Shown in pieces: positions 1-64,000 of a stretch of DNA of 64,000 bases (its first letter is position 1; the number at the start of each line of letters is the position of its first letter). Under the pieces are notes generated by a model, which was not told where the DNA came from, ran no database searches, and saw only the letters and a program-made list of their open reading frames with translations. Location: assembly GCA_927407015.1 (NCBI GenBank), contig CAKMJT010000024.1:1-64000 (forward strand), written 5' to 3'. The stretch comes from an uncultured Proteiniphilum sp. (GTDB lineage Bacteria; Bacteroidota; Bacteroidia; Bacteroidales; Dysgonomonadaceae). A program made the position numbers and the translations under genes.

Positions 1-495
1 TCAGCGGTGAGCGGATTGAGAGGAATCCTTTTCTCCCCTTTCATTCATGCTTCATTCTCTCATCTGTTATCCAACACACTGCCACTGTTTATCCTTATCT
101 GGTTTCTGTTTTACTTCTACAGAAATATAGCCTCCGGTGTATTTGTATCTCTATGGCTCCTGAGCGGGCTGACAACCTGGCTCATCGGGCGCGGCTCCAT
201 GCATGTGGGTGCGAGCGGACTAGTTTTCGCCATCTTGTTTTTCCTGTTTTTTAGCGGAATTTTCCGCAAGTATATTCCGCTGACAGCTGTCTCCATGATT
301 GTAGCTTTTATATACGGAGGTACCGTATGGAGCATCTTTCCCGTTACTGAGCTGGTGGATCCGACTATCTCATGGGAAGGCCATTTGTCGGGGGCAATCA
401 GCGGATTGCTGCTGGCGGTAATTTTCCGGAAGCAGGGGCCGCAAAAGTCGGAAGTGGTATGGGAGGAGGAAGAAGAAAATGATGAGTTGATGTGA
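1..495 (+). CDS. Rhomboid family intramembrane serine protease (5' end outside window)
   Basis: This is a membrane-embedded serine protease that cuts transmembrane segments within the bilayer. The reading frame is already open at base 1, so the true start lies upstream; the first in-window start codon is GTG at 7. Counting from that codon, the rhomboid pattern HASFSHLLSN (about residues 14-23) is followed by GASG with the nucleophile at Ser70 and by EGHLSG with His125, which form the expected Ser/His dyad. Several hydrophobic segments separate them. The C-terminus is an acidic Glu-rich cytoplasmic tail. The next gene converges on it from the minus strand, with a hairpin between them. The family call is secure; the substrate is unknown. 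Confidence 0.88.
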   Translation, partial: SAVSGLRGILFSPFIHASFSHLLSNTLPLFILIWFLFYFYRNIASGVFVSLWLLSGLTTWLIGRGSMHVGASGLVFAILFFLFFSGIFRKYIPLTAVSMIVAFIYGGTVWSIFPVTELVDPTISWEGHLSGAISGLLLAVIFRKQGPQKSEVVWEEEEENDELM

Positions 496-541
496 TGATT
501 TGTTGAAGATATATGGGATGAGATAGTCAGAAAAATAGAAA

Positions 542-578
542 AGGATGATGCCCCCAACCCGTTGTGAACCATCATCCT
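542..578. terminator. Hairpin between convergent genes
   Basis: A perfect 9-bp inverted repeat, AGGATGATG (542-550) and CATCATCCT (570-578), encloses a 19-nt loop. It sits between the rhomboid stop and the stop of the convergent permease. A-rich and T-rich flanks suggest a bidirectional terminator, although no long U-run follows. Confidence 0.5.
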
Positions 579-609
579 AAAATAAATTACTCAATCACTT
601 TACCTGTCT

Positions 610-1620
610 TTAACTTCCGCCGGAGACAACGATCATGACCAATCCCGCAATGAACAGGATAAACATGAGTGTCAGTAACAGATTCACCGGTTTCGAAGCG
701 CCTTTGAACTCTTTCCATATAAATACGCCCCACAGGGCGGCGATCATGGGTGCACCCTGCCCCAAAGCATAGGAAATAGCTGGTCCGGCTTTTCCCGCTG
801 CGATATAACTCAAAGCAGTACCTACACCCCAGATAATGCCTCCGAGGATCCCTACCGAATGAGTACTCAGGTTGCCTTTGAAATACCGGTAATAACTCAC
901 CGCTTCTCCTACAAAGGGCTTCTTCATGACAATGGTGTTGAATATGAAATTACTTCCCAATATGCCTAATGAGAAAATAAAGAATGCGCCGTAGGGAGTC
1001 AACATCCCCGGCATAGGGCTCTCCAGGTTATTCAAGTCCATTGACGAAGCGACGAATCGGTAAAAGAAGGACATCAGGATTCCGGCACAGACAGCAATAA
1101 TGACTCCTTTCTTTTTGGTCTTTTTTTCATCCGATCCCAAACTCATTTTTCCCGAAGCAAGGCCGTTCAGTATAATAGCAATAACGATTAAGGCCACACC
1201 CATAAATAAGATGACAGGATCGCCTTTCGGTGCGCCGAAATAATTGATAAATACACCCAATACCAGCGCCAAGCCCACACCTATGGGAAAAGCAACCGAC
1301 ATCCCTGCCAGTGAGATGGAAGCGGACAATAATATATTGGACGCATTGAAAATAATACCTCCTGTAAACGCGCTCCAAAAATTCTTTGAATTCACTTGCG
1401 TGATATCGTCGGTAAAACCACGTCCCTGATCGCCGATGCTTCCTAACGTGAAACCAAAGATGAGAGAAAGTAGCAGGATGCCGATCACATAGTCCCAATA
1501 GAACAATTCATACCGCCAAGTCTTTGCGGCCAATTTCTGCGTATTACCCCATGATCCCCAGCAAAGCATGGTAATAAGGCAAAGCAAAACTGCGAATGGA
1601 TAATTTTGTACGATAAACAT
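610..1620 (-). CDS. DMT-superfamily sugar permease (GRP/RhaT/ureide-permease-like), RusT-like copy A
   Basis: This is a 336-residue inner-membrane permease with about ten hydrophobic segments. It begins with the motif MLCWGSWGNTQKL and contains RYELFYWDY, both hallmarks of the GRP/ureide-permease-like DMT transporters common in Bacteroidota. It is the last gene of a minus-strand run, 17 nt after the ribokinase, which argues for uptake of the sugar that kinase phosphorylates, probably ribose. A closely similar paralogue lies at 10185-11189, also directly beside a ribokinase gene. Family membership is clear from the sequence; the ribose substrate is inferred from context and from similarity of the set to the B. 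thetaiotaomicron rus locus. Confidence 0.8.
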   Translation of the reverse strand: MFIVQNYPFAVLLCLITMLCWGSWGNTQKLAAKTWRYELFYWDYVIGILLLSLIFGFTLGSIGDQGRGFTDDITQVNSKNFWSAFTGGIIFNASNILLSASISLAGMSVAFPIGVGLALVLGVFINYFGAPKGDPVILFMGVALIVIAIILNGLASGKMSLGSDEKKTKKKGVIIAVCAGILMSFFYRFVASSMDLNNLESPMPGMLTPYGAFFIFSLGILGSNFIFNTIVMKKPFVGEAVSYYRYFKGNLSTHSVGILGGIIWGVGTALSYIAAGKAGPAISYALGQGAPMIAALWGVFIWKEFKGASKPVNLLLTLMFILFIAGLVMIVVSGGS

Positions 1621-1637
1621 ATGATTTTAATTTTAAA

Positions 1638-2561
1638 TTAATAGTTTACTGTCTTTCTTAAGAAATCATATACTTCGGTTTCTGTTGGGATAGAAGGCTG
1701 AGCTCCCATTCGGGTAACACAAATTGCAGAAGCGGCAGATGCAAATATCAACGAATCTTTCCAGCTTCTACCCTTATTCAATCCGGCAGCCAGTGCCCCA
1801 CAGAATGTATCGCCAGCACCGGTTGAATCGATCGATTTCACCTTAAAAGCAGGTATCACATGATATTCGGATTCATTTTTCATGATGCATCCTTTTCTGC
1901 CAAGGGTCAATACAACGGATTTTGCTCCCAGCGCTAACAATTTATCTACCACTGCCTGTTCTCCAATTTCACTAATCTTTTCCCCGGAAATAATTTCAGC
2001 TTCGGTTTCGTTCACCACCAGAATATGTATCTTTTTAATGATGTCCGCATCCAATTTTCTCGCGGGTGCCACGTTTAACAGTATTTGTTTATTGTGTTCA
2101 TAAGCAATGTCACAAACAGTCTTTACCGTATCGTAAGGGATCTCCATTTGCAGGACAATTAAATCCGCCTTCAGTATCTCTTTTTCGATTTCGTGGATAT
2201 ATCCGGAAGAAAGCATTTCATTCGCACCGGAGATTATAACAATACTATTCTCTCCTTTTTCGTCCACCCAAATCATCGCCACTCCCGAAGGAGTGTTATC
2301 GGCCATGAAAGATAAAGAAGCATCCAGTCCCTCTTTTTTATAATACTCCAGTGAACTCAGCCCGTAGGTATCCTTTCCCAGGCTGGTAATAAACTTCACA
2401 TCTCCACCCAGCCGGTGTGCGGCCAGTGCCTGGTTGGCGCCTTTTCCTCCCATTGCCTGAAAATAGGAAATCCCCTTAATGGTCTCTCCTGCTTTGGGAA
2501 AGTCTTTTATTTTTGCGAATAAATCCGTGTTGGAACTGCCGATCACTACTATCTTACTCAT
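1638..2561 (-). CDS. rbsK: Ribokinase (PfkB family), intact copy A
   Basis: The product phosphorylates D-ribose to ribose 5-phosphate with ATP in the cytoplasm. It has 307 residues, the usual ribokinase length. The N-terminal strand IVVIGSSNTDLF, the substrate-binding GGKGANQA motif near residue 40 and the C-terminal anion-hole/catalytic motif GAGDTFCGALAAG (catalytic Asp in GAGD) are all present. It lies between a secreted propeller lipoprotein and the permease with 10-17 nt gaps, consistent with one operon. It is the only intact ribokinase in the window, because the paralogue at 11222-12136 carries a stop codon. Confidence 0.93.
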   Translation of the reverse strand: MSKIVVIGSSNTDLFAKIKDFPKAGETIKGISYFQAMGGKGANQALAAHRLGGDVKFITSLGKDTYGLSSLEYYKKEGLDASLSFMADNTPSGVAMIWVDEKGENSIVIISGANEMLSSGYIHEIEKEILKADLIVLQMEIPYDTVKTVCDIAYEHNKQILLNVAPARKLDADIIKKIHILVVNETEAEIISGEKISEIGEQAVVDKLLALGAKSVVLTLGRKGCIMKNESEYHVIPAFKVKSIDSTGAGDTFCGALAAGLNKGRSWKDSLIFASAASAICVTRMGAQPSIPTETEVYDFLRKTVNY

Positions 2562-2571
2562 ATTGTATAAA

Positions 2572-3714
2572 TTATTCTTTAACTATTTGACTTTTCCAAA
2601 TGTGGTATGTCCATTCCGCATGGTCATTGCCTGAAGGTTGTACATCAGGAGCAGCTTTACTGACTGTAAAGTAAAATGTTGGTTTCTCCCAGTCTTGTAA
2701 GTATCCCAGATTATCTCTCAATAGGGCTGCGTTATGGTTACGCGGATATCCGGTATCCTCCGGTGCAATGCGATATATAGGTTTCCAGCTACCTGTTTGA
2801 TTCATAAAATCGGAAAGATTCATATAATCGATTTCCAATGAGATGTTCAGGTAGGCCGGATAATCAGTCGGGTGGGGTTGTACTGGACGGATCATTATGA
2901 TCTTGTCGGCTTTTTTGTTGATGGCAAAATCAGCATTGCATGTGTAATCCGCACTATGGTTGTCTATTGCTTTTAATCCGCTTTGTATGATAGTTTGAGG
3001 TGGAGTTATCATATAGTTATCCATATTGCTGAAATCAGCTTCCGACCATACAATCCGCGTACCGCCGATATCTCCGACGGTATATGTCAGTAGTACTTTG
3101 CCTTTTCCATCCAAAGATACTATGGATGGTTGACCTACTCCCCATGCTTTACCGGATCCGCCGACACTCTGGTCGCCGGGTGTGGACCATGTCTTTTTTA
3201 CAATCTGTCCCGGGTATTTCACCCAACTGTCCGTATCCAGCTTGTTACTAAATGCTACGCCGATTTCATTGTAATATACTCCATACATATTGCTCAGAAA
3301 AAACATGGCATATTTATAAGTTACACCACCCCAGGTGAAATCACCGGCAATAACCGAAGGATCACACGTATGATGGTCGTCCCATGAACCCGATACTCCG
3401 GGTTGCAGTACGCTTTTGGCACTTGTCTTCGTACCATCGGGATTGATCTTTATATGATAAATATTGTCGATCATGATCAGATTATTGGGATTTCCGCAGA
3501 AGAACATATGAATACTTCCGTCTTCCTGTTGCAATACACTTGGACAATAAGAATACCTGCTTTCTCCATGAAACCCGAATACGAATTGCGGGGGAGCAAT
3601 AGCTGAAATCGGGTTTCCCGGCCCCGGCGGGTCAATAGGTGGCTCAATGGGATCCCCCTCCGAACAGGAAAATATAAACCATATTCCAATGAGTAGAAAC
3701 AAATATTTAGGCAT
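2572..3714 (-). CDS. Secreted lipoprotein with a five-bladed beta-propeller glycosidase-like fold
   Basis: This 380-residue protein starts with a lipoprotein signal (LIGIWFIFSC, lipid-modified Cys near residue 17) and a Pro-rich linker (PIEPPIDPPGPGNP). The rest resembles GH43-type propeller proteins, with blocks such as SVLQQEDGSIHMFFCG, HHTCDPSVIAG and the C-terminal GYPRNHNAALLRD. It probably acts at the cell surface or in the periplasm on a sugar-containing ligand that feeds the neighbouring nucleoside hydrolase, ribokinase and permease. The end of a paralogue, with the matching block SGFPRNHNPGILTD, survives at 6005-6256. I do not recognise an exact family, and the catalytic residues are not assigned. 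Confidence 0.6.
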   Translation of the reverse strand: MPKYLFLLIGIWFIFSCSEGDPIEPPIDPPGPGNPISAIAPPQFVFGFHGESRYSYCPSVLQQEDGSIHMFFCGNPNNLIMIDNIYHIKINPDGTKTSAKSVLQPGVSGSWDDHHTCDPSVIAGDFTWGGVTYKYAMFFLSNMYGVYYNEIGVAFSNKLDTDSWVKYPGQIVKKTWSTPGDQSVGGSGKAWGVGQPSIVSLDGKGKVLLTYTVGDIGGTRIVWSEADFSNMDNYMITPPQTIIQSGLKAIDNHSADYTCNADFAINKKADKIIMIRPVQPHPTDYPAYLNISLEIDYMNLSDFMNQTGSWKPIYRIAPEDTGYPRNHNAALLRDNLGYLQDWEKPTFYFTVSKAAPDVQPSGNDHAEWTYHIWKSQIVKE

Positions 3715-3753
3715 GTTACTTGTTATTTTAGAGGTGTGTTTATCTCCCGATAT

Positions 3754-4800
3754 TTATTTGAAACTGGCCGGTTGCTGACTGACCAATTCAATAAAATATT
3801 GTTTGATGTTCTCAGCCTGAACGGAATCTACCATCAAATAATACCGGTTGCTGTTTTCATCGGTTGTAAAAGTAGTGGCTCCTTTATCCGTTACATCAAT
3901 CTTACCTGCAGGAGAAATATTGAAATAAGAGGGACCTTCCACCGAATATAATACTGAAGTCAAATCCCAGGTAGGACGGTCATAAGGCATTTCCAGATAA
4001 CATTTATAAGCCTCTACCATCGGGTGTGCCGGTGCCCATTTGAAATCATTTTCAATGCTTGCGGCAGGATAGTTGATGGCAATTCCCACTTCAAAGGGAG
4101 AAGTTACCACAGGTGTCGGCCATTCGGCGAAGACCTTTTTTGCGGCAGGAATATCTTTCACGATGTTGTACTCATAGAGATCCGGATTATTGAAGCATCC
4201 TGCCATGGTGCATAATAGCTTCACTTTCTTTGCAACCAACTCTTTCCCTGTCAGTGGTGAAAAATCATCTGCAGGAGTATCCAGTAAACGGGCAAGGTTG
4301 GTTGAAAAACCGACGGAAACAATTGTAACGGAATTATCGGGTTGTTGAGCCAATAACTTACGATACAGAATATGCGCTTCCGGCAGGGTTGAATAGTCTT
4401 TGAGGGAACGCTGAAATACCGGCTCCCCGTTCTCTTTTTTCATCAGGGATACACATTTGGCATAATTGGTAGCATCATTCTCGCAGTCCGCGCCATTATA
4501 TATAATCCCGACAGGAATTTCAGGGTAACCATACCATGTATTCATGATGTCCGTATATTCAGGGGGATATGTACCCTCTTTGTTGATCATAATACCCAAT
4601 AGGTCTATATCTCCCGCATCTATGTATTTATAGAGCATATCCAGTGCCAAAGCATCATCTACATCGTTTCCAATATCTGTTTCAAAGATTATTTTCTGTG
4701 CATTTGAAACGATTTTCTCATTTTGGCGACCCTTAGATGTACAGCCGGACAAAGCGATAAGGAATAAAAGGCTTACTACATAAAATTTGTTTTCGATCAT
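3754..4800 (-). CDS. Nucleoside hydrolase, lipoprotein form (RusNH-like)
   Basis: The enzyme cleaves the N-glycosidic bond of ribonucleosides, releasing ribose and base. It has 348 residues with a lipobox (LIALSGC, Cys20), so it is anchored outside the cytoplasm. The Ca2+/ribose-binding signature TDIGNDVDDALAL sits at residues 41-53, with Asp42, Asp46, Asp48 and Asp49. It is in a tight minus-strand run with a second nucleoside-hydrolase-like gene upstream and the propeller lipoprotein and ribokinase downstream. Extracytoplasmic hydrolysis would give free ribose for the DMT permease. A nucleoside hydrolase is also part of the B. thetaiotaomicron rus system. Base specificity cannot be read from the sequence. 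Confidence 0.87.
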   Translation of the reverse strand: MIENKFYVVSLLFLIALSGCTSKGRQNEKIVSNAQKIIFETDIGNDVDDALALDMLYKYIDAGDIDLLGIMINKEGTYPPEYTDIMNTWYGYPEIPVGIIYNGADCENDATNYAKCVSLMKKENGEPVFQRSLKDYSTLPEAHILYRKLLAQQPDNSVTIVSVGFSTNLARLLDTPADDFSPLTGKELVAKKVKLLCTMAGCFNNPDLYEYNIVKDIPAAKKVFAEWPTPVVTSPFEVGIAINYPAASIENDFKWAPAHPMVEAYKCYLEMPYDRPTWDLTSVLYSVEGPSYFNISPAGKIDVTDKGATTFTTDENSNRYYLMVDSVQAENIKQYFIELVSQQPASFK

Positions 4801-4817
4801 AGTTGTATATTTTTGAG

Positions 4818-6008
4818 TTAATGACGGGGTGAAATAGAGATATAGAGTGAGGGAATCACTTTCTGAAATGCTTTCTCGTTCTCTTCAGGATCCGGACGAT
4901 AGTAAATCTCTTTATCAGATGGCTTATCGGTATATGAGAACTGGAAGCGTCCGTCGTCTCTTATCTCGGTGAGATTACAATAACGTAGTTCGTTTTTTAT
5001 TATCCGGTTATTCTTCCTTAGATTCTCTTTTTTGATAAGATGGTATTCTCCTTCGGGAGTGTAAACGATTTCCCTTCGGGTTGCTTTTAACCAGATGGCA
5101 CTTTCCCATACATGAAATGGTTGTGGGTACTGATCAATATTTATATTTACCGGATATGCTGTATCCATCGCCCGAAGGAAATCATATTGCAATTTCTGAT
5201 TAAAAGTAAAATCCAGATATTGCCGCAATTGGGGATCCATTTGTTTGGTAAACTCCATATCAGGCAATCTCCAATATGTATTATGCTGATCTTTAATAAA
5301 TCCGCCGTCTTTACCCGCACATGGATAAATGGCTACAGGAAGATCTGATTTTAAGATTCTGGTAAAAGCAAATACATCCAAGGCTACATTCCATTCTCCT
5401 CCCGGAATCGCATTCGCTCCCGGATCACTGCCTAGTTGGTGGTTCTTGCTTGCCGTACCTGCACTCAAGTGAATTTTACCTATCTTCTTCTTTAATAGGT
5501 CGGGGGCACGGTTATAGGCGACTGCCATTATTCTTGCCGAACCAAAAGAAAGGACTTCAACGGGCTCTTCACATTCAGTCAATATTTTTATAAATAATGA
5601 AATTGCCGTTTGCTCATAGTCAGGTAAATATTCCATTTTATCCTCTTCCGATTTCATCATGGATAATGGACCAATTGCATAAGGTACTTTTTTATTGAAA
5701 ATATAGTTTAATTGTTCTACCGGAATAATACCGGCCTCTCTCGGCCCTCTCGGATCTTTCCACAATGTCGGATGGTCGGCTGTGTCCTTTCTGAAGGCGC
5801 CTGTAATATCTAAAAGAACAGCTTTCAGGTCAACATCAGGTAGGCCGAACCCCATGATAAGATCCATATTGTCTCCCGGATCCTGATAAGGATGGTATAA
5901 ATCGGTAATGACCACTACAGGAATATTGTGCTGTTGTGCCCTTGTCTTCCCGAAAGGGAAAACAAGGATATAAACAAGACACAACATTAGAGATAGAGTT
6001 TTTATCAT
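4818..6008 (-). CDS. Secreted protein with a divergent nucleoside-hydrolase-like domain
   Basis: This protein has 396 residues and a Sec signal (hydrophobic residues 5-22 ending FGKTRA). The N-terminal block VVITDLYHPYQDPGDNMDLI occupies the position of the DxDxxxDD metal loop of nucleoside hydrolases but is altered to D...QDPGDNMD, as in the Bacteroidota nucleoside-hydrolase-like subfamily. A later segment, EVLSFGSARIMAVAYN, resembles the conserved helix after the core strand. Its start overlaps the stop of the truncated propeller gene at 6005 by 4 nt, so both were once in one operon. The substrate is unknown and may be a modified ribosyl compound rather than a free nucleoside. Confidence 0.65.
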   Translation of the reverse strand: MIKTLSLMLCLVYILVFPFGKTRAQQHNIPVVVITDLYHPYQDPGDNMDLIMGFGLPDVDLKAVLLDITGAFRKDTADHPTLWKDPRGPREAGIIPVEQLNYIFNKKVPYAIGPLSMMKSEEDKMEYLPDYEQTAISLFIKILTECEEPVEVLSFGSARIMAVAYNRAPDLLKKKIGKIHLSAGTASKNHQLGSDPGANAIPGGEWNVALDVFAFTRILKSDLPVAIYPCAGKDGGFIKDQHNTYWRLPDMEFTKQMDPQLRQYLDFTFNQKLQYDFLRAMDTAYPVNINIDQYPQPFHVWESAIWLKATRREIVYTPEGEYHLIKKENLRKNNRIIKNELRYCNLTEIRDDGRFQFSYTDKPSDKEIYYRPDPEENEKAFQKVIPSLYISISPRH

Positions 6009-6279
6009 TTAAAATAACTTTTTAGATTAAATGTTGCTGAATACAGATCATAAGACCAGAGCCAGTTTTCCCCTGTCATAGCCGGAGTGAAATACATCAC
6101 CAATTCATCTTCATTCAACATATATCCTTTGGTATCGGTCAGAATTCCGGGATTGTGGTTTCTCGGGAAACCGGAATCTTTCGGTCCGACATGCCCGATC
6201 TCAATCCATCCGTCTTCTTCGGAAAATAGATCTTCTGATCTCGGCTTATAGGCCATACGGGAAACATCCTGACTTGTCC
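6005..6279 (-). pseudogene. 3' fragment of a propeller lipoprotein gene (paralogue of 2572-3714)
   Basis: The minus-strand frame encodes about 90 residues that align with the last quarter of the protein at 2572-3714. Compare SGFPRNHNPGILTD here with TGYPRNHNAALLRD there; both continue to an aromatic WSYDLY or WTYHIW block and end at the same place. No signal peptide or N-terminal blades are present. The frame is cut near 6275-6283, where IS transposase sequence begins. The first Met is at 6256, but homology extends upstream of it. The gene tail still overlaps the start of the downstream gene (6008) as an intact operon member would. I interpret it as the right-hand survivor of an IS-mediated deletion. 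Confidence 0.75.
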
Positions 6280-6282
6280 CTT

Positions 6283-6492
6283 TTAGTGCGGTGGAAATAA
6301 TTTTTGTAATATCTCTTTCATTTTAACTGTTGGTTCAGCTTTCACGATTACCACCTTGCTGGTAATTTGATTCAAGAGTTGTCCGTCGACTATCTTCTTC
6401 GATTCATCTATAAATCTTTTGATAGAAACACCTGTTTGCAATTCAATATGCTTTGATACAACTAGGGCCACAAAGCAAATCAGCATGTGCAG
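6283..6492 (-). pseudogene. Transposase C-terminal fragment (IS1634/IS4-superfamily type)
   Basis: The fragment encodes about 67 residues including MLICFVALVVSKHIEL and KIVDGQLLNQITSKVV, which look like the last helix and tail of IS1634-type DDE transposases. An in-frame TAG lies four codons before the Met at 6486, and nothing of the N-terminal DDE core remains. Its stop codon lies within about 10 nt of the propeller-gene remnant. It is not expected to be active. Confidence 0.65.
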
Positions 6493-6561
6493 CTATATCG
6501 GTTGTTCTTTAAAATGAAAGATTGGCCTTGTCTGAAGATCGTGTTTTGAAATTCTAAATGT

Positions 6562-6583
6562 GTTATGGAGAGCTCTCCATAAC
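6562..6583. repeat. Perfect 22-bp palindrome at an IS junction
   Basis: The two halves GTTATGGAGAG (6562-6572) and CTCTCCATAAC (6573-6583) are exact reverse complements with no spacer. The palindrome ends where recognisable IS4 transposase coding begins (FKWLKQ). It may be a recombination scar. Confidence 0.8.
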
Positions 6584-6917
6584 GCTTTCAAATGGCTGAA
6601 ACAGCACCTCAAAATCAAAAAGTTCTGGGGTACTACCGAAAATGCCGTTCGGATACAAATCTACGAAGCTATGTGCACCTACTGCCTGGTAGCAATTGTT
6701 CAGCACGACATGCAACTGGATAGAAGTACATACGAAGTTCTTCAAATATTAAGTATCTCGCTGACCGATAAAACGCCTCTTCGAGACCTCTTTGACAAAA
6801 CTAAATTTCAAAATGACAAAGAACGATTTGGACCAGATGGGCCAAGTTTATTTGATTTTTAATAACGTCCCAATTTTAATGGGACACTTCTAATATGCTT
6901 ATTTAAATAAAACAGAT
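6584..6917 (+). mobile_element. IS4-family remnant: transposase C-terminus plus right end
   Basis: The plus frame encodes the C-terminal region of an IS4-family transposase: FKWLKQHLKIKKFWGTTENA, then YCLVAIVQHDMQLDRSTYEV, ending SLFDF at the TAA at 6860-6862. About 55 nt of IS terminus follow, including GGGACACTTC (6881-6890). The DDE catalytic core is missing because the element is truncated on its left at the palindrome 6562-6583. On the right it abuts codons of a GH38-like gene near 6917-6918, which places the insertion point inside that gene. Confidence 0.75.
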
Positions 6918-7026
6918 GTGTATCCATGTGAGCATTGGAAACCATGTATACAGTACCTTTTTTTTCTTGTCCAAAAACAGGTAAAACAAAGTATATAGTA
7001 AAGAAAAACAGAAAAATCTTTTTCAA
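6918..7026 (-). pseudogene. 5' fragment of a GH38-type alpha-mannosidase gene
   Basis: The frame starts at TTG 7026, one codon after the sulfatase stop TAG. It encodes a signal peptide (LKKIFLFFFTIYFVLPVFGQ) followed by GTVYMVSNAHMDT. The block VYMVSNAHMDT is the conserved start of GH38 alpha-mannosidases, where it normally continues QWNW and contains the zinc ligands His and Asp. Here it runs into IS sequence and stops at 6863. I found this by translating the minus strand; it is too short to appear as an ordinary gene. It shows the sulfatase operon once continued into a mannosidase gene. Confidence 0.65.
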
Positions 7027-7029
7027 AGT

Positions 7030-8631
7030 CTAGTTATTTTCAGGTTTAACATATTTAGGATTTGGGATCATATCTTTAGCTCCGATGCTCTCTCTCCATT
7101 GATGTAGCATCTTGAGGAGCAACTTAGTTGTTACAGGATCAGAGGAAGACAAATCATGCTGTTCTCCAATATCTTCTTTTAAGTTGAATAATTGGACAGT
7201 ATTGTTCTCAAAATATTCGAGAAGTTTGTAATCTCCATACCTGATGGCTCCACCTGGACTTTGCATCCCATGATTACTATAATGAGGAAAATGCCAGTAT
7301 AATGCTCTATCTTTTATGTTTTTATTCTCTAAAAGCGGAATAATACTGACTCCTTCTGTTTTCTTTCCAACAGATATAGTACTTCCGGTCATTTCAGCTA
7401 TTGTATTATAAAAGTCATTGGAAATAACCGGAACTTCGCAGATAGTACCACCTTCAGTAACACCTGGATATTTTACTATCATGGGTACACGTATTCCTCC
7501 TTCGTACATCCATCCTTTGGATCCTCTAAGTGGTAGATTTGAAGTGGGATACTCCTTCTCGAGCTCATCCATACTTATCACTCTTTTTGGATTATTGAGA
7601 TTCGCGGCAGACATTCCTCCATTGTCAGAAACAAAAATGATGATAGTATTATTTTCAATTCCCAATTCTTTAATCTTGGTCATAATTCTCCCCAGACTCT
7701 CATCCATACTTTCCACCATAGCGGCAAATTCTATATTATCTTGATGTTGCCTGATTTTCACTGTGCGATTTGGGAGTACTTTATATCCTTGATAATCATC
7801 TGTTTCTATTAGTTCGTCGAGTTGTTGACGACTTAACGGATTCTTGTCATCAGGATTCCCCTCCAGTATATATTGTTTACCTTGTGATTGGGGCATTGTA
7901 GCAAGTTTTTTTCTGTATTTTTCCACAAGGTCTTTTCTTCCCTGTACTGGGTCATGAACAGCAAAGTGAGCCATATAAAGGAAAAAAGGATTGTCTGAAT
8001 TCTGTTCGATGTAATTCAGGGCTTCATCCGTTAACCTATCAGTAAGGTATTCTCCCGGATTACCTTCATATCCATTCATATTAAACGGATAATGATAACT
8101 TCTTGGCCATCCTACCTCATACTGGCTTGGAATATGCATATCAAATCCACGATTCATAGGTCCATACTCACCTGTGCCAACATGCCATTTACCTATAATC
8201 GCAGTTTTATAGCCGTTATTCCGAAGGGTTTCCGCTATTGTTTCCTCATTTAAAGGTAATTGTTGTACAGTAACATTGTTCAACAGTTTCTGAAAAGGAT
8301 GGTTTCCTCTTCCCGGTAGCCAGTCGGTAAGATTGATACTTGCCGGATAACGGCCAGTCATAATACTAGCACGAGAAGGAGACGATACATGACAAGCCGC
8401 ATAAGCCTGAGTAAATCTCATGCCTTCGTCAGCGAGTCTGTCAATATTAGGCGTTTCGTAGAAGGAGCTGCCAAAACATCCTACATCACTCCAGCCAAGG
8501 TCATCAACAAGAAATAAGATGACATTTGGCCTGTTAGCCTGCGGTTTTAATTTATCCTGAGCATGCATCTGTGTAATACATGCAAATGCAGTAGTTCCTA
8601 AGATTGTATATTTGCTTATAATGAGTTTCAT
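7030..8631 (-). CDS. Sulfatase (family S1, serine-type active site)
   Basis: This is a 533-residue secreted sulfatase with a signal peptide ending THMHAQ-like (TQMHAQ, about residue 25). The metal-binding strand VILFLVDDLGWSD is at 37-49, and the active-site consensus SSPSRASIMTGRYP starts at Ser83. That serine is converted to formylglycine by a radical-SAM maturase (anSME) in anaerobes; no maturase gene lies in this window. A second metal motif, FVSDNGG, occurs further on. It hydrolyses sulfate esters, probably on a glycan or glycoconjugate. It lies 12 nt downstream of the ADP-ribosylglycohydrolase gene and upstream of the mannosidase fragment. Substrate specificity cannot be assigned. Confidence 0.92.
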   Translation of the reverse strand: MKLIISKYTILGTTAFACITQMHAQDKLKPQANRPNVILFLVDDLGWSDVGCFGSSFYETPNIDRLADEGMRFTQAYAACHVSSPSRASIMTGRYPASINLTDWLPGRGNHPFQKLLNNVTVQQLPLNEETIAETLRNNGYKTAIIGKWHVGTGEYGPMNRGFDMHIPSQYEVGWPRSYHYPFNMNGYEGNPGEYLTDRLTDEALNYIEQNSDNPFFLYMAHFAVHDPVQGRKDLVEKYRKKLATMPQSQGKQYILEGNPDDKNPLSRQQLDELIETDDYQGYKVLPNRTVKIRQHQDNIEFAAMVESMDESLGRIMTKIKELGIENNTIIIFVSDNGGMSAANLNNPKRVISMDELEKEYPTSNLPLRGSKGWMYEGGIRVPMIVKYPGVTEGGTICEVPVISNDFYNTIAEMTGSTISVGKKTEGVSIIPLLENKNIKDRALYWHFPHYSNHGMQSPGGAIRYGDYKLLEYFENNTVQLFNLKEDIGEQHDLSSSDPVTTKLLLKMLHQWRESIGAKDMIPNPKYVKPENN

Positions 8632-8643
8632 AGAATATTATTT

Positions 8644-10158
8644 TTAGAGTTTTGTATATATAATGGCACTTTCCAGTTGTAGGGTTGCTTCGTCTACTGG
8701 ATTTAACCACTTCATGGAAACATTGTGTTTACCATCCGGTAAGTCATAGTTCCAGTACACTTCTTTTTTGCGGAGAATAAAGTTTACCGGAAGCTTCTGA
8801 AGTGATTTTTCCCCATCGATTGTGATTTCAATTTCTGCTACATAATTCTCAGGACATTTTTCAGTACCCTTGATGCGGCCGTCAAGCACAATCCCTACTC
8901 CTTCAAAGTCGTATGTATAAGGCTTATTTCTGAAATCAGTATAGTTCATATTATCCCTTAATGAAACTTTGAGTCCTTCAAAACATTTTTCATATTTAGT
9001 TGTCCGGGGTTGTTGTACTTTGATAACGACTTTATCATCCCCAACCTTTCCACCATTCCGTTCTATGACCTGTAATGTCTGATTGAAACTCATCTGGTAA
9101 GTTTTATTCAGCGATATATTAGTATATTTAAAATTGGTATTTTCTATCTGTCTCACATTGTTCAACCATTTATCAGGAATATTACTGTAACCTATCATTG
9201 TTCCCAGTATTCCCATAGCAGTTGCAGGGTTACAGTCAGAGTCATTACCGCATCTGGTTGATACTTCCAATGTTTTATCTATGTTCTTATTGCCATATAA
9301 TAAACCCATTACCACATATGCCGAGTTTACTTTTGCATCAATATTTACAGGGCGTTTCACACTTTTCGGACAGCCTACCTCATCCGACCACTCATCCTGA
9401 AACAGTTGCCATGTTACTTTCCAATCTTCATTTTCTTCACTCCATTTTATAACATCACTGATGCACTTGTGGTAGTCACTTTCTGCCGGAATAATTTTCA
9501 ATGCTTCTTTTACAACAAACTTTATATCATCTGAAATAAAGGCCAGGGAATACATCGCTGCCACATAAACGCCGCCATACCATCCATCTCCATAGCACAT
9601 TATATGTCCTATCTTGTCGCAAATCTCTGTGGAAGTATTAGGCATTCCCGGAGACATTAGTCCTGCAAAATCAGCTTCAATCTGAAAATCAATATCGTCG
9701 GCATGAGGATTGTTTTTCCAATGTCCGCTCTGAGGAGCAGGAATTCCGTTGATAATATTATAACGTGCAGCCTGATTAGCGTGCCATAATTTATAATCGG
9801 CATAAGCAAAGGCATTTGCAATGGAGTCTACTGACACATCAAGGCCATGTTTCTCAAACATTTCCACAAATGTGAGATCCATATAAACATCGTCATACAG
9901 TCCGGGATCATTATCGAACCACCATTGGCATTGCCCTTCTGTCCATTCTATTTCGATGCTGTCTGGAATAATCATGCCATTGAATTTAAATTCAGTTGGT
10001 CCGCCATATGTACATCCGAATGTTTGGCCTGCCCAGCCACCCTTAATTTTATCCATAAGTATCTCTTTGGAAATTGAGACTGTTTGTACCTGGTTACAAC
10101 CAGCCATACTGATTATAACAGCTGATATAATTATACTGTATATAATTATCTTTTTCAT
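8644..10158 (-). CDS. ADP-ribosylglycohydrolase-fold lipoprotein (RusGH-like)
   Basis: This 504-residue lipoprotein has a lipobox (SMAGC, Cys21). The ADP-ribosylglycohydrolase fold is recognisable from DKIKGGWAGQTFG near residue 37, the acidic metal motif YDDVYMDLT near 90 and the C-terminal CGNDSDCNPATAMG near 300, which supplies the second metal-binding Asp pair. About 150 further residues form a beta-rich tail. Members hydrolyse ADP-ribosyl or related ribosyl linkages. With the permease and ribokinase just upstream, it most likely releases ribose outside the cell, like the rusGH product of B. thetaiotaomicron (inferred). It is probably co-transcribed with the sulfatase. Confidence 0.85.
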   Translation of the reverse strand: MKKIIIYSIIISAVIISMAGCNQVQTVSISKEILMDKIKGGWAGQTFGCTYGGPTEFKFNGMIIPDSIEIEWTEGQCQWWFDNDPGLYDDVYMDLTFVEMFEKHGLDVSVDSIANAFAYADYKLWHANQAARYNIINGIPAPQSGHWKNNPHADDIDFQIEADFAGLMSPGMPNTSTEICDKIGHIMCYGDGWYGGVYVAAMYSLAFISDDIKFVVKEALKIIPAESDYHKCISDVIKWSEENEDWKVTWQLFQDEWSDEVGCPKSVKRPVNIDAKVNSAYVVMGLLYGNKNIDKTLEVSTRCGNDSDCNPATAMGILGTMIGYSNIPDKWLNNVRQIENTNFKYTNISLNKTYQMSFNQTLQVIERNGGKVGDDKVVIKVQQPRTTKYEKCFEGLKVSLRDNMNYTDFRNKPYTYDFEGVGIVLDGRIKGTEKCPENYVAEIEITIDGEKSLQKLPVNFILRKKEVYWNYDLPDGKHNVSMKWLNPVDEATLQLESAIIYTKL

Positions 10159-10184
10159 CCTGTTGATTTTTAATATTGATATAA

Positions 10185-11189
10185 TTAGCTTCCTGCTGCG
10201 ATTATCATACCCAAGCCGCAGATAAATAATATGAACATAGCTGCAAGCAATCTATTGACTTGCTTGCCTGCCCCTCTGAATTCTTTCCAGATAAATACAC
10301 CCCAAAGCGCGGCAACGAGAGTCGCTCCTTGCCCCAATCCATAAGAAATAGCTGCTCCTGCTTTACCTGCAGCTATCAGGTTGGATGCATTTCCCAGTCC
10401 CCATATTAGACCGCCTAATACGCCTACTAAGTGAATATGGAAAGAACCTTTAAAATACTCTTTATATGATACAGGTGCTCCTACAACAGGCCTTTTCATA
10501 GCAATGCTGTTGAATACAAAATTACTGATGAAAATACCTATAGCAAAAATAAACATGGCTGTATATGGTGTCATTTTACCAGCTTCGGGACGTGCGAAAT
10601 TTTCAAGATCCATAGAAACTGCAATAAACTTATAAAAGAACGACATAAGTAAACCTGCTGCCAACGACAGTAAAATACCTTTTGAAGATATTTTGGAACC
10701 GGAGTCGCCTGACATTTTCTTATAAGCCACACTGTTAGCTATAATAGCTATGATAACAAGCCCAACACCAATGAACAGAAATACAGGGTCTCCTTTGCTG
10801 GAACCGATATAATTTATAAGTACTCCAAGTACTAGTGCCAGCCCTATACCTACCGGAAAAGCAACTGACATTCCGGCTATTGATATAGCTGCCGAAAGCA
10901 AGATGTTGGCAGCATTAAATACAACACCTCCGCAGAAGGCGCTTCCAATATTACCCCAGTCAGCCTGTGATATATCAGTGAGAAAACTTCTGCCTTCACT
11001 GCCGAAGCTGCCAAGGGTAAAAGCCGAAATAATTGAGAAAAGTAAGATTCCTATAACATAGTCCCAGTAGAAAAGTTCGTACCGCCATGTTTTTCCTGCC
11101 AGTTTCTGGGTGTTTCCCCATGAACCCCAGCAGAGCATTGTCACAAAACAGAAAATGACTGCTATTGCATAACTATTGACTATAAACAT
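10185..11189 (-). CDS. DMT-superfamily sugar permease, RusT-like copy B
   Basis: This 334-residue permease is strongly similar along its whole length to the copy at 610-1620. The shared blocks are MLCWGSWGNTQKL, TWRYELFYWDYVIGILL and GIGLALVLGV. It has about ten membrane segments. It is intact even though the ribokinase immediately upstream has a stop codon. The order ribokinase then permease is the same in both copies, pointing to duplication of a two-gene module or of the whole locus. The predicted role is ribose uptake across the inner membrane. Confidence 0.8.
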   Translation of the reverse strand: MFIVNSYAIAVIFCFVTMLCWGSWGNTQKLAGKTWRYELFYWDYVIGILLFSIISAFTLGSFGSEGRSFLTDISQADWGNIGSAFCGGVVFNAANILLSAAISIAGMSVAFPVGIGLALVLGVLINYIGSSKGDPVFLFIGVGLVIIAIIANSVAYKKMSGDSGSKISSKGILLSLAAGLLMSFFYKFIAVSMDLENFARPEAGKMTPYTAMFIFAIGIFISNFVFNSIAMKRPVVGAPVSYKEYFKGSFHIHLVGVLGGLIWGLGNASNLIAAGKAGAAISYGLGQGATLVAALWGVFIWKEFRGAGKQVNRLLAAMFILFICGLGMIIAAGS

Positions 11190-11221
11190 AAGATATAGAT
11201 TTTAGATTTTGATAATTTTTT

Positions 11222-12136
11222 TCATAATATTGCATCGAGTTCTTTCCGGTATGGAATAGAAGACTGTGCCCCCATGCGGGTTACTGCTATTGAAGACGCT
11301 TTACAGGCAAATCTTGCAGCATCAACAACGTTCATACCTTCGGCAATTGCTACACACAAAGCCCCGTTGAATACATCTCCGGCAGCAGTAGTATCTATTG
11401 CCGTCACAATTTCGGCGGGTATATTATAATAGGTTTTCCCTTCTTTTATCAGTACTCCCAGTATTCCCAGCGTTATGATTACTCTATCTACGCCTTTTGC
11501 ACTTATAATATTCGCCGCTTTTTTTGCGCTTTTCCACCCTGTAACTTTTACCCCCGACAACATTTCTGCTTCTGTCTTGTTGGGAATAATAATATACAGG
11601 GAATTAAGAAGCTCATCGGGGAGAGGCCCTGCCGGGGCAGGATTAAGTATGACTTTTATATTATTCTTATTGGCGAGTTGCACTACAAAATTGATGGTCT
11701 CTACAGGTATCTCCATTTGCATGAGTATAATGCTTGCTTTTTCAATTATTGATTTTGCTTAAATAATATCTTTAGGAGATAGTGACGAGTTAGCACCGGA
11801 GGCTACGGCAATACAATTTTCACCTTTAGAATCGACCATAATGAGAGCAACTCCGGAGGGTTTTTTATTGTCAGAAAAGACATAGTTTGTACCGATTCCT
11901 TCATTTGCATACAACTCTACTGACTGTCTTCCAAAGAGGTCATTGCCTGTTTTGGTGATAAATATTATTTCTCCGCCAAGGCGTGATGCGGCTACCGCCT
12001 GATTTGCACCTTTACCTCCCGGATTCATAAAGAATGTTCCACCTAATATCGTTTCTCCAGGCTGAGGGATACGTTCTGATTTGATTACCATATCGGTATT
12101 AGAACTACCGATGATGACTATTTTTTTGTTGTTCAT
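11222..12136 (-). pseudogene. Ribokinase copy B interrupted by one in-frame stop
   Basis: Codons from ATG 12136 encode a ribokinase N-terminus (IVIIGSSNTDMV, GGKGANQAVAASRLGG). The frame meets TAA at 11759-11761 after SPKDII and then continues without any shift as AKSIIEKASIILMQMEIPVE down to a normal C-terminus with the catalytic motif TTAAGDVFNGAL. The combined length of about 304 codons equals that of the intact copy A. Only one base needs to change (for example CAA, GAA or AAA to TAA) to restore it. In the C-terminal motif TAAGD replaces the usual TGAGD, a second departure from consensus. The gene is probably inactive; a sequencing error is possible but would have to be a substitution. 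Confidence 0.85.
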
Positions 12137-12340
12137 AGATATGTGCTTAATAATTTATATAAGTAAAAAATATGGGTTTTATCTTAATATTGGCATTTTC
12201 GTTTCAGATAGATAATTTGTATCATTTAAGATTTAATTTTATCTGTTTTCAGTTCATGTTTTCATTCTTTTGTTTAATAATTAAGTTCATTGATTGTTTT
12301 TTAATTTTTGATTCCATCCATGAGAGAAAATCAAATACAT

Positions 12341-13819
12341 TCAGTAGTTCATATCTGCTTTGTTTTTTTTTATCGTTGTAATGTTTTTGGTATAACTATC
12401 CCACAAGGCAAGTCTCTTTTTCTGAGTTATAGGTAAGATGATATTGATAAATCGGATAAAGAGAGCTTCCATACTGTTTGGGTGGGAGTACTCCTTAATT
12501 TCTCTCATCAGGGAACGACTCTCTGATTTTATCAAATCAGTGTTTCCTGTTTCGTATAAGTAAATAAGGTTTACCATTCTTATTACCCTAAAAATGGAAA
12601 GATGGGCAAGTTTGTTACTGCTAAAAACAACCTGATTCAAAGATCTTCTGGCGGATTTCAAATCCTTATTCAGATAATTTATCAGGGAGTTATACAGAAT
12701 AATTTCAGCTTGACGGTTGATATTCAGTTGGGTAACTTTTTTTATAAGTTCTTCTTCATAGTTCCATTTGAGGGCGAGTGCTTCCTCATATCTCCCATGG
12801 TCGAGCAACGGATAAAGCTTATACAAGAACATGATGCATAAAGTTTCCAGCCTGAAGTTAGTGCAAATATATTCATTCAGCAGGATATCCAATTGCCTGA
12901 TAAAGTATTCCATTTCATCATATTTGCGTAATGAACGCAGGCTACTAAGCACACCTTCCAGAACATCGAGATAATAGATAGGTGGATTTGCCCACAGATG
13001 TTTGTTTTTCTCAAAAAGAGTGTTTAGTTCGATAAAAGATCGCAGCGCTTGGTTATTATCTCCAATGCCAATAAAATAATTAGCCTGGAATAGCAAGTGT
13101 TGTTTTGATATGGTGAAAATATTAGTATCCATCTTGTTTAAAATATTTAGCTCACTGAAAACAAGATCATCCAGATATTTGCGTTGGCCACGTGTAATCA
13201 CATTCGATTTACGGCTTATCCTGTAACGAAGTAATTCGTACAGCGATGAATGTTCCTGTATGTTGTGTATAGTCCTGTTTGCCTCCATCAGTTTGGTATG
13301 TTTGTGTAACAGGAGTTTCTCGGTCATATCTCCGAAATCAATGCTTATCAGCACATCGAGTTCCAGTCTTAAGGCTAGTGATAGGATATAATAATCTTCT
13401 GACAATTGAGCTGAATATTGTATCTTATGCAAATGAAGTAAACACTCATCATATAAAGATTTTTCATATAATATACGACATTTGAGAAGCCGTTCATATA
13501 AGATAAAGTGGGCATCCTTATTCATCCGGAGATTCAGAAGAACATCTGTTATTACCTTGTAGAGGTATTTTATGGCAGTATCGAAAGAGGCAGCGGGGCG
13601 CAGTCTATTAAACTCGCTGCGAAGATTATCTTTGTCTGTTACTCCCTGACAAATCAGATCGAACAGCACTATATAATCCTTTTCTCCCGTACTATGACGG
13701 GCGTACATTTTTATGCTCTTCTTCTCGCCTTTATTCAGAGAATATACGAGATTTATCACAATATCGGTTTTTGCCATATCTTTTGAATGATTTGCTTTTA
13801 CAATACTTTTTACCGACAT
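12341..13819 (-). CDS. Unrecognised 492-residue helical (TPR-like) protein; candidate locus regulator
   Basis: I do not recognise a named family. The protein has no signal peptide or membrane segment and is predicted almost entirely helical, with repeated patterns such as YDECLLHLHKI, RYEEALALKWNYEEELI and LKSARRSLNQVV that suggest TPR-like repeats. The N-terminal part (MAKTDIVINLVYSLNKGEKKS) could start at the second Met. It sits between the SusC/SusD/DUF3823 genes and the ribokinase gene on the same strand, with about 70-200 nt gaps on each side. A cytoplasmic helical repeat protein in that place could be a sensor or regulator of the locus, but no DNA-binding motif is visible. Confidence 0.6.
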   Translation of the reverse strand: MSVKSIVKANHSKDMAKTDIVINLVYSLNKGEKKSIKMYARHSTGEKDYIVLFDLICQGVTDKDNLRSEFNRLRPAASFDTAIKYLYKVITDVLLNLRMNKDAHFILYERLLKCRILYEKSLYDECLLHLHKIQYSAQLSEDYYILSLALRLELDVLISIDFGDMTEKLLLHKHTKLMEANRTIHNIQEHSSLYELLRYRISRKSNVITRGQRKYLDDLVFSELNILNKMDTNIFTISKQHLLFQANYFIGIGDNNQALRSFIELNTLFEKNKHLWANPPIYYLDVLEGVLSSLRSLRKYDEMEYFIRQLDILLNEYICTNFRLETLCIMFLYKLYPLLDHGRYEEALALKWNYEEELIKKVTQLNINRQAEIILYNSLINYLNKDLKSARRSLNQVVFSSNKLAHLSIFRVIRMVNLIYLYETGNTDLIKSESRSLMREIKEYSHPNSMEALFIRFINIILPITQKKRLALWDSYTKNITTIKKNKADMNY

Positions 13820-13890
13820 GAGTTATTAAAATACAGAAGGGTAATAAAGGATATACCCTTCTGCCGGAAGACTAATGTAATTTGGATTAA

Positions 13891-14613
13891 CTATGGCAAT
13901 TTTACGCTAACCACTTTTATATCAGTATAATTGTATTTTTTATTAGCATCATTAACCCGAACTCCGACCCTGACATAATAATCGCGGCTGAACCTCATAG
14001 CGGTTTTTGAGGTAATAGTCAGGGTCTGGCCTTCCATGGCGTTTGTTGCAGAAACGGCCGGATTAACCACCAGATTGTCAAAGTTATTGTTTCCTACATA
14101 TTGTGTTAACCCTATGAATAGCTGGTAATCAAGAAGATTAGGCATTTTCTGGTTAGATTCTGCCGGAGGCTGAATGCGTGTAAACTTGAATTTTGTTTCT
14201 ATTTTACCATCAGCAGTTGCATAGGGTGGAGTAACCCATTCTACTTTGAGATACGGTGTAACTTTAAAGTCTACGGTTACAAAACCTTTGATATCTACTG
14301 TTATAGTATCAGAAAGATTATAGAAAGGACCAAATGCCGGTATCATTTTATACTTAGCAGCAAATATCTTATTATTGATATAAGTACCATCCTGCATTAC
14401 ATTCAGATCAAACGGAGTAGGAGTTGTGAATCCTTCTTCGAACATTCGTATAACCATACCTGTACCTCCCTGTTCCAGTTGCATAGGATTGTTTTCATGA
14501 TCCAATATCTTTCCCGAAACAGTGGCATCGGGTGCGGAGTAGTTGTCCGTCTCACATGAACTGAGCGAGACCAGCAAAATCATTATACCGAGTGTGTATA
14601 TAAGCTTTTTCAT
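13891..14613 (-). CDS. DUF3823-type SusE-position outer-membrane lipoprotein
   Basis: From ATG 14613 the protein is about 240 residues with a lipobox (LVSLSSC). The following beta-rich region (APDATVSGKILDHENNPM, then PYLKVEWVTPPYATADGKIE) matches the DUF3823 lipoproteins found directly after SusD genes. They are surface glycan- or ligand-binding accessory proteins. I prefer this start over the upstream Met at 14664 because it begins the signal peptide MKKLIYTLGIMILL and avoids overlap with the SusD stop. It is 19 nt downstream of SusD and probably in the same transcript. Confidence 0.82.
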   Translation of the reverse strand: MKKLIYTLGIMILLVSLSSCETDNYSAPDATVSGKILDHENNPMQLEQGGTGMVIRMFEEGFTTPTPFDLNVMQDGTYINNKIFAAKYKMIPAFGPFYNLSDTITVDIKGFVTVDFKVTPYLKVEWVTPPYATADGKIETKFKFTRIQPPAESNQKMPNLLDYQLFIGLTQYVGNNNFDNLVVNPAVSATNAMEGQTLTITSKTAMRFSRDYYVRVGVRVNDANKKYNYTDIKVVSVKLP

Positions 14614-14632
14614 AGTTGTATTCAATATAAGA

Positions 14633-16657
14633 TTAATAATAAGGATTCTGTTTGATAAACTCATTAGAACTTATTTGCGATTCAGGAATCGGTTCATAGT
14701 AATTCTTTACATCTACAGTAAACTTGGTATTACGCTCATCAGTACGACAATCGAATATGTATTTGCCTTCATAGTAATATGTATCCTTCACATCTACAGT
14801 ACTGGCAAAAAGGAATGGACAGCAGATTCTCCATGTCCTGTTGTTTACTTCCTGATCGGCAGTCCTCCAGCGGAGCATATCCCACCATAACTTGTTTTCC
14901 ATAGCAAGCTCTTTACGACGCTCTATACGGATTATCTGTAACCCCCTGGTTGGTGCGAGTACATAACTGCCCTGCCCTTTACCTTTAGCAATAGGCTGAG
15001 AGTTGTTTAACTCTATTTTTGAAGCCAGCTTTACAGCTCCGGCACGATCCCTTATTGCATTTATACATTCGAAAGCATCTTGCTGTAAATCGACACCTGA
15101 TATGGAACCGCCGTTCTGAAATAATTCCATAGCTGCTTCAGCGCGGATTAAGAGTATTTCTGCATAACGCAGTTCTACCCAGCTTTGAGTAGATTTGTGT
15201 AAGGCAGTAAGCGATGGCGTTAAATCCGGTACAAGGAATTTACGTCCATGAAATCCGGTAACACTGGCATTGGCTGTTCCTCCAAGCGGACCGCATCTGC
15301 CAATAGGATTCAATTTTGTGCCGTCAGTCAAGATATATGGTGTCTGATTAGCTGTGTTTGTTGCTATAACAACATTATTCTTAAAATAAGCTGAAGTGGA
15401 ATATGCCGTTGTTGCGCCTTCACTAAGGAATTTATCAATAGGAATATCCGGGTCGATGTCTTCTTTGAGTATACCGCGTCTGAGGTCTACATAGGTGCCT
15501 TTAAATGCCATTCCGGGTAACAGCACTGTACCCCTTAGTCGAGGTTCTGCATTGGCAAAAGGTCCGGCCAAATTTGGATAAACAATGTATTGCCCATTTT
15601 CATCAATTGTTTTGAGTTCACCTTTCTCATTGAGTTCCAACCCGTCGAATAATTCTACAAAATCTAATGTGAAATTATACCTGTCGCCATAGGTACTAGT
15701 CATATGCGTAGGAGAGTTAACGGCGTCCCAGCTATGAACCGCATTCGGATAATAGTAACCTTTTGAGAAAATAGTCTCCGTACTGGCCTCATCCAGAAAA
15801 AGGTTTGCATAATTATCAGCTTGTTTGTTTTTGTCTCCGGTAACCCATCCGCTGCGATACAAGGAGTATTCATTTTCGATTGATTTGGCTGCTTCGAATG
15901 CTATTTTAAAATAATTGTTAGCTTCTTCTTTCGGAATACCACAAAGCATTATCCCATCTACAGTATATGGTGTCCCGTAACGGGCAATAGACCCGGCATG
16001 GAGGGCTACACGGGCCTTGAAGGCTGCTGCTACGTGTTTGTTTGCTCTTCCTTTATTTTCACTTCTAGCATTGAGGTTTTGAATAGCATAATCGAGGTCG
16101 TTCAAAATGAAATCAAAAGTAGCTTTTTCACTGCTTCTGGGTGTTTTTATCGTCTCCATACCTTCCGATAATCTTTGTATTTTATCTACCAAAGGAAGTC
16201 CACCATAACGTTTTGCTAATTCAAAATATGTAAATGCTCTTATAAAATGGGCTTCAGCACCCCATTGAATTACTTTTGGCTCACTCAACGTATTTTTATA
16301 GTTAGGGAGTTGTTCAATAAGATGATTTGCATAACGGATAACCTGATAACCATTACTCCAATATTCTCTTGCCGGATTTACAAATCCGTTTATTTCCCTG
16401 TTGGTATAGGTTCCAGTATTACAATCAGACATTTTTATGCAATTCCAGTGATTGAAACCATCACTGGCAGGAACAATCCCAGATTTGAAATCTTCAACTG
16501 GCATACGGCTGTATAATGATGCCATATATGCTTTCATCCCACTCTCTGTAAAAATATCTTCGTCCTGAACTATATTTATCGGTAATATGTCCAAATCGGT
16601 ACATGATCCGAGGCTCAGTGTTATTGTTATTATCAGAATATTTATTAGTCGTTTCAT
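14633..16657 (-). CDS. SusD/RagB-family surface lipoprotein (RusD-like)
   Basis: This 674-residue lipoprotein has a lipobox (LSLGSC, Cys19) followed by the typical SusD start (TDLDILPINIVQDEDIFT), TPR-like helices in the first half (EAHFIRAFTYFELAKRYGGL) and the C-terminal block RRKELAMENKLWWDMLRW. SusD proteins bind the ligand at the outer-membrane surface and lid the SusC channel. It is 12 nt downstream of the SusC gene. The reading frame is intact, unlike its SusC partner. The ligand is not readable from the sequence; context suggests nucleosides or ribosylated compounds. Confidence 0.93.
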   Translation of the reverse strand: MKRLINILIITITLSLGSCTDLDILPINIVQDEDIFTESGMKAYMASLYSRMPVEDFKSGIVPASDGFNHWNCIKMSDCNTGTYTNREINGFVNPAREYWSNGYQVIRYANHLIEQLPNYKNTLSEPKVIQWGAEAHFIRAFTYFELAKRYGGLPLVDKIQRLSEGMETIKTPRSSEKATFDFILNDLDYAIQNLNARSENKGRANKHVAAAFKARVALHAGSIARYGTPYTVDGIMLCGIPKEEANNYFKIAFEAAKSIENEYSLYRSGWVTGDKNKQADNYANLFLDEASTETIFSKGYYYPNAVHSWDAVNSPTHMTSTYGDRYNFTLDFVELFDGLELNEKGELKTIDENGQYIVYPNLAGPFANAEPRLRGTVLLPGMAFKGTYVDLRRGILKEDIDPDIPIDKFLSEGATTAYSTSAYFKNNVVIATNTANQTPYILTDGTKLNPIGRCGPLGGTANASVTGFHGRKFLVPDLTPSLTALHKSTQSWVELRYAEILLIRAEAAMELFQNGGSISGVDLQQDAFECINAIRDRAGAVKLASKIELNNSQPIAKGKGQGSYVLAPTRGLQIIRIERRKELAMENKLWWDMLRWRTADQEVNNRTWRICCPFLFASTVDVKDTYYYEGKYIFDCRTDERNTKFTVDVKNYYEPIPESQISSNEFIKQNPYY

Positions 16658-16669
16658 TTTCGTAATCTT

Positions 16670-19600
16670 TTAGAATGTTATATTAACTCCGAAACTATAT
16701 GTCTTATTTAGCGGATAGATATATCCATAAGTATCAGATGGATGTTCTGGGTCTACTCCTTTTAATCCCGTGAAGGTTAGTAGATTGTATCCGTTAAAGA
16801 ACACCCGCAGATTCTGAACCTTTGCGCGGCTTAATATTGATTTTGGAAGTGAATAACCCAGCTCGATGCTCTTTAGCCTCAAGTATGCCATATTTTGCAT
16901 GGCAAATTTTGAATTGCTTTTGGCAATAGTGCCAGTGTAAGCATAGTGTCCTTTAATCCATTCGTTTGATGGATCATAAGGGTCAGCCTTCGGATCAACT
17001 GGATGCCATCTGTCCATAAATTCTTTAACAGCATTTCCATCCCATAACAAAGGCTGGTCGAATTGTTCTCCCGGAGCTACATATGACATAGCCGCACCTT
17101 GTAAGAGTAAACTTAAATCTATTCCTTTATATCCGGCGCTAAGATTTAATCCGTAATATAGCAATGGGTTATTCTTATATATCAATCCACCTATGCCACT
17201 ATCTGTTGTGATACCCATCGGATGTATATCTTTCTCATCAATGATACCGTCTCCATTCCAATCTTCATAGATATAATCTCCGGGCAGAGTGCCATTGTTT
17301 ACATAGACAGGATATGTAGCAATTTCATCGTACGACTGATATTGTCCTTTATATCCATACCCCCACCAGATATCATTATATCTGTTAGATTTATTATTTC
17401 TCCAACGCAGATATGAACTTTGAGCTTCGGGTTCTTCTACATATATCATTTTTGTACGAGTAAAGGAAACGTTCCCAGAAATGTTATAATTTAAACTTCC
17501 TATTTTATTTCTATGTGCCAATGATAATTCTATACCTTTTGTCCTGTCACTGTTGAGATTTTCCTGTGGCATAGTAGACCCAAAGCTTCCGGGAATAGTC
17601 ACCAGCCTGTCTGCAAGCAGACCATCTCTGTTACGTAGGAATGCATCCAATGAACCGCTTAGTTGCCCGTTCCACAAATCCCAGTCGAGCCCTATATTGG
17701 TAGTTCTTACGGTAAACCACGTAATTGCCAGATTCGGAGCAGCCCTAAATCCAAGTGAAGAAATCCAATTGCCGTCAAATAGGTATCCATCTCCAAGTTG
17801 CTGCCCGCTACCAGTCATTTTATAAGGATAGTCGTAACCTGATACATACTGATATGATAATGCCCCATCGTCACCCATAAGTCCGTAAGACGCTCTGAAC
17901 TTTAAATTATCAATAAAGGCTAAAGATTTGGAGCCTTTTATAAAACTCTCTTCAGATATACGCCATCCAACAGAACCACCGGGGAAAAATCCCCATTGCT
18001 TGTTGGTCGGGAATTTTGACGAGCCATCGTAACGGTAGCTGAATTCGGCGAGATATTTTCCTGCATAATTGTAATTGAATTTACCAATATATCCTCTGTT
18101 CGCATTTTTCCATATGCTATTGATATCGCTATTGCCTTCTTGTCCAAGTGCAACCCCGGCAAATAGATATGGCATAGTTATACCCAGATTACGCTTTGCA
18201 TAAAATCCGTTGGAATCCCGTTTTGTTTGTTCAGCTAGGAGCAGTGCACTTACTGTATGGTCTTTAAAGAATGTATTGTTATAATTAATAGAGACTTGCC
18301 ACATATTCATATTATTGGCATCGTGCGCCTGTCTGAAGTTCTCAGGAGCATTAAATTGTCTTTCAATTTTATAGGTATCTGTTGCCTGATCGTATGAATA
18401 AAGGTTGTAAACTTTTACAAAGTTGGCTTCGTCTGTCGAATTATAGTCGAAACTGTATGTTCCCTTTGCATTCAGACCTTTGATAAACGGGATGTCATAA
18501 GATAAATCGAATGTACTCTGAAACCATTTACGTTCTGTTTCTGTGTATCCGCAATCTTTCGAATTGGTCATTGGTACTACACTGAAGTTTCCGCCAATGT
18601 TGTAATAATAGTCAGGATTATCATTGGCATATATTGGGTCATTAGGTTCGTGCCGCCACAATTGCTTAAATACATTCCAAGTATTGGAAGGCATATGTTT
18701 TTTGTCCATAATGCCATTTATCTTTGCTGAAAGCTTTAATCCTTTCATTATTTCGGTATTCACATTTACGCGGAGATTGTAGCGGTTGTAATTAAGATCA
18801 CCACTCTTCCAGAATCCTTCCTGATCTGCATATCCAAAATTGATGAAATAATCTATGTCATTCGATTTGTCACTGGCACTCAGGTTGTGTTGTGTCTGTG
18901 GGGCATTCCTAATGATAGCATCATACCAGTCAGTTTCAGTACGTGTACCATTCCTGAATTCTTCGAAATCTTGATCACTGTAATATAGTCTTGGATTAGC
19001 ATAATTATGCATGTATTTCTCGTTCATCAACGTAAAGCGGTCATATACACCCACAGGCTTAGCTAAATTTGCGGGCACTTGAATACCATAAGTAAAGTTA
19101 TACTCGATTTTGGCTTTTCCTTCCTGTCCTTTTTTTGTTGTTATCAGTACTACTCCGTTAGCGGCCCTTACTCCATAAACAGCTGCTGATGCATCTTTAA
19201 GGACAGATACACTTTCTATCTCGTTCGGATCCATCCTTGTGAAGTTTTCCCTAGGAACGCCATCAATAACAACTAGGGGAGTACCGAATCCACGAATATC
19301 GAACAGGTTTGAAAACTCACCGGGTTCTGAGGTTTTCTGGGAAATACGCAGTCTGGGTATTTTACCGGTAAGCATATTTTGAACATTAATGGATTTCGTT
19401 GTTCATATCTCCTTATTTGTAATTGCTGAAACAGCACCCGTTAGAGTTACTTTCTTCTGGGTCCCATATCCGACAACAACAATATCTTCGAGATTTTGGG
19501 TGTCTTCGGCCAGCTGTATTTTAAATTCTGTCCGATTGCCTACAACAATTTTCTGTGGTATATAACCCATGTAGGAAATAGTAATAGTAGCATTTGCCGG

Positions 19601-19822
19601 AACCTCAAGTTCAAAAAGACCTTCCAGTGAAGTAGAAGTACCCTTTGTTGTTCCTGCAATCATAACATTTGCTCCCACAATAGCTTCTCCTTGTGTATCA
19701 GTGACCAAGCCCTTAATTAGAGTTTGTGACAATGTGGGAACCACCATGATAAAACCGAACAGTAATATTATACCTAGTTTTAGCAGATGGTTTTGTTTTT
19801 CTGATTTTTCATGTTTTCTCAT
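16670..19822 (-). pseudogene. SusC/RagA TonB-dependent receptor gene split by one in-frame TGA
   Basis: The N-terminal part, from ATG 19822, has a signal peptide, a carboxypeptidase-like domain (TLIKGLVTDTQGEAIVGANV) and the TonB-box region DIVVVGYGTQKK. After NKEI the frame hits TGA at 19403-19405, then continues in the same frame as TTKSINVQNMLTGKIPRLRI into a plug domain (DIRGFGTPLVVIDGVP, DASAAVYGVRAANGVVLITT) and a complete 22-strand barrel ending YSFGVNITF. Together there are about 1050 codons, normal for SusC. A single substitution would repair it. If real, the outer-membrane transport channel of this locus is lost while SusD remains. A sequencing error is the alternative. Confidence 0.87.
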
Positions 19823-20023
19823 AAAATAAATAATTAAGTTTCATGTTCTTCATCTACTCATAATATATCTCATAAACTTTTCGACTATTGTCGATGGGCA
19901 CACAATATTTTGGTCTGTTATTGTCAACTGTAAAAAGACAAATAAATAGAGTAATCAGGCTGTTTTTATGTATTTTAGTATTCCTGGCACCTGGCATTTT
20001 TATGATTTGATGGTTTATATTTT

Positions 20024-20386
20024 TTAACTGCTGTCCGCTAAACTACCGGAATAACGTCGGTAGGTATCGTAATAGACCCGGGCAAAGATCTCAGGTGTGC
20101 GACGGGCATTGGCCTCTGAGAGAGTGCTGCGTCGCACAACATAATCAAGGCCAAGGTGCCCAAGACGATGAGCATTGGATAGTAGGCCCAATACGGTCTC
20201 ACGAATGGAGTTGTACCCTTCGAAAGCAACAAACAACATCACTACAATATGTTTATGGCTAGTGAATCGCTTCACATACTTGTAAGCTCCCAACGCTTTG
20301 GATGCCTTTGATATTTTTGATTTGTCCAATAAATTTAACAGCTGTGTAAAGATTGGCTGTCCGCTAAAATTTGTACCTTTGCCCAT
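20024..20386 (-). mobile_element. IS4-family transposase N-terminal fragment (DUF4372 type)
   Basis: The 120-residue frame matches the N-terminal DUF4372 region of IS4-family transposases: MGKGTNFSGQPIFTQLLNLL, then SHKHIVVMLFVAFEGYNSIRE and LGHLGLDYVVRRSTLSEANA. It ends after SLADSS, where intact members go on into the DDE domain. A 13-bp direct repeat, GCTGTCCGCTAAA, occurs at 20030-20042 and 20356-20368, at the end and start of the surviving coding region, and may mark an internal deletion. The remnant lies between the LacI-type regulator and the SusC promoter region. It is not active. Confidence 0.75.
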
Positions 20387-20603
20387 GTTGGTTATTCTTA
20401 TTTGTGTTGCAACAGTAAAGATAAACCTTCACGGGGAATTACCGAAAGGGGTTCCCCTTCATTTTAGCTAATATTTTTTACCGGACACCTGTGATTGAAA
20501 ATAATCAGTCGATTTTAGATATACTGTCCCAAACTTGCACTCTATTAGGCCTCATGATATGTATACTAAACAATCGCAAATATATAGACAAATGTTTTAC
20601 GAA

Positions 20604-20613
20604 CAAACGTTTG
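20604..20613. promoter_or_regulatory. Possible LacI-type operator
   Basis: CAAACGTTTG is a perfect palindrome with a central CpG, the shape preferred by many LacI-family repressors. It is about 90 nt upstream of the LacI-family gene, so autoregulation is possible. The rest of the 20387-20703 gap holds the IS end and AT-rich sequence; I see no other gene. Confidence 0.3.
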
Positions 20614-20703
20614 CGCATACAATTATAGTTAAATTAGGTTAACGATGGGTTTTTGAGTTCGTCATTGTCAAATTTAGATTAGTTTTGTTTGCAAAAATTG
20701 GAT

Positions 20704-21726
20704 ATGCAACAAAGACCGAATATCGTTGACATAGCGGAAAAAGCGGGCTTTTCCATCACCACAGTTTCCAGGGTCTTGAATGGGAAGGCGGATAAGTACC
20801 GGATAAGCAAAGCAACACAGCAGGTAATAATGTCTACGGCAGAAGAGCTGAATTATGTGCCGAATGAATTTGCCCGGAATTTACGTACTGGTAAAAGTAA
20901 AACGATTGCGCTAATTGTCCCTTCTTTAAAAAACCCTTTTTTCGCGGAGATAGCCAGCGTTGTAAATACGGAAGTGAGAAAATATAATTATATTACGCTT
21001 ATCGGTGATAGTGATGACAATATCGAGAATGAAAAAACAGAAGTGCTGCATTTATCATCGAGAAACCTGGACGGAATGATCATTGTCCCCTGCGGAGACG
21101 AATGGGGACATTTGGAGCGGTTACAGGAGAAAGGACTTCCATTGATCTGTATCGACCGGTATTTTGAAGGTCTGGATCTGTCTTTTGTTTCTTCTGACAA
21201 CTATGAAGGTGCTTATTCGGCATCCAAATACCTGATTGAGCATGGGCATACTTCCATTGCCTGTATCCAGGGTGTCCGGCATTCCACCCCCAATATACAA
21301 CGGGTAAAAGGCTTTATAGATGCAATGGTTGGTTCCGGGATCACTTCATATACGGTAACCGGAGATGCTTTCAGTGAGCAGAACGGGTATCTGGAGACGA
21401 AACTGTTGCTTCAGCAAAAAGCAAGGCCCACCGCTATATTTGCCTTCAGCAATACAATTGCTATGGGATGTATAAAAGCGCTTAAAGAGGAAAAGGTTAA
21501 AGTGCCGGATGAGATATCATTAATTACATTCGACGATAATCCATACCTTAATTATATAGAGCCTCCGCTTACGTGTATCTCGCAACCGGTGGAAGATATT
21601 TGTAAGATAGCCGTGAAAATTCTGTTTTCCAATATCTTGGAGCATGACGTATCTCCGAAATATGTACTCCTGAAAACGCAATTGAAAGTGAAAGCATCGG
21701 TAAAAAATTTGGATCATGTGTTATGA
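20704..21726 (+). CDS. LacI-family transcriptional regulator
   Basis: The 340-residue protein has an N-terminal LacI helix-turn-helix (IVDIAEKAGFSITTVSRVLN, residues about 6-25, then hinge ELNYVPNEFARNLRTGK) and a periplasmic-binding-protein-like effector domain (KTIALIVPSLKNPFFAEIAS through LLKTQLKVKASV). I chose ATG 20704 rather than TTG 20689 because it leaves the usual short lead before the HTH. It is divergent from, and the nearest intact regulator to, the SusC/SusD ribose-nucleoside genes, separated by an IS fragment, so it plausibly controls them (inference). The effector is unknown. Confidence 0.9.
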   Translation: MQQRPNIVDIAEKAGFSITTVSRVLNGKADKYRISKATQQVIMSTAEELNYVPNEFARNLRTGKSKTIALIVPSLKNPFFAEIASVVNTEVRKYNYITLIGDSDDNIENEKTEVLHLSSRNLDGMIIVPCGDEWGHLERLQEKGLPLICIDRYFEGLDLSFVSSDNYEGAYSASKYLIEHGHTSIACIQGVRHSTPNIQRVKGFIDAMVGSGITSYTVTGDAFSEQNGYLETKLLLQQKARPTAIFAFSNTIAMGCIKALKEEKVKVPDEISLITFDDNPYLNYIEPPLTCISQPVEDICKIAVKILFSNILEHDVSPKYVLLKTQLKVKASVKNLDHVL

Positions 21727-21907
21727 TTGTTTTGGCTTTCCGTTAAGCAATGATCTTATTCTGAATGAAGATATTGAAAGTTTATTATTCCGCTGATTAC
21801 AGGATGATCGGAAGTCCATCCGTCGTTTCCTTTGGAAAAATATGCCCGATGCGGTTTATATGTGCTTTGTTTTGTTTATTTTTGGACAATTTTAAGGAAA
21901 TTGCTTT

Positions 21908-22807
21908 ATGTCAAGGATGATCAGAGCCGCTGTAGTCGGCTACGGAAATATCGGAAAATATGTGGTGGAAGCGTTGGAGTGTGCTTCGGATTTTGAAATT
22001 GCAGGCATTGTACGACGCGATGTTGCTAAAATTCCTTCTGAACTAAAGGATTATCCCGTGGTGTCATCTGTTTTGGAGCTGAAAGAGGTAGAAGTAGCCA
22101 TACTTTGCACCCCTACACGAAGTGTGGAGCAGAATGCCAGGGCATGTCTGGAGTCGGGAATCAATACGGTAGACAGTTTCGATATTCACGGACAGATCCC
22201 GCAATTGCGTGAATCGCTTGATGGAACGGCAAAGAGATACAATGCCGTTTCCGTTATTTCCGCTGGGTGGGACCCGGGGAGCGACTCTGTGATCCGCACC
22301 TTGCTGGAAGCACTGGCTCCGCGCGGAATTACCTATACCAACTTCGGCCCGGGCATGAGCATGGGTCACACAGTGGCTGTAAAAGCCATTGCAGGTGTCA
22401 GGGCGGCACTCTCCATGACCATTCCTGCCGGAACCGGCGTACACCGCAGGATGGTTTACATTGAGTTGCAGGAGGGGTACGACTTTCAGTCCGTAGCACA
22501 AGCCATAAAAGCCGATGATTATTTTGCGCATGATGAAACCCACGTTTTTCAGGTGGAAGATGTGGAAGCCCTCAAAGATATGGGACACGGCGTACGGATG
22601 GAGCGAAAAGGAGTATCAGGGCAAACGCAGAACCAGCTGTTCCGCTTTGACATGCGCATCAACAACCCAGCACTCACGGCACAGGTGCTCGTCGGCGCCG
22701 CCCGCGCATCACTGAAACAACAACCGGGAGCCTATACGTTGATCGAAATCCCTGTAGTGGATTTGTTGCCCGGGGAAAAAGAATCATGGATTCAGAAACT
22801 GGTATAA
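21908..22807 (+). CDS. ddh: meso-Diaminopimelate D-dehydrogenase
   Basis: This NADPH enzyme converts L-tetrahydrodipicolinate directly to meso-diaminopimelate for lysine and peptidoglycan synthesis. It has 299 residues with the Rossmann motif VVGYGNIGKYV at the N-terminus and family blocks WDPGSDSVIRTLLEAL and YTNFGPGMSMGHTVAVKAI, followed by the substrate region HDETHVFQVEDVE. Its length matches the family. It is followed 28 nt later by lgt. It could be transcribed alone; no clear promoter was found in the 181-nt gap upstream. Confidence 0.93.
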   Translation: MSRMIRAAVVGYGNIGKYVVEALECASDFEIAGIVRRDVAKIPSELKDYPVVSSVLELKEVEVAILCTPTRSVEQNARACLESGINTVDSFDIHGQIPQLRESLDGTAKRYNAVSVISAGWDPGSDSVIRTLLEALAPRGITYTNFGPGMSMGHTVAVKAIAGVRAALSMTIPAGTGVHRRMVYIELQEGYDFQSVAQAIKADDYFAHDETHVFQVEDVEALKDMGHGVRMERKGVSGQTQNQLFRFDMRINNPALTAQVLVGAARASLKQQPGAYTLIEIPVVDLLPGEKESWIQKLV

Positions 22808-22813
22808 TTTTAT

Positions 22814-22821
22814 TACCTTTG
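22814..22821 (+). promoter_or_regulatory. Possible Bacteroidota -7 element for lgt
   Basis: TACCTTTG fits the TAnnTTTG consensus and lies 15 nt before the lgt start. No good -33 element is visible, so this is tentative. Confidence 0.3.
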
Positions 22822-22835
22822 TCACAAATTCAACA

Positions 22836-23738
22836 ATGATGAACATACTATTATCAGTTACCTGGAATGTGGATCCCACCCTTTTTACCGTTTTAGGCCG
22901 TGAGATTCGCTGGTACGGACTGTTCTGGGTGATCGGACTGATCGTGGCCGTCTACATCGTGCAGAAAATCTTCAAACACGAAGATCTTCCCGAAAAATGG
23001 TTCGATTCCCTGTTTGTCTATATGATTGTGGGGATCATTGTGGGAGCCCGTCTCGGACACTGCCTCTTCTATGAACCGGCTTATTACCTGGCCAACCCTA
23101 TCGAGATTCTCAAGGTATGGGAAGGCGGACTCGCAAGCCACGGCGGCGTGATCGGCATCATTATCGCCGTATGGCTCTATTCACGCAAGGTCTCACACCT
23201 CAGCATGCTCTGGACTTTCGACCGGGTGATGGTTCCCACCGGCTTTACTGCTGCCATGATTCGTTTCGGTAACCTGATGAATCACGAAATATATGGTGGT
23301 CCTACTGACCAGCCCTGGGGATTTCGTTTTATCGACAATCTCCACCAATGGATGCAGGGAGCAGAACCTATCTACACCGAACCGTCTCATCCCACACAAA
23401 TTTATGAAGCACTGGCTTATCTGGTTGTCTTCGCCATCACCATGTATCTTTACTGGAAAACCGACGCGAAGCGCCGGAAAGGGCTCATCACCGGCGTGGG
23501 TATCCTGATCATCTTCCTGTTCCGCTTCTTCGTGGAATACCTAAAAAATGTGCAGGTAGATTCAGAAATAGCCATGCGGGAAAATACCGGCCTGATTCTC
23601 GGACAATGGCTCAGTATTCCTTTTATCATATGGGGTATATGGTTGATATGGGATGCGTTGAAACGCCCGGCTGTAATAGCGAATACGCCAAAAGAATCTG
23701 AAATGGCCAAACCAAAACCAAAATCCAAAAAGAAATAA
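22836..23738 (+). CDS. lgt: Prolipoprotein diacylglyceryl transferase
   Basis: The enzyme transfers diacylglycerol from phosphatidylglycerol to the lipobox Cys of prolipoproteins in the inner membrane. It has 300 residues and seven or so membrane segments. Signature blocks are WYGLFWVIGL, VGARLGHCLFYEP, GGLASHGGVIGI and RFGNLMNHEIYGGPTDQPWG, the last holding the catalytic Arg/Gly/Asn/Glu set, with HPTQIYEAL after it. The C-terminus is Lys/Pro-rich (KPKPKSKKK). Two adjacent ATG codons exist (22836, 22839). The many lipoproteins in this window depend on this activity. Confidence 0.95.
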   Translation: MMNILLSVTWNVDPTLFTVLGREIRWYGLFWVIGLIVAVYIVQKIFKHEDLPEKWFDSLFVYMIVGIIVGARLGHCLFYEPAYYLANPIEILKVWEGGLASHGGVIGIIIAVWLYSRKVSHLSMLWTFDRVMVPTGFTAAMIRFGNLMNHEIYGGPTDQPWGFRFIDNLHQWMQGAEPIYTEPSHPTQIYEALAYLVVFAITMYLYWKTDAKRRKGLITGVGILIIFLFRFFVEYLKNVQVDSEIAMRENTGLILGQWLSIPFIIWGIWLIWDALKRPAVIANTPKESEMAKPKPKSKKK

Positions 23739-23772
23739 AAGGCTGTCCCACACTATCTGAGAAGAAAAATAT

Positions 23773-25008
23773 ATGTACAAACCGCTTGAAATTGCGAAAG
23801 ATGTGTTTTATGTAGGGGTGAATGATCGCTCCAAACATCTTTTTGAAAACATGTGGCCTCTGCCCTATGGGGTATCCTACAATTCTTACCTTGTCACCGA
23901 TGAGAAAACAGCTCTGATCGATACCGTAGATATCTGCTATTCTGAAATTTTCTTTCACAAGATCCAGTCGGTGTTGGGTGACAAACCGATAGACTACCTT
24001 GTGGTGAACCATATGGAGCCTGATCACTCAGGATCTATTGCGTGGATTGTTTCGAAATATCCCGGTATACAGATCATTGGAAACAAGCGAACGGCAGATA
24101 TGCTGAAGGGATATTACGGTATCACCCGCAATATTGTTTTGATACAGGATTTGGAGGAGCTGAGTCTGGGAAGTACCACCCTGCAGTTTCACATGACACC
24201 AATGGTGCACTGGCCCGAAACAATGATGACCTATGTACCCGAAAGGAAGACATTGTTCAGTGCCGACGCCTTTGGCGCTTTCGGTGCACTCGACGGCGGC
24301 GTACTAGATACCCAACTCACTCCCGGTAGATACCGGGATGAGATGATCCGCTATTATTCCAACATCGTGGGTAAGTTCGGCTCTCCCGTACAGACAGCAT
24401 TGAAGAAACTCTCCGGACTGGAAATCGGCGTGCTCTGTTCCACGCACGGGCCTGTATGGACGCAGAAAGAGAATATCGCGGATGTGATTGCGCTGTATGA
24501 TCAACTGAGTCGTTACGAAGCCGGTAACGGACTGGTCATCATTTACGGAAGCATGTATGGCAACACCGAGCAGCTTGCCGAGATCATAGCCAGTGAAGCC
24601 GCCGAAAACGGATTGAAGGAAATCATGATGCATAATGTGTCCAAGAGCCATGAATCGGATATCATCCGCGACGTCTTTAAATATAAAGGGCTAATCATCG
24701 GATCACCTACCTATAACAATAAACTCTATCCGGGAGTAGAGAACCTTCTTTCCGCCCTGCAGAGCCGTTATCTGAAAAACCGTTTCTTCGGCAGTTTTGG
24801 CAGCTTCACCTGGGCAGACGCTACTGCAAAGCAGTTGGCTGCCTTTGCAGAAGAGTCGGAATTCGAGATTCTGGCAGAGCCTGTCATCATGAAGCAGGCC
24901 ATGTTGCGTGAGACGGAAGAGAAAGCACGTGGCTTAGGGCAGTGCATGGCACGGAAAATACTGTCGGGAGCGGAGGTTGTTCCCAATCATACGGCTAATT
25001 GTCATTAA
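23773..25008 (+). CDS. FprA-type flavodiiron protein
   Basis: This is a cytoplasmic O2/NO reductase of 411 residues with an N-terminal metallo-beta-lactamase-like diiron domain and a C-terminal flavodoxin domain. The diiron ligand motif [10 protein letters not shown] appears near residue 80, a further ligand region [13 protein letters not shown] near 145 and STHGPVW near 223. The FMN-binding loop [12 protein letters not shown] starts near residue 255, and [12 protein letters not shown] follows. It protects anaerobes from oxygen or nitric oxide. It follows lgt by 34 nt and precedes nagB by 16 nt. Confidence 0.93.
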
Positions 25009-25024
25009 ATCAAAACAGAGGATC

Positions 25025-25834
25025 ATGAGACTTATCATTCAGCCCGATGCCGGTCAGATGGCACAATGGGCAGCAAACTACATTGCAGGGAAGATTAACA
25101 GGGCGGCTCCGACAGCTGAAAACCCCTTTAAACTGGGATTACCCACCGGTTCTTCGCCACTGGGGACCTATAAAGCACTGATCCGGTTGTACGAAACGGG
25201 CGTTGTCTCGTTCGAGCATGTGATTACTTTTAATATGGACGAGTATCTGGGCTTGCCGGAAGGTCATCCCCAGAGCTACCATACTTTTATGTGGGATAAC
25301 TTTTTCAGTTATATCGACATAAAGAAGGAGAATGTACATATTCTGAACGGGATGACTTATGATCCCGAAGCGGAATGTGTTGCCTACGAAAAGGCGATAA
25401 CCGATGCCGGAGGCATTGACCTCTTTCTTGGCGGGATAGGCCCCGACGGACACATTGCCTTCAACGAGCCGGGCTCTTCGCTCACATCACGTACTCGGGT
25501 GAAAACACTCACCACCGATACGGTGATCGCCAACTCCCGTTTTTTTGACAACGATGTGAATAAGGTCCCCAAAACAGCCCTTACCGTCGGTGTGGGGACC
25601 GTACTCGATGCCACAGAAGTGTTGATTCTGGTCAATGGATACCACAAGGCCCGTGCACTCTATCATGCCGTGGAGGGAGCTATCACACAGATGTGGACCA
25701 TCAGCGCCCTGCAGATGCATCCCAGGGGAATCATCGTCACCGATTACGATGCCTGTGTCGAACTGAAAGTAGGAACGTACAAATATTTTCTCGATATCGA
25801 GCACGATAATCTGAATCCCGATTCACTATTGTGA
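25025..25834 (+). CDS. nagB: Glucosamine-6-phosphate deaminase
   Basis: The enzyme converts glucosamine 6-phosphate to fructose 6-phosphate and ammonia. From ATG 25025 it is 269 residues, the usual NagB length; the upstream TTG at 24977 would add an unrelated extension overlapping the flavoprotein gene. Motifs include [34 protein letters not shown] with the catalytic Asp, and [20 protein letters not shown] with the active-site Asp/His. It ends 100 nt before a hairpin at 25941. Confidence 0.95.
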
Positions 25835-25940
25835 CAGATGATTGCAGCATCACACTATCAACACAAAACCGGAGTTGTGATACCTTGCATTTTTTAATTT
25901 ACGGGAACAATGTTCAAAGAGGTTGTATCACGTAGAATAG

Positions 25941-25974
25941 AACCCCTAAAGTCAGACAACAGACTTTTGGGGTT
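25941..25974 (+). terminator. Hairpin downstream of nagB
   Basis: AACCCCTAAAGTC (25941-25953) pairs with GACTTTTGGGGTT (25962-25974) with one mismatch and an 8-nt loop. The stem is strong and lies about 105 nt after the nagB stop; only a short mixed T tract follows. Confidence 0.55.
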
Positions 25975-26233
25975 CGGTTTGATGTATCCTTTTTATCCCG
26001 TTTGCATTTTTCCGTCTCCTGAACAACTAACATCCATTCCTGCATGAAGCCAGGTTTAGTATACCCAAAATCATGAATGTGTACCTCATCCGATCTTAAC
26101 TATTTTATTGGATATTTAACGCGTTTCTGGGTATTTCCGGTGAACCAGGCGCTTTTTTGTTTGTTCACCTTTTATACGCACAGCAATTTTTTTAGGTTAT
26201 CTACACAGCATAAAGATGCGGTGAAAAAATCCA

Positions 26234-26293
26234 TCAGGTCGTTCTTCAAAAGAAATCGGTATCTGTCAAAAGATATCTGTAAGAACGACCTGA
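26234..26293. repeat. Perfect 13-bp inverted repeat in the nagB-GNAT gap
   Basis: TCAGGTCGTTCTT (26234-26246) and AAGAACGACCTGA (26281-26293) are exact reverse complements separated by 34 nt. The gap 25835-26468 has no convincing gene on the plus strand; this hairpin, the nagB hairpin and the minus-strand extension at 26322-26468 are its only content. It may terminate the GNAT transcript or be a structured RNA. Confidence 0.6.
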
Positions 26294-26321
26294 CGGTCTA
26301 TTCGTCATTACCTGCAGCAGG

Positions 26322-26468
26322 TTATGCTGTTTCCTGCCTGTTCTGAGCCGTGATTCCATTCTTTTTTTTCCTGATCATTCTCCGATAAGCGAAGCGTAGC
26401 AGGAGAATCATCACGATAACCAACAGGACTGCGACAAGAATCAGTCCGTGATGTGTGACTTCCTCGCA
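26322..26468 (-). other. In-frame 48-codon extension after the GNAT stop, encoding one membrane helix
   Basis: After the GNAT stop TAG (26469-26471), the same frame stays open to TAA at 26322. It encodes a short polar stretch, a strong hydrophobic segment (GLILVAVLLVIVMILLLRFA) and a basic tail (YRRMIRKKKNG). That order fits a single-pass membrane protein with the inside-positive rule. No ATG, GTG or TTG is found ahead of the hydrophobic segment, so it has no obvious start of its own. It may be the tail of a decayed small gene, a protein using a non-standard start, or a readthrough product. Confidence 0.35.
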
Positions 26469-26801
26469 CTACTTTGGTTTAATGCCACAGGCGTCGCCTG
26501 TCGGTTCATCCTCGACGTGATACCATATATCCGAGAAATCTTCGGGATGTCTGCGAAATTTGGCAAGGATGTATGAGCAGGAGGGAATCACCTTGTATCC
26601 ATGATCACGCACATACCTCACCATCTCATCAAACAATCTGCCTGCGATGCCCTGACCTTCCAGTTCGGGTCGTACACCCGTATGATAAGCATTCAGGATG
26701 TTATCCCTGATCTCGAAGTCGAGTTCTGCTATCTGCCTTCCTTCTTTCTCAATATAAAAACTACCCTGGTTTTTATTGTCGATGCTGAATTGAATATCCA
26801 T
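26469..26801 (-). CDS. Small GNAT-fold N-acetyltransferase (YjdJ type)
   Basis: This 110-residue protein belongs to the short GNAT-like group (PF14542-type). It contains the acetyl-CoA loop VRPELEGQGIAGRLFDEMV (residues about 43-61) and the terminal block GYKVIPSCSYILAKFRRHPE, with the conserved Cys/Ser-x-Tyr. The role of these proteins is poorly defined. It is transcribed on its own from the minus strand, divergently from the esterase. The C-terminus ends KPK followed by TAG, after which the frame continues. Confidence 0.88.
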   Translation of the reverse strand: MDIQFSIDNKNQGSFYIEKEGRQIAELDFEIRDNILNAYHTGVRPELEGQGIAGRLFDEMVRYVRDHGYKVIPSCSYILAKFRRHPEDFSDIWYHVEDEPTGDACGIKPK

Positions 26802-26957
26802 AAATTAAGTTTTGAATTGTCATTTACTTTTTGTTAAACGTTTCACCCGCCGAATTTGTTGTAAACGTAAAAAAATTTAAACAGGGTGAACAGAAAGTAA
26901 AATTGATTCTGTTTACCCAATACCTGAAAAATCGACTTTCGTTGATCTGTTTTTTTG

Positions 26958-26965
26958 TATCTTTG
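26958..26965 (+). promoter_or_regulatory. Bacteroidota-type promoter for the esterase gene
   Basis: TATCTTTG matches the -7 consensus TAnnTTTG and lies 28 nt before the ATG. A TTTC/TTG-containing stretch at 26937-26944 is roughly where a -33 element would be. Confidence 0.5.
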
Positions 26966-26992
26966 GGGTAACATACAATCATATACAATACA

Positions 26993-27817
26993 ATGAAACA
27001 TCTTTCAATCAGTTACCTTTTACTTTTCTTGTTCACAACGGGCGTTTTCTCCGCCACGGTCGATACAGTGAACGTGTTCAGCAACAAGATGAACAAAAAT
27101 ATCAAAACTGTGGTCGTGAAACCACAATCCTATGGCAGAGAACCATCTTTTCCGGTGCTTTATTTACTCCACGGGTACAGTGACCGTTATGATGGCTGGG
27201 TGAAAAAAGTTCCTCACATTCAGGCGTTGTCCGATCTCTATGAGATGATCATTGTCTGTCCCGATGGTGCTTTTGGGAGCTGGTATCTGGACAGTCCGGT
27301 TGATTCTGCATTTCAGTATGAAACGTTTGTCTCAGAGGAGTTGATATCATGGGTGGATCGCAATTACACAACCATTCCTTCAAGGGAAGGACGCGCAATC
27401 ACCGGGCTGAGTATGGGCGGTCATGGCGGATTATACCTTGCTTTCCGCAATCAGGATGTGTTTGGTGCCTGCGGAAGCATGAGCGGTGGCGTCGACATCC
27501 GTCCGTTTCCTGACAACTGGGATTTGGCCAAACGTCTCGGCACACAAAGAGATTATCCGAAAAGATGGGAAGAGAACACTGCATTGGGATTGCTCCATCT
27601 GCTCACTCCCAATGCGTTGAAGATTATTATGGATTGCGGAACGGAGGATTTCTTTTACGAAGTAAACGAAAATCTGCATCAAGAGTTGCTGTATCGAAAT
27701 ATTCCCCACGATTATATCACCCGCCCCGGTGCCCACAATTGGCAGTACTGGGATAATGCGGTGAAATACCAGATGCTTTTCTTCCATGAATTTTTCAGGA
27801 ATGAGAAAAGTAAGTGA
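26993..27817 (+). CDS. Secreted alpha/beta-hydrolase esterase (esterase D/feruloyl-esterase-like)
   Basis: The 274-residue protein has a signal peptide (LLLFLFTTGVFS, cleavage after about residue 20) and an alpha/beta-hydrolase core. The segments are VLYLLHGYSDRYDGW (oxyanion loop), the nucleophile elbow GLSMGGHGG (Ser near 141), CGTEDFFYEVNE with the acid Asp, and PGAHNWQYWDN with the catalytic His. Family members hydrolyse acyl or aryl esters. Its 3' end overlaps the start of the phosphoesterase gene, suggesting translational coupling. Confidence 0.88.
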   Translation: MKHLSISYLLLFLFTTGVFSATVDTVNVFSNKMNKNIKTVVVKPQSYGREPSFPVLYLLHGYSDRYDGWVKKVPHIQALSDLYEMIIVCPDGAFGSWYLDSPVDSAFQYETFVSEELISWVDRNYTTIPSREGRAITGLSMGGHGGLYLAFRNQDVFGACGSMSGGVDIRPFPDNWDLAKRLGTQRDYPKRWEENTALGLLHLLTPNALKIIMDCGTEDFFYEVNENLHQELLYRNIPHDYITRPGAHNWQYWDNAVKYQMLFFHEFFRNEKSK

Positions 27818-29702
27818 AAATTCGATTTCTCATCTCAGGAGACTGATTGTATCGGTACTCCTGATTGTGGGGTGCCTTACAGCTTTTGCCCGGCCCCTGA
27901 AACCTTTCAGATTCGCGCTGGTCACAGATACGCATGTCGGTAATCCAAACAACGACGAGGATCTGTACCGTACGGTGAAAGACATCAACTCTCTTTCGGA
28001 CATCGCCTTTGTCATTGTATCGGGGGATGTAACGGAATTTGGCTCGTATGATGAGCTGCGCACGGCAAAATGCCTGTTGGACGAATTGGATGTGCCTTAT
28101 TATGTGCTACCCGGAAATCATGACTCCAACTGGTCGGAAAGTGGCACGAACGACTTCCTGCGGGTGTTTGGCAACGAAACATTTGCATTTGAATACAACG
28201 GCTACAGGTTTATCGGGCTGGCATCGGGGCCCAATATGCGTATGGGGCCGGGGCAGATCCCGCGTGAAAACCTCACCTGGTTCCTTGAAGAGCTGAAGAA
28301 AACCGATACCGAAACACCCATTATCTATGTGAATCATTATCCAATGGACAGCGGATTAAACAATTGGTTCGAAGTAATGGATGCCTTTCGTCCCTACAAT
28401 GTGCAGCTGATGCTTTGCGGTCACGGACACAGCAACAGGGTGCTGAATTTCGAAGGGGCTGACGCAGCCATGTGCCGTTCCAACCTCAGAGCAAAACAGG
28501 ATTTCGGCGGCTATACCCTTGTCACTGTTCAGACCGGTTCCATATCTCTGGAGGAGCGTGTGGTCTCCGGTGAAACATTTTCCCCCTGGTTCATCACCTC
28601 AACCACAGAACGGACCGTATGGGAGAGCCATCCGCCGCGTCCAGATTACAGCAGCAATCACCATCATCCTTTCGTGAGTGAATTGTGGAGTGTGCAGGAA
28701 AAAAGCGATATGGGCGGCGGAATGTACCTGCATGATGATTTGCTTGTTTACACCAACACGACCGGAGAGATCAAGGCCGCGGATACGGCTGACGGTACAA
28801 CGCTCTGGACCTATGCGACGAAAGGCAAGATCTATTCCACACCCACGGTTTGTAACAACATCGTGTGGGTTGCATCGTCCGATTCGTACTTGTATGGCTT
28901 ACACGTGGAAAACGGGAAGGAGCTGTTCAGGCTCAGGAATGACAAAGCCGTAGTCTCCTCTACTGCCTGTACCGACAACCTGGTACTGCTTGCCGGCGGA
29001 GACGGGCATTGCCGCGCATGGGATGTCAACACGGGTAAGCTAGTTTGGGATTTCGACAGCGTGAAGAATTTTGTGGTCACACGTCCACTGGTGAAAGAGG
29101 GAGTGCTTTTTTTCGGGAGCTGGGGAAACGAGTTTTACGCGCTCGATACCGAAACCGGACAATCGCGGTGGATATGGAACAACGGACAGTCAAACCGGAT
29201 GTTGTCACCTGCCCAGGTGGTGCCTCTCGCCACACACGGTCGGATTTATCTTGCCTCTCCCGACAGATATATGACTGTGCTGGATGAGAAAACGGGTGAA
29301 GTGATCTGGCGGTTGAATGATCCCGAAAACAGGGTACGCGAATCCATCGGCATCTCGGAGGATGACCATACTGTCTATGCCAAAACGATGGACGGTGAAC
29401 TCCTGGCCATCGATGCAACAGTTCCCGAAAGGAAGATCAGATGGATCTCATCGGGGGAGGATATGGGGTATGAACTGACACCCACACCGGTGGTGGAAAA
29501 GAATGGCGTTGTCTTTGCACCAACTGACAAAGGACTCATCTACGCCTATCGTGCTTCTGACGGTGCCTTCCTCTGGAAATACAGGATATCCAACGGGCTG
29601 ATTAATATGATTTTACAGACCGATAGCGGTGATTTGTATGTCTCTGCCATGGACGGGAAACTGGTGAAGTTAAAAATTGCTGATAGGTTAAAACCGGAAT
29701 GA
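27786..29702 (+). CDS. Secreted metallophosphoesterase fused to a PQQ-type beta-propeller
   Basis: The protein has 638 residues. After a signal anchor (LIVSVLLIVGCLTAFA) the calcineurin-type phosphoesterase domain spans about residues 40-270: DTHVGNPNND, VSGDVTEFGS, PGNHDSNW, VNHYPMDS and CGHGHSNRV give the full dimetal ligand set. From about 300 to the end there are repeated propeller blades (DGTTLWTYATKGKIYSTPTV, NGKELFRLRNDKAVVSSTAC, ETGQSRWIWNNG). An alternative ATG at 27801 would reduce overlap with the esterase from 32 to 17 nt. The combination suggests a periplasmic enzyme with a binding propeller; its substrate is unknown. Confidence 0.85.
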   Translation: MNFSGMRKVSENSISHLRRLIVSVLLIVGCLTAFARPLKPFRFALVTDTHVGNPNNDEDLYRTVKDINSLSDIAFVIVSGDVTEFGSYDELRTAKCLLDELDVPYYVLPGNHDSNWSESGTNDFLRVFGNETFAFEYNGYRFIGLASGPNMRMGPGQIPRENLTWFLEELKKTDTETPIIYVNHYPMDSGLNNWFEVMDAFRPYNVQLMLCGHGHSNRVLNFEGADAAMCRSNLRAKQDFGGYTLVTVQTGSISLEERVVSGETFSPWFITSTTERTVWESHPPRPDYSSNHHHPFVSELWSVQEKSDMGGGMYLHDDLLVYTNTTGEIKAADTADGTTLWTYATKGKIYSTPTVCNNIVWVASSDSYLYGLHVENGKELFRLRNDKAVVSSTACTDNLVLLAGGDGHCRAWDVNTGKLVWDFDSVKNFVVTRPLVKEGVLFFGSWGNEFYALDTETGQSRWIWNNGQSNRMLSPAQVVPLATHGRIYLASPDRYMTVLDEKTGEVIWRLNDPENRVRESIGISEDDHTVYAKTMDGELLAIDATVPERKIRWISSGEDMGYELTPTPVVEKNGVVFAPTDKGLIYAYRASDGAFLWKYRISNGLINMILQTDSGDLYVSAMDGKLVKLKIADRLKPE

Positions 29703-29761
29703 GATTGCATTAAACGAGGTGTTTGTACAATCGTCGGAGTATATGGGAAAAGATACCATGG

Positions 29762-32700
29762 TTATATTTGTACTATCTTTCCCAGTTTCACGTACACAAC
29801 GTATCCTCTCACCAGCGGATAGCCCATTTCCCTGATAGTTCTCACGTAACGCTGTACCTGCCGGCTGTACCGTAGATCTTCCGACTCACCGAACTTATAA
29901 TCGGCAACGATCACTTCCCGGTTGCCAATCATCACCCTGTCGGGGCGACTGAATCCGAAACGGGGGTGGAGCATTTCCACCTCGTTGAGTACGTTGTATT
30001 GATCACTGTACCAGTCTGATATGACAGGTTGCGACATGAAAGCGGTTAACTCACGGATGGTGTTGTCTTTTTCCTGTTCGTTCAGTTCACCCTCCGAAAT
30101 TTTCCTTTCTACTGCCTGAGGCACATCCGTGATAATCCTCACCCTGCTGACAATATCATGCATCAGTGTACCATAATCACGGCTCCCGTCATCGGAGAAG
30201 AAACCGATAGAATTGAGCCGCAATTTCAAACGGTTATCAAATGGGATAGACTGCCATCTGGCCATATGATCACTCTTCACCGGAGATTTTTCCTCTTCCG
30301 GATCCCTTTTCTCCGGCCTGCCCAACTCGAAAATACACTTATCATCGCCCGGGGTAAAGTAATCGTCTAATGAAACAGATGTCTTGTCCGGATGCAGTGG
30401 AGGTGTGCTATCAGTGATACCCCGCCACAGCAGATCGGCAACAGTGGTAATAGTCCCAGGCTGATTGGTTATGGGTGCGAAGACAATCAGCCGGTGCCTG
30501 GTGCGGGTGAAAGCCACATATAACAGGTTCAGGTTGTCGATGTAGGTGAAGCGTTTCTCTTCCAGGTAATCTTGCCTGAAGATGGTCTCGGCAAGCGCTT
30601 TCCCATACTTCAGCGGTGCCACGCTCAACGCATCGAAGGGAGATACGCCCGGCTTACACCAGATGATATCGTTATGGTGTGAATTATGATCTACTCCCCA
30701 GTGTACGAAAGGCATGATCACCGCACCAAATCCCAGTCCTTTCGATTTATGGATGGTGATCAGACGGATGGCATCCTGGTCGTCAGGAGAGAAGAGTGCC
30801 TTTTTGCATCCTTTCTCATCCCACCAGTCGAGAAAATCGTTCAGGTTGGCCGATGTGTGGGTGCTGAACTTGAGGGCAATATCCAGAAAAGCCTGTACGT
30901 GGGCGTTCTCCTTTTTACTAAGTGCCTCTGCGGAAAGGGCAAAGAATGATTCTATCATATCGTAGAAAGGGAGCGAGGCCAGTTCAGTGAGGCGCCATCT
31001 TGTCTCTTCCGGGAAATCGCCCGGTGCCTTTTCACGATAGTTTTGCAGTGCTTCATCGGGGGAGTTGTTCCCATGGAAACGATAAAACTCATACACTGCC
31101 ATCATCCTGCGCGTATTATCACCGGGGTTTCGGAAATGACGCATCAGCGCAATGACTGCTTTCACACTCTGTGCGTTCCCGATGAGGAGCGCTTCGCTGG
31201 AGATGATATCGTACCGGTAGGGTGAAGCAGGATGCTGTTCGCGGTAGGATAAGAGCGTTTCGGCAACCTCCACTGCCTCCTGATTCCATCGCACCACCAC
31301 AGCAATGTCTTTCAGTGCAAATCCCTGATCCTGAAGGCTTTCTATTTCATGCGGCAGTTGTTCCAGCACCTTTGCCTTCCAGTCTGTTTCCCTGTCGTCC
31401 TTCAAAAAGGTTATCTTCACTTGTCCTCCACTCTCCTGCTTATGCAAGGGGGTCAGCTGCCAGGCATCGGCGTATGCATCTGTAATCTGTCTGTTTCGAC
31501 CGTCATCCGGTTGATCCTCTCCCGTCTGTTCCACGGTCTGTTCATATTCGTGTTGCAGAATAGCCGCTGCCTTCATGAAAAAGAGGTTGTTGAACGCTAT
31601 GATCCTGGCATCACTTCTCCAGTTGGTGTCCAGCACGTGCTTCCGGATGTTGTCGGCATGAAGGTCTGCCTCCACCTGCTCCTCAAGCAGCCGCCAGTCG
31701 GAATTGCGGAAACGATAGATGCTCTGTTTCACATCACCCACAATAAGGTTAAAGTTGTTGGATGCCAGGCTCTCTTCAATCAGCGGTTTTAAGTTATCCC
31801 ACTGCATGCGGGAGGTATCCTGGAACTCATCGATCATGTAATTGGTGAGCTGTGTCCCCGTTTTCTCGTAGATAAACGGGGAGTCGGTGCCGGCGATGAT
31901 ATTGTTCAGCAGCTCCGTGGTATCCGAGAGGAACAGGGTGTTGTTCTCCTGTTGCAGCTTGCGCAACCGCAACTTTATATCGTTGAGGATGCCGAGGGTG
32001 TAGAAATTTCGCAACAACTGTTTTGCCGTCTGGTACTCCCTGTCGTTTGCCGTAAGCTGAATGATCTTGTTCACACAGTCATTCAGTCCCGCCATATAGG
32101 CTTCCCGTATGGCATTTTCCTTTTCGCTGCTCCCAATCCATAGATCAATGTGATCAGCCAATGCCTTCAAACGGCCGGAGGGTTTCTCTATCACTCCGTT
32201 TGCCAGCTTGGTGAACAACAGGAAACCGGAGTTTCTTTTGTGTTTAAAATCCTCGTAAGTCAGCCCGTACTGTTCCATCACATGGATGGCTTCCACTCCG
32301 ACGGACTTCACTTCGTTCTCATAGCTCTTCACAATGCGCAGGAGCATCAGCCTGTAGGAAGTGAGGAAGCTCTTGTCCTGAATGGTGGCGAAATCCTCGT
32401 CCGACAGCGATTTGTAGGTTTCATTAAACAGCTGTTTCGCGAGGTCCTGCACCTGCTGGTCAATCCTCCAGCTTTTACCCTCCTCAATCCGGTCCTGCAT
32501 AAACCGCAACAGCCACTCGGAAAGCATTTTGTTCTCCGGTTTATCTAGCTCTGAGAGCATCAGGTCGATGGTTTCCATCAACAGAGACGTTTCATCTACC
32601 TCAATGTTGTAACCTCCTGCCAGTCCCATCTCCCGTGTGAAAGCACGCATGGTACGCTGGAAGAACCGGTCGATGGTGCTGATGGAAAAAGAGGAGTAAT

Positions 32701-33016
32701 CGTGCAGTATGGTCTCGAGAATATGGGCGGCCTGAGCACGGACGAGGGGTTCATGCATGGAGAAATCTTCTGCCAGCTGTTTCAGATATCCCGATTCTTT
32801 TCCCGATGCCAGTCGATGGAGCTCCTCCACTATACGCGACTTCATCTCGTCGGTCGCCTTATTGGTGAAGGTTACGGCCAGAATATGACTATGGTTGTTG
32901 GACCGCGAGAATAACAGATGAAGGTATTCGCCTGTCAGCCGGTGTGTTTTTCCCGATCCGGCAGATGCTTTGATCACATGGAGATATTGTCTTTCAGATG
33001 ATACGTGATTTGGCAT
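29762..33016 (-). CDS. AddA-like UvrD/Rep helicase-nuclease
   Basis: This 1084-residue SF1A DNA helicase has a C-terminal PD-(D/E)XK nuclease and probably acts in recombinational repair of double-strand breaks. Motifs in order are Walker A KASAGSGKTHRL (about 14-25), motif Ia VTFTNKATDEMKSRI, Walker B DEFQDTSRMQW (about 395), motif IV/V TIHKSKGLGFGAVIMP, motif VI VAFTRTRHRL, and the nuclease motif RPDRVMIGNREVIVADYKFG near residue 1040. Bacteroidota AddA-like proteins normally work with an AddB-like partner, which is not adjacent here. Its ATG lies inside the end of the SUI1 gene (23-nt overlap). Confidence 0.9.
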   Translation of the reverse strand: MPNHVSSERQYLHVIKASAGSGKTHRLTGEYLHLLFSRSNNHSHILAVTFTNKATDEMKSRIVEELHRLASGKESGYLKQLAEDFSMHEPLVRAQAAHILETILHDYSSFSISTIDRFFQRTMRAFTREMGLAGGYNIEVDETSLLMETIDLMLSELDKPENKMLSEWLLRFMQDRIEEGKSWRIDQQVQDLAKQLFNETYKSLSDEDFATIQDKSFLTSYRLMLLRIVKSYENEVKSVGVEAIHVMEQYGLTYEDFKHKRNSGFLLFTKLANGVIEKPSGRLKALADHIDLWIGSSEKENAIREAYMAGLNDCVNKIIQLTANDREYQTAKQLLRNFYTLGILNDIKLRLRKLQQENNTLFLSDTTELLNNIIAGTDSPFIYEKTGTQLTNYMIDEFQDTSRMQWDNLKPLIEESLASNNFNLIVGDVKQSIYRFRNSDWRLLEEQVEADLHADNIRKHVLDTNWRSDARIIAFNNLFFMKAAAILQHEYEQTVEQTGEDQPDDGRNRQITDAYADAWQLTPLHKQESGGQVKITFLKDDRETDWKAKVLEQLPHEIESLQDQGFALKDIAVVVRWNQEAVEVAETLLSYREQHPASPYRYDIISSEALLIGNAQSVKAVIALMRHFRNPGDNTRRMMAVYEFYRFHGNNSPDEALQNYREKAPGDFPEETRWRLTELASLPFYDMIESFFALSAEALSKKENAHVQAFLDIALKFSTHTSANLNDFLDWWDEKGCKKALFSPDDQDAIRLITIHKSKGLGFGAVIMPFVHWGVDHNSHHNDIIWCKPGVSPFDALSVAPLKYGKALAETIFRQDYLEEKRFTYIDNLNLLYVAFTRTRHRLIVFAPITNQPGTITTVADLLWRGITDSTPPLHPDKTSVSLDDYFTPGDDKCIFELGRPEKRDPEEEKSPVKSDHMARWQSIPFDNRLKLRLNSIGFFSDDGSRDYGTLMHDIVSRVRIITDVPQAVERKISEGELNEQEKDNTIRELTAFMSQPVISDWYSDQYNVLNEVEMLHPRFGFSRPDRVMIGNREVIVADYKFGESEDLRYSRQVQRYVRTIREMGYPLVRGYVVYVKLGKIVQI

Positions 33017-33332
33017 ACCCCTCTTTTTTCAGTATATCAAGCACCTTCCCTCGGTGATCACCCTGAACGATGATCTCACCCTCTTTGGCGGATCCGCCCA
33101 CACCACACCTCATCTTCAGCATCTTGCTCAGTTCCTGCAGGTCCTCATCGGTTCCGCGGAATCCGGTGATGAGCGTGACCGCTTTCCCTTTACGGTTACG
33201 CTTATCGAGGCTGATGCGCATCTGCTGCTTTTCCTTCGGCAGGGTCTCTTCAGGCCCGTCGTTCTCTTTCTGATAATGGTAATCGGGGTTGGTGGAATAG
33301 ACAATATCCAGTCGTTTTTTCCAGTCGTTCAT
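32994..33332 (-). CDS. SUI1/eIF1-family translation factor (YciH-like)
   Basis: This 112-residue protein contains the SUI1 fold in its C-terminal two thirds: GKAVTLITGFRGTDEDLQEL, then MRCGVGGSAKEGEIIVQGDH and KVLDILKKEGY. The bacterial YciH relatives affect the fidelity of translation initiation. The N-terminal 35 residues are charged and low in structure. Its 3' end overlaps the AddA-like gene, so the two are probably co-transcribed. It is divergent from the nucleoside kinase gene. Confidence 0.9.
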   Translation of the reverse strand: MNDWKKRLDIVYSTNPDYHYQKENDGPEETLPKEKQQMRISLDKRNRKGKAVTLITGFRGTDEDLQELSKMLKMRCGVGGSAKEGEIIVQGDHRGKVLDILKKEGYAKSRII

Positions 33333-33432
33333 TTCGTATAATGTTTCACCAAAGTTATTATTTTTTGTTGATACCTTAAAGAAAATGGGACTTTTTGCGA
33401 AAAATGGTGTAATTTAGTGACTGGAAAAAATC

Positions 33433-35109
33433 ATGAACGATATGACAGATAATGTAAAAGTGCACTGCGTGAACACGGGTGAGCAAAAGGATGTTCCCGT
33501 CGGTTCATCACTGGAGGAGTTAATTAGCGTGTTTGGCTTCACATCGCCTTATTTAATTGCCAACGCAAAAGTAAACAACAGAACCGAGTCGCTCGCTTAC
33601 CGTATTTATCGGCCCAAGACAATCGAGTATGTCGATCTGAGCAATTCGTCTGCCATGCGAACCTATGTGCGGTCGCTCTGTTTTATCCTGGCAAAAGCGG
33701 TGGATGATTTGTTGCCTAACGCTTTGATGTATATTGAACATGCTGTATCAAGAGGGTACTATTTTCAGATTGAATCAGATCTGCCCGTGGGAAAACCGGA
33801 GCTGGATGCCATCCTCAAACGGATGCAGGAGATCGTGAAGGCCGATATCCCTTTCGTACAGGTGGAAGAGGAAACAGCGAAAGTGGTGAAGCTGTTCAGG
33901 GAAAAAGGAATGGAAGACAAAGCACTGTTGCTGGAGACCTCCGATTTGCTCTATGCCCGCTATTCGATTCTGGATGAGTATATCGACTATTTCTACGGCT
34001 GCCTGACACCCTCTACCGGTTATATTACTATGTTTGATATTCAGCCACACAATGGTGGTTATCTGCTACGGGTGCCCAACCGTACGAACCCGGTGGAGCT
34101 GGAACCCGAAGTGCAGCAGGAGAAACTGCTCAATGTCTACCGCGAACACCTGAAGTTTCTGAAGATTAGCCGGCTCGATAACGTGGGAGACCTGAACAAA
34201 GCGAAGCGGGAGGATCGCATGTCGGAAGTGATCCAGGTGGCGGAAGCCTACCAGGCAAATCAGATTGCCAATATAGCCGAAGAGATCACCCGCGGATTTG
34301 AAAAAGGTGTACGCGTAGTGCTGATATCCGGTCCCTCTTCCTCGGGGAAGACCACCTTCCGGAAACGACTCGAGGTACAGCTGATGGTGAATATGCTGAA
34401 GCCCATAGGCATCTCCCTCGACAATTACTTCGTGGAGAGAGACCAAACGCCGCTCGATGAGCAGGGAGGGATGGATTATGAATCACTGTATTCCCTTGAT
34501 CTTCTGTTGTTTGAACAACATATAATCCGGTTGATGCAGGGCGAAGAGGTTGAATTACCGGTCTATAATTTTTTAACCGGAAAAAGGGAGTACAAAAAAA
34601 ACTACCTGAAGATGTCGGACAACAGCATCCTCATCGTGGAGGGCATTCACGGACTGAACCCGGAGCTGACCGCGCATATACCTTCCGAGAAGAAATTCCT
34701 GGTCTATGTCTCGGCACTGACCTCTATTTCGCTGGACGACCATAACTGGATACCTGCTTCCGACAACCGTCTGCTGCGGCGTATCGTACGCGATTACCGT
34801 TACCGCGGCTATTCCGCAGAACAAACTATCTCCCGCTGGGACAGTGTGCGGCGCGGTGAAGAGAAATGGATCTTCCCCTACCAGGAGAATGCCGATGTGA
34901 TGTTCAATTCAGCCATGATCTATGAGCTGGCAGCCATCCGCCGTCATGCCGAACCTATACTCATGCAGGTACCCCGTACCGCTCCTGAATATTCAGAAGC
35001 ATACCGGCTGCTGAAATTCCTGAGTTATTTCAGTTATATTACCGACCGGGAGCTGCCACCTACCTCGCTGTTACGTGAGTTTCTGGGTGGGAGCAGTTTC
35101 CGTTATTAA
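33433..35109 (+). CDS. Nucleoside (uridine-type) kinase with TGS and synthetase-editing-like N-terminal domains
   Basis: The protein has 558 residues. The N-terminal 60 residues resemble a TGS domain (VHCVNTGEQKDVPVGSSLEE), followed by a region like the second additional domain of threonyl-tRNA synthetase (HAVSRGYYFQIE). A P-loop kinase follows from about residue 290: ISGPSSSGKTTF (Walker A), DNYFVERDQTPLDEQGGMDY and the EGIHGLNP block of the phosphoribulokinase/uridine kinase superfamily. It probably phosphorylates uridine or a related nucleoside. ATG 33442 is an alternative start. It lies 6 nt before mnmE. Confidence 0.85.
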   Translation: MNDMTDNVKVHCVNTGEQKDVPVGSSLEELISVFGFTSPYLIANAKVNNRTESLAYRIYRPKTIEYVDLSNSSAMRTYVRSLCFILAKAVDDLLPNALMYIEHAVSRGYYFQIESDLPVGKPELDAILKRMQEIVKADIPFVQVEEETAKVVKLFREKGMEDKALLLETSDLLYARYSILDEYIDYFYGCLTPSTGYITMFDIQPHNGGYLLRVPNRTNPVELEPEVQQEKLLNVYREHLKFLKISRLDNVGDLNKAKREDRMSEVIQVAEAYQANQIANIAEEITRGFEKGVRVVLISGPSSSGKTTFRKRLEVQLMVNMLKPIGISLDNYFVERDQTPLDEQGGMDYESLYSLDLLLFEQHIIRLMQGEEVELPVYNFLTGKREYKKNYLKMSDNSILIVEGIHGLNPELTAHIPSEKKFLVYVSALTSISLDDHNWIPASDNRLLRRIVRDYRYRGYSAEQTISRWDSVRRGEEKWIFPYQENADVMFNSAMIYELAAIRRHAEPILMQVPRTAPEYSEAYRLLKFLSYFSYITDRELPPTSLLREFLGGSSFRY

Positions 35110-35115
35110 ACAGTG

Positions 35116-36501
35116 ATGTCCGATATCATTTGTGCCATATCAACCCCTCCCGGTATGGGAGCCATCGCCGTGATCCGTGTCTCGGGCGGGGGGAGCGCTG
35201 CCCTGACGGATCATGTCTTCCATTCACCTTCAGGGAAAAAATTGACCAATGCAGCCGCCAACACGGTTCATTTCGGGAGAATACACTCCGGCGGAGAAGT
35301 GCTCGATGAGGTGCTGGTAACTGTCTTCCGTGCCCCTCATTCATTCACGGGGGAGGAGAGCGTGGAGATATCCTGTCATGGCTCAGTCTTTATTCAGCAA
35401 CGGCTGATGGAGCTGCTATTTGCCAACGGAGCACGGATGGCCCAGGCGGGTGAGTTCACACGTCGTGCTTTCCGCAACGGTAAGTTCGATCTAAGTCAGG
35501 CCGAAGCGGTGGCCGATCTGATTGCCTCCTCTTCACGCGCTGCTCACCGGGTGGCGATGAACCAGATGCGGGGCGGTTTCGCCGGTAAACTCACCCAGTT
35601 ACGTGACAAGCTGTTACAGTTCGTCTCTCTGATTGAGCTGGAGCTCGATTTCTCGGAAGAGGATGTGGAGTTTGCCAACCGGGAGAAACTGTATGAGCTG
35701 ACACATGAGATAGAGGAGGAGATTGTCCGGCTGACCGACTCCTTCCGCCTGGGGAATGCCATCAAGAATGGTATCCCGGTAGCTATCATCGGTGAGACCA
35801 ATGCCGGCAAATCGACTCTGCTGAACCTGCTGCTCAATGAAGAACGGGCCATTGTCAGCGACATCCACGGTACCACACGTGATGTGATTGAAGATGTGGT
35901 GAACATGGAGGGTGTCACCTTCCGCTTTATCGATACGGCAGGAATACGGCAAACCACAGATACCATTGAAACACTTGGCATTGAGCGTACGTACCGTAAG
36001 ATTGAACAGGCCTCCATCGTGTTGTGGATGATTGACCTGACCACACCACGAGATAAGATGGAGGTGCTAGCTGCATCCCTGATTCCGAGAATGAAAGAGA
36101 AACATCTCATCCTGCTCTTCAACAAAGCCGATCTGTTACCGGAAAAGGAACGTGCAGCAATGGATCATTTTCTCCCGGAGGTGGAAGGCGACCGGCTCTT
36201 TATATCGGCCAAACAACAATATAACACCGCACAGTTGCAGCAATTGCTGGTGCAGGCGGCTGCCATCCCTGCTATCAGCGAAGAAGATGTGGTCGTGACC
36301 AACCTGCGTCATTATGAAGCCCTGAACAAGGCCCTCGAAGCCATCCGTCGTGTAGTGGAGGGACTGGAGACCGGCATCACCCACGATTTCATCTCACAGG
36401 ATATCCGCGAATGCATGTTCTACCTCGGTGAGATCACGGGTCATATCTCTACCGACGAAATCCTGGGTAATATCTTCAGCAAGTTCTGTATCGGAAAGTA
36501 A
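35116..36501 (+). CDS. mnmE: tRNA uridine-5-carboxymethylaminomethyl(34) synthesis GTPase MnmE
   Basis: MnmE works with MnmG to modify the wobble uridine of several tRNAs. From ATG 35116 it is 461 residues: an N-terminal formyl-THF-binding domain (MSDIICAISTPPGMGAIAVI), a helical domain, and the inserted G domain with GETNAGKST (P-loop), DTAGIRQT and NKADLL. The C-terminus is FCIGK with the conserved Cys. A GTG one codon earlier at 35113 is less likely. Its last 18 bases form the left attachment repeat of the downstream island, yet the coding sequence and stop are preserved. Confidence 0.96.
   Translation: MSDIICAISTPPGMGAIAVIRVSGGGSAALTDHVFHSPSGKKLTNAAANTVHFGRIHSGGEVLDEVLVTVFRAPHSFTGEESVEISCHGSVFIQQRLMELLFANGARMAQAGEFTRRAFRNGKFDLSQAEAVADLIASSSRAAHRVAMNQMRGGFAGKLTQLRDKLLQFVSLIELELDFSEEDVEFANREKLYELTHEIEEEIVRLTDSFRLGNAIKNGIPVAIIGETNAGKSTLLNLLLNEERAIVSDIHGTTRDVIEDVVNMEGVTFRFIDTAGIRQTTDTIETLGIERTYRKIEQASIVLWMIDLTTPRDKMEVLAASLIPRMKEKHLILLFNKADLLPEKERAAMDHFLPEVEGDRLFISAKQQYNTAQLQQLLVQAAAIPAISEEDVVVTNLRHYEALNKALEAIRRVVEGLETGITHDFISQDIRECMFYLGEITGHISTDEILGNIFSKFCIGK
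36484..36501. repeat. attL: 18-bp direct repeat at the 3' end of mnmE
   Basis: TTCTGTATCGGAAAGTAA encodes the last residues and stop of MnmE. It recurs with one mismatch at 45193-45210 beyond the integrase-bearing region, which is the layout expected after site-specific integration. Confidence 0.85.
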
Positions 36502-36543
36502 CGCCACAAAACAAGTAAACAATAAAAAAGCAACAAATCACTT

Positions 36544-36569
36544 AAAGCCCTGTAATTGGGCCTTTTTTT
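36544..36569 (+). terminator. Terminator just after mnmE
   Basis: AAAGCCC, a 7-nt loop and GGGCC followed by seven T residues form a small GC stem with a U-run, 43 nt after the mnmE stop. It lies inside the left repeat and so belongs to the element. Confidence 0.65.
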
Positions 36570-36616
36570 GTGGATAAAAAGCTGTTTTTTTTTGCGTTAT
36601 TATTTGTTTATTCAAT

Positions 36617-36680
36617 ATATATTTGTACCTTTGTTGTACCTCAATTCTGAAAAGTGTTTTTTTTGCTGTTATTTGTACCT
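36617..36680. promoter_or_regulatory. ATTTGTACC repeats and promoter-like sites at the left end of the element
   Basis: ATTTGTACCT occurs at 36621-36630 and 36671-36680, with a shorter TTGTACCT copy near 36634. The same word, ATTTGTACC, is found near the other end at 45146. Such end-located direct repeats could be arm-type integrase sites. TATATTTG (36617-36624) and TACCTTTG (36627-36634) also fit the -7 promoter consensus. Confidence 0.4.
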
Positions 36681-36699
36681 CGAATGGTTTACATAGTTT

Positions 36700-36739
36700 A
36701 CAGAATGGAACACTTTAGTACAGAATTGAACACTTTAGG
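36700..36739. repeat. Tandem 20-bp repeats upstream of the first island gene
   Basis: ACAGAATGGAACACTTTAGT (36700-36719) is followed directly by a copy with two differences (36720-36739). The words TCAATTCTG and AAAGTGTT, reverse complements of parts of the unit, occur at 36641-36658. The placement 30 nt before the HTH gene suggests an operator. Confidence 0.6.
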
Positions 36740-36768
36740 GTGAGATAACAAATGATGTTATAAATATA

Positions 36769-37365
36769 ATGAGTAGTAACATAAGAGTACAGCGGATTTG
36801 TCAGTATTGTGGAACGGAATTTACAGCCCGAACCACAACAACCTTGTATTGTTCCCACCGTTGTAACAGTACAGCATACAAGCAAAAGATTAGAGCCGGG
36901 AAGGTGCAAAAGTCAAACACCGAAACCAAGCAGATAAAAACAAAGCCCATTGAGGAACTGAAAACCAAAGAATTTTTGACCGTTACGGACGTTTCGAAAT
37001 TAATTAACTGTTCCCGGCAAAACGTTTACAAGCTGATCAACACGGGAAAGCTGAAAGCAACAAATGTACTGGAAAGGAAAACTATTATAAGACGTTCAGA
37101 CCTTGACAAAATATTTAATGAGGTACCAGAAATTGAAATGATACCTGAACAACAAAAACGGGACTTGTACGAATGGAGACAGTCAGGGGCTTATGATATT
37201 TCCGACTGTTACACACTTAAAGAAATACAAAGCAAGTACGGTATTTCAGAAACAGCCTTGCAAAACCTTATCGAACGGGAAAGCATAGCGAAAATAAAAA
37301 AGGGTTGGTATGCTTATGTACCAAAAAACATAATAGATGATCTATTGAAGCAAAAAAAAAAGTAA
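36769..37365 (+). CDS. Zinc-ribbon plus helix-turn-helix DNA-binding protein
   Basis: This 198-residue protein starts with a Cys4-type motif (ICQYCGTEFTARTTTTLYCS, then HRCNS) that should bind zinc. It continues with an excisionase-type winged HTH (FLTVTDVSKLINCSRQNVYK, about residues 64-83, then RRSDLDKIF) and a second HTH-like region (YTLKEIQSKYGISETALQNL). It is probably an element regulator or directionality factor. It is the first gene after the left end and precedes the integrase by 130 nt of repeats. Its last codons lie within the first copy of a 73-bp tandem duplication. Confidence 0.75.
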   Translation: MSSNIRVQRICQYCGTEFTARTTTTLYCSHRCNSTAYKQKIRAGKVQKSNTETKQIKTKPIEELKTKEFLTVTDVSKLINCSRQNVYKLINTGKLKATNVLERKTIIRRSDLDKIFNEVPEIEMIPEQQKRDLYEWRQSGAYDISDCYTLKEIQSKYGISETALQNLIERESIAKIKKGWYAYVPKNIIDDLLKQKKK

Positions 37366-37477
37366 TGTTTTGATGGTAACATTAGTAACTTTAGTAACTG
37401 ATCGAATAGATGATCTATTGAAGCAAAAAAAAAAGTAATGTTTTAATGGTAACATTAGTAACTTTAGTAACTGATCG
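37332..37477. repeat. 73-bp tandem duplication with GTAAC iterons
   Basis: Copy 1 (37332-37404) contains the last codons and stop of the preceding HTH gene; copy 2 (37405-37477) differs by one base (G to A). Each copy carries three GTAAC words at 9-bp spacing: 37376, 37385, 37394 and 37449, 37458, 37467. Two more at 37499 and 37508 overlap the integrase start. The regular array resembles iterons or a regulator binding array. Confidence 0.85.
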
Positions 37478-37495
37478 AATAAAAAAGCAAAAGTA

Positions 37496-38665
37496 ATGGT
37501 AACAAGAGTAACATTAAGACAAAAGAAAATTAGTAAAGGACGGCAAAGCCTTTATTTGGATTTTTACCCGGCTATTGCACACCCGGAAACAGGCAAACCC
37601 ACACGAAGGGAATTTTTAGGGCTGTATATTATTGTCAAGGCAAAAATACCTTTTGACAAATACCACAATACTGAAACCTTGAAAATTGCCGAAAGCATAA
37701 GACAGAAACGGGAAAACATTTTGAATAAACCTGAAATTTACACGGGTTTTGAAAAGGAGCAGTTAAGAATGAAGGAACAGGGCGAACAAAGCTTTATTGA
37801 ATACTTCAGGGAATTAGCCAATAAACGAAAAGAGAGTAATTACGATAACTGGATTTCAACACTTAATTACCTCGAAGCGTTTACCAACGGGAAATTAAAT
37901 TTTAATGATCTTTTTATCGAAACAAAAGACGGTTTGAAACCGGCACCCTTTTTTGAGAATTTCAAAAAATACTTACTTGAAACCAAAAGCATACGGAGCA
38001 ATAAAACAACCCTTTCACAAAATTCAGCTGTTTCTTATTTTTTAAAAGTCAAAGCAGCATTGAAACAAGCGTACAAAGATGGAATGATACAAACCGACCT
38101 GAACGCTAAAGTATCACCAATTCCAAAGCAAGAAACAAGACGGGAATATTTAACCCTTGAGGAACTTAATAAACTTGTAAAAACGCCTTGCAACAACCCA
38201 TTATTGAAACGTGCAGCCCTATTTTCAGCCCTTACAGGGTTACGGTTTTCTGATATTGAAAAAATGGTTTGGGGCGAAATTGAATACATAGAGGGGCAAG
38301 GGTATTTTCTGAATTTCACACAAAAGAAAACAAAAGGCGTTGAGGATTTACCCATTTCCGAACAGGCATACAGTTTATTGGGTGAGCCGAATGAACCAAC
38401 CGCCAAAGTTTTTGAGGGGCTGAAGTATTCAGCATACCAAAATAAACACCTCTTTCAATGGATTGGAGCAGCCGGAATAACAAAAGATATAACCTTTCAT
38501 TGTTTCCGGCATACATACGCAACCTTGCAGCTATCTGAAGGTACGGATATTTACACGGTTTCAAAGATGCTGGGACACCGGGACCTAAAAACCACACAAA
38601 TTTATGCAAAGATTGTGAGCAAAACCAAGCGGGAAGCGACAAATAAAATTAATTTAGATATGTAA
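37496..38665 (+). CDS. Tyrosine-type site-specific integrase of the island
   Basis: This 389-residue recombinase has an N-terminal arm-binding region (RVTLRQKKISKGRQSLYLDF), a SAM-like core-binding domain (about 95-200) and the catalytic domain. Catalytic residues are visible in ALTGLRFSDIEKM (Arg), HCFRHTYATLQL (His-x-x-Arg), LGHRDLKTTQIYAKI (His and Tyr nucleophile). The type is the phage-integrase family common in Bacteroidota mobile elements. It presumably recombines the 18-bp sites at 36484 and 45193. Its first codons (MVTRVT) contain two GTAAC iterons. Confidence 0.94.
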   Translation: MVTRVTLRQKKISKGRQSLYLDFYPAIAHPETGKPTRREFLGLYIIVKAKIPFDKYHNTETLKIAESIRQKRENILNKPEIYTGFEKEQLRMKEQGEQSFIEYFRELANKRKESNYDNWISTLNYLEAFTNGKLNFNDLFIETKDGLKPAPFFENFKKYLLETKSIRSNKTTLSQNSAVSYFLKVKAALKQAYKDGMIQTDLNAKVSPIPKQETRREYLTLEELNKLVKTPCNNPLLKRAALFSALTGLRFSDIEKMVWGEIEYIEGQGYFLNFTQKKTKGVEDLPISEQAYSLLGEPNEPTAKVFEGLKYSAYQNKHLFQWIGAAGITKDITFHCFRHTYATLQLSEGTDIYTVSKMLGHRDLKTTQIYAKIVSKTKREATNKINLDM

Positions 38666-38686
38666 TAAACTCAAAATAAAATAACG

Positions 38687-39676
38687 ATGATAACACCGAA
38701 AATTAAAGCATTATTTCAATTCATTGATTTTTTACATTCAAACATTGAAAATTTCAACCAGTACGAAAATGAAATAAACGAACTTCGCTTATTGGGTGAG
38801 GAACGTGAAAAAGTGTACAAAAAAAAGAACTTTGCTGAAAAACAGAAATACGATAGAATACAGCTGCAAATAGGGGGCAAAGTTAAAGTTATTCAGGATA
38901 ATATCGTACAGCCAATAAGAGACAAAGCTAATGAATTAAGCATTTGCAGCCCTGAAGCATACAAAACCGAAACCCTTTGGAACTGGAACAGTGCCGAAAT
39001 AATTGGACTTAAAGAGAAAGTCAGTAACGAGGATTTACCAGAAATATTCAACCACAAAAACAAATACATTGAATACCGGACAAAGACAAAAGTGTCTATG
39101 CTTTTTGGATTACCTCTTTTCTTTGATCATTTAGACGAAGTATTAAAAGAACTATTCAGTTACTTCAATGAAACAGAACATAACGAATTTGAAGCTTTTG
39201 AAACCAAAGAAATATTTTCAAACAGTATAGCGGAAGCGCTTGAGTTACAAAAGCAAGGGTACAAAGTTGCTGTACCATTGAATTTATATAACCCGGTGAA
39301 GGAGCAACAAGGGAGCAATACAGAGCCGTTGCCACCTCAAACAGATACAAAGAAGGTGAATACTAAGACACCCAAAGAAAAGACGTTGAGCGGCCTTATT
39401 ACACACCAAAACAGCCTTGAAATTGTTGAGGGTATAAAAATTCAATACAAGAACATAAAAGGCAAACGGTTAAAATTGTTGTTGTTGGCTTTGCAGGAAT
39501 TAGGTTTATTTCCAAAAGAAAGGATTGCACAAAAGTTTTACGATTGTTGCAAAGCTGAATTTAGTTGGGATATAGCAACTTACCAAGCAATGAATGGTTA
39601 TCAATATAATGAACACACCGACAAAACAGAGTTGATAGAAATGAAACAATACCTTAAAAGTCTTATGAACCCATAA
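38687..39676 (+). CDS. Unknown island protein, 329 residues
   Basis: I do not recognise the family. It is soluble, highly charged and rich in Lys and Glu, with no signal peptide or membrane segment. There is a helical N-terminal half (IDFLHSNIENFNQYENEINE), a polar linker around residues 205-235 (EQQGSNTEPLPPQTDTKKVN), and a C-terminal domain containing KGKRLKLLLLALQELGL and YQAMNGYQYNEHTDK that seems independently folded. It follows the integrase by 21 nt and ends just before the phased operator at 39683. Its position between integration and replication genes suggests an element-specific function, not cargo. Confidence 0.65.
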   Translation: MITPKIKALFQFIDFLHSNIENFNQYENEINELRLLGEEREKVYKKKNFAEKQKYDRIQLQIGGKVKVIQDNIVQPIRDKANELSICSPEAYKTETLWNWNSAEIIGLKEKVSNEDLPEIFNHKNKYIEYRTKTKVSMLFGLPLFFDHLDEVLKELFSYFNETEHNEFEAFETKEIFSNSIAEALELQKQGYKVAVPLNLYNPVKEQQGSNTEPLPPQTDTKKVNTKTPKEKTLSGLITHQNSLEIVEGIKIQYKNIKGKRLKLLLLALQELGLFPKERIAQKFYDCCKAEFSWDIATYQAMNGYQYNEHTDKTELIEMKQYLKSLMNP

Positions 39677-39682
39677 TAAACC

Positions 39683-39724
39683 ACTTGCACAGACTTGTAT
39701 TTACTTGTTTACAAGTTTATACAA
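39683..39724. promoter_or_regulatory. Phased ACTTG repeats and 30-bp dyad (candidate operator)
   Basis: ACTTG occurs at 39683, 39693 and 39703, exactly one helical turn apart. The segment 39695-39724 is a dyad in which TTGTAT and ACTTGT are mirrored by ACAAGT and ATACAA, each separated by TT. It precedes the promoter and start of the HTH-primase operon. Confidence 0.6.
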
Positions 39725-39757
39725 CTGAATATCAATAAGATAAATAAGTAAAAAGCC

Positions 39758-39765
39758 TATTTTTG
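39758..39765 (+). promoter_or_regulatory. Probable -7 element of the HTH-primase operon
   Basis: TATTTTTG matches TAnnTTTG and lies 33 nt before the ATG at 39799. The upstream dyad (39695-39724) covers the -33 region, so its ligand would be placed to repress or activate. Confidence 0.45.
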
Positions 39766-39798
39766 CAATAGTTATTTCACAAATAAATTATTGTAAAA

Positions 39799-40158
39799 AT
39801 GGAACAGAACTTAACATTTGAACAGTTACCCCAAGCGGTAACAATGCTAACAAAAGAAGTTAGCGAATTGAAACGCCTGTTTATCGAAAAACAGGAACAG
39901 GAACCCACCGACCAGCCGGAACAGCTTTTAACCATACAACAGGCAGCTGAATTTTTAAGCCTTTCCGTTCCTACACTTTACACGAAAGTATCAAAAAGCG
40001 AATTACCCGTAATGAAGCGAGGTAAACGCCTGTACTTTTCCCGTACCGAATTAATGAACTACATTAAAGAAGGGCGTAAAAAGTCAAATGCTGAAATTGA
40101 AGCTGAAGCCGACGCGTATTTATCCGACAAAAAGAAAGGGCTGAACAATGGAAAATAA
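39799..40158 (+). CDS. Small excisionase-type HTH protein
   Basis: This 119-residue protein has an HTH_17 (MerR-like/excisionase) domain: LLTIQQAAEFLSLSVPTLYT and ELPVMKRGKRLYFSRTELMN, residues about 45-90. A coiled N-terminus (LPQAVTMLTKEVSELKRL) could mediate dimerisation. The gene overlaps the primase-helicase start by 11 nt, indicating translational coupling. It may be the excisionase or a replication regulator acting at the neighbouring dyad. Confidence 0.82.
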   Translation: MEQNLTFEQLPQAVTMLTKEVSELKRLFIEKQEQEPTDQPEQLLTIQQAAEFLSLSVPTLYTKVSKSELPVMKRGKRLYFSRTELMNYIKEGRKKSNAEIEAEADAYLSDKKKGLNNGK

Positions 40159-41707
40159 CCAACTGAACAGCCCTGAAGCCTTTGTAAGTGAAGGACAATA
40201 CAAAGATACCAATATTCAGGATAATATCAAATTAAACGTTGGGTTTGATGACCTTATTAACCCGGCTACCATCCAAAACCACGTTGAAGAACTAAAAAAG
40301 AAAAGCGAAGCAGCAACCCCACACGCTGAAATTTTGCAACAACTAATTGCACAATTTGAAACATTGGACTTTGAAGCGTTGGCGAACCCACACGGTGCCG
40401 AAGGGTTTAAACTGAACACCAAACATTTTTTGGTATTAGCAATTGAAAACGCCTTACTGTTTGCAGAAAATAACCGCTGGGGATTGTGCAAAAACAATGA
40501 TTTCATTTACCTGTACAATGGCACTTACTGGAAGGAAATAGACAAAGAAACGTTTCAAAAGTTTTTGGGTGAAGCAGCTGAAAAAATGGGCGTTGCTAAA
40601 TTTTCAGCACGTTACTACCAATTTAGGGAGCAGCTGTTTAAACAATTCCTTGCAACGGCATATTTACCTACACCCGAAAACAAAAAAGATACGGTACTGA
40701 TCAACTTGCAAAACGGAACGTTTGAAATAAGCCCACAGGGGACAAAATTAAGACCGTTTGACAGTACGGACTTTATGACCTACCAGCTACCATTTGAGTA
40801 CAACCCACAGGCAAAGGCACCGATATTTGAAGCGTATTTGAACAGGGTAATACCGGACAAAGAACGCCAAAGGGTACTTTCTGAATATTTAGGCTATGTA
40901 TTTATTAAAAACGGGTTTGAAGGGCTGAAGCTTGAAAAGGCGTTGCTATTATACGGAACCGGACAAAACGGGAAGTCAGTATTTTTTGATATTGTTACTT
41001 CATTGTTGGGGGGTGAAAATATTAGTAATTATTCCTTGCAAAGCTTGACAGAGGAAAAAGGTTTTTACCGGGCGAAAATTGCAAATAAACTTGTAAACTA
41101 TGCAAGTGAAATAAACGGAAAACTGGAAACAAGTTTATTCAAAGCAATGGTTTCCGGCGAACCCGTTGAAGCTTGTTTGAAGTATGGGCAACCCTTTTCA
41201 ATGACAAATTATGCCAAGTTTATTTTCAATTGTAACGAGTTACCAAAAGACGTTGAGCATACAGCTGCGTACTTCAGACGGTTTTTAATTATTCCTTTTG
41301 ATGTAACAATAACGGAACAGGAAAAAGACACCGAACTGGCAAAGAAAATTGTTAAATCTGAACTTTCAGGCGTATTCAATTGGGTACTGGAAGGGTTAAA
41401 CAGGTTACTTGAACAAAAGGAATTTTCGAAATGTGAAGCAGCCAAACAGGCACTTGAGCAATACAAAATTGAGAGTAACAGCGTACAGATGTTTTTGAAT
41501 GAAAACGAATACAAAAGCAGCCCTACAAATTATAAGCTGATCAAAGACCTGTACCCGGAATACAAGAAATTTTGTGAGGAAGACGGAGCAAGAGCATTTC
41601 AAAAGAAAAATTTCACAAAGCAGTTGCGAGGGCTGGGCTTTATTGTTGATAGGGTTGCACAAAACCAATTGGCTGTATTTGTTGAACGGGACGGGTACTA
41701 TTTTTGA
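40148..41707 (+). CDS. P4/D5-family primase-helicase (SF3 helicase)
   Basis: This 519-residue protein has the D5-N type region (GLCKNNDFIYLYNGTYWKEI through FMTYQLPFEYNP) followed by an SF3 helicase core: Walker A LLYGTGQNGKSVFFDIVTSL near residue 280, YASEINGKLETSLFKAMVSG (B region) and KFIFNCNELP (sensor C). A winged-helix C-terminus follows. Such proteins start replication of satellite phages like P4 and of plasmids. Together with the next gene it forms the replication module, so this element probably replicates after excision. Confidence 0.9.
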   Translation: MENNQLNSPEAFVSEGQYKDTNIQDNIKLNVGFDDLINPATIQNHVEELKKKSEAATPHAEILQQLIAQFETLDFEALANPHGAEGFKLNTKHFLVLAIENALLFAENNRWGLCKNNDFIYLYNGTYWKEIDKETFQKFLGEAAEKMGVAKFSARYYQFREQLFKQFLATAYLPTPENKKDTVLINLQNGTFEISPQGTKLRPFDSTDFMTYQLPFEYNPQAKAPIFEAYLNRVIPDKERQRVLSEYLGYVFIKNGFEGLKLEKALLLYGTGQNGKSVFFDIVTSLLGGENISNYSLQSLTEEKGFYRAKIANKLVNYASEINGKLETSLFKAMVSGEPVEACLKYGQPFSMTNYAKFIFNCNELPKDVEHTAAYFRRFLIIPFDVTITEQEKDTELAKKIVKSELSGVFNWVLEGLNRLLEQKEFSKCEAAKQALEQYKIESNSVQMFLNENEYKSSPTNYKLIKDLYPEYKKFCEEDGARAFQKKNFTKQLRGLGFIVDRVAQNQLAVFVERDGYYF

Positions 41708-41725
41708 ATATTAAAATTGTATGTA

Positions 41726-43273
41726 ATGGGAAACAGTAATAACGAATACAGATATAAATTTGAAAAAGGCAGCCGGAAGCACTTTTGCCCGGAGTGTAAC
41801 AAAAAACGTTTTGTTCGGTATATTGATACCAAAACGGGCGAATATTTGCCGGAGCAGTACGGGCGTTGCGACCGTTCAGACAATTGCGGTTATGATCTTA
41901 ACCCGTATTCAGATGGTTATGCAAAAATGGTTTGGGAACGGGAGCAGAAAGTTACTGAAGTTACTAAAGTTACTGTTCCAAAACAAAAATATTTTTACAC
42001 TAAGCCCAAGCCGAAGCCCGAACAGGAACCCGTTTTTTTTGACTTTGATACGTTCAAACAGACGTTGAGCAATTACGATAAAAACGTATTTATTCAAAAC
42101 TTACTGTTCCGGGTGCAATTCCCGTTTGAAGCTGATGAAATTACAAGGGTTATTCAGCTGTATAGATTGGGGACGGTTGCAAATGGTTACAGAGCAGGGG
42201 CAAACACCTTTCCTTTCATTGACGAAACCGGCAATGTAAGGGCTATACAAGTAAAACAATTTGATGAAGCTAACCACACCACAGGCACCGACTTTTTACA
42301 TTCAATCATAGAGAAACACCACACCCGGAACAACAAGCCGTTGCCCGTATGGTTGGAAAAATACATACAGCAAGAAAAACGAATTACCTGTTTATTTGGC
42401 GATCACCTTTTGAGCAAATACCCTAACAACCCCGTTGCTTTAGTTGAAGCACCAAAGACGGCTGTTTATGGTACATTGTATTTTGGATTGCCTGATACAC
42501 CTGAAAGCCTTATTTGGTTGGCTGTTTACAATAAGAGCAGTTTTTCATTTGATAAGCTGAAAGCATTGAAGGGGCGGTTTGTGTATGTATTCCCGGACTT
42601 ATCAAAAGACGGGAACACGTTCCGTGAATGGCAAACCAAAGCCAAAGGATATGAAGCACGACTACCCGGCACCCGGTTTGTTTTTTCCGACTTACTGGAG
42701 CAGTTGGCACCGGAAGCGGATAAAACAAAAGGAAACGACCTTGCAGACTTTTTAATAAAATTAGATTGGCGAAAATTCAGAAAACGGGAAATAACGGAAG
42801 AGCAACCCGAACCCGAAAAAGTTACTGAAGTTACTAAAGTTACCAATGAAACAAACATTATTTTTTCTGACAATGAAAAAATACAAGAAACACCGGTACG
42901 GGTACCAGGAACACACGAAACCGATTTTATTGAATGGTTACAGCAAGGTAATAAACCGTTGAATTATGGAAAGGAAGCTAAACAATACGATGGGAACAAA
43001 GATTGTTCAAATGATAACTGGAGCAATAACAGGGGAAAAGGAAAGACACAACCGCAAAGCTGGAACGATGAGATTACAGAACTTGAAACATATTTTGCGA
43101 ACATTGAACTACCAACCCAACCCGTGAAGCTGAACGAAAGCAGTACAATAACGGATTGTTCCTTATTTATGGAAACCCACTTTGCCACCGTGAAAAGAAA
43201 TAACGGGAATAAAACATTTTTACCATACTTGAACAGGTTACAGCAATTAAAACAAATGCTAATAACAACCTGA
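41726..43273 (+). CDS. Zinc-finger/toprim-like replication protein (DUF6371-like)
   Basis: This 515-residue protein begins with a Cys4 motif (CPECNKKRFVRY, then CDRSDNCGY) like the zinc finger of DNA primases. The middle region (FPFIDETGNVRAIQVKQFDE, LVEAPKTAVYGTLYFG, GRFVYVFPDLSKDGNTFREW) resembles the DUF6371/PG0870-type toprim-like fold. The tail is polar and disordered. Two copies of VTEVTKVT, encoded by GTTACT repeats, contain inverted GTAAC words at 41951 and 42821. I chose ATG 41726 over the TTG at 41717. It probably works with the upstream helicase in primer synthesis. Confidence 0.75.
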   Translation: MGNSNNEYRYKFEKGSRKHFCPECNKKRFVRYIDTKTGEYLPEQYGRCDRSDNCGYDLNPYSDGYAKMVWEREQKVTEVTKVTVPKQKYFYTKPKPKPEQEPVFFDFDTFKQTLSNYDKNVFIQNLLFRVQFPFEADEITRVIQLYRLGTVANGYRAGANTFPFIDETGNVRAIQVKQFDEANHTTGTDFLHSIIEKHHTRNNKPLPVWLEKYIQQEKRITCLFGDHLLSKYPNNPVALVEAPKTAVYGTLYFGLPDTPESLIWLAVYNKSSFSFDKLKALKGRFVYVFPDLSKDGNTFREWQTKAKGYEARLPGTRFVFSDLLEQLAPEADKTKGNDLADFLIKLDWRKFRKREITEEQPEPEKVTEVTKVTNETNIIFSDNEKIQETPVRVPGTHETDFIEWLQQGNKPLNYGKEAKQYDGNKDCSNDNWSNNRGKGKTQPQSWNDEITELETYFANIELPTQPVKLNESSTITDCSLFMETHFATVKRNNGNKTFLPYLNRLQQLKQMLITT

Positions 43274-43320
43274 TAAAACCTAACATTTTAAAAAGGAATA
43301 TTAAACTAAAGTTGAGTAAT

Positions 43321-43668
43321 ATGTTACAAAAAATAATCATAAGCAGAGCCATAAACAAAGATGGCACAGATACAGAGTTAAAAGATATTGTCGGATGGTA
43401 CACACCGATTGCAGTATTTAAGCTTGAGCCGAAAAGTAAATATTACATTCTGATATTTCATGATTTGGGTGAGATGTTTCCAAAGAAGTTATTTGCACAG
43501 GTAAAGATATCCTCTTTCAATAGGATAATAAAGGAGCGTAACAGAGTTGATTTGTGGAGAGGTGCATTATATCGCGGTTATAGGGTTAAGTACACAGGCT
43601 GTAAAACATTTATTCCTGATACGCAACAAACAATTACAGTTGAATTTGGCAGATCACTGTTTAAGTAA
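43321..43668 (+). CDS. Unknown small island protein
   Basis: The protein has 115 residues from ATG 43321 (a TTG at 43312 is in the same frame). It is basic and probably beta-rich, with several aromatic residues (LWRGALYRGYRVKYTGCKTF). No signal peptide, membrane helix or recognised motif is present. It lies between the replication module and the TerS-like gene on the same strand. Confidence 0.55.
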   Translation: MLQKIIISRAINKDGTDTELKDIVGWYTPIAVFKLEPKSKYYILIFHDLGEMFPKKLFAQVKISSFNRIIKERNRVDLWRGALYRGYRVKYTGCKTFIPDTQQTITVEFGRSLFK

Positions 43669-43706
43669 CAATATGTAACAGTAATAACATTTTAAAATTA
43701 TAGATT

Positions 43707-44030
43707 ATGGAAAAGAAATTTCAAAACAAAGAATTTGCATCAATGGCTGGGAAGGTGAGCAGCAGGGAAGGGGTTCCGAACAAGACCACCAACGAAGTGA
43801 GAAAAGCGTTTCAGCTATTAGTTGAAAATAATTTGCCACAGATGCAGGTTGATTTAGATTCATTAGAGCCGAAAGAGAGAATTAAATTCATGCTGGATAT
43901 GGCAAAGTTTATTTTACCACAGCTTCAATCAATCAGCATTGATGATCTGAGAGAGAAAGAAGTACAAGGATTTAATGTTTTGACTATTAACTTAAAAAAT
44001 GGAAGCGATGACAGAAGTAACAGTATTTAG
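43707..44030 (+). CDS. Phage-type small protein resembling terminase-small-subunit-associated proteins
   Basis: This 107-residue protein has the pattern GVPNKTTNEVRKAFQLLVEN followed by an acidic helix and KFMLDMAKFILPQLQSISI. This resembles short proteins found beside terminase genes in Bacteroidota phages (KGTPNKTT... ILPKL type). The resemblance is from memory of the pattern and is not proven. If right, the island may redirect phage packaging, as phage satellites with their own TerS do. The gene overlaps the next small membrane ORF. Confidence 0.5.
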   Translation: MEKKFQNKEFASMAGKVSSREGVPNKTTNEVRKAFQLLVENNLPQMQVDLDSLEPKERIKFMLDMAKFILPQLQSISIDDLREKEVQGFNVLTINLKNGSDDRSNSI

Positions 44031-44175
44031 TATTATTCTTTTAGTTATTTACTTGACAGCAGCGAGCCTTTTTGTCTATTGTATAGCTATTCTCATAAGA
44101 AGTGATATAACAGCCCACAGGGCAGGGAAAGGGGCAAATAACAAGCTTAACGAGGTGAGAAATAAAGTTGAATGA
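44008..44175 (+). CDS. Small single-pass membrane protein
   Basis: From ATG 44008 (or ATG 43999) the frame encodes 55 residues with one hydrophobic helix (VFSIILLVIYLTAASLFVYC) and a basic, polar tail (SDITAHRAGKGANNKLNEVR). It overlaps the preceding gene's 3' end and ends 1 nt before the next ATG, so three genes are packed as one operon. Its size and shape are holin-like or toxin-like, but no family is recognised. Confidence 0.5.
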   Translation: MTEVTVFSIILLVIYLTAASLFVYCIAILIRSDITAHRAGKGANNKLNEVRNKVE

Positions 44176-44176
44176 T

Positions 44177-44596
44177 ATGGAACAGATAGAAATTAAAACA
44201 CCGATGGACTTGTTTCTCTTTGTAGATAAATTCTTTGACAGAATGAGTGAGGAGGATAAAGAGCAATTAATGAGTGAGGTGCTGGGCAGTAGCTGGGTGG
44301 TTGTATTTTCCAATATGGGAGTATATAAAATAAGCAAGGCAGATTTAAAATTTGAGTTGGGGGCTATCTTAATGGATGACTTTAACAAAAATGTTTTTTA
44401 TGCATTGATACCACCATCAGAGTTTCTCAATGATAAGTTACTGGAACCACTACAAAGCAGACCGACCACACCCGAACAGCTTGAATACATTCGATGGTTA
44501 AGAAGTTGTAAGGATGGAATACGTTTCTCTAATAGGGTTTACAATGAAGCCGATTTTCCCGATCACATTAAAAAATATCTGATGATTGATGATTGA
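44177..44596 (+). CDS. Unknown island protein, 139 residues
   Basis: The product is soluble, acidic and has no recognised motif. Features are an amphipathic N-terminus (PMDLFLFVDKFFDRMSEEDK), a central strand-rich part (WVVVFSNMGVYKISKADLKF) and a C-terminal block (PTTPEQLEYIRWLRSCKDGI). It is the last gene of the island's small-gene operon, followed by a terminator at 44643. Its position is typical for accessory or defence cargo, but function is unknown. Confidence 0.55.
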   Translation: MEQIEIKTPMDLFLFVDKFFDRMSEEDKEQLMSEVLGSSWVVVFSNMGVYKISKADLKFELGAILMDDFNKNVFYALIPPSEFLNDKLLEPLQSRPTTPEQLEYIRWLRSCKDGIRFSNRVYNEADFPDHIKKYLMIDD

Positions 44597-44642
44597 TGAT
44601 TGATTACTGATAATTGACCGGTAGGAGTTTATTTACACTATA

Positions 44643-44672
44643 AAAAAGGGCGGGCGGTTGTTCGTTCTTTTT
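44643..44672 (+). terminator. Rho-independent terminator at the end of the island operon
   Basis: AAAAAGGGCG (44643-44652) pairs with CGTTCTTTTT (44663-44672) using two G:U pairs, with a 10-nt loop and a T-run. It lies 47 nt after the last island gene. Confidence 0.7.
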
Positions 44673-44919
44673 ATATATGCAGGGAGTTGAAAAATTTCCC
44701 GTTTTCGGAAACCATAAAAAAGGAGTAAGTAAAAGAGTTGAATAATTTTGCCGGTTAAAAAACAGGCTATTCTAAGCCCTTCAGAGCGACGATTATTTCT
44801 TTATGGACATCGCATCGGGAAGAAGTGGTAAAGCGAACACAGGCGACACGGCGAAGCGCGGTGGGTGGAGAAGAGGCATGTGTAACATACAGCATGTAAT
44901 TTTATGGACATTTGTGCCG

Positions 44920-44967
44920 ATGGGTGATCTCACATATACGGAATTCCGTACATGTATTTTTACCCAT
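44920..44967. repeat. Nested symmetrical palindrome near the right end of the island
   Basis: An inner near-palindrome of 24 bp (44932-44955) has the perfect core TACGGAATTCCGTA. It is enclosed by symmetric 6-nt spacers and an outer 6-bp stem ATGGGT/ACCCAT (44920-44925, 44962-44967). The surrounding gap 44597-45261 has no convincing gene. This could be a replication origin, recombination or relaxase-type site. Confidence 0.65.
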
Positions 44968-45145
44968 GCAACTAATAACACCAAGCTCAAAGCTCAAAGC
45001 CGAAAGCATACCACCGGAAAAATTAAGAGCGTTTCTATTGAGTTGAAAAGGTACCCGGAAAGTTATTTACATTTCAGGTAAGACACTTTTACAAACAGCC
45101 CTAATTTAGCCCGATAGTATTAATTTCCATACACAAATGTATCCT

Positions 45146-45155
45146 ATTTGTACCC
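45146..45155. promoter_or_regulatory. Right-end ATTTGTACC word (possible integrase arm site)
   Basis: ATTTGTACCC lies 38 nt inside the right attachment repeat and repeats the word found two times near the left end (36621, 36671), in the same orientation. Confidence 0.35.
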
Positions 45156-45192
45156 TTAAATCGTAACTAATTGATAAACAGTCAAAGTTACA

Positions 45193-45210
45193 TTCTGTAT
45201 CGGTAAGTAA
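45193..45210. repeat. attR: right 18-bp direct repeat
   Basis: TTCTGTATCGGTAAGTAA matches the mnmE end at 36484-36501 in 17 of 18 positions. Normal chromosomal genes resume 52 nt later. Confidence 0.85.
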
Positions 45211-45261
45211 TGACCATCAACAAAATAACATTCCTAAAGTGAAAAAGACAGGTCTGCTTAA

Positions 45262-46443
45262 TTATAGGTGAGCAATCGGATCGGGATTACCATCCGGGTC
45301 TCCGATAACAGTTCCATCACTGGTGATATTCCCTAACAGCAAAATACCGCATACATGAGGTGCTGCCATGGATGTGCCACTCAAGGTGGCATAGGAACCT
45401 CCCTTATATGTCGAATAGATGGACGAACCCGGAGCGCAGTAATCGATGGGAGGGTTGGAGAAATTACTGTATGATGCCCATAAATCGCCCTTTCCCATGG
45501 CGGATACCGTGTAAATATTGGTTCCGTTTACACGTGCCGGTGAACAATTATTTGCATTCTGCGCTTCGTTCCCAGCCGCAATGGCTATTTTTACCCCTTT
45601 AGCCGAAAGATTCAGAATGGCCAGATCAATCGGTTCATACACACCGCCTCCAAAACTCATGTTTGCTGCATCGCCTGCTTTGGCACTGGCTGCGACATAA
45701 TCAATACCGGCAATGATTTGTGAATAAGTCCCAGATCCTTTGCGGTTAAGGACTTTAATCGGAACAACCGTTGCTCCGGCTGCTACCCCAATCGTACCAA
45801 TGTTATTATCCACCGCACCGATAATCCCGGAACAGTGCGTGCCATGACCATTGTCATCATCGGGAAGTGCCGACTTAAGCACGAAGTTCTTGCCGCGCGT
45901 CTGATCCACGTTCAGATCGGGGTGATCCAGGTCGATTCCGGTATCAATGATCCAAGCGGTTTTCCCGGTGCCATCAGATGAATTGCCTACACGGGTGATG
46001 CCCCACGGTGTGGCTTCAGCAGGTTGAACGGGAGTGGGTTTTGCCAGCGCAACCGGCAATCCGTAAGTAACGATCATATCAGGGTATACGCCTGCTACAT
46101 TCCCATTGTTTTGAAGTTGAGCTGCTTCTTCCTTTGCTAATCTGACGGTGATACCACGGAAAGCATTTCCATATACATATTCAGGCTCACGGTTCAGTAT
46201 TCCGGCTTCCTTAAAAATATCGCGAGTCGTTTGCATCACCATTTCCGGATTCACAAATCCGTCGGTAGTTGCAGCACGTAAGTTACCCTGGTCTTTGTAA
46301 ACCACAATGTATTGTCCTTCGATCGGTTGACTGACAAAACCCTGACCTGGCGTTATATCCTGGAGGTTGTTTTGAACCTCATTGTTCTGGCATGAAAACA
46401 ATCCGATTACTGCCAAAATAGCGACAAAAGATGTTTTTTTCAT
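45262..46443 (-). CDS. S8 (subtilisin-like) serine peptidase lipoprotein
   Basis: This 393-residue protein has a lipobox (VIGLFSC, Cys18), an I9-type inhibitor propeptide (QYIVVYKDQ to NVAGVYPDM) and a subtilase domain. The catalytic triad is visible as AWIIDTGIDLDHP (Asp), NGHGTHCSGIIGA (His) and GTSMAAPHVCGILLL (Ser); AAGNEAQNANNC holds the oxyanion Asn. The C-terminal Cys is unusual for bacterial subtilases but close to proteinase K-like proteins. It is anchored extracytoplasmically. Without the island it would be directly downstream of, and convergent with, mnmE. Confidence 0.92.
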   Translation of the reverse strand: MKKTSFVAILAVIGLFSCQNNEVQNNLQDITPGQGFVSQPIEGQYIVVYKDQGNLRAATTDGFVNPEMVMQTTRDIFKEAGILNREPEYVYGNAFRGITVRLAKEEAAQLQNNGNVAGVYPDMIVTYGLPVALAKPTPVQPAEATPWGITRVGNSSDGTGKTAWIIDTGIDLDHPDLNVDQTRGKNFVLKSALPDDDNGHGTHCSGIIGAVDNNIGTIGVAAGATVVPIKVLNRKGSGTYSQIIAGIDYVAASAKAGDAANMSFGGGVYEPIDLAILNLSAKGVKIAIAAGNEAQNANNCSPARVNGTNIYTVSAMGKGDLWASYSNFSNPPIDYCAPGSSIYSTYKGGSYATLSGTSMAAPHVCGILLLGNITSDGTVIGDPDGNPDPIAHL

Positions 46444-46473
46444 TTTCTTGATGTTTCGTTTAAAATATATGGG

Positions 46474-46499
46474 AATGACTTTTAGAAAAATGACTTTTA
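46474..46499 (-). repeat. Direct repeat in the 5' leader of the peptidase gene
   Basis: AATGACTTTTA occurs at 46474-46484 and 46489-46499, spaced by 15 nt, between the likely promoter (46512) and the ATG (46443). It could be a protein or RNA-binding site. Confidence 0.45.
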
Positions 46500-46511
46500 A
46501 AAAATATACCG

Positions 46512-46519
46512 CAAATATA
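46512..46519 (-). promoter_or_regulatory. Probable -7 element of the peptidase gene
   Basis: On the minus strand this reads TATATTTG, matching TAnnTTTG, about 70 nt upstream of the ATG. Confidence 0.4.
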
Positions 46520-46576
46520 CAAAAAGGTTGATATAGTCAAATTTTATTTAAAAAATAAATAAAAAATTAAAACAGA

Positions 46577-46656
46577 GGGAAACTATTCCGGTAATATCCA
46601 CTGACGGTATACCGCTGCTGTGACTACAGGGAAGGTTTGCGCAGGAGCTTCCTGAC
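46577..46656 (+). promoter_or_regulatory. Weak cobalamin-riboswitch-like segment
   Basis: The words GGGAA (46577), CCGGTAATATCC, CGGTATACCGCTGCTGTGA, GGGAAGG (46629) and CAGGAGCTTCCTG (46642) occur in the order of conserved cobalamin riboswitch elements. Spacing is far too short and the second CCACTG block is missing. It could be a degenerate copy or chance; the downstream gene is an AraC regulator. Confidence 0.15.
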
Positions 46657-46706
46657 AAAATTTTAATCACTGACTTCTTTTATATAGGTGGACTGATTTA
46701 ATTATT

Positions 46707-46714
46707 TATCTTTG
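46707..46714 (+). promoter_or_regulatory. Probable -7 element of the AraC-family gene
   Basis: TATCTTTG matches TAnnTTTG and lies 52 nt upstream of the ATG at 46766. Confidence 0.45.
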
Positions 46715-46765
46715 CTGGCATGGTAAGCAATTGACATATTTGTATTGTACCCAAAAGATCACTCG

Positions 46766-47596
46766 ATGAATCAATTTTTCAACATACACCGGATTGATGC
46801 CGTCAGGGCACAGGAGATAGCTGCCATGCCTGACGAAGTGCATGTGCACGATTTTGAAGAGCTCATTATTGGTATGAAAGGCCGGCTGGAACATTTTGTG
46901 GATTTTCAATCCTCTGTCGTGGAAGCCCCGTTGGTTAGTTTTATTGCCAAAGGGAAAGTACACCGGGTGGTCACGCAATTGCAGGATGACAGTTTTGACA
47001 TGTGGGTGTTGCGTTTTGAAAGTGATTTTATTGGTGAAACCATTTTCCAGTTATATCACAGTTTTCATAACAAGGCCAACCAGGTATTGCAATCCGGAGA
47101 CTGCTTTAACCGTCTAAGTACAGTCTGCGGGATCATCGACCAGGAGATGCAACAACCGGTGCCTGACCTGTCTGTTGTAAGGCATCTGTTATGTGCCCTG
47201 TTTATCATGATTGAATCGGAAAGAAAAAAAACATCGCCGGGAGAAACCGCTGAGAGCTCTATCCAAAATGAAACGTTTATCAATTTTCTGAAAATACTGG
47301 AAGATAATTTTCGCCGTCCGCTGGGTGTGGAGTTTTATGCCGAGAAACTATTCATGTCATCGCGAAACCTGAACATGATCTGTCAGAGAATCATGAATCA
47401 AAGCGTATTGGAAATCATTGAGACAAGAAAATTGACCGAAGCCAAGAAACTGCTTGCAACGACCCGTAAATCAATTTCTGAAATAGGCTTTGAACTGGGA
47501 TACAACGAGAAATCCTACTTCTCCAATGTATTTAAAAAGAAATCGGGTCAGACACCTTCCGAGTTCAGGGATGAGATGAAGAACCTCATTGCTTAA
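46766..47596 (+). CDS. AraC-family transcriptional regulator
   Basis: The protein has 276 residues from ATG 46766 (a TTG at 46745 would add seven residues). It has an N-terminal cupin-like sensor (VHVHDFEELIIGMKGRLEHF, then PLVSFIAKGKVHRV) and two C-terminal AraC HTH motifs (AEKLFMSSRNLNMICQRIMN and ISEIGFELGYNEKSYFSNVF with FKKKSGQTPSEFR). It lies just upstream of yceI-like and ygiD-like genes on the same strand and may control them. The effector is unknown. Confidence 0.9.
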   Translation: MNQFFNIHRIDAVRAQEIAAMPDEVHVHDFEELIIGMKGRLEHFVDFQSSVVEAPLVSFIAKGKVHRVVTQLQDDSFDMWVLRFESDFIGETIFQLYHSFHNKANQVLQSGDCFNRLSTVCGIIDQEMQQPVPDLSVVRHLLCALFIMIESERKKTSPGETAESSIQNETFINFLKILEDNFRRPLGVEFYAEKLFMSSRNLNMICQRIMNQSVLEIIETRKLTEAKKLLATTRKSISEIGFELGYNEKSYFSNVFKKKSGQTPSEFRDEMKNLIA

Positions 47597-47683
47597 ATTT
47601 ACAACCCTTCTTCCGAATTCTGTTACCCGGTTCTTTTTTACCATCGTACCTTTATACCATCATAATTTAAAAACAAAAAAATA

Positions 47684-48226
47684 ATGGAAAATGTAAACGG
47701 TAATGCAGCAAAATGGGTCCTCGACCCGACACACAGTGAACTTGCTTTCAAAGTAAAACACCTGATGATTAGTAACGTGAAAGGAGAGTTTAAGGATTTT
47801 ACAGCAGAAATCGATCACGAAGATTTCAACAACGGCACGGTGAAAGTAAACATCGAAACTTCTTCCATATTCACCAACAATACCGACAGGGACAATCACC
47901 TGAAAAGTGCTGATTTCTTTGACGCGGAAAATTATCCGGCGATGACTTTCGAAAGCACCAAAATTGCAAAGCTGGACGATGATGAATATAAACTGGAAGG
48001 CTTGCTGACGATGAAAGGTGTGAGTAAAGAGGTCACTCTCGATGTTGAGTTCGGCGGAACCAACAAGGATCCATGGGGAAATGAAAAAGCAGGATTTAGT
48101 TTGAGCGGGAAAATTAACCGCAAGGATTGGGGTCTGAACTGGAATGCCGCTTTGGAAACCGGTGGTGTGTTGGTGAGCGATGAAGTTAAAATTGCCGGTG
48201 AAGTACAATTTGTAAAGCAACAGTAA
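47684..48226 (+). CDS. YceI-family lipocalin-like protein
   Basis: This 180-residue protein matches the YceI fold from start to end: WVLDPTHSELAFKVKHLMIS, then VKGEFKDFTAEI, HLKSADFFDAENYPAMTFES and the C-terminal DWGLNWNAALETGGVLVSDE. These beta-barrels bind isoprenoid-like lipids. No signal peptide is present, so this member is cytoplasmic. It is followed 41 nt later by the dioxygenase, and both are often regulated together under acid or oxidative stress (inference). Confidence 0.92.
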   Translation: MENVNGNAAKWVLDPTHSELAFKVKHLMISNVKGEFKDFTAEIDHEDFNNGTVKVNIETSSIFTNNTDRDNHLKSADFFDAENYPAMTFESTKIAKLDDDEYKLEGLLTMKGVSKEVTLDVEFGGTNKDPWGNEKAGFSLSGKINRKDWGLNWNAALETGGVLVSDEVKIAGEVQFVKQQ

Positions 48227-48267
48227 ATAGTTATATAATATGGGAAGTAGTACCATCGATAGATTGC

Positions 48268-49098
48268 ATGATGAAACTGAATGATCTCCATCAACTGAAC
48301 ATATCTCCTGACCATTCGCAGGCCATGCCTGTGTTGTTCCTTGGCCACGGCTCTCCGATGAATGCCATTGAAGAGAATGAATTTGTGGAAGGGTTTCGAA
48401 ACATAGCGAAAACAATCCCTAAACCGGCTGCTATACTTTGTGTATCGGCGCACTGGGAGACACGGGGTACTTTTGTGACAGCGATGGAAAAACCCAGAAC
48501 CATTCACGATTTCGGTGGTTTCCCGAAAGCCCTTTACGACGTACAGTATCCGGCACCGGGAAGCCCCGCACTGGCAGATGAATCAAAATCGCTGGTAACT
48601 GCTGCCCATATTGAATCAGATTATCAATGGGGACTCGACCATGGCGCATGGAGTGTCATCAGGCATCTCTACCCGAAAGCCGATGTGCCTGTCATACAAA
48701 TGAGTCTCGATTACCTTCAGCCACCCCGTTATCATTATGATTTGATGAAGGAGCTGGCACCGCTGCGAAAAAAAGGAATCCTGATCATTGGAAGCGGGAA
48801 TATGGTTCACAACCTACGGCTGGTAGCCTGGGATAAGTTTGATCGCAGCAACTATGCCTTTGACTGGGCATTGGAAGCCGGCGATAAGATGAAAAAATAT
48901 ATTCTCAATGGTGACCACAAGCAGCTGATCAACTACCGTTGTCATGGCAAAGCCTTTGAACTGGCTATACCAACTCCTGAGCATTATTTGCCCTTATTGT
49001 CGGTCATGGCATTAAAAGAAGAACAGGAAGAGGTTATGTTGTTTAACGATAAGGCTGTAGCCGGTTCATTGGCCATGACATCCGTAAAGATCGGGTAA
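48268..49098 (+). CDS. ygiD: 4,5-DOPA-dioxygenase-like extradiol ring-cleavage enzyme (YgiD type)
   Basis: This 276-residue class III extradiol dioxygenase-like enzyme contains MPVLFLGHGSPMNAIEENEF (metal His), LCVSAHWETRGTFVTAMEKP, DHGAWSVIRHLYPKADVPVI and IIGSGNMVHNLR, the conserved metal- and substrate-binding blocks. The N-terminal 19 residues before MPVLF extend the usual start; ATG 48271 is also possible. E. coli YgiD opens DOPA in vitro, but the natural substrate is not known. A terminator follows at 49132. Confidence 0.88.
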   Translation: MMKLNDLHQLNISPDHSQAMPVLFLGHGSPMNAIEENEFVEGFRNIAKTIPKPAAILCVSAHWETRGTFVTAMEKPRTIHDFGGFPKALYDVQYPAPGSPALADESKSLVTAAHIESDYQWGLDHGAWSVIRHLYPKADVPVIQMSLDYLQPPRYHYDLMKELAPLRKKGILIIGSGNMVHNLRLVAWDKFDRSNYAFDWALEAGDKMKKYILNGDHKQLINYRCHGKAFELAIPTPEHYLPLLSVMALKEEQEEVMLFNDKAVAGSLAMTSVKIG

Positions 49099-49131
49099 AT
49101 TACAATAAGAGAAGTATTGACTTTTGTAGCT

Positions 49132-49160
49132 AAATGTAAATGAATAATTTACATTTTTTT
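49132..49160 (+). terminator. Terminator after the dioxygenase gene
   Basis: AAATGTAAAT (49132-49141) and ATTTACATTT (49147-49156) form a perfect 10-bp stem with a 5-nt loop, followed by a T-run. Confidence 0.7.
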
Positions 49161-49256
49161 GTTTAGGTTTGTTTTCTCTTTGATAAACTATTTGTGAATC
49201 GCACTGTTATATTCAGAGCTAACTATTATTTGAATTAGTTCTAAATAGACAGATAA

Positions 49257-50366
49257 ATGACCCCAAACGATTTACCTGAGATTTTTCGTGATCATAACCC
49301 TTTAGAAGATAAGATGCTGCAAGTCATCGACAATGAGGGCAATATCATTAGTGGGGAGCTGATGCCTCAGCTGGATGACAATACCATTATAGATGCGTAC
49401 CAAAAGATGCTGTACGAACGGACAGCCGATGAGATGGCTATCTCCTTTCAGCGTCAGGGGCGCATGTATACCTATACCCCCAATCTGGGCCAGGAGGCGA
49501 TCCACATTGCTGCTGGTATGAATATCCGTAAGGAGGACTGGCTGGTGCCGGCATTCCGTGAGATGGGTACCCTGCTGGCAAAAGGAGTCACCATGAAGGA
49601 GATGTTTCTGTTTTACAACGGAAATGAACATGGCAGCAGTTTTCAAAACGCGCATCACGTGCTTCCCATCGCCATCTCTATTGGCACACAGCTTCAGCAT
49701 GCCACCGGTATCGGCTACTCCGTCAAATATCGGAAGAAGGATGAGACAGTGTTCACTTTCATCGGCGATGGCGGTACCTCAGAGGGCGATTTCAGCGAAG
49801 CACTCAATTTTGCCGGAGTATGGCAGGTACCGGTCATCTTCACTGTCCAGAACAACCAGTACGCCATCTCCGTTCCCGTGAAGGCACAGACCAACTCGGT
49901 CAATCTGGCTGTCAAGTCGGTGGCTTTTGGTATCCCGGGCATCAAGGTGGACGGGAACGACTTCTTCGCCATGTACCTCGCCTATCAAACGGCATCGGAA
50001 TATGCCCGGTCGGGCAGGGGAGCCGTGCTGATTGAAGCACTCACCTACCGTCTGGGAGCGCATACCACCTCCGACGACCCCACGAAATACCGGAAGAAAG
50101 AAGAAGAGGAACTGTGGGGTCTGACCGATCCGCTGGTACGGTTGAAGCGTTATATGGAAAGAAGTGGTATCTGGCAAATCGACGAGGAGACGCTGAAGGA
50201 TACCTACCGGCAGGAGATCGAACAGCAGTTCCTGGATGCAGAGAAAAGCAAGACCTATCCGCTCGATGATGTTTTCGCCTATATGTACACCGATATGCCG
50301 GACGAGTTGAGGAGACAAAAAGCAGAATATGAACAGTTCTTAAGTTGGAAGGAGACGAGAGAATGA
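49257..50366 (+). CDS. 2-oxoacid dehydrogenase E1 alpha subunit
   Basis: This is the thiamine-diphosphate subunit of a pyruvate or branched-chain 2-oxoacid dehydrogenase. It has 369 residues. The TPP motif is visible as GDGGTSEGDFSEALNFAGVW followed by VQNNQYAIS (GDG...NN). Other blocks are YTPNLGQEAIHIAAG and HTTSDDPTKYR, the phosphorylation-loop region of E1 alpha. It starts a three-gene operon with E1 beta and E2. Which 2-oxoacid is used cannot be decided here; no E3 gene lies in the window. Confidence 0.92.
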   Translation: MTPNDLPEIFRDHNPLEDKMLQVIDNEGNIISGELMPQLDDNTIIDAYQKMLYERTADEMAISFQRQGRMYTYTPNLGQEAIHIAAGMNIRKEDWLVPAFREMGTLLAKGVTMKEMFLFYNGNEHGSSFQNAHHVLPIAISIGTQLQHATGIGYSVKYRKKDETVFTFIGDGGTSEGDFSEALNFAGVWQVPVIFTVQNNQYAISVPVKAQTNSVNLAVKSVAFGIPGIKVDGNDFFAMYLAYQTASEYARSGRGAVLIEALTYRLGAHTTSDDPTKYRKKEEEELWGLTDPLVRLKRYMERSGIWQIDEETLKDTYRQEIEQQFLDAEKSKTYPLDDVFAYMYTDMPDELRRQKAEYEQFLSWKETRE

Positions 50367-51340
50367 GTGCAATGACCATGGTGAAGGCGATTAACAGCGC
50401 GCTGGATATCAAGCTGAAAGAAGATAAGAACATCGTCATCTACGGAGAGGATGTAGGTGTGGAAGGTGGCGTCTTTCGCGTCACAGAAGGGTTACAGAAG
50501 AAATACGGGGCAGAGCGTGTCTTCGACACTCCGCTGGCGGAGTCCGCTATCGTGGGTACAGCGCTGGGGATGGCTGTTTCAGGCCTGAGGCCAATCGTGG
50601 AGCTGCAGTTTGAAGGCTTCACCTTCCCTGCCTTTAACCAGATCCTCTCCAATGTCGCCCGTATGCAGAACCGTTCCCGGGGTAGATACGGAGCCCCGCT
50701 GGTGATCCGCTTCCCCTATGGCGGTGGTGTCAATGCTCTGGAGCATCATTCCGACAGCCCGGAGGCGCTCTTCGCTCATATCCCGGGACTGAAGGTGGTG
50801 ATACCCTCCACACCCCACGATGCGAAGGGAATGATGATTGCTGCCATCGAGAGTAATGATCCTGTGATCTTTATGGAACCGAAACGGATCTACCGTGCCA
50901 TCAAGCAGGAGGTATCCGACGAGAAGTTCACCATCCCCCTGGGCAAAGCGCGGGTGGTGCAGGAAGGATCGGATGTCACCGTCGTGGCTTTCGGAGCCAT
51001 GATCCGCGAATGTCAGAAAGCGATTGTCATGGCCGAAGAGAGCGGCATCTCGGTGGAACTGATCGATTTGCGCTCCATCTATCCCATCGACAGGGAGACC
51101 ATCCGCAACTCGGTAAGGAAAACCGGACGGATGATTGTTGTGGCGGAAGCGCACCAGTCGTTCAGCGTAGGGTCGGAACTGATAGCCATCGCCAACGAGG
51201 AGGCTTTCCTCTATCTGGAGGCTCCCCCGAAGAGAGTGATGGGGTACGATACCGTGGTTCCCCTGGCACAGGGTGAGAAATATTACATCATTTCTCCGGA
51301 CAGGATTTTTTATGAGATTGAGAAGAGCGTTCATTTTTAA
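50363..51340 (+). CDS. 2-oxoacid dehydrogenase E1 beta subunit
   Basis: The protein has 325 residues from ATG 50363, which overlaps the E1 alpha stop as ATGA, a sign of coupled translation. The typical blocks are GEDVGVEGGVFRVTEGL, DTPLAESAIVGTALGMAVSG, RFPYGGGVNALEHHSDSPEA (with the conserved His-His) and VAEAHQSFSVGSELIAIANE. It forms the alpha2beta2 E1 heterotetramer with the upstream subunit and completes the TPP site. Confidence 0.93.
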   Translation: MSAMTMVKAINSALDIKLKEDKNIVIYGEDVGVEGGVFRVTEGLQKKYGAERVFDTPLAESAIVGTALGMAVSGLRPIVELQFEGFTFPAFNQILSNVARMQNRSRGRYGAPLVIRFPYGGGVNALEHHSDSPEALFAHIPGLKVVIPSTPHDAKGMMIAAIESNDPVIFMEPKRIYRAIKQEVSDEKFTIPLGKARVVQEGSDVTVVAFGAMIRECQKAIVMAEESGISVELIDLRSIYPIDRETIRNSVRKTGRMIVVAEAHQSFSVGSELIAIANEEAFLYLEAPPKRVMGYDTVVPLAQGEKYYIISPDRIFYEIEKSVHF

Positions 51341-51350
51341 ACTGTAATCC

Positions 51351-52628
51351 ATGCGATATACATTTAATTTCCCTGATTTGGGTGAAGGACTGGAAGAAGG
51401 AACCATACTGGAGTGGTACGTGAAAGAAGGAGACAGTGTGAAGGTTGGCGATGCCGTTGTGCAGATGGAGACCGACAAGGTGGTGGCCGATATTCCTTCA
51501 CCGAAAAGTGGAACCATTACAGCACGTTACGGAAATGTGGGTGATGTGATTCATGTAGGTGCACCGCTGGTGGAGATTGAACAGGTAAGCTCCGGAAGCG
51601 GACAGGCTGATCCGGAAGAGAAACCGGCTACGCAGCCGATATTTGAACCGGAAGAGGGGGCTGCCGTGGTTGGCACGATGGAGCTGGCAGGTGAGAACGC
51701 ATTGATGGCCCCGAGTGATGAGGGATCACCCGAAAAGGAGAACGCCAGGGGTGAAGCACGGAAAGTGCTGGCAACACCCGTAGCCCGCGCCCTGGCAAAA
51801 GAACTGGGCATCGATATCAGAGAAGTCCCGGGAAGCGATCCCTCGGGAAGGGTGAAAAAAGAAGATATTCTGAATTTCAGCTATCAGCCGGCAACGGCAC
51901 ACACCAGGGTCGAAACACCCGTCACCGGCGACGTAACCTACCTGCCGCTCACGCAGATCAGGAAGACCATCGCCCGAAACATGCTTCAATCCAAGCATAA
52001 CGCAGTCCACGTGTCTGTTTTTGAGGAGGTGGAGATCACGGGGCTGATGCAGGTGATTGCAAGATATAAACAGACGTTTGCGGAAAGGGAGGTGAAGCTG
52101 ACTTACCTGCCTTTTATCGTGAAGGCGGTGGCACAGGCGTTAAAGCATCACCCGCAACTCAATTCACAGATCGACAGCGAAAACAACCGGATGATTGTCC
52201 GCAACCGCTGTCATATTGCCATCGCCGTGGATGCTCCCGACGGTCTGGTCGTCCCCGTGATCAGGGATGCAGACCGTCTGTCGATCTTCCAGACTGCAAA
52301 GCAGATCGGAGAGCTGGCCGCGAAAGCCAGAGCCCGGAAACTGACGCTGGAGGATATGAAAGAAGGGTCTTTCTCCATCACCAGTTTCGGATCCATGGGC
52401 GGCCTCTTCGCCACTCCGGTCATCAACTACCCGCAAGCCGGCATCCTGGGAATAGGGCGGATTGTGAGAACGCCCATCGTCAGAGATGAGGAGATCGTGA
52501 TAGGAAATATCATGCCCCTCTCGCTCACGGTGGACCACCGTATTGTGGATGGCGGGGAGACCACCCGTTTCCTCAAAAGGGTGATGGACTATCTGGCTGA
52601 CCCGGTATCCCTGATCATGGAGGAGTGA
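51351..52628 (+). CDS. Dihydrolipoamide acyltransferase (E2) of a 2-oxoacid dehydrogenase complex
   Basis: This 425-residue E2 component has one N-terminal lipoyl domain (lipoyl-Lys in VQMETDKVVADIPSPKSG, about residue 43), a flexible Ala/Glu/Pro-rich linker, a peripheral-subunit-binding domain (VLATPVARALAKELGIDIRE, DPSGRVKKEDIL) and a catalytic acyltransferase core with the active-site motif SLTVDHRIVDGGETTRFL. It follows E1 beta by 10 nt. Its stop overlaps the GTG of the next fragment. Confidence 0.94.
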   Translation: MRYTFNFPDLGEGLEEGTILEWYVKEGDSVKVGDAVVQMETDKVVADIPSPKSGTITARYGNVGDVIHVGAPLVEIEQVSSGSGQADPEEKPATQPIFEPEEGAAVVGTMELAGENALMAPSDEGSPEKENARGEARKVLATPVARALAKELGIDIREVPGSDPSGRVKKEDILNFSYQPATAHTRVETPVTGDVTYLPLTQIRKTIARNMLQSKHNAVHVSVFEEVEITGLMQVIARYKQTFAEREVKLTYLPFIVKAVAQALKHHPQLNSQIDSENNRMIVRNRCHIAIAVDAPDGLVVPVIRDADRLSIFQTAKQIGELAAKARARKLTLEDMKEGSFSITSFGSMGGLFATPVINYPQAGILGIGRIVRTPIVRDEEIVIGNIMPLSLTVDHRIVDGGETTRFLKRVMDYLADPVSLIMEE

Positions 52629-52957
52629 TTCAAGATGAAAAACACACCATTATTTTTTCCCTGGTTGTTAGTCTGATCGGTTTGACACAGGTGCATGCTC
52701 AAAGTAAATGTGACCGTGAACTGATCCCTTTTCATAAGGAGAAAACGCTGCTATGTGCGAATAAAAAAGGGGGTTTGTCCATCAATGTATCCCCTGCTGA
52801 TGTCCGTAAGTTTAAAGAGGATGGATGGGTCCGTTACAGTGATTTCGGCGCGGTGGGTGATGGTAAAACGGATGATGCCGATGCCATCTTTGCTGCCCAT
52901 GCATTCGCCAATCAGTACAATCTTATGGTGAAAGGTGACGAGGGTTCTACCTACTGA
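52625..52957 (+). pseudogene. N-terminal fragment of a secreted parallel beta-helix (pectate-lyase-3/GH28-like) protein
   Basis: The frame encodes a signal-peptide-like start and a segment ending in RYSDFGAVGDGKTDDADAIF, the signature at the beginning of pectate-lyase-3/GH28-type beta-helix proteins. It stops at TGA after GSTY, where intact proteins continue for hundreds of residues; the downstream sequence shows no homology. The natural start ATG at 52635 is in another frame (MKNTPLFFPWLLV), suggesting a frameshift within the signal peptide in the T-run near 52651. Both defects mark it as a decayed remnant behind the dehydrogenase operon. Confidence 0.7.
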
Positions 52958-53031
52958 ATAGATTTACCTCATGGCAGGTGGTTACCTCACTGACTGGTCC
53001 AGTACTTCTTTTTCTCCTGCAAACAAGATAG

Positions 53032-55161
53032 TTATGGTTTCAGTTTCAACGTCATTGCATTAAAAGCCACTACAATGGTGCTGGCCGACATCAATATGGC
53101 GCCCATGGCCGGATTTAATATAAACTTCGGATATAAAATCCCAGCAGCCAACGGAATGGCAAGCACATTGTAGCCTACAGCCCAGATGAGGTTCTGAACC
53201 ATTTTACGGTACGTCCTTTTTCCGAAGTCAATCATCTTCACTACATCTCGCGGGTCACTGTTTACCAGAATAATATCGGCGGTCTCTGCTGCTACATCGG
53301 TACCCGAGCCAACAGCGATACCCACATCTGCCTGTGCCAGGGCAGGTGCATCGTTTACACCGTCACCGGTCATCGCCACGATTTCTCCTTTTGACTGAAG
53401 TTCTTTTACTTTTTCCTGTTTCAGGTGAGGCAGTACATTCGCCATATAACCATCCATCCCTAATTTGTTTGCAACGGAAGCAGCTATATCTTCATTATCG
53501 CCCGTGAGGAGAAATGACTTGATGTCCATTTGTTTCAAGTCATCAATGGCTTGCCGGGAACCTTCACGAATAGTGTCGGCCAATGTGATGATTCCTTCGG
53601 GATGACCGTCGATCAATAAATAATTGACCGTCTCCGAAGCAGAGTCAATTTCGTCGGGTGTATCAGGCAGCATGATATTTTTATCCTGAAAATAATTCGG
53701 GCCGGCAGCCACAATGGTTTTTCCGTTGACCGAACCTGTTACACCCATGCCCTGCATGTAATGAAAATCGCCTGAACTCCATAATTCCAGGTTCTTCTCG
53801 TTGAGCATTTTCATGATCCCCTTTGCGATATGATGTTCTGAATTTTGTTGAACCGCTGCTGCGTATTGCAATAATTCATCGGCAGCATATTCTTCACCCA
53901 ATGGAATAATGTGTTGCACGGCGTGTGAACCCTCTGTAAGTGTTCCGGTTTTATCAAAAATGATGGTTGAGAGTTTTCGTGTGGTTTCAAATGCTGTCCG
54001 GTTACGTATGAGCAACCCATTTGTGGCTGATAGCGTTGTGGAAATGGCTACTACCAGAGGGATCGCTACACCCAGAGCGTGGGGACAAGCCGTAACCATG
54101 ACGGTGACCATTCTTTCCAGTGCAAATGATAAATTACCCTCACCGGCAGCAAACCAATAAATGAAGGTAGCCACACCTGTCACAATGGCAATATATGTAA
54201 GCCATTTAGCCACCTTATCGGCAAGATTTTGCGTGTTTGATTTAGCTTCCTGTGCAGACTGCACCAAACCGATTACCTTGTGGAGATAGCTGTCTTTCCC
54301 TACTCCCGTAGCAGTGAATTGAAGCACTCCGTCACCGTTAATGGCTCCTGCAATAACTTTATCGTTCATCTTTTTTTTGACGGGAACACTTTCACCGGTA
54401 AGCATGGCCTCATTTACATCTGATTGACCGTCGGTTATCAGTCCGTCAGCAGGGATTTTCCCGCCGGGTCTGACAATGATGGTATCTCCGTTGTGTAACT
54501 GATCCAGATTGATTTTTTCTTCCGTTCCGTCTCTTACGACCGAAACATCGGATGGCAACAATTCCACCAGCGACTGCAATGCCCGTGAGGCCGACATCTG
54601 AGAGCGCATCTCCAGCCAATGTCCAAGCAGCATAATGACGATCAACGTCGCCAGTTCCCAGAAAAAATCCATCCCTTTCAGGCCAAATACTACGGCAGCG
54701 CTATAAATATAAGCTACGGAAATGGCGAGGGCAACCAGTGTCATCATGCCAATCGCTTTGGCTCTTATCTCTCCGGTCATCCCTTTGAAAAAAGGCATAC
54801 CCCCATAGAGATAAATGATGCTGCCTAAAATCAGCAACACAAATTTATCTCCCGGGAATACAATACGGAAACCCAGCCATTCCTGAATCATGGGAGAAAG
54901 CAGGAGCAGCGGAACAGTCAGGATAAGTGTGATCCAGAATCGTTTTAAAAAATCGCCGGTATGGTGTCCTTCGTGTTTATTGTAGCCGGATCCACTTGTA
55001 GCATGAGAAGTATGAGCAGGCGATTGATGTTCGGTATTTCCTTTTTGATCAGTATGTCCTGCATGTCCTGTATTTTCAGTATGTGTTCCATGTTCACTGG
55101 GTGTTGCAGGGACAGAAGACATACTTTCATGTTCATTGTGATGTGAATGATCGTGTGCCAT
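53032..55161 (-). CDS. P1B-type copper/silver ATPase with CPH motif (CopB-like)
   Basis: This 709-residue heavy-metal pump is counted from ATG 55161, where the His-rich region MAHDHSHHNEHE begins; an upstream start at 55197 is in frame. The cytosolic N-terminus is rich in His (HSHHNEH, GHAGHTDQ) and has no classical CxxC HMA domain. The core includes the actuator TGES (LTGESVPVKK), the membrane metal site TACPHALGVAIPLV, DKTGTLTEGSHAV and the hinge GDGVNDAPALAQADVG. CPH in place of CPC fits the CopB (P1B-3) Cu2+/Ag+ class. It is the last gene of the metal export cluster. Confidence 0.92.
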   Translation of the reverse strand: MAHDHSHHNEHESMSSVPATPSEHGTHTENTGHAGHTDQKGNTEHQSPAHTSHATSGSGYNKHEGHHTGDFLKRFWITLILTVPLLLLSPMIQEWLGFRIVFPGDKFVLLILGSIIYLYGGMPFFKGMTGEIRAKAIGMMTLVALAISVAYIYSAAVVFGLKGMDFFWELATLIVIMLLGHWLEMRSQMSASRALQSLVELLPSDVSVVRDGTEEKINLDQLHNGDTIIVRPGGKIPADGLITDGQSDVNEAMLTGESVPVKKKMNDKVIAGAINGDGVLQFTATGVGKDSYLHKVIGLVQSAQEAKSNTQNLADKVAKWLTYIAIVTGVATFIYWFAAGEGNLSFALERMVTVMVTACPHALGVAIPLVVAISTTLSATNGLLIRNRTAFETTRKLSTIIFDKTGTLTEGSHAVQHIIPLGEEYAADELLQYAAAVQQNSEHHIAKGIMKMLNEKNLELWSSGDFHYMQGMGVTGSVNGKTIVAAGPNYFQDKNIMLPDTPDEIDSASETVNYLLIDGHPEGIITLADTIREGSRQAIDDLKQMDIKSFLLTGDNEDIAASVANKLGMDGYMANVLPHLKQEKVKELQSKGEIVAMTGDGVNDAPALAQADVGIAVGSGTDVAAETADIILVNSDPRDVVKMIDFGKRTYRKMVQNLIWAVGYNVLAIPLAAGILYPKFILNPAMGAILMSASTIVVAFNAMTLKLKP

Positions 55162-55220
55162 ATTTATGGGAAATAAAGGGGAAGCGGCCAAAGCCACTCC
55201 CCCTGATGTAGAAATGAATG

Positions 55221-55706
55221 TTAATCCCTGTACTTACAGCATGACGGCAATGCGTCGTAGGTTGCCTGTTCGGCCTTGTACTTGTCGGTATCATGCCCCA
55301 CTGCGGCGATTGCCTGTGCAATGGCATCTGTCGATGTTTTATCCGGGTCGTAATTCAAATGCAGCACCTGTTTTTCTATCTCCCAGTTTGCAAAAGAAAC
55401 GCCTTCTACCCCCTTGGCTGCTTTTTCAATGCGATCTTTACACATATCACATTTACCCTTCACGTTCAACATGGCATGTTCTTCGTGGGCTGCCCCCGCA
55501 GTCATAGGATCCATTTCATTGTGTTGAGCACCCGCTTCCATGTGTTCCATTTCACTATGGGAATCACCGGGCATCATCTGTTCCATTTCATTTTCATTAT
55601 TAGATGCTGAGTTGTTCTTGTTGGATGATCCTGAGTTACAGGAAATGAACAGGAATGTACTCAGCGCTAATGTCGCTAAAATTGATGTTTTCATTTTTTG
55701 TTTCAT
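55221..55706 (-). CDS. HMA-domain lipoprotein (periplasmic copper-binding chaperone-like)
   Basis: The protein has 161 residues from ATG 55706 (or 157 from 55694) with a lipobox (FLFISC). A Met/His/Asn-rich segment follows (EMEQMMPGDSHSEMEHMEAG), which could bind Cu or Ag. The C-terminal part is an HMA domain with KGKCDMCKDRIEKAAKGVEG, where CxxC is the metal site, ending DKYKAEQATYDALPSCCKYR. It probably passes metal between CusB/CusA and other partners in the periplasm. A remnant of a second copy of its tail lies just upstream at 55734-55800. Confidence 0.82.
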   Translation of the reverse strand: MKQKMKTSILATLALSTFLFISCNSGSSNKNNSASNNENEMEQMMPGDSHSEMEHMEAGAQHNEMDPMTAGAAHEEHAMLNVKGKCDMCKDRIEKAAKGVEGVSFANWEIEKQVLHLNYDPDKTSTDAIAQAIAAVGHDTDKYKAEQATYDALPSCCKYRD

Positions 55707-55733
55707 TTTTTTGGTTTCTAAATCTGATTCTAA

Positions 55734-55800
55734 ATCTCTGTATTTGTAGCAGGAAGGCAACACGTCATATGTGGCCTTGCCTGCCTTGTATTTATCGATA
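55734..55800 (-). pseudogene. Duplicated tail of an HMA-domain protein
   Basis: The minus-strand frame reads DKYKAGKATYDVLPSCYKYR, against DKYKAEQATYDALPSCCKYR at the end of the following gene: 16 of 20 residues agree. Only the tail remains, directly between CusB and the HMA lipoprotein and in frame with the latter. It is the trace of a tandem gene duplication that was mostly deleted; the second Cys of the CC pair has become Tyr. Confidence 0.7.
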
Positions 55801-55836
55801 TCTGTCCGGCTTTGACCAGGATGCCGGGCTTGTTGA

Positions 55837-57264
55837 CTACATATTGTGTCCCTCGTGCCCGTCTGCGGGTTCATTATTTGCCGGAGCTCCGTTCGCAGGG
55901 GTGCTGTTAACCGGAGCACTGTTCGCCGGACTGTTTCCATTCATTGTATGGCCTTCATGTCCGGTAACGGACCGTCCTGCTTCATCATTCATCATGCTGC
56001 GCTTACCGGCCAACTGGGCGCTCGCATCGATGGTAAAGGCACCGTTGGTCACGACCTCATCCCCGTCGTTGATGCCGGATAATACCACAAAGGCGTCTCC
56101 CAGCGACGGCCCCAGTTCTATTTCCCGAAGCATGAAAGCCGGTATTTCCGTATCCGGTTGTTTCACGTAAACGATGGAACGCTTGCCGGTCCACAGGATG
56201 GCCGACTTAGGAATAACAACTTCGTTGTTGTATTGTTTAAGCGGTGCGTCGATAAGGGCGTTTGCATACATCTCCGGTTTCAGCTCCATGCGGGGGTTGG
56301 CTGTCTCCACCCGCACCTTCGCGGTACGGGTGGAAGGATCGAGGATGGGGTTGATAAAGGAGATCTTTCCGGAGAATGTTTTGCCGGGGAGTGACTGGAG
56401 GGTGTATTCCAACCGGTCGCCCACTTTCAGAAAGGGAAGATCGGATTCATATGCATCGAATACAGCCCACACCTGTGATAAATTGGCCACATCGAACAGC
56501 ACGGTGCCGGTATTTACATAGTCGCCCTGGTTTACATTTTTTGAAATCACAATGCCACTTGTCGTCGCGGCTACATCGATCAATGGCGAAACCTCACCCG
56601 ATTGTTCGAGGCGCGCAATCTGCTCATCGGTCAGCTTCCACAAACGCAGTTTCTCTCTTACCGCCTGTAGCAAAGCAGGCTGGAGGTCCTGCATCTTCAC
56701 CGCCTCGATCAGCTCCTGCTGTGCATTTAACAACTCGGGGGAGTAGATGGTGGCGATGGGTTGTCCCCGACGCACACTCTCGCCGGTGAAGGTGACAAAC
56801 AACTTCTCAATACGCCCGCTCACGTGGGATGTTTGGGATTGCGACAGCCGTTCATCCACCTGAATGGTGCCGTAAAGCTGGACCTTTTTGACAGGGTTCT
56901 GTCTGCTCACGACCGTTGTTTGTACATTGGCCAACGCAGCCGCTTCGGCACTCAACTGGATGGCATTGGGGTCGATAGAGGCATCGCCCGTGCCGGTGGT
57001 CTGCAGTGGGATCAGATCCATCCCGCAAATAGGGCATTTGCCGGGTTCCTCCATTCTTATCTGCGGGTGCATGGAACAGGTCCAGATGGTCGGTTCAGCC
57101 TCATGATCATGTGCTTCCTCCACCGAGGCTGTTTGCTGTGACGACTGTTTCCGGTTACCGCCGGAGAAAATAAGCCAACCGATAAATAAGCCGGCCAGGA
57201 GAACCAACCCGTACCTGAAATAAGGGTGATTGGTCATTTTTTTTATTTTATTTTTATCTATCAT
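55837..57264 (-). CDS. CusB-like RND periplasmic adaptor with heavy-metal-binding domain
   Basis: This 475-residue membrane-fusion protein connects CusA to the outer-membrane channel. After an N-terminal membrane anchor (YGLVLLAGLFIGWLIF) comes a small zinc-ribbon-like metal domain (WTCSMHPQIRMEEPGKCPIC, then GMDLIPL; Cys and Met ligands). Lipoyl/barrel-sandwich and beta-barrel domains follow (VQLYGTIQVDERLSQSQTSH, GQPIATIYSPELLNAQQEL). The C-terminus is a repetitive Ala/Pro/Asn tail with HEGHTM and HEGHNM boxes. It is the third gene of the efflux operon, 12 nt after the channel gene. Confidence 0.9.
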   Translation of the reverse strand: MIDKNKIKKMTNHPYFRYGLVLLAGLFIGWLIFSGGNRKQSSQQTASVEEAHDHEAEPTIWTCSMHPQIRMEEPGKCPICGMDLIPLQTTGTGDASIDPNAIQLSAEAAALANVQTTVVSRQNPVKKVQLYGTIQVDERLSQSQTSHVSGRIEKLFVTFTGESVRRGQPIATIYSPELLNAQQELIEAVKMQDLQPALLQAVREKLRLWKLTDEQIARLEQSGEVSPLIDVAATTSGIVISKNVNQGDYVNTGTVLFDVANLSQVWAVFDAYESDLPFLKVGDRLEYTLQSLPGKTFSGKISFINPILDPSTRTAKVRVETANPRMELKPEMYANALIDAPLKQYNNEVVIPKSAILWTGKRSIVYVKQPDTEIPAFMLREIELGPSLGDAFVVLSGINDGDEVVTNGAFTIDASAQLAGKRSMMNDEAGRSVTGHEGHTMNGNSPANSAPVNSTPANGAPANNEPADGHEGHNM

Positions 57265-57276
57265 AATAGCGATGTT

Positions 57277-58767
57277 TTAATTGTTTGATGAGTTGAAGGA
57301 ACGCAATTTCCGGATGGAGGCCACCCTGGTGTTATATTCGGCGATGGCTTCGGCCTCCCGCAACTGGTAATCGAGCAGCTGCCGCTGCACCTGAATCACG
57401 TTGGTGAGATCACTCTTTGCCGATACAAACTCCTGCACTACCAGTTGATAGGTTGTCCGTGCCAGTTGTTCCTGTTTCTGGTAGAGTGCAATCTTTCGAT
57501 CCGCATCATCAAGCTGGTGTTTCAACTTGAACAGGTCGGACTGAAGCATGTTCAGCGTGTTGTTGTACTTTTCCCGGGCTGATTGCCACAGAAACCGGCT
57601 CTCCCGCTGCTCCGCCTTGTATTTATTCCGGTAAATGGGCAGGGTAATGGAAACCATGGGCATGATCATATCCATGCCGGTCATTTCCGGTTCCATTCCC
57701 TGATCCATCGGTGCCGTCGCACTTTCCCCAATCAGCATGTACTGCAGCCCGATACCGAACATGGGATAACTCATTTTTTGTTCCATCTCCCCCTTTGCCC
57801 GGTAAGCCTGTTCTTCTTCTTCCAGCATGTCCAGCATAGGGTTATGGTTTTCGATCTCGCCCATGGTAACCCCTTCATCGAAGAAAAAAGGTACTTTCAC
57901 GATAGAGTCGGGCAGGATGATTTCCACGCCGGCAGACCGGTTCAATAACGCGTTGAATTTCGCTTTCTCGGCTGCAATCTCCGAGAGGATGCTCTCAATG
58001 TTGTTTTCGATTTCAACCATCTCGAGTTGCACGCGGAGCACGTCTGACATGCCCGGAGCAGCGCTGCCCATGCCGGAAGACATGCTACCGCCCGAAACGC
58101 CCATACCGGAAGACCTCCCTGTGGTGGAGGAGGTACCCGACGAAGCGGTCGCACCTCCCAAAGAACCCATGCCCTTCATACCGCCTGCGGCGGAAGCCGG
58201 GCTACTGCCTGTTGTTGTCGGCGATGGCGCAGGTACAGTATAACCTGACGATGAACCGCTGAAGGGTGAGGAGACTTTGCGCAGGGCCAGCTCCTCAAGT
58301 TGCTTCAGCAATTGCAGGTTATCGCGGTTGTTCCCGAGCTGCTGTACCAGCGTTGAGAGGACATACCATTGGGTATATACCTCGAGGTACAGGTTGTCCC
58401 GTGTCTCCGTGAATTGTGCATATGCCATCCTGGCCATGTGTGTGGCTTCGGTTTGCGCAGCCTTTTTGGTGCCAAACCAGGGAAACATCTGCATGAGGGT
58501 GAAATCGGCTATCTGGCGTCCACCCACGATATCCATCGGCTTCAGGAAAAAGCCGATATCCAACCTGGGATCGGGCCAGGCACCCGCCTGCGGCACTTTT
58601 TCCAGTGATGCCTTATAGGTCAGGAAATCAGCATTCAGTCCCGGATTGTTCTTCGCCGCTATTTCCAGGTAATGGTCGAGGGAATCGGGCGTTTGCGCCA
58701 CAACAGGGTGGGGACCCATGAGTCCCAGCACAACCAGGAGGACGCTGAAGAGGTTATATGGTTTCAT
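57277..58767 (-). CDS. TolC-family outer-membrane channel (CusC-like) with Gly/Ser/Met-rich insert
   Basis: The protein has 496 residues from ATG 58767, which starts the signal peptide (LFSVLLVVLGLMG, ending VVAQ) and overlaps the CusA stop by 14 nt; the upstream Met at 58845 is inside the CusA gene. The N-terminal helix (LDHYLEIAAKNNPGLNADFL) and the repeated outer-membrane-efflux pattern are typical. Unusually, residues about 169-240 (58048-58263) form a low-complexity insert rich in Gly, Ser, Thr, Met and Pro, for example GGMKGMGSLGG and GGSMSSGMGSA. The Met content could serve metal binding in the channel. Confidence 0.88.
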   Translation of the reverse strand: MKPYNLFSVLLVVLGLMGPHPVVAQTPDSLDHYLEIAAKNNPGLNADFLTYKASLEKVPQAGAWPDPRLDIGFFLKPMDIVGGRQIADFTLMQMFPWFGTKKAAQTEATHMARMAYAQFTETRDNLYLEVYTQWYVLSTLVQQLGNNRDNLQLLKQLEELALRKVSSPFSGSSSGYTVPAPSPTTTGSSPASAAGGMKGMGSLGGATASSGTSSTTGRSSGMGVSGGSMSSGMGSAAPGMSDVLRVQLEMVEIENNIESILSEIAAEKAKFNALLNRSAGVEIILPDSIVKVPFFFDEGVTMGEIENHNPMLDMLEEEEQAYRAKGEMEQKMSYPMFGIGLQYMLIGESATAPMDQGMEPEMTGMDMIMPMVSITLPIYRNKYKAEQRESRFLWQSAREKYNNTLNMLQSDLFKLKHQLDDADRKIALYQKQEQLARTTYQLVVQEFVSAKSDLTNVIQVQRQLLDYQLREAEAIAEYNTRVASIRKLRSFNSSNN

Positions 58768-61700
58768 AATCTGTTGTTTTTGCTTGTTCTTTCTCTTTTT
58801 TCCGGATGGCGCCTTCCCGCCACCAGCATTGCAGGATGGGTACAATAAACATGGTCATCGACTGGATCAGCATCCCGCCAAAGGTAGGGATAGACATGGG
58901 AATCATGATCTCGGATCCCTTACCCGTTGAAGTCAGCACCGGCAGGAGTGCGATCAGCGTGGTGGCAGTGGTCATCACTGCCGGACGCACCCTTTTCAGG
59001 CCGGCATGAACAACCGCTTCCCTGATCTCCTCCCTTGTCTGGGGGTTTCTTTCCAGGAAGGTGTCGTGAATATAGGTTCCCATCAGTACCCCATCGTCCG
59101 TGGCAATGCCAAAGAGGGCGATAAACCCTACCCACACGGCAATGCTGAGGTTGATGGGATGCATGCTGAACATATCACGGATATTGATTCCGCCAACCGG
59201 AAAATTCATGAACCACGGTTCACCGTACAGCCATAAAAGGATGAATCCTCCGGCCAGAGCGACGAACACTCCTGAAAAGTGAATTAGCGAGGCGGTCACC
59301 GTTTTGAACTGAAAATAGAGGATGAGCAGGATGATGAGCAACGCGATCGGGATGATGATGAGCAGTCGCTGAGATGCGCGGGCCTGCTGTTCATAATTAC
59401 CGGCAAAGGTATAGGAGACCCCATGGGGCAGACTGATCTCCCCGCTGCGCAGTTTCTTCTGCAACAGTGCGTCGGCTTCTTTGACCACATCTACCTCGGC
59501 TCTTCCAGCCACCTTGTCGAAAATCACATACCCCACCAGGAAGGTATTCTCACTTCGGATCATCTGTGCACCGCGGGTATACTCGATCTCCGCTACTTCT
59601 CCCAGCGGTATCTGTGCCCCGGTGGCTGTGGGGACAATCAGCCGCGACAGCTCTTCGGGGTTTTCCCGCAACTCACGGGGATAACGCAACCTTACGGGGT
59701 AACGCTCCCGCCCTTCCACCGTCGTGGTTAGCGGCATGCCTCCCACGGCCGCGCTGATTACCTCCTGCAGATCGGCCACCGTGATACCATGACGGGCCAT
59801 CTGCTGACGGTTCAGATTGATTTCGATGTAGGGTGCTCCCACGGCGCGGTCGTAGAACACGGTGGAGGGGAGCACGGAAGGCACTTCTTTCAAAGCTTCT
59901 TCCAGCACTTTGCCACCCTGTTCAATGGACTCCAGGTCGGGTCCCGATACCTTCACTCCCATCGGCGCACGCATGCCGGTAGACAACATCACGGTACGTG
60001 CTTCAATGGGTTGCAGTTTCGGAGCCGATGTCAGGCCGGGGATGTGCGATACATTGATGATCTCTTGCCAGATGTCGTCTTCATTCCTTATTTCCGGACG
60101 CCACTGCCTGAAATAGTCACCCCGTCTGTCGGGAATCAGACTGTCTACAGGCACCCGTCTAAATCCATCTTCCGGATTATAGGTTGTCTGATCAATCAGG
60201 ATAAATTCTCCTTTTTTGTTGATCTTGAAACGTTGACGGTTGCCGTCTTCATCCAGGATATATTCAGGACGGTAGTTGATGGTGTTCTCAAACATCTGTA
60301 CCGGTGCCGGGTCGAGTGCCGAGTTGACCCGTCCCCATTTGCCGACGGTCATCTCCACCTCGGGAATGTTGCTGATACGCTTATCCAGGATGGCAATGTA
60401 CTCCAGGTTCTGTTCGATACCCGTGTGTGGCATGCTCGTCGGCATCAGCAGAAAGGAGCCCTCGTTGAGGCTGGGCATAAACTCCTGTCCGATACCGGGA
60501 AAACGGTTGCTGGCTGTCTGCCAGAAACCCGTCTGGCGGAAAGTGTTCCAGCCCACTGTCTCAAAGCCTTTTGCCACAATACCGAATGTCTTGTCGAAGC
60601 CCATCCATATCACGACGCCAAACAGGATGGTCATGATGGGCAGGGTCATAAACTTCCACCTGTTAGCCAGGCTCCATCGCAGGATCTTTTCGTAATAGAT
60701 CACCAGCATCCACAGGAGTGTGAGGATCAGCGCGATGATCAGTATCACGAACAACAGGTTGCGGGTTACGCCTGCCTGTGTGTCCATGGGCAGCCATTCC
60801 ATCGTGAGCAGGTAGACTACCGCCAGCAGAGCAATCCCGATGTTGAGGAAAGTGGGTATCCGCTGGTTCTTCCATTGATGGGCAAACAGGTTGTTTAATC
60901 CGAAGAACGTGAAGGCAAGGTAGAGACCAAAACCGGTGAAGATCACCAACGCAATGCCGGCGGCTGCCAATAAAATATTGGCAAATTGGCGGACCTGCTT
61001 CGAAGTGATTCTGATCGAGAAGATATAGTAGACCAGGGTGGGCAGCACGGCGATGCCGAGCAGGTATGCCGAGATGAGTGCGAAGGTCTTGGTATAGGCC
61101 AGCGGAGTGAAGAGCTTTCCCTCCTGTGCCTCCAGAAAAAAGACCGGGAGGAAACTGACGATAGTGGTGAGCTGCGCGGTGAGCACAGCCCCGGATACTT
61201 CACTGACACTCTGGTATATTAAATTGGCGAAGGCTTTGCCTTTTCGGATACCTTTATTCTCTTCCATCTCCATGTGTCGGATGATGTTCTCGACAAAGAT
61301 TACGCCGACGTCGACCATAATCCCGATGGCGATGGCGATACCCGATAGTGCGACTATATTGGCATCAATGCCCGTATATCGCATAATGATAAAAGCGGAC
61401 AGTACCCCCACAGGCAATATGCTGGAGATGACGATCGATGCCCTGAGGTTCAGGATGATGACGATGATCACAATAATGGCAATGAGCGTTTCATGGGTCA
61501 GTGCTGTCTCCAGCGTGCCGATGGTTTCGTGAATCACGCCCGTTCTGTCGTAAAAGGGAACGACAGTCACCTTCGAAACGGTGCCATCAGCAAGGGTCTT
61601 TTGGGGTAATCCTGCTTCCATTTCTGAGATTTTCTCCTTCACGTTGTTGATCACCTCCAGCGGGTTGGATCCATAGCGTGCCACCACCACGCCCCCCACG

Positions 61701-62599
61701 GCTTCCACCCCTTCCTTGTCGAGGCCGCCGCGCCGCGTGGCAGGGCCGAGATTGACAAAGGCAACATCTTTTATTTTTACCGGCACGCCATTGCGGACAG
61801 TAATGACCGCCTCTTCGAGGTCGGACACATTTTTGATGTACCCCAGCCCCCTGACGAGATATTCCACCTTATTGATCTCCACCGTTTCTGCACCGATATC
61901 GAGATTGCTCTTCTGTATGGCATTCATCACATCCATGATGGAGAGGTTGTAGGCGCGCATGGAATTTGGGTTGATCTCCACCTGGTACTCTTTCACAAAA
62001 CCGCCGACAGAGGCCACCTCTGCCACACCCTTTGCCGATGAAAGCGTATACTTTACGTAGAAATCCTGCAGGGTTCTCAACTCGTCGGGATCCCAGCCTC
62101 CGGTGGGTTCGCCGGTATCGGGGTTTCTTCCTTCCAGTGTGTACCAGTATATTTGTCCCAAAGCAGTTGCATCCGGCCCCAGGCTGGGTTGTACTCCTTC
62201 AGGTAACGTTCCCGGTGGCAGTGAATTCAATTTTTCCAGGATGCGCGAGCGACTCCAGTAAAATTCGATATCTTCTTCAAAGATGATATAAATAAACGAC
62301 ATCCCGAACATGGAAGTGCTGCGGATGGTCTTCACGCCGGGAATGCCGAGCAGTGAGGTGGTCAGCGGATAGGTGATCTGATCCTGGATATCTTTGGGTG
62401 AGCGCCCCATCCATTCTGTGGCGACGATCTGCTGATTGTCGCCCAAATCGGGGATCGCGTCCACCGGTACGGGATCACGCGGCAGCAGACTGTGCCAGTT
62501 AAACGGCGCCGTAGATATCCCCCATACAATGATGACGATGAGTAACAGAATCGTTATGAGTCTGTTATTCAAAAAATATTGAACGACTTTATTAAGCAT
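58754..62599 (-). CDS. CusA/CzcA-family heavy-metal RND efflux pump
   Basis: This inner-membrane proton-driven pump of 1281 residues is clearly longer than classic CusA (about 1040). Family blocks are WHSLLPRDPVPVDAIPDLGD, TEWMGRSPKDIQDQITYPLT, the acidic membrane motif GIAIAIGIMVDVGVIFVENI, and the C-terminal HAGLKRVRPAVMTTATTLIA. The extra length includes several hydrophobic segments inserted after the first half (YLLTMEWLPMDTQAG region) and a long periplasmic loop. It pumps Cu+ or Ag+ from the periplasm with CusB and CusC, whose genes follow. The neighbours support copper/silver over zinc. Confidence 0.93.
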   Translation of the reverse strand: MLNKVVQYFLNNRLITILLLIVIIVWGISTAPFNWHSLLPRDPVPVDAIPDLGDNQQIVATEWMGRSPKDIQDQITYPLTTSLLGIPGVKTIRSTSMFGMSFIYIIFEEDIEFYWSRSRILEKLNSLPPGTLPEGVQPSLGPDATALGQIYWYTLEGRNPDTGEPTGGWDPDELRTLQDFYVKYTLSSAKGVAEVASVGGFVKEYQVEINPNSMRAYNLSIMDVMNAIQKSNLDIGAETVEINKVEYLVRGLGYIKNVSDLEEAVITVRNGVPVKIKDVAFVNLGPATRRGGLDKEGVEAVGGVVVARYGSNPLEVINNVKEKISEMEAGLPQKTLADGTVSKVTVVPFYDRTGVIHETIGTLETALTHETLIAIIVIIVIILNLRASIVISSILPVGVLSAFIIMRYTGIDANIVALSGIAIAIGIMVDVGVIFVENIIRHMEMEENKGIRKGKAFANLIYQSVSEVSGAVLTAQLTTIVSFLPVFFLEAQEGKLFTPLAYTKTFALISAYLLGIAVLPTLVYYIFSIRITSKQVRQFANILLAAAGIALVIFTGFGLYLAFTFFGLNNLFAHQWKNQRIPTFLNIGIALLAVVYLLTMEWLPMDTQAGVTRNLLFVILIIALILTLLWMLVIYYEKILRWSLANRWKFMTLPIMTILFGVVIWMGFDKTFGIVAKGFETVGWNTFRQTGFWQTASNRFPGIGQEFMPSLNEGSFLLMPTSMPHTGIEQNLEYIAILDKRISNIPEVEMTVGKWGRVNSALDPAPVQMFENTINYRPEYILDEDGNRQRFKINKKGEFILIDQTTYNPEDGFRRVPVDSLIPDRRGDYFRQWRPEIRNEDDIWQEIINVSHIPGLTSAPKLQPIEARTVMLSTGMRAPMGVKVSGPDLESIEQGGKVLEEALKEVPSVLPSTVFYDRAVGAPYIEINLNRQQMARHGITVADLQEVISAAVGGMPLTTTVEGRERYPVRLRYPRELRENPEELSRLIVPTATGAQIPLGEVAEIEYTRGAQMIRSENTFLVGYVIFDKVAGRAEVDVVKEADALLQKKLRSGEISLPHGVSYTFAGNYEQQARASQRLLIIIPIALLIILLILYFQFKTVTASLIHFSGVFVALAGGFILLWLYGEPWFMNFPVGGINIRDMFSMHPINLSIAVWVGFIALFGIATDDGVLMGTYIHDTFLERNPQTREEIREAVVHAGLKRVRPAVMTTATTLIALLPVLTSTGKGSEIMIPMSIPTFGGMLIQSMTMFIVPILQCWWREGAIRKKEKEQAKTTDYETI

Positions 62600-62730
62600 G
62601 TAGGAATGATTTGATTTTTAAATTACAGATAAAATGGCAACATAACCTTCAAAATTAGCCAAGGGCTTATTAACCCGGCAAATTTTTCTAAGAAAAAAAG
62701 TGAGGTTATGCTATTTCTGAATTTGTAAAA

Positions 62731-63195
62731 TCAAATACGGTAGATGCAGATATAGGTGAGCAGGTCTGTAGTGAGCCTGCTCAATCCGACAGGTGGGAAA
62801 TGATGCCGGACAGTGAGGGAGTTGTCGGGAATATCCCGGTACAGCAGTGATGTCATCACCGCCCATGTGGCACCGGTTAATTGGGTTAGGCTTTGAATTG
62901 TCTGCTGTTCTGCATTACGACTGAAATCGTCCGTGGAGATTTCGATGGTTTGGAATTCGCAGCAGTCCTCGTGATAAACGACGTTGTCGGAAGTGGATCC
63001 TGCTGCCGGTTTATTATTTTCGGAGGAGGCCTGCGTTGCTTCCGCCATTGGCCCTTCGCAGCAGATGCTGCTTTCAGACTCTTCGAAGAAACCAGCGGAA
63101 AAAAGGGTGCCTGCACAGAAATGCAGCGACAAAACCGGCTGAATGCCGGTAAGCAGCATGATCGCAGTCATCAGTATGGCAACTCCTTTTTTCAT
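62731..63195 (-). CDS. HYC_CC_PP-type small secreted protein
   Basis: The protein has 154 residues from ATG 63195, at the signal peptide MKKGVAILMTAIMLLTG; a start at 63219 is also in frame. Conserved features are SLHFCAGTLFSAGFF, SICCEGP, HEDCCEF and the late FPPVG, matching the Cys/His/Pro pattern of the HYC_CC_PP family often found beside Bacteroidota metal efflux genes. Cys and His pairs suggest periplasmic metal binding. It is the first gene of the minus-strand metal cluster, 131 nt before cusA. Confidence 0.75.
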   Translation of the reverse strand: MKKGVAILMTAIMLLTGIQPVLSLHFCAGTLFSAGFFEESESSICCEGPMAEATQASSENNKPAAGSTSDNVVYHEDCCEFQTIEISTDDFSRNAEQQTIQSLTQLTGATWAVMTSLLYRDIPDNSLTVRHHFPPVGLSRLTTDLLTYICIYRI

Positions 63196-63216
63196 ATGAT
63201 TAAAACAATTTATTTT

Positions 63217-63232
63217 CAAAGGTATCGTACGA
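63217..63232 (-). promoter_or_regulatory. Probable promoter and small palindrome ahead of the metal cluster
   Basis: On the minus strand TACCTTTG (63217-63224) matches TAnnTTTG, 22 nt before the ATG at 63195. Directly upstream is the palindrome TCGTACGA (63225-63232), which a metal-sensing regulator could bind. Confidence 0.4.
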
Positions 63233-63388
63233 AACTCTCTTCATCATGTGCTTGTGTGCAAAATATGTAGATACTCGTTTCATATGATTTGTTCCAATTT
63301 TTCCCTTTGGAAACGCAAATATAGTAAATCAAAACAATTTCACCCCGTAATTGTTTAAAAAAACGATTGTCTGCCTATTTGAAAAGAC

Positions 63389-64000
63389 ATGCCATCCTGT
63401 TGCCAATCACAGGATGTGCACTGTCACAAAACCGCAGGGACAGGTAACATGCATTCTGAAATGATGAAAAGAGCAGCTGGTATTTGGGACGAACGTTACT
63501 CCGGCAACGAGTACGTATACGGCGAACAACCGAACAACTATCTGAAGGAACAACTTGAAAAAATTCCTGTCGGCCATATCCTTTTTGCCGGTGAGGGTGA
63601 GGGACGCAATGCCGTCTATGCCGCCGGCCTTGGCTGGAAGGTTTCGGCATACGATATCAGTACGGAAGGGAAGAGGAAAGCACAACAGCTTGCAGACAGA
63701 CACCGCGTACAGATCGATTACCGTGTGGGTGAGCTGCACGAACTGAATTACGAAAAGGAGCAGTTTGATGTGATCGTTCTGATCTACGCCCATTTTCCGG
63801 TAGATAGGAGAGCATCCATACACAGAGCACTCAGCGACTGTTTACGACCGGGAGGAATCCTTATTCTGGAGGCATTCAGTAAAAACCACGCGCGCTATCA
63901 GGCCGTAAATCCGGGTGCCGGCGGCCCCAAAGATATTGCGATGTTGTTATCCGCGGATGATGTAAAAAATGATTTTCCTCAACTCGATATCATTGAACTG
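63389..64000 (+). CDS. Class I SAM-dependent methyltransferase (3' end outside window)
   Basis: The frame is open to the window end, so the protein is partial (about 204 residues seen). The core starts at GIWDERYSGNEYVYGEQPNN, typical of TehB-like methyltransferases, with the SAM motif ILFAGEGEGRNAVYAAGLGW, the acidic loop end YDIS and LRPGGILILEAF. The usual start would be ATG 63449, but ATG 63389 is in frame and adds 20 residues including PSCCQSQDVHCHK, a Cys/His cluster. It is divergent from the metal cluster. It may detoxify metal(loid)s or act in general metabolism; the substrate is unknown. Confidence 0.8.
   Translation, partial: MPSCCQSQDVHCHKTAGTGNMHSEMMKRAAGIWDERYSGNEYVYGEQPNNYLKEQLEKIPVGHILFAGEGEGRNAVYAAGLGWKVSAYDISTEGKRKAQQLADRHRVQIDYRVGELHELNYEKEQFDVIVLIYAHFPVDRRASIHRALSDCLRPGGILILEAFSKNHARYQAVNPGAGGPKDIAMLLSADDVKNDFPQLDIIEL

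What the first reader, a model, noticed from the sequence alone, without database searches (positions are those of the whole stretch)
36484..45210. Island in the 3' end of mnmE, flanked by 18-bp repeats, same target as SGI1
The last 18 bases of mnmE recur with one mismatch at 45193-45210, just before normal genes resume. Between them is an AT-rich, plus-strand block with a tyrosine integrase and replication genes. SGI1-type islands of Enterobacteria also use the 3' end of mnmE (trmE/thdF) with 18-bp repeats, but nothing else here resembles SGI1. Independent use of the same conserved target by an unrelated Bacteroidota integrase is notable. The direct repeats are seen; the comparison is established knowledge; convergence is inference.
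Basis: partly seen in the sequence, partly recalled or inferred. Interest (0 to 1): 0.8.

Follow-up and report, generated by a model that had tools for sequence, protein, structure and literature searches.

The report
Satellite-like island in mnmE of Bacteroidota
An 8.7-kb mobile DNA island sits in the last codons of a tRNA-modification gene; relatives use the same spot in many Bacteroidota, have moved between distant hosts, and may spread by hitching rides in phage particles.

Summary
In detail: the last 18 bases of mnmE recur once, with one mismatch, at 45193-45210, and nowhere else in the genome at up to 2 mismatches. Between them lies a site-specific integrative element. Its integrase relatives sit behind mnmE in 67 of 80 loci. 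In 26 elements with both ends (6.2-12.5 kb), 34 of 35 core mismatches fall on third codon positions of FCIGK-stop, and TTGTACC arm-type words lie near each end in 25 of 26. Three circular contigs with one core and one empty site fit excision and insertion. Among 25 listed pairs, integrases 86-96% identical sit beside MnmEs 43-56% identical. No relaxase was found in the 26; 12 carry a DUF5681-like or TerS-like gene, whose family adjoins terminase in two cases. Best reading: a phage-satellite-like element on a Tn4555-type backbone; packaging unproven. 'Convergence by an unrelated integrase' is not supported: one published classification groups SGI1 integrases with Bacteroidetes ones.

The parts
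35113..36501 (+). mnmE, intact host gene; its 3' end is the target
   Evidence: 462-aa ORF ending FCIGK-stop
36484..36501 (+). attL core, last 18 bases of mnmE
36623..36640 (+). two tandem arm-type words TTGTACC, 11-bp spacing
   Evidence: offsets +121 and +132; such words near this end in 25 of 26 elements
36673..36679 (+). third arm-type word TTGTACC
   Evidence: offset +171
36769..37365 (+). Zn-finger-like plus HTH_17/excisionase-domain protein (in the position of Tn4555 tnpA)
   Evidence: PF12728 5.5e-17; phrog_66 6.2e-12; TIGR01764 31.2 bits, cut-off 28.8; homologue in 25 of 26 elements
37496..38665 (+). tyrosine integrase, 389 aa
   Evidence: PF00589 5.2e-18, PF13102 2.4e-13; phrog_1 3.5e-45
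38687..39676 (+). orf3, DUF6043-like C-terminus
   Evidence: PF19509 1.6e-6; homologue in 15 of 26 elements
39799..40158 (+). HTH_17 excisionase-type protein
   Evidence: PF12728 1.4e-12; TIGR01764 36.1 bits, cut-off 28.8; 26 of 26 elements
40148..41707 (+). P4-family/D5 primase-helicase
   Evidence: TIGR01613 1.5e-54; D5_N, DUF5906, Pox_D5
41717..43273 (+). Zn_ribbon_16 + DUF6371 + DUF6965 protein, primase-like
   Evidence: PF19898 1.9e-36; homologue in 23 of 26 elements
43312..43668 (+). o7, unknown; shared with a second island of the same genome
   Evidence: 54% identical ORF in L293
43707..44030 (+). o8, DUF5681-like family C8, candidate small terminase subunit
   Evidence: family member overlaps a TerL gene in L299; another lies three small ORFs before TerL in phage contig L213; copies in two other elements of the same genome
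43999..44175 (+). o9, 58-aa ORF
   Evidence: ORF only
44168..44596 (+). o10, unknown; shared with the second island
   Evidence: 43% identical ORF in L293
45148..45154 (+). arm-type word TTGTACC on the attR side
   Evidence: offset -45; such words near this end in 25 of 26 elements
45193..45210 (+). attR core, also reads FCIGK-stop

Best explanation
The block 36502-45210 is an integrative mobile element. Its tyrosine integrase recombines a core copied from the end of mnmE with the host's own mnmE end, so the gene stays intact after insertion (strongly supported by sequence). Excision gives a circle with one core and TTGTACC arms on both sides (seen as circular contigs of relatives). The circle is then probably copied by its own P4/D5-type helicase and DUF6371 protein (inferred from families). 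It most likely leaves the cell inside particles of a helper phage, directed there by a TerS-like protein (o8 here, C9 in some others), that is, as a phage satellite (inferred, not shown). Because the MnmE end FCIGK-stop is conserved, an element can re-insert in distant Bacteroidota, each time leaving or taking a synonymous variant of the 18 bases (inferred).
For: Element: core pair only at the two ends; two copies in 9 of 10 whole genomes of carriers, one of these with a third hit; mnmE within 2.5 kb upstream of the integrase in 67 of 80 loci; empty site in a Maribacter genus relative (MnmE 97% identical; joined flanks, 150 bases of mnmE and what follows attR, align through the junction, 83% over query positions 1-259). 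Circles: L120, L199, L208 with exact terminal repeats of 127, 114 and 127 bp, one core, no mnmE match; L119 circularly permuted, no terminal repeat. Core recycling: 34 of 35 core mismatches at third codon positions, p = 1.4e-15. Arms. Transfer between hosts. Satellite reading: no relaxase in the 26 elements; no head or tail family among the 25 of 49 PHROG families shown for 49 cargo proteins; a C8 gene overlaps TerL in L299 and precedes TerL in L213; of 32 viral loci holding both DUF6371 and TerL (a set chosen by a DUF6371 scan, with some near-copies), 29 have TerL 0-6 kb downstream of DUF6371, where C8 and C9 sit in islands; three elements of the window's genome have different integrases but the other two have o8 copies 63% and 69% identical to the window's.
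Against: C8 or C9 is found in only 12 of 26 complete elements; 8 have C3 alone and 6 none of the three. Of 9 genome regions opened for C8 matches only L299 showed a TerL with my profile. In Bacteroides phage BF1-TP2 the o8 homologue (33%, 8e-7) lies beside regulator and integrase genes, with no terminase annotated within 7 kb. C9: weak PHROG TerS hit (1.2e-3), no match in phage records, no significant fold or PDB match, and its relatives in genomes, read by eye, are mostly lone genes. Both models have low confidence. o7 and o10 match no phage record. No TerL was found in the window's genome, without a positive control. Cousins with the same backbone carry relaxase homologues (L117, L114; L185), and so does the mnmE locus L104. 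That IMG/VR holds the circles does not show that they were in virions. No empty site was found for the window's species, Epilithonimonas or Cyclobacterium.
Confidence: 0.5

Rival explanations
1. It is an oriT-only integrative mobilizable element (iOriT type): Tn4555-like in backbone, lacking its own relaxase and moved by the relaxase and mating pore of a resident ICE or plasmid.
For: The same backbone (HTH, integrase, HTH_17, helicase, DUF6371) is followed by MobC and a relaxase in pBUN2 (L117); relaxase homologues also lie in mnmE loci L185, of the window's genus, and L104, and in L114. PMC13183296 (passages) lists Tn4555 as TnpA, integrase, TnpC, excisionase, AAA ATPase, DUF6371. IMEs without a relaxase are a recognised class (PMC11389934, passages).
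Against: In the 26 complete mnmE elements no relaxase was found (one relaxase query, 25 of 38 Pfam families shown for 49 cargo proteins, weakest listed E 4.7e-7). Where cousins have MobC and relaxase, many of these have C8, C9 or C3. No oriT was searched for.
Confidence: 0.3
2. The islands are relics or passengers without a dedicated transfer route, spread by generalized transduction or natural transformation and inserted by their integrase.
For: Six of 26 complete elements have none of C8, C9, C3; L102 and L103 look damaged (split ORFs); small elements of 6.3-6.5 kb hold little beyond integration and replication genes (L057, L062).
Against: Long ORFs in most elements, single-core circles and repeated wide transfer suggest active elements. 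A minimal satellite with int, alpA and prim as core genes and no terS homologue is known (PICMI, PMC10803314, passages and one section), so lack of terS does not exclude a satellite.
Confidence: 0.15
3. Use of mnmE by these elements and by SGI1 reflects common descent of the integrases, not convergence (a separate question from the way of transfer).
For: PMC8138268 puts SGI1 and Bacteroidetes integrases in one subgroup, IntCTnDOT. The core is the same 18 bases. mnmE targeting is deep in the Bacteroidota integrases, down to 36-46% identity to the window's.
Against: The subgroup is called the second largest of its group, and the target changes among relatives: dnaK, miaA and aroE 3' ends. No SGI1 integrase was placed in a tree here; the attempt to find one failed.
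Confidence: 0.35

Closest known systems
Tn4555 / NBU-type mobilizable elements of Bacteroides
   Same: Gene order as listed for Tn4555 in PMC13183296 (passages): a gene before the integrase, integrase, a gene after it, excisionase, ATPase, DUF6371. Deleting the gene upstream of int changes the insertion pattern of Tn4555 (PMC5704250, passage cut short).
   Different: No relaxase found in the 26 mnmE elements; one strict target, whereas Tn4555 has lower specificity and NBU1 uses a Leu-tRNA gene (title in the reference list). Tn4555 itself was not aligned here.
PICMI and PICI phage satellites
   Same: PICMI: integrase, AlpA regulator and primase, mean 6.7 kb in Vibrionaceae, one fixed chromosomal site (fis). 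PICI: TerS-type packaging gene (recalled). The window element has integrase, HTH_17 regulators, P4-family primase and a TerS-like gene in 8.7 kb.
   Different: Different host phylum, genes and target; induction and packaging untested. PMC10803314 reports complete PICMIs only in Vibrio.
SGI1 / MGIVchHai6
   Same: Same 18-bp target at the mnmE (trmE/thdF) 3' end with imperfect repeats. SGI1 integrase in the same broad subgroup as Bacteroidetes ones.
   Different: Size (MGIVchHai6 47,437 bp) and gene content; no SGI1-type backbone gene among the family hits of the window's ORFs.
P4 satellite replication protein
   Same: Window primase-helicase exceeds the TIGR01613 'primase, P4 family' cut-off.
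   Different: Related proteins are common in ordinary phages (1,493 records), so it does not classify the element.

Membership tests
Site-specific integrative element (tyrosine integrase) | Integrase next to one att site, direct repeats at both ends | tested here: met
Site-specific integrative element (tyrosine integrase) | Excised circular form with one att core | tested here: met
   In relatives only: L120, L199, L208; not for the window's element
Site-specific integrative element (tyrosine integrase) | Empty site in a close relative | tested here: met
   For L049 against L321; not shown for the window's species
Phage satellite (PICI-like) | Integration, regulation and replication genes but no structural genes | tested here: met
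   window ORFs; family; cargo: 25 of 49 PHROG families shown
Phage satellite (PICI-like) | Gene that redirects packaging (such as TerS) | tested here: inconclusive
   o8/C8 by gene context in L299 and L213, not in BF1-TP2; no family or fold proof
Phage satellite (PICI-like) | Induced by and packaged by a helper phage | not testable with these tools
   needs lysates; no TerL in own genome, no positive control
Tn4555/NBU-type IME | Backbone int, xis, ATPase, DUF6371 | tested here: met
   gene order against the list and against L117; in the window the ATPase is of the D5 kind
Tn4555/NBU-type IME | MobP relaxase and oriT | tested here: not met
   no relaxase: (one query); oriT not tested
SGI1 family | Insertion at the 18-bp mnmE end | tested here: met
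SGI1 family | SGI1 backbone genes (TraG/TraH/TraN, mobilization genes, Rep_3) | tested here: not met
   none among the Pfam and NCBIfam hits of the window ORFs; list of features from texts seen
PICMI | int, alpA, prim next to fis in Vibrionaceae | tested here: not met
   other phylum and target; analogous architecture only

The most novel reading that the evidence does not exclude
A phylum-wide family of Bacteroidota phage satellites that dock at the conserved end of mnmE. By recycling synonymous copies of the FCIGK-stop codons as their att core they keep the host gene working and jump between orders. They combine the backbone of Tn4555-type mobilizable elements with phage-derived terminase genes in place of the relaxase, so that one integration/replication chassis has switched between conjugation and phage packaging.
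Probability: 0.4. Interest if true: 0.82.

Novelty: new variant of a known kind. Interest (0 to 1): 0.62.

Why it matters
Phage satellites are well described in Firmicutes, Enterobacterales and Vibrio (partly recalled; PMC10803314), while the listings I saw (20 of 64 papers; 6; 1) show no title or abstract on a Bacteroidota satellite family. If true, this gives a large set of candidates with known att sites, a testable packaging gene, and a case of one chassis using either conjugation or phage packaging. The third-codon rule for core mismatches explains how an element can use a protein-coding gene as a portable docking site across a whole phylum.

Tried and rejected
SGI1 kinship: the window shares only the target. 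I tried to obtain an SGI1-type integrase through E. coli genomes whose mnmE junction is interrupted; the four regions opened held other DNA, and I dropped the route. Window empty site: in the genus and order relatives whose mnmE was fetched, none of four genes from the window's right flank was found within the fetched 1.5 kb or less behind mnmE, and the right flank itself was found well matched in only one relative, on another contig than mnmE, so no test. Epilithonimonas: homology to a relative begins inside the right core, but no mnmE lies to its left. Cyclobacterium: no comparable flank; the three weak matches were not opened.

TerS by structure: C9 model pLDDT 62.9, Foldseek best E 0.047, a sigma-factor complex; 2ao9 (phBC6A51) appears only at E 0.7-1.5; PDB sequence search best E 0.12. 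The o8 model (pLDDT 62.5, a helical hairpin) was not searched.

o7 and o10 in phage records: no match. o8 as a single query in viral contigs: none. The window integrase as a single query in viral contigs: none; alignments found the circles. Defence as the main cargo: of 108 defence families matched by the 49 cargo proteins the 25 shown are restriction or methyltransferase models (PglX and DrmMI among them), one protein each.

Rows dropped: of 29 loci with a candidate right repeat of at most 3 mismatches (window included), I left out L054, L080 and L088, keeping 26; L054 has a core pair only 3.6 kb apart. The 3-mismatch limit means that more diverged right cores are missed. L099/L180 and L023/L197 are the same loci; one search left out L023. 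Circular contigs with terminal repeats but no core (L212, L217, L235, L240) are not counted as circles of this family.
Full report
Observation. The last 18 bases of mnmE (36484-36501) recur at 45193-45210 with one mismatch. They are the only two places in the whole genome within 2 mismatches. The block between them is AT-rich and its main ORFs read on the plus strand.

Anatomy. In order: a Zn-finger-like/HTH_17 protein, a tyrosine integrase, orf3 (DUF6043-like), an HTH_17 excisionase-type protein, a P4-family/D5 primase-helicase, a Zn-ribbon/DUF6371/DUF6965 protein, then four small genes o7 to o10. The right end, 44597-45192, holds only a 92-aa ORF of doubtful value.

A family with one address. 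A scan of genome contigs with the integrase gave 80 loci, by their titles Bacteroidota except L112 (Verrucomicrobiota, a distant partial match) and the unnamed L052; many are 70-80% identical. In 67 of the 80, mnmE lies within 2.5 kb upstream on the same strand; in 4 more the contig begins within 0.7 kb of the integrase; in 9 there is no mnmE. Among 114 classified loci, which include more distant ones and the window, 83 are at mnmE, 9 at contig edges and 22 elsewhere; 'elsewhere' includes the two contigs L119 and L120. Integrases only 36-46% identical to the window's also sit at mnmE. In a tree of 108 integrases the mnmE label is clustered (14 changes, shuffled mean 24.4, 0 of 500 shuffles as low) but is not a single clade, and a well-supported group of five holds the four dnaK cases (quick tree, 36 of 104 inner branches open).

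Ends. In 26 elements with both repeats (of 29 candidates; see Tried and rejected) sizes run from 6,190 to 12,457 bp, median 8,332. Of 35 mismatches between left and right cores, 34 lie on third codon positions and the other is TAA against TGA; 23 of 26 right cores read FCIGK-stop and 3 read LCIGK-stop. The simplest reading is that the core is swapped with the host's mnmE end at each insertion and stays under selection as the true end of a gene. Near the ends lie TTGTACC words, often in tandem at 11-bp spacing: in 25 of 26 elements at each end, 56 and 34 words in the two 300-bp ends, against 0.027 per 300 bp inside. I read them as arm sites of an arm-binding integrase (PMC8138268, section read); that is inference.

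Whole genomes. The core pattern was counted in ten whole genomes of carriers: nine show two copies 7.0-49.8 kb apart, and one of these nine has a third hit elsewhere; the tenth shows one copy, as its right core begins TTATG.

Excision and empty site. IMG/VR contigs L120 (7,810 bp), L199 (7,164) and L208 (6,180) have exact terminal repeats of 127, 114 and 127 bp, one core and no mnmE match, as expected of circles. L119 (6,683) has no terminal repeat but is permuted in the same way. In G558, a genus relative of Maribacter thermophilus with 97% identical MnmE, the stop of mnmE is followed directly by sequence like that which in M. thermophilus follows the right core; the joined flanks align over query positions 1-259 at 83%, 150 of these being mnmE. 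Three other tries found no empty site.

Movement between hosts. For 77 loci with both proteins (2,926 pairs) integrase and MnmE identity are hardly correlated (Spearman 0.12). 118 pairs have integrases over 85% identical; the 25 listed have integrases 86-96% and MnmEs 43-56% identical, for example 94% against 49% (L034/L035) and 95% against 50% (L045/L048). As mnmE is on the same contig, binning errors do not explain this. One listed pair joins a Flavobacterium (L043) and a Chitinophaga (L061), of different orders (recalled).

Gene content. Of 26 elements: integrase 26, HTH_17 26, HTH/Zn 25, DUF6371 23, a helicase of one of two kinds 20, orf3 15, C3 14, C5 13, C8 (o8 family) 9, C9 4; C8 or C9 12; none of C8, C9, C3 in 6. 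Of the defence families matched by 49 cargo proteins, the 25 of 108 shown are restriction or methyltransferase models. No relaxase was found in these elements.

Why a satellite. The o8 family matters most. In L299 a homologue overlaps a terminase large subunit gene by four bases. In phage contig L213, which carries tape-measure and head genes, one lies three small ORFs before TerL, behind the same kind of HTH_17, D5 and DUF6371 module. In 29 of 32 viral loci with both genes, TerL follows DUF6371 within 6 kb on the same strand. In the window's own genome two further elements, with other integrases, carry o8 copies 63% and 69% identical over the alignment (65% and 73% by BLAST); one of them, between recQ-like and L13/S9-like ribosomal protein genes, also has o7 and o10 homologues in the same order (flanking gene names read by eye). 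A shared packaging cassette on different chassis in one host is what satellites of one helper would show. Against this, only 1 of 9 opened genome regions held a recognisable TerL, the homologue in phage BF1-TP2 has no annotated terminase near it, fold evidence is weak, 14 of 26 elements lack C8 and C9, and no helper was found. Packaging is therefore inferred.

What it is close to. The backbone equals that listed for the mobilizable element Tn4555 (PMC13183296, passages), and the cousin in pBUN2 follows it with MobC and a relaxase. The life style may resemble PICMI, a Vibrio satellite whose core genes are int, alpA and prim (PMC10803314, passages and one section). SGI1 shares the target; since SGI1 integrases are placed in the same subgroup as Bacteroidetes ones, convergence is not established.

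Print. In the listings (2 papers; 1; 17; 20 of 64; 6; 20 of 90; 13; 1) I saw no title or abstract on mnmE islands or phage satellites of Bacteroidota. One listed paper, PMC9745183 on a phage-integrase-guided 50-kb island in Riemerella, was not read. The library lacks most subscription journals and supplements were not searched. Also seen: PMC12324425 (abstract and outline) and PMC12884075 (passages), neither about this family.

Noticed in passing
window 37332-37477: Two 73-bp copies in tandem, 99% identical, at the end of the HTH/Zn gene just upstream of the integrase.
   Followed up: no
window 37371-37399, 37444-37472, 41949-41975, 42819-42845: Iteron-like 9-bp repeats (AGTAACTTT / AAAGTTACT), upstream of the integrase and, inverted, inside the DUF6371 gene; possibly a replication origin or control site.
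   Followed up: no
L293:5579-12251 (own genome, contig C13): Second island between recQ-like and L13/S9-like genes (names read by eye), with a 24-bp repeat (92%) at its ends, another integrase and an 829-aa primase/helicase, but the same o7-o8-o10 cassette.
   Followed up: partly
L294:1-6300 (own genome, contig C53): Third element: integrase, HTH, helicase, DUF6371 and an o8 copy at the contig edge.
   Followed up: partly
L118, L181, L182, L186: Related integrases insert behind the conserved 3' end of dnaK; single cases behind miaA (L094), aroE (L188) and eno (L025). Names read by eye, except dnaK in L118, which is annotated.
   Followed up: partly
G504:C9:700100-749925 and G503:C10:116132-129836: Core copies 49.8 kb (Larkinella knui, L097) and 13.7 kb (Runella zeae, L076) apart: larger elements, or several side by side, at mnmE.
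   Followed up: no
L068, L077: mnmE elements that seem to carry type IIG and PvuII-like restriction-modification genes (families; assignment to these two loci is my reading).
   Followed up: no
G004:C95, G004:C175 and G024:C16, G024:C4: A near-complete mnmE on one contig and a second mnmE 3' end beside an integrase on another, in one assembly: strain mixture or a carried gene end.
   Followed up: no
L303-L306 (E. coli): In E. coli 784 of 5,374 genomes with a match lack a place covering 80% of the mnmE-tnaC junction query, so this gap is often interrupted there too.
   Followed up: no
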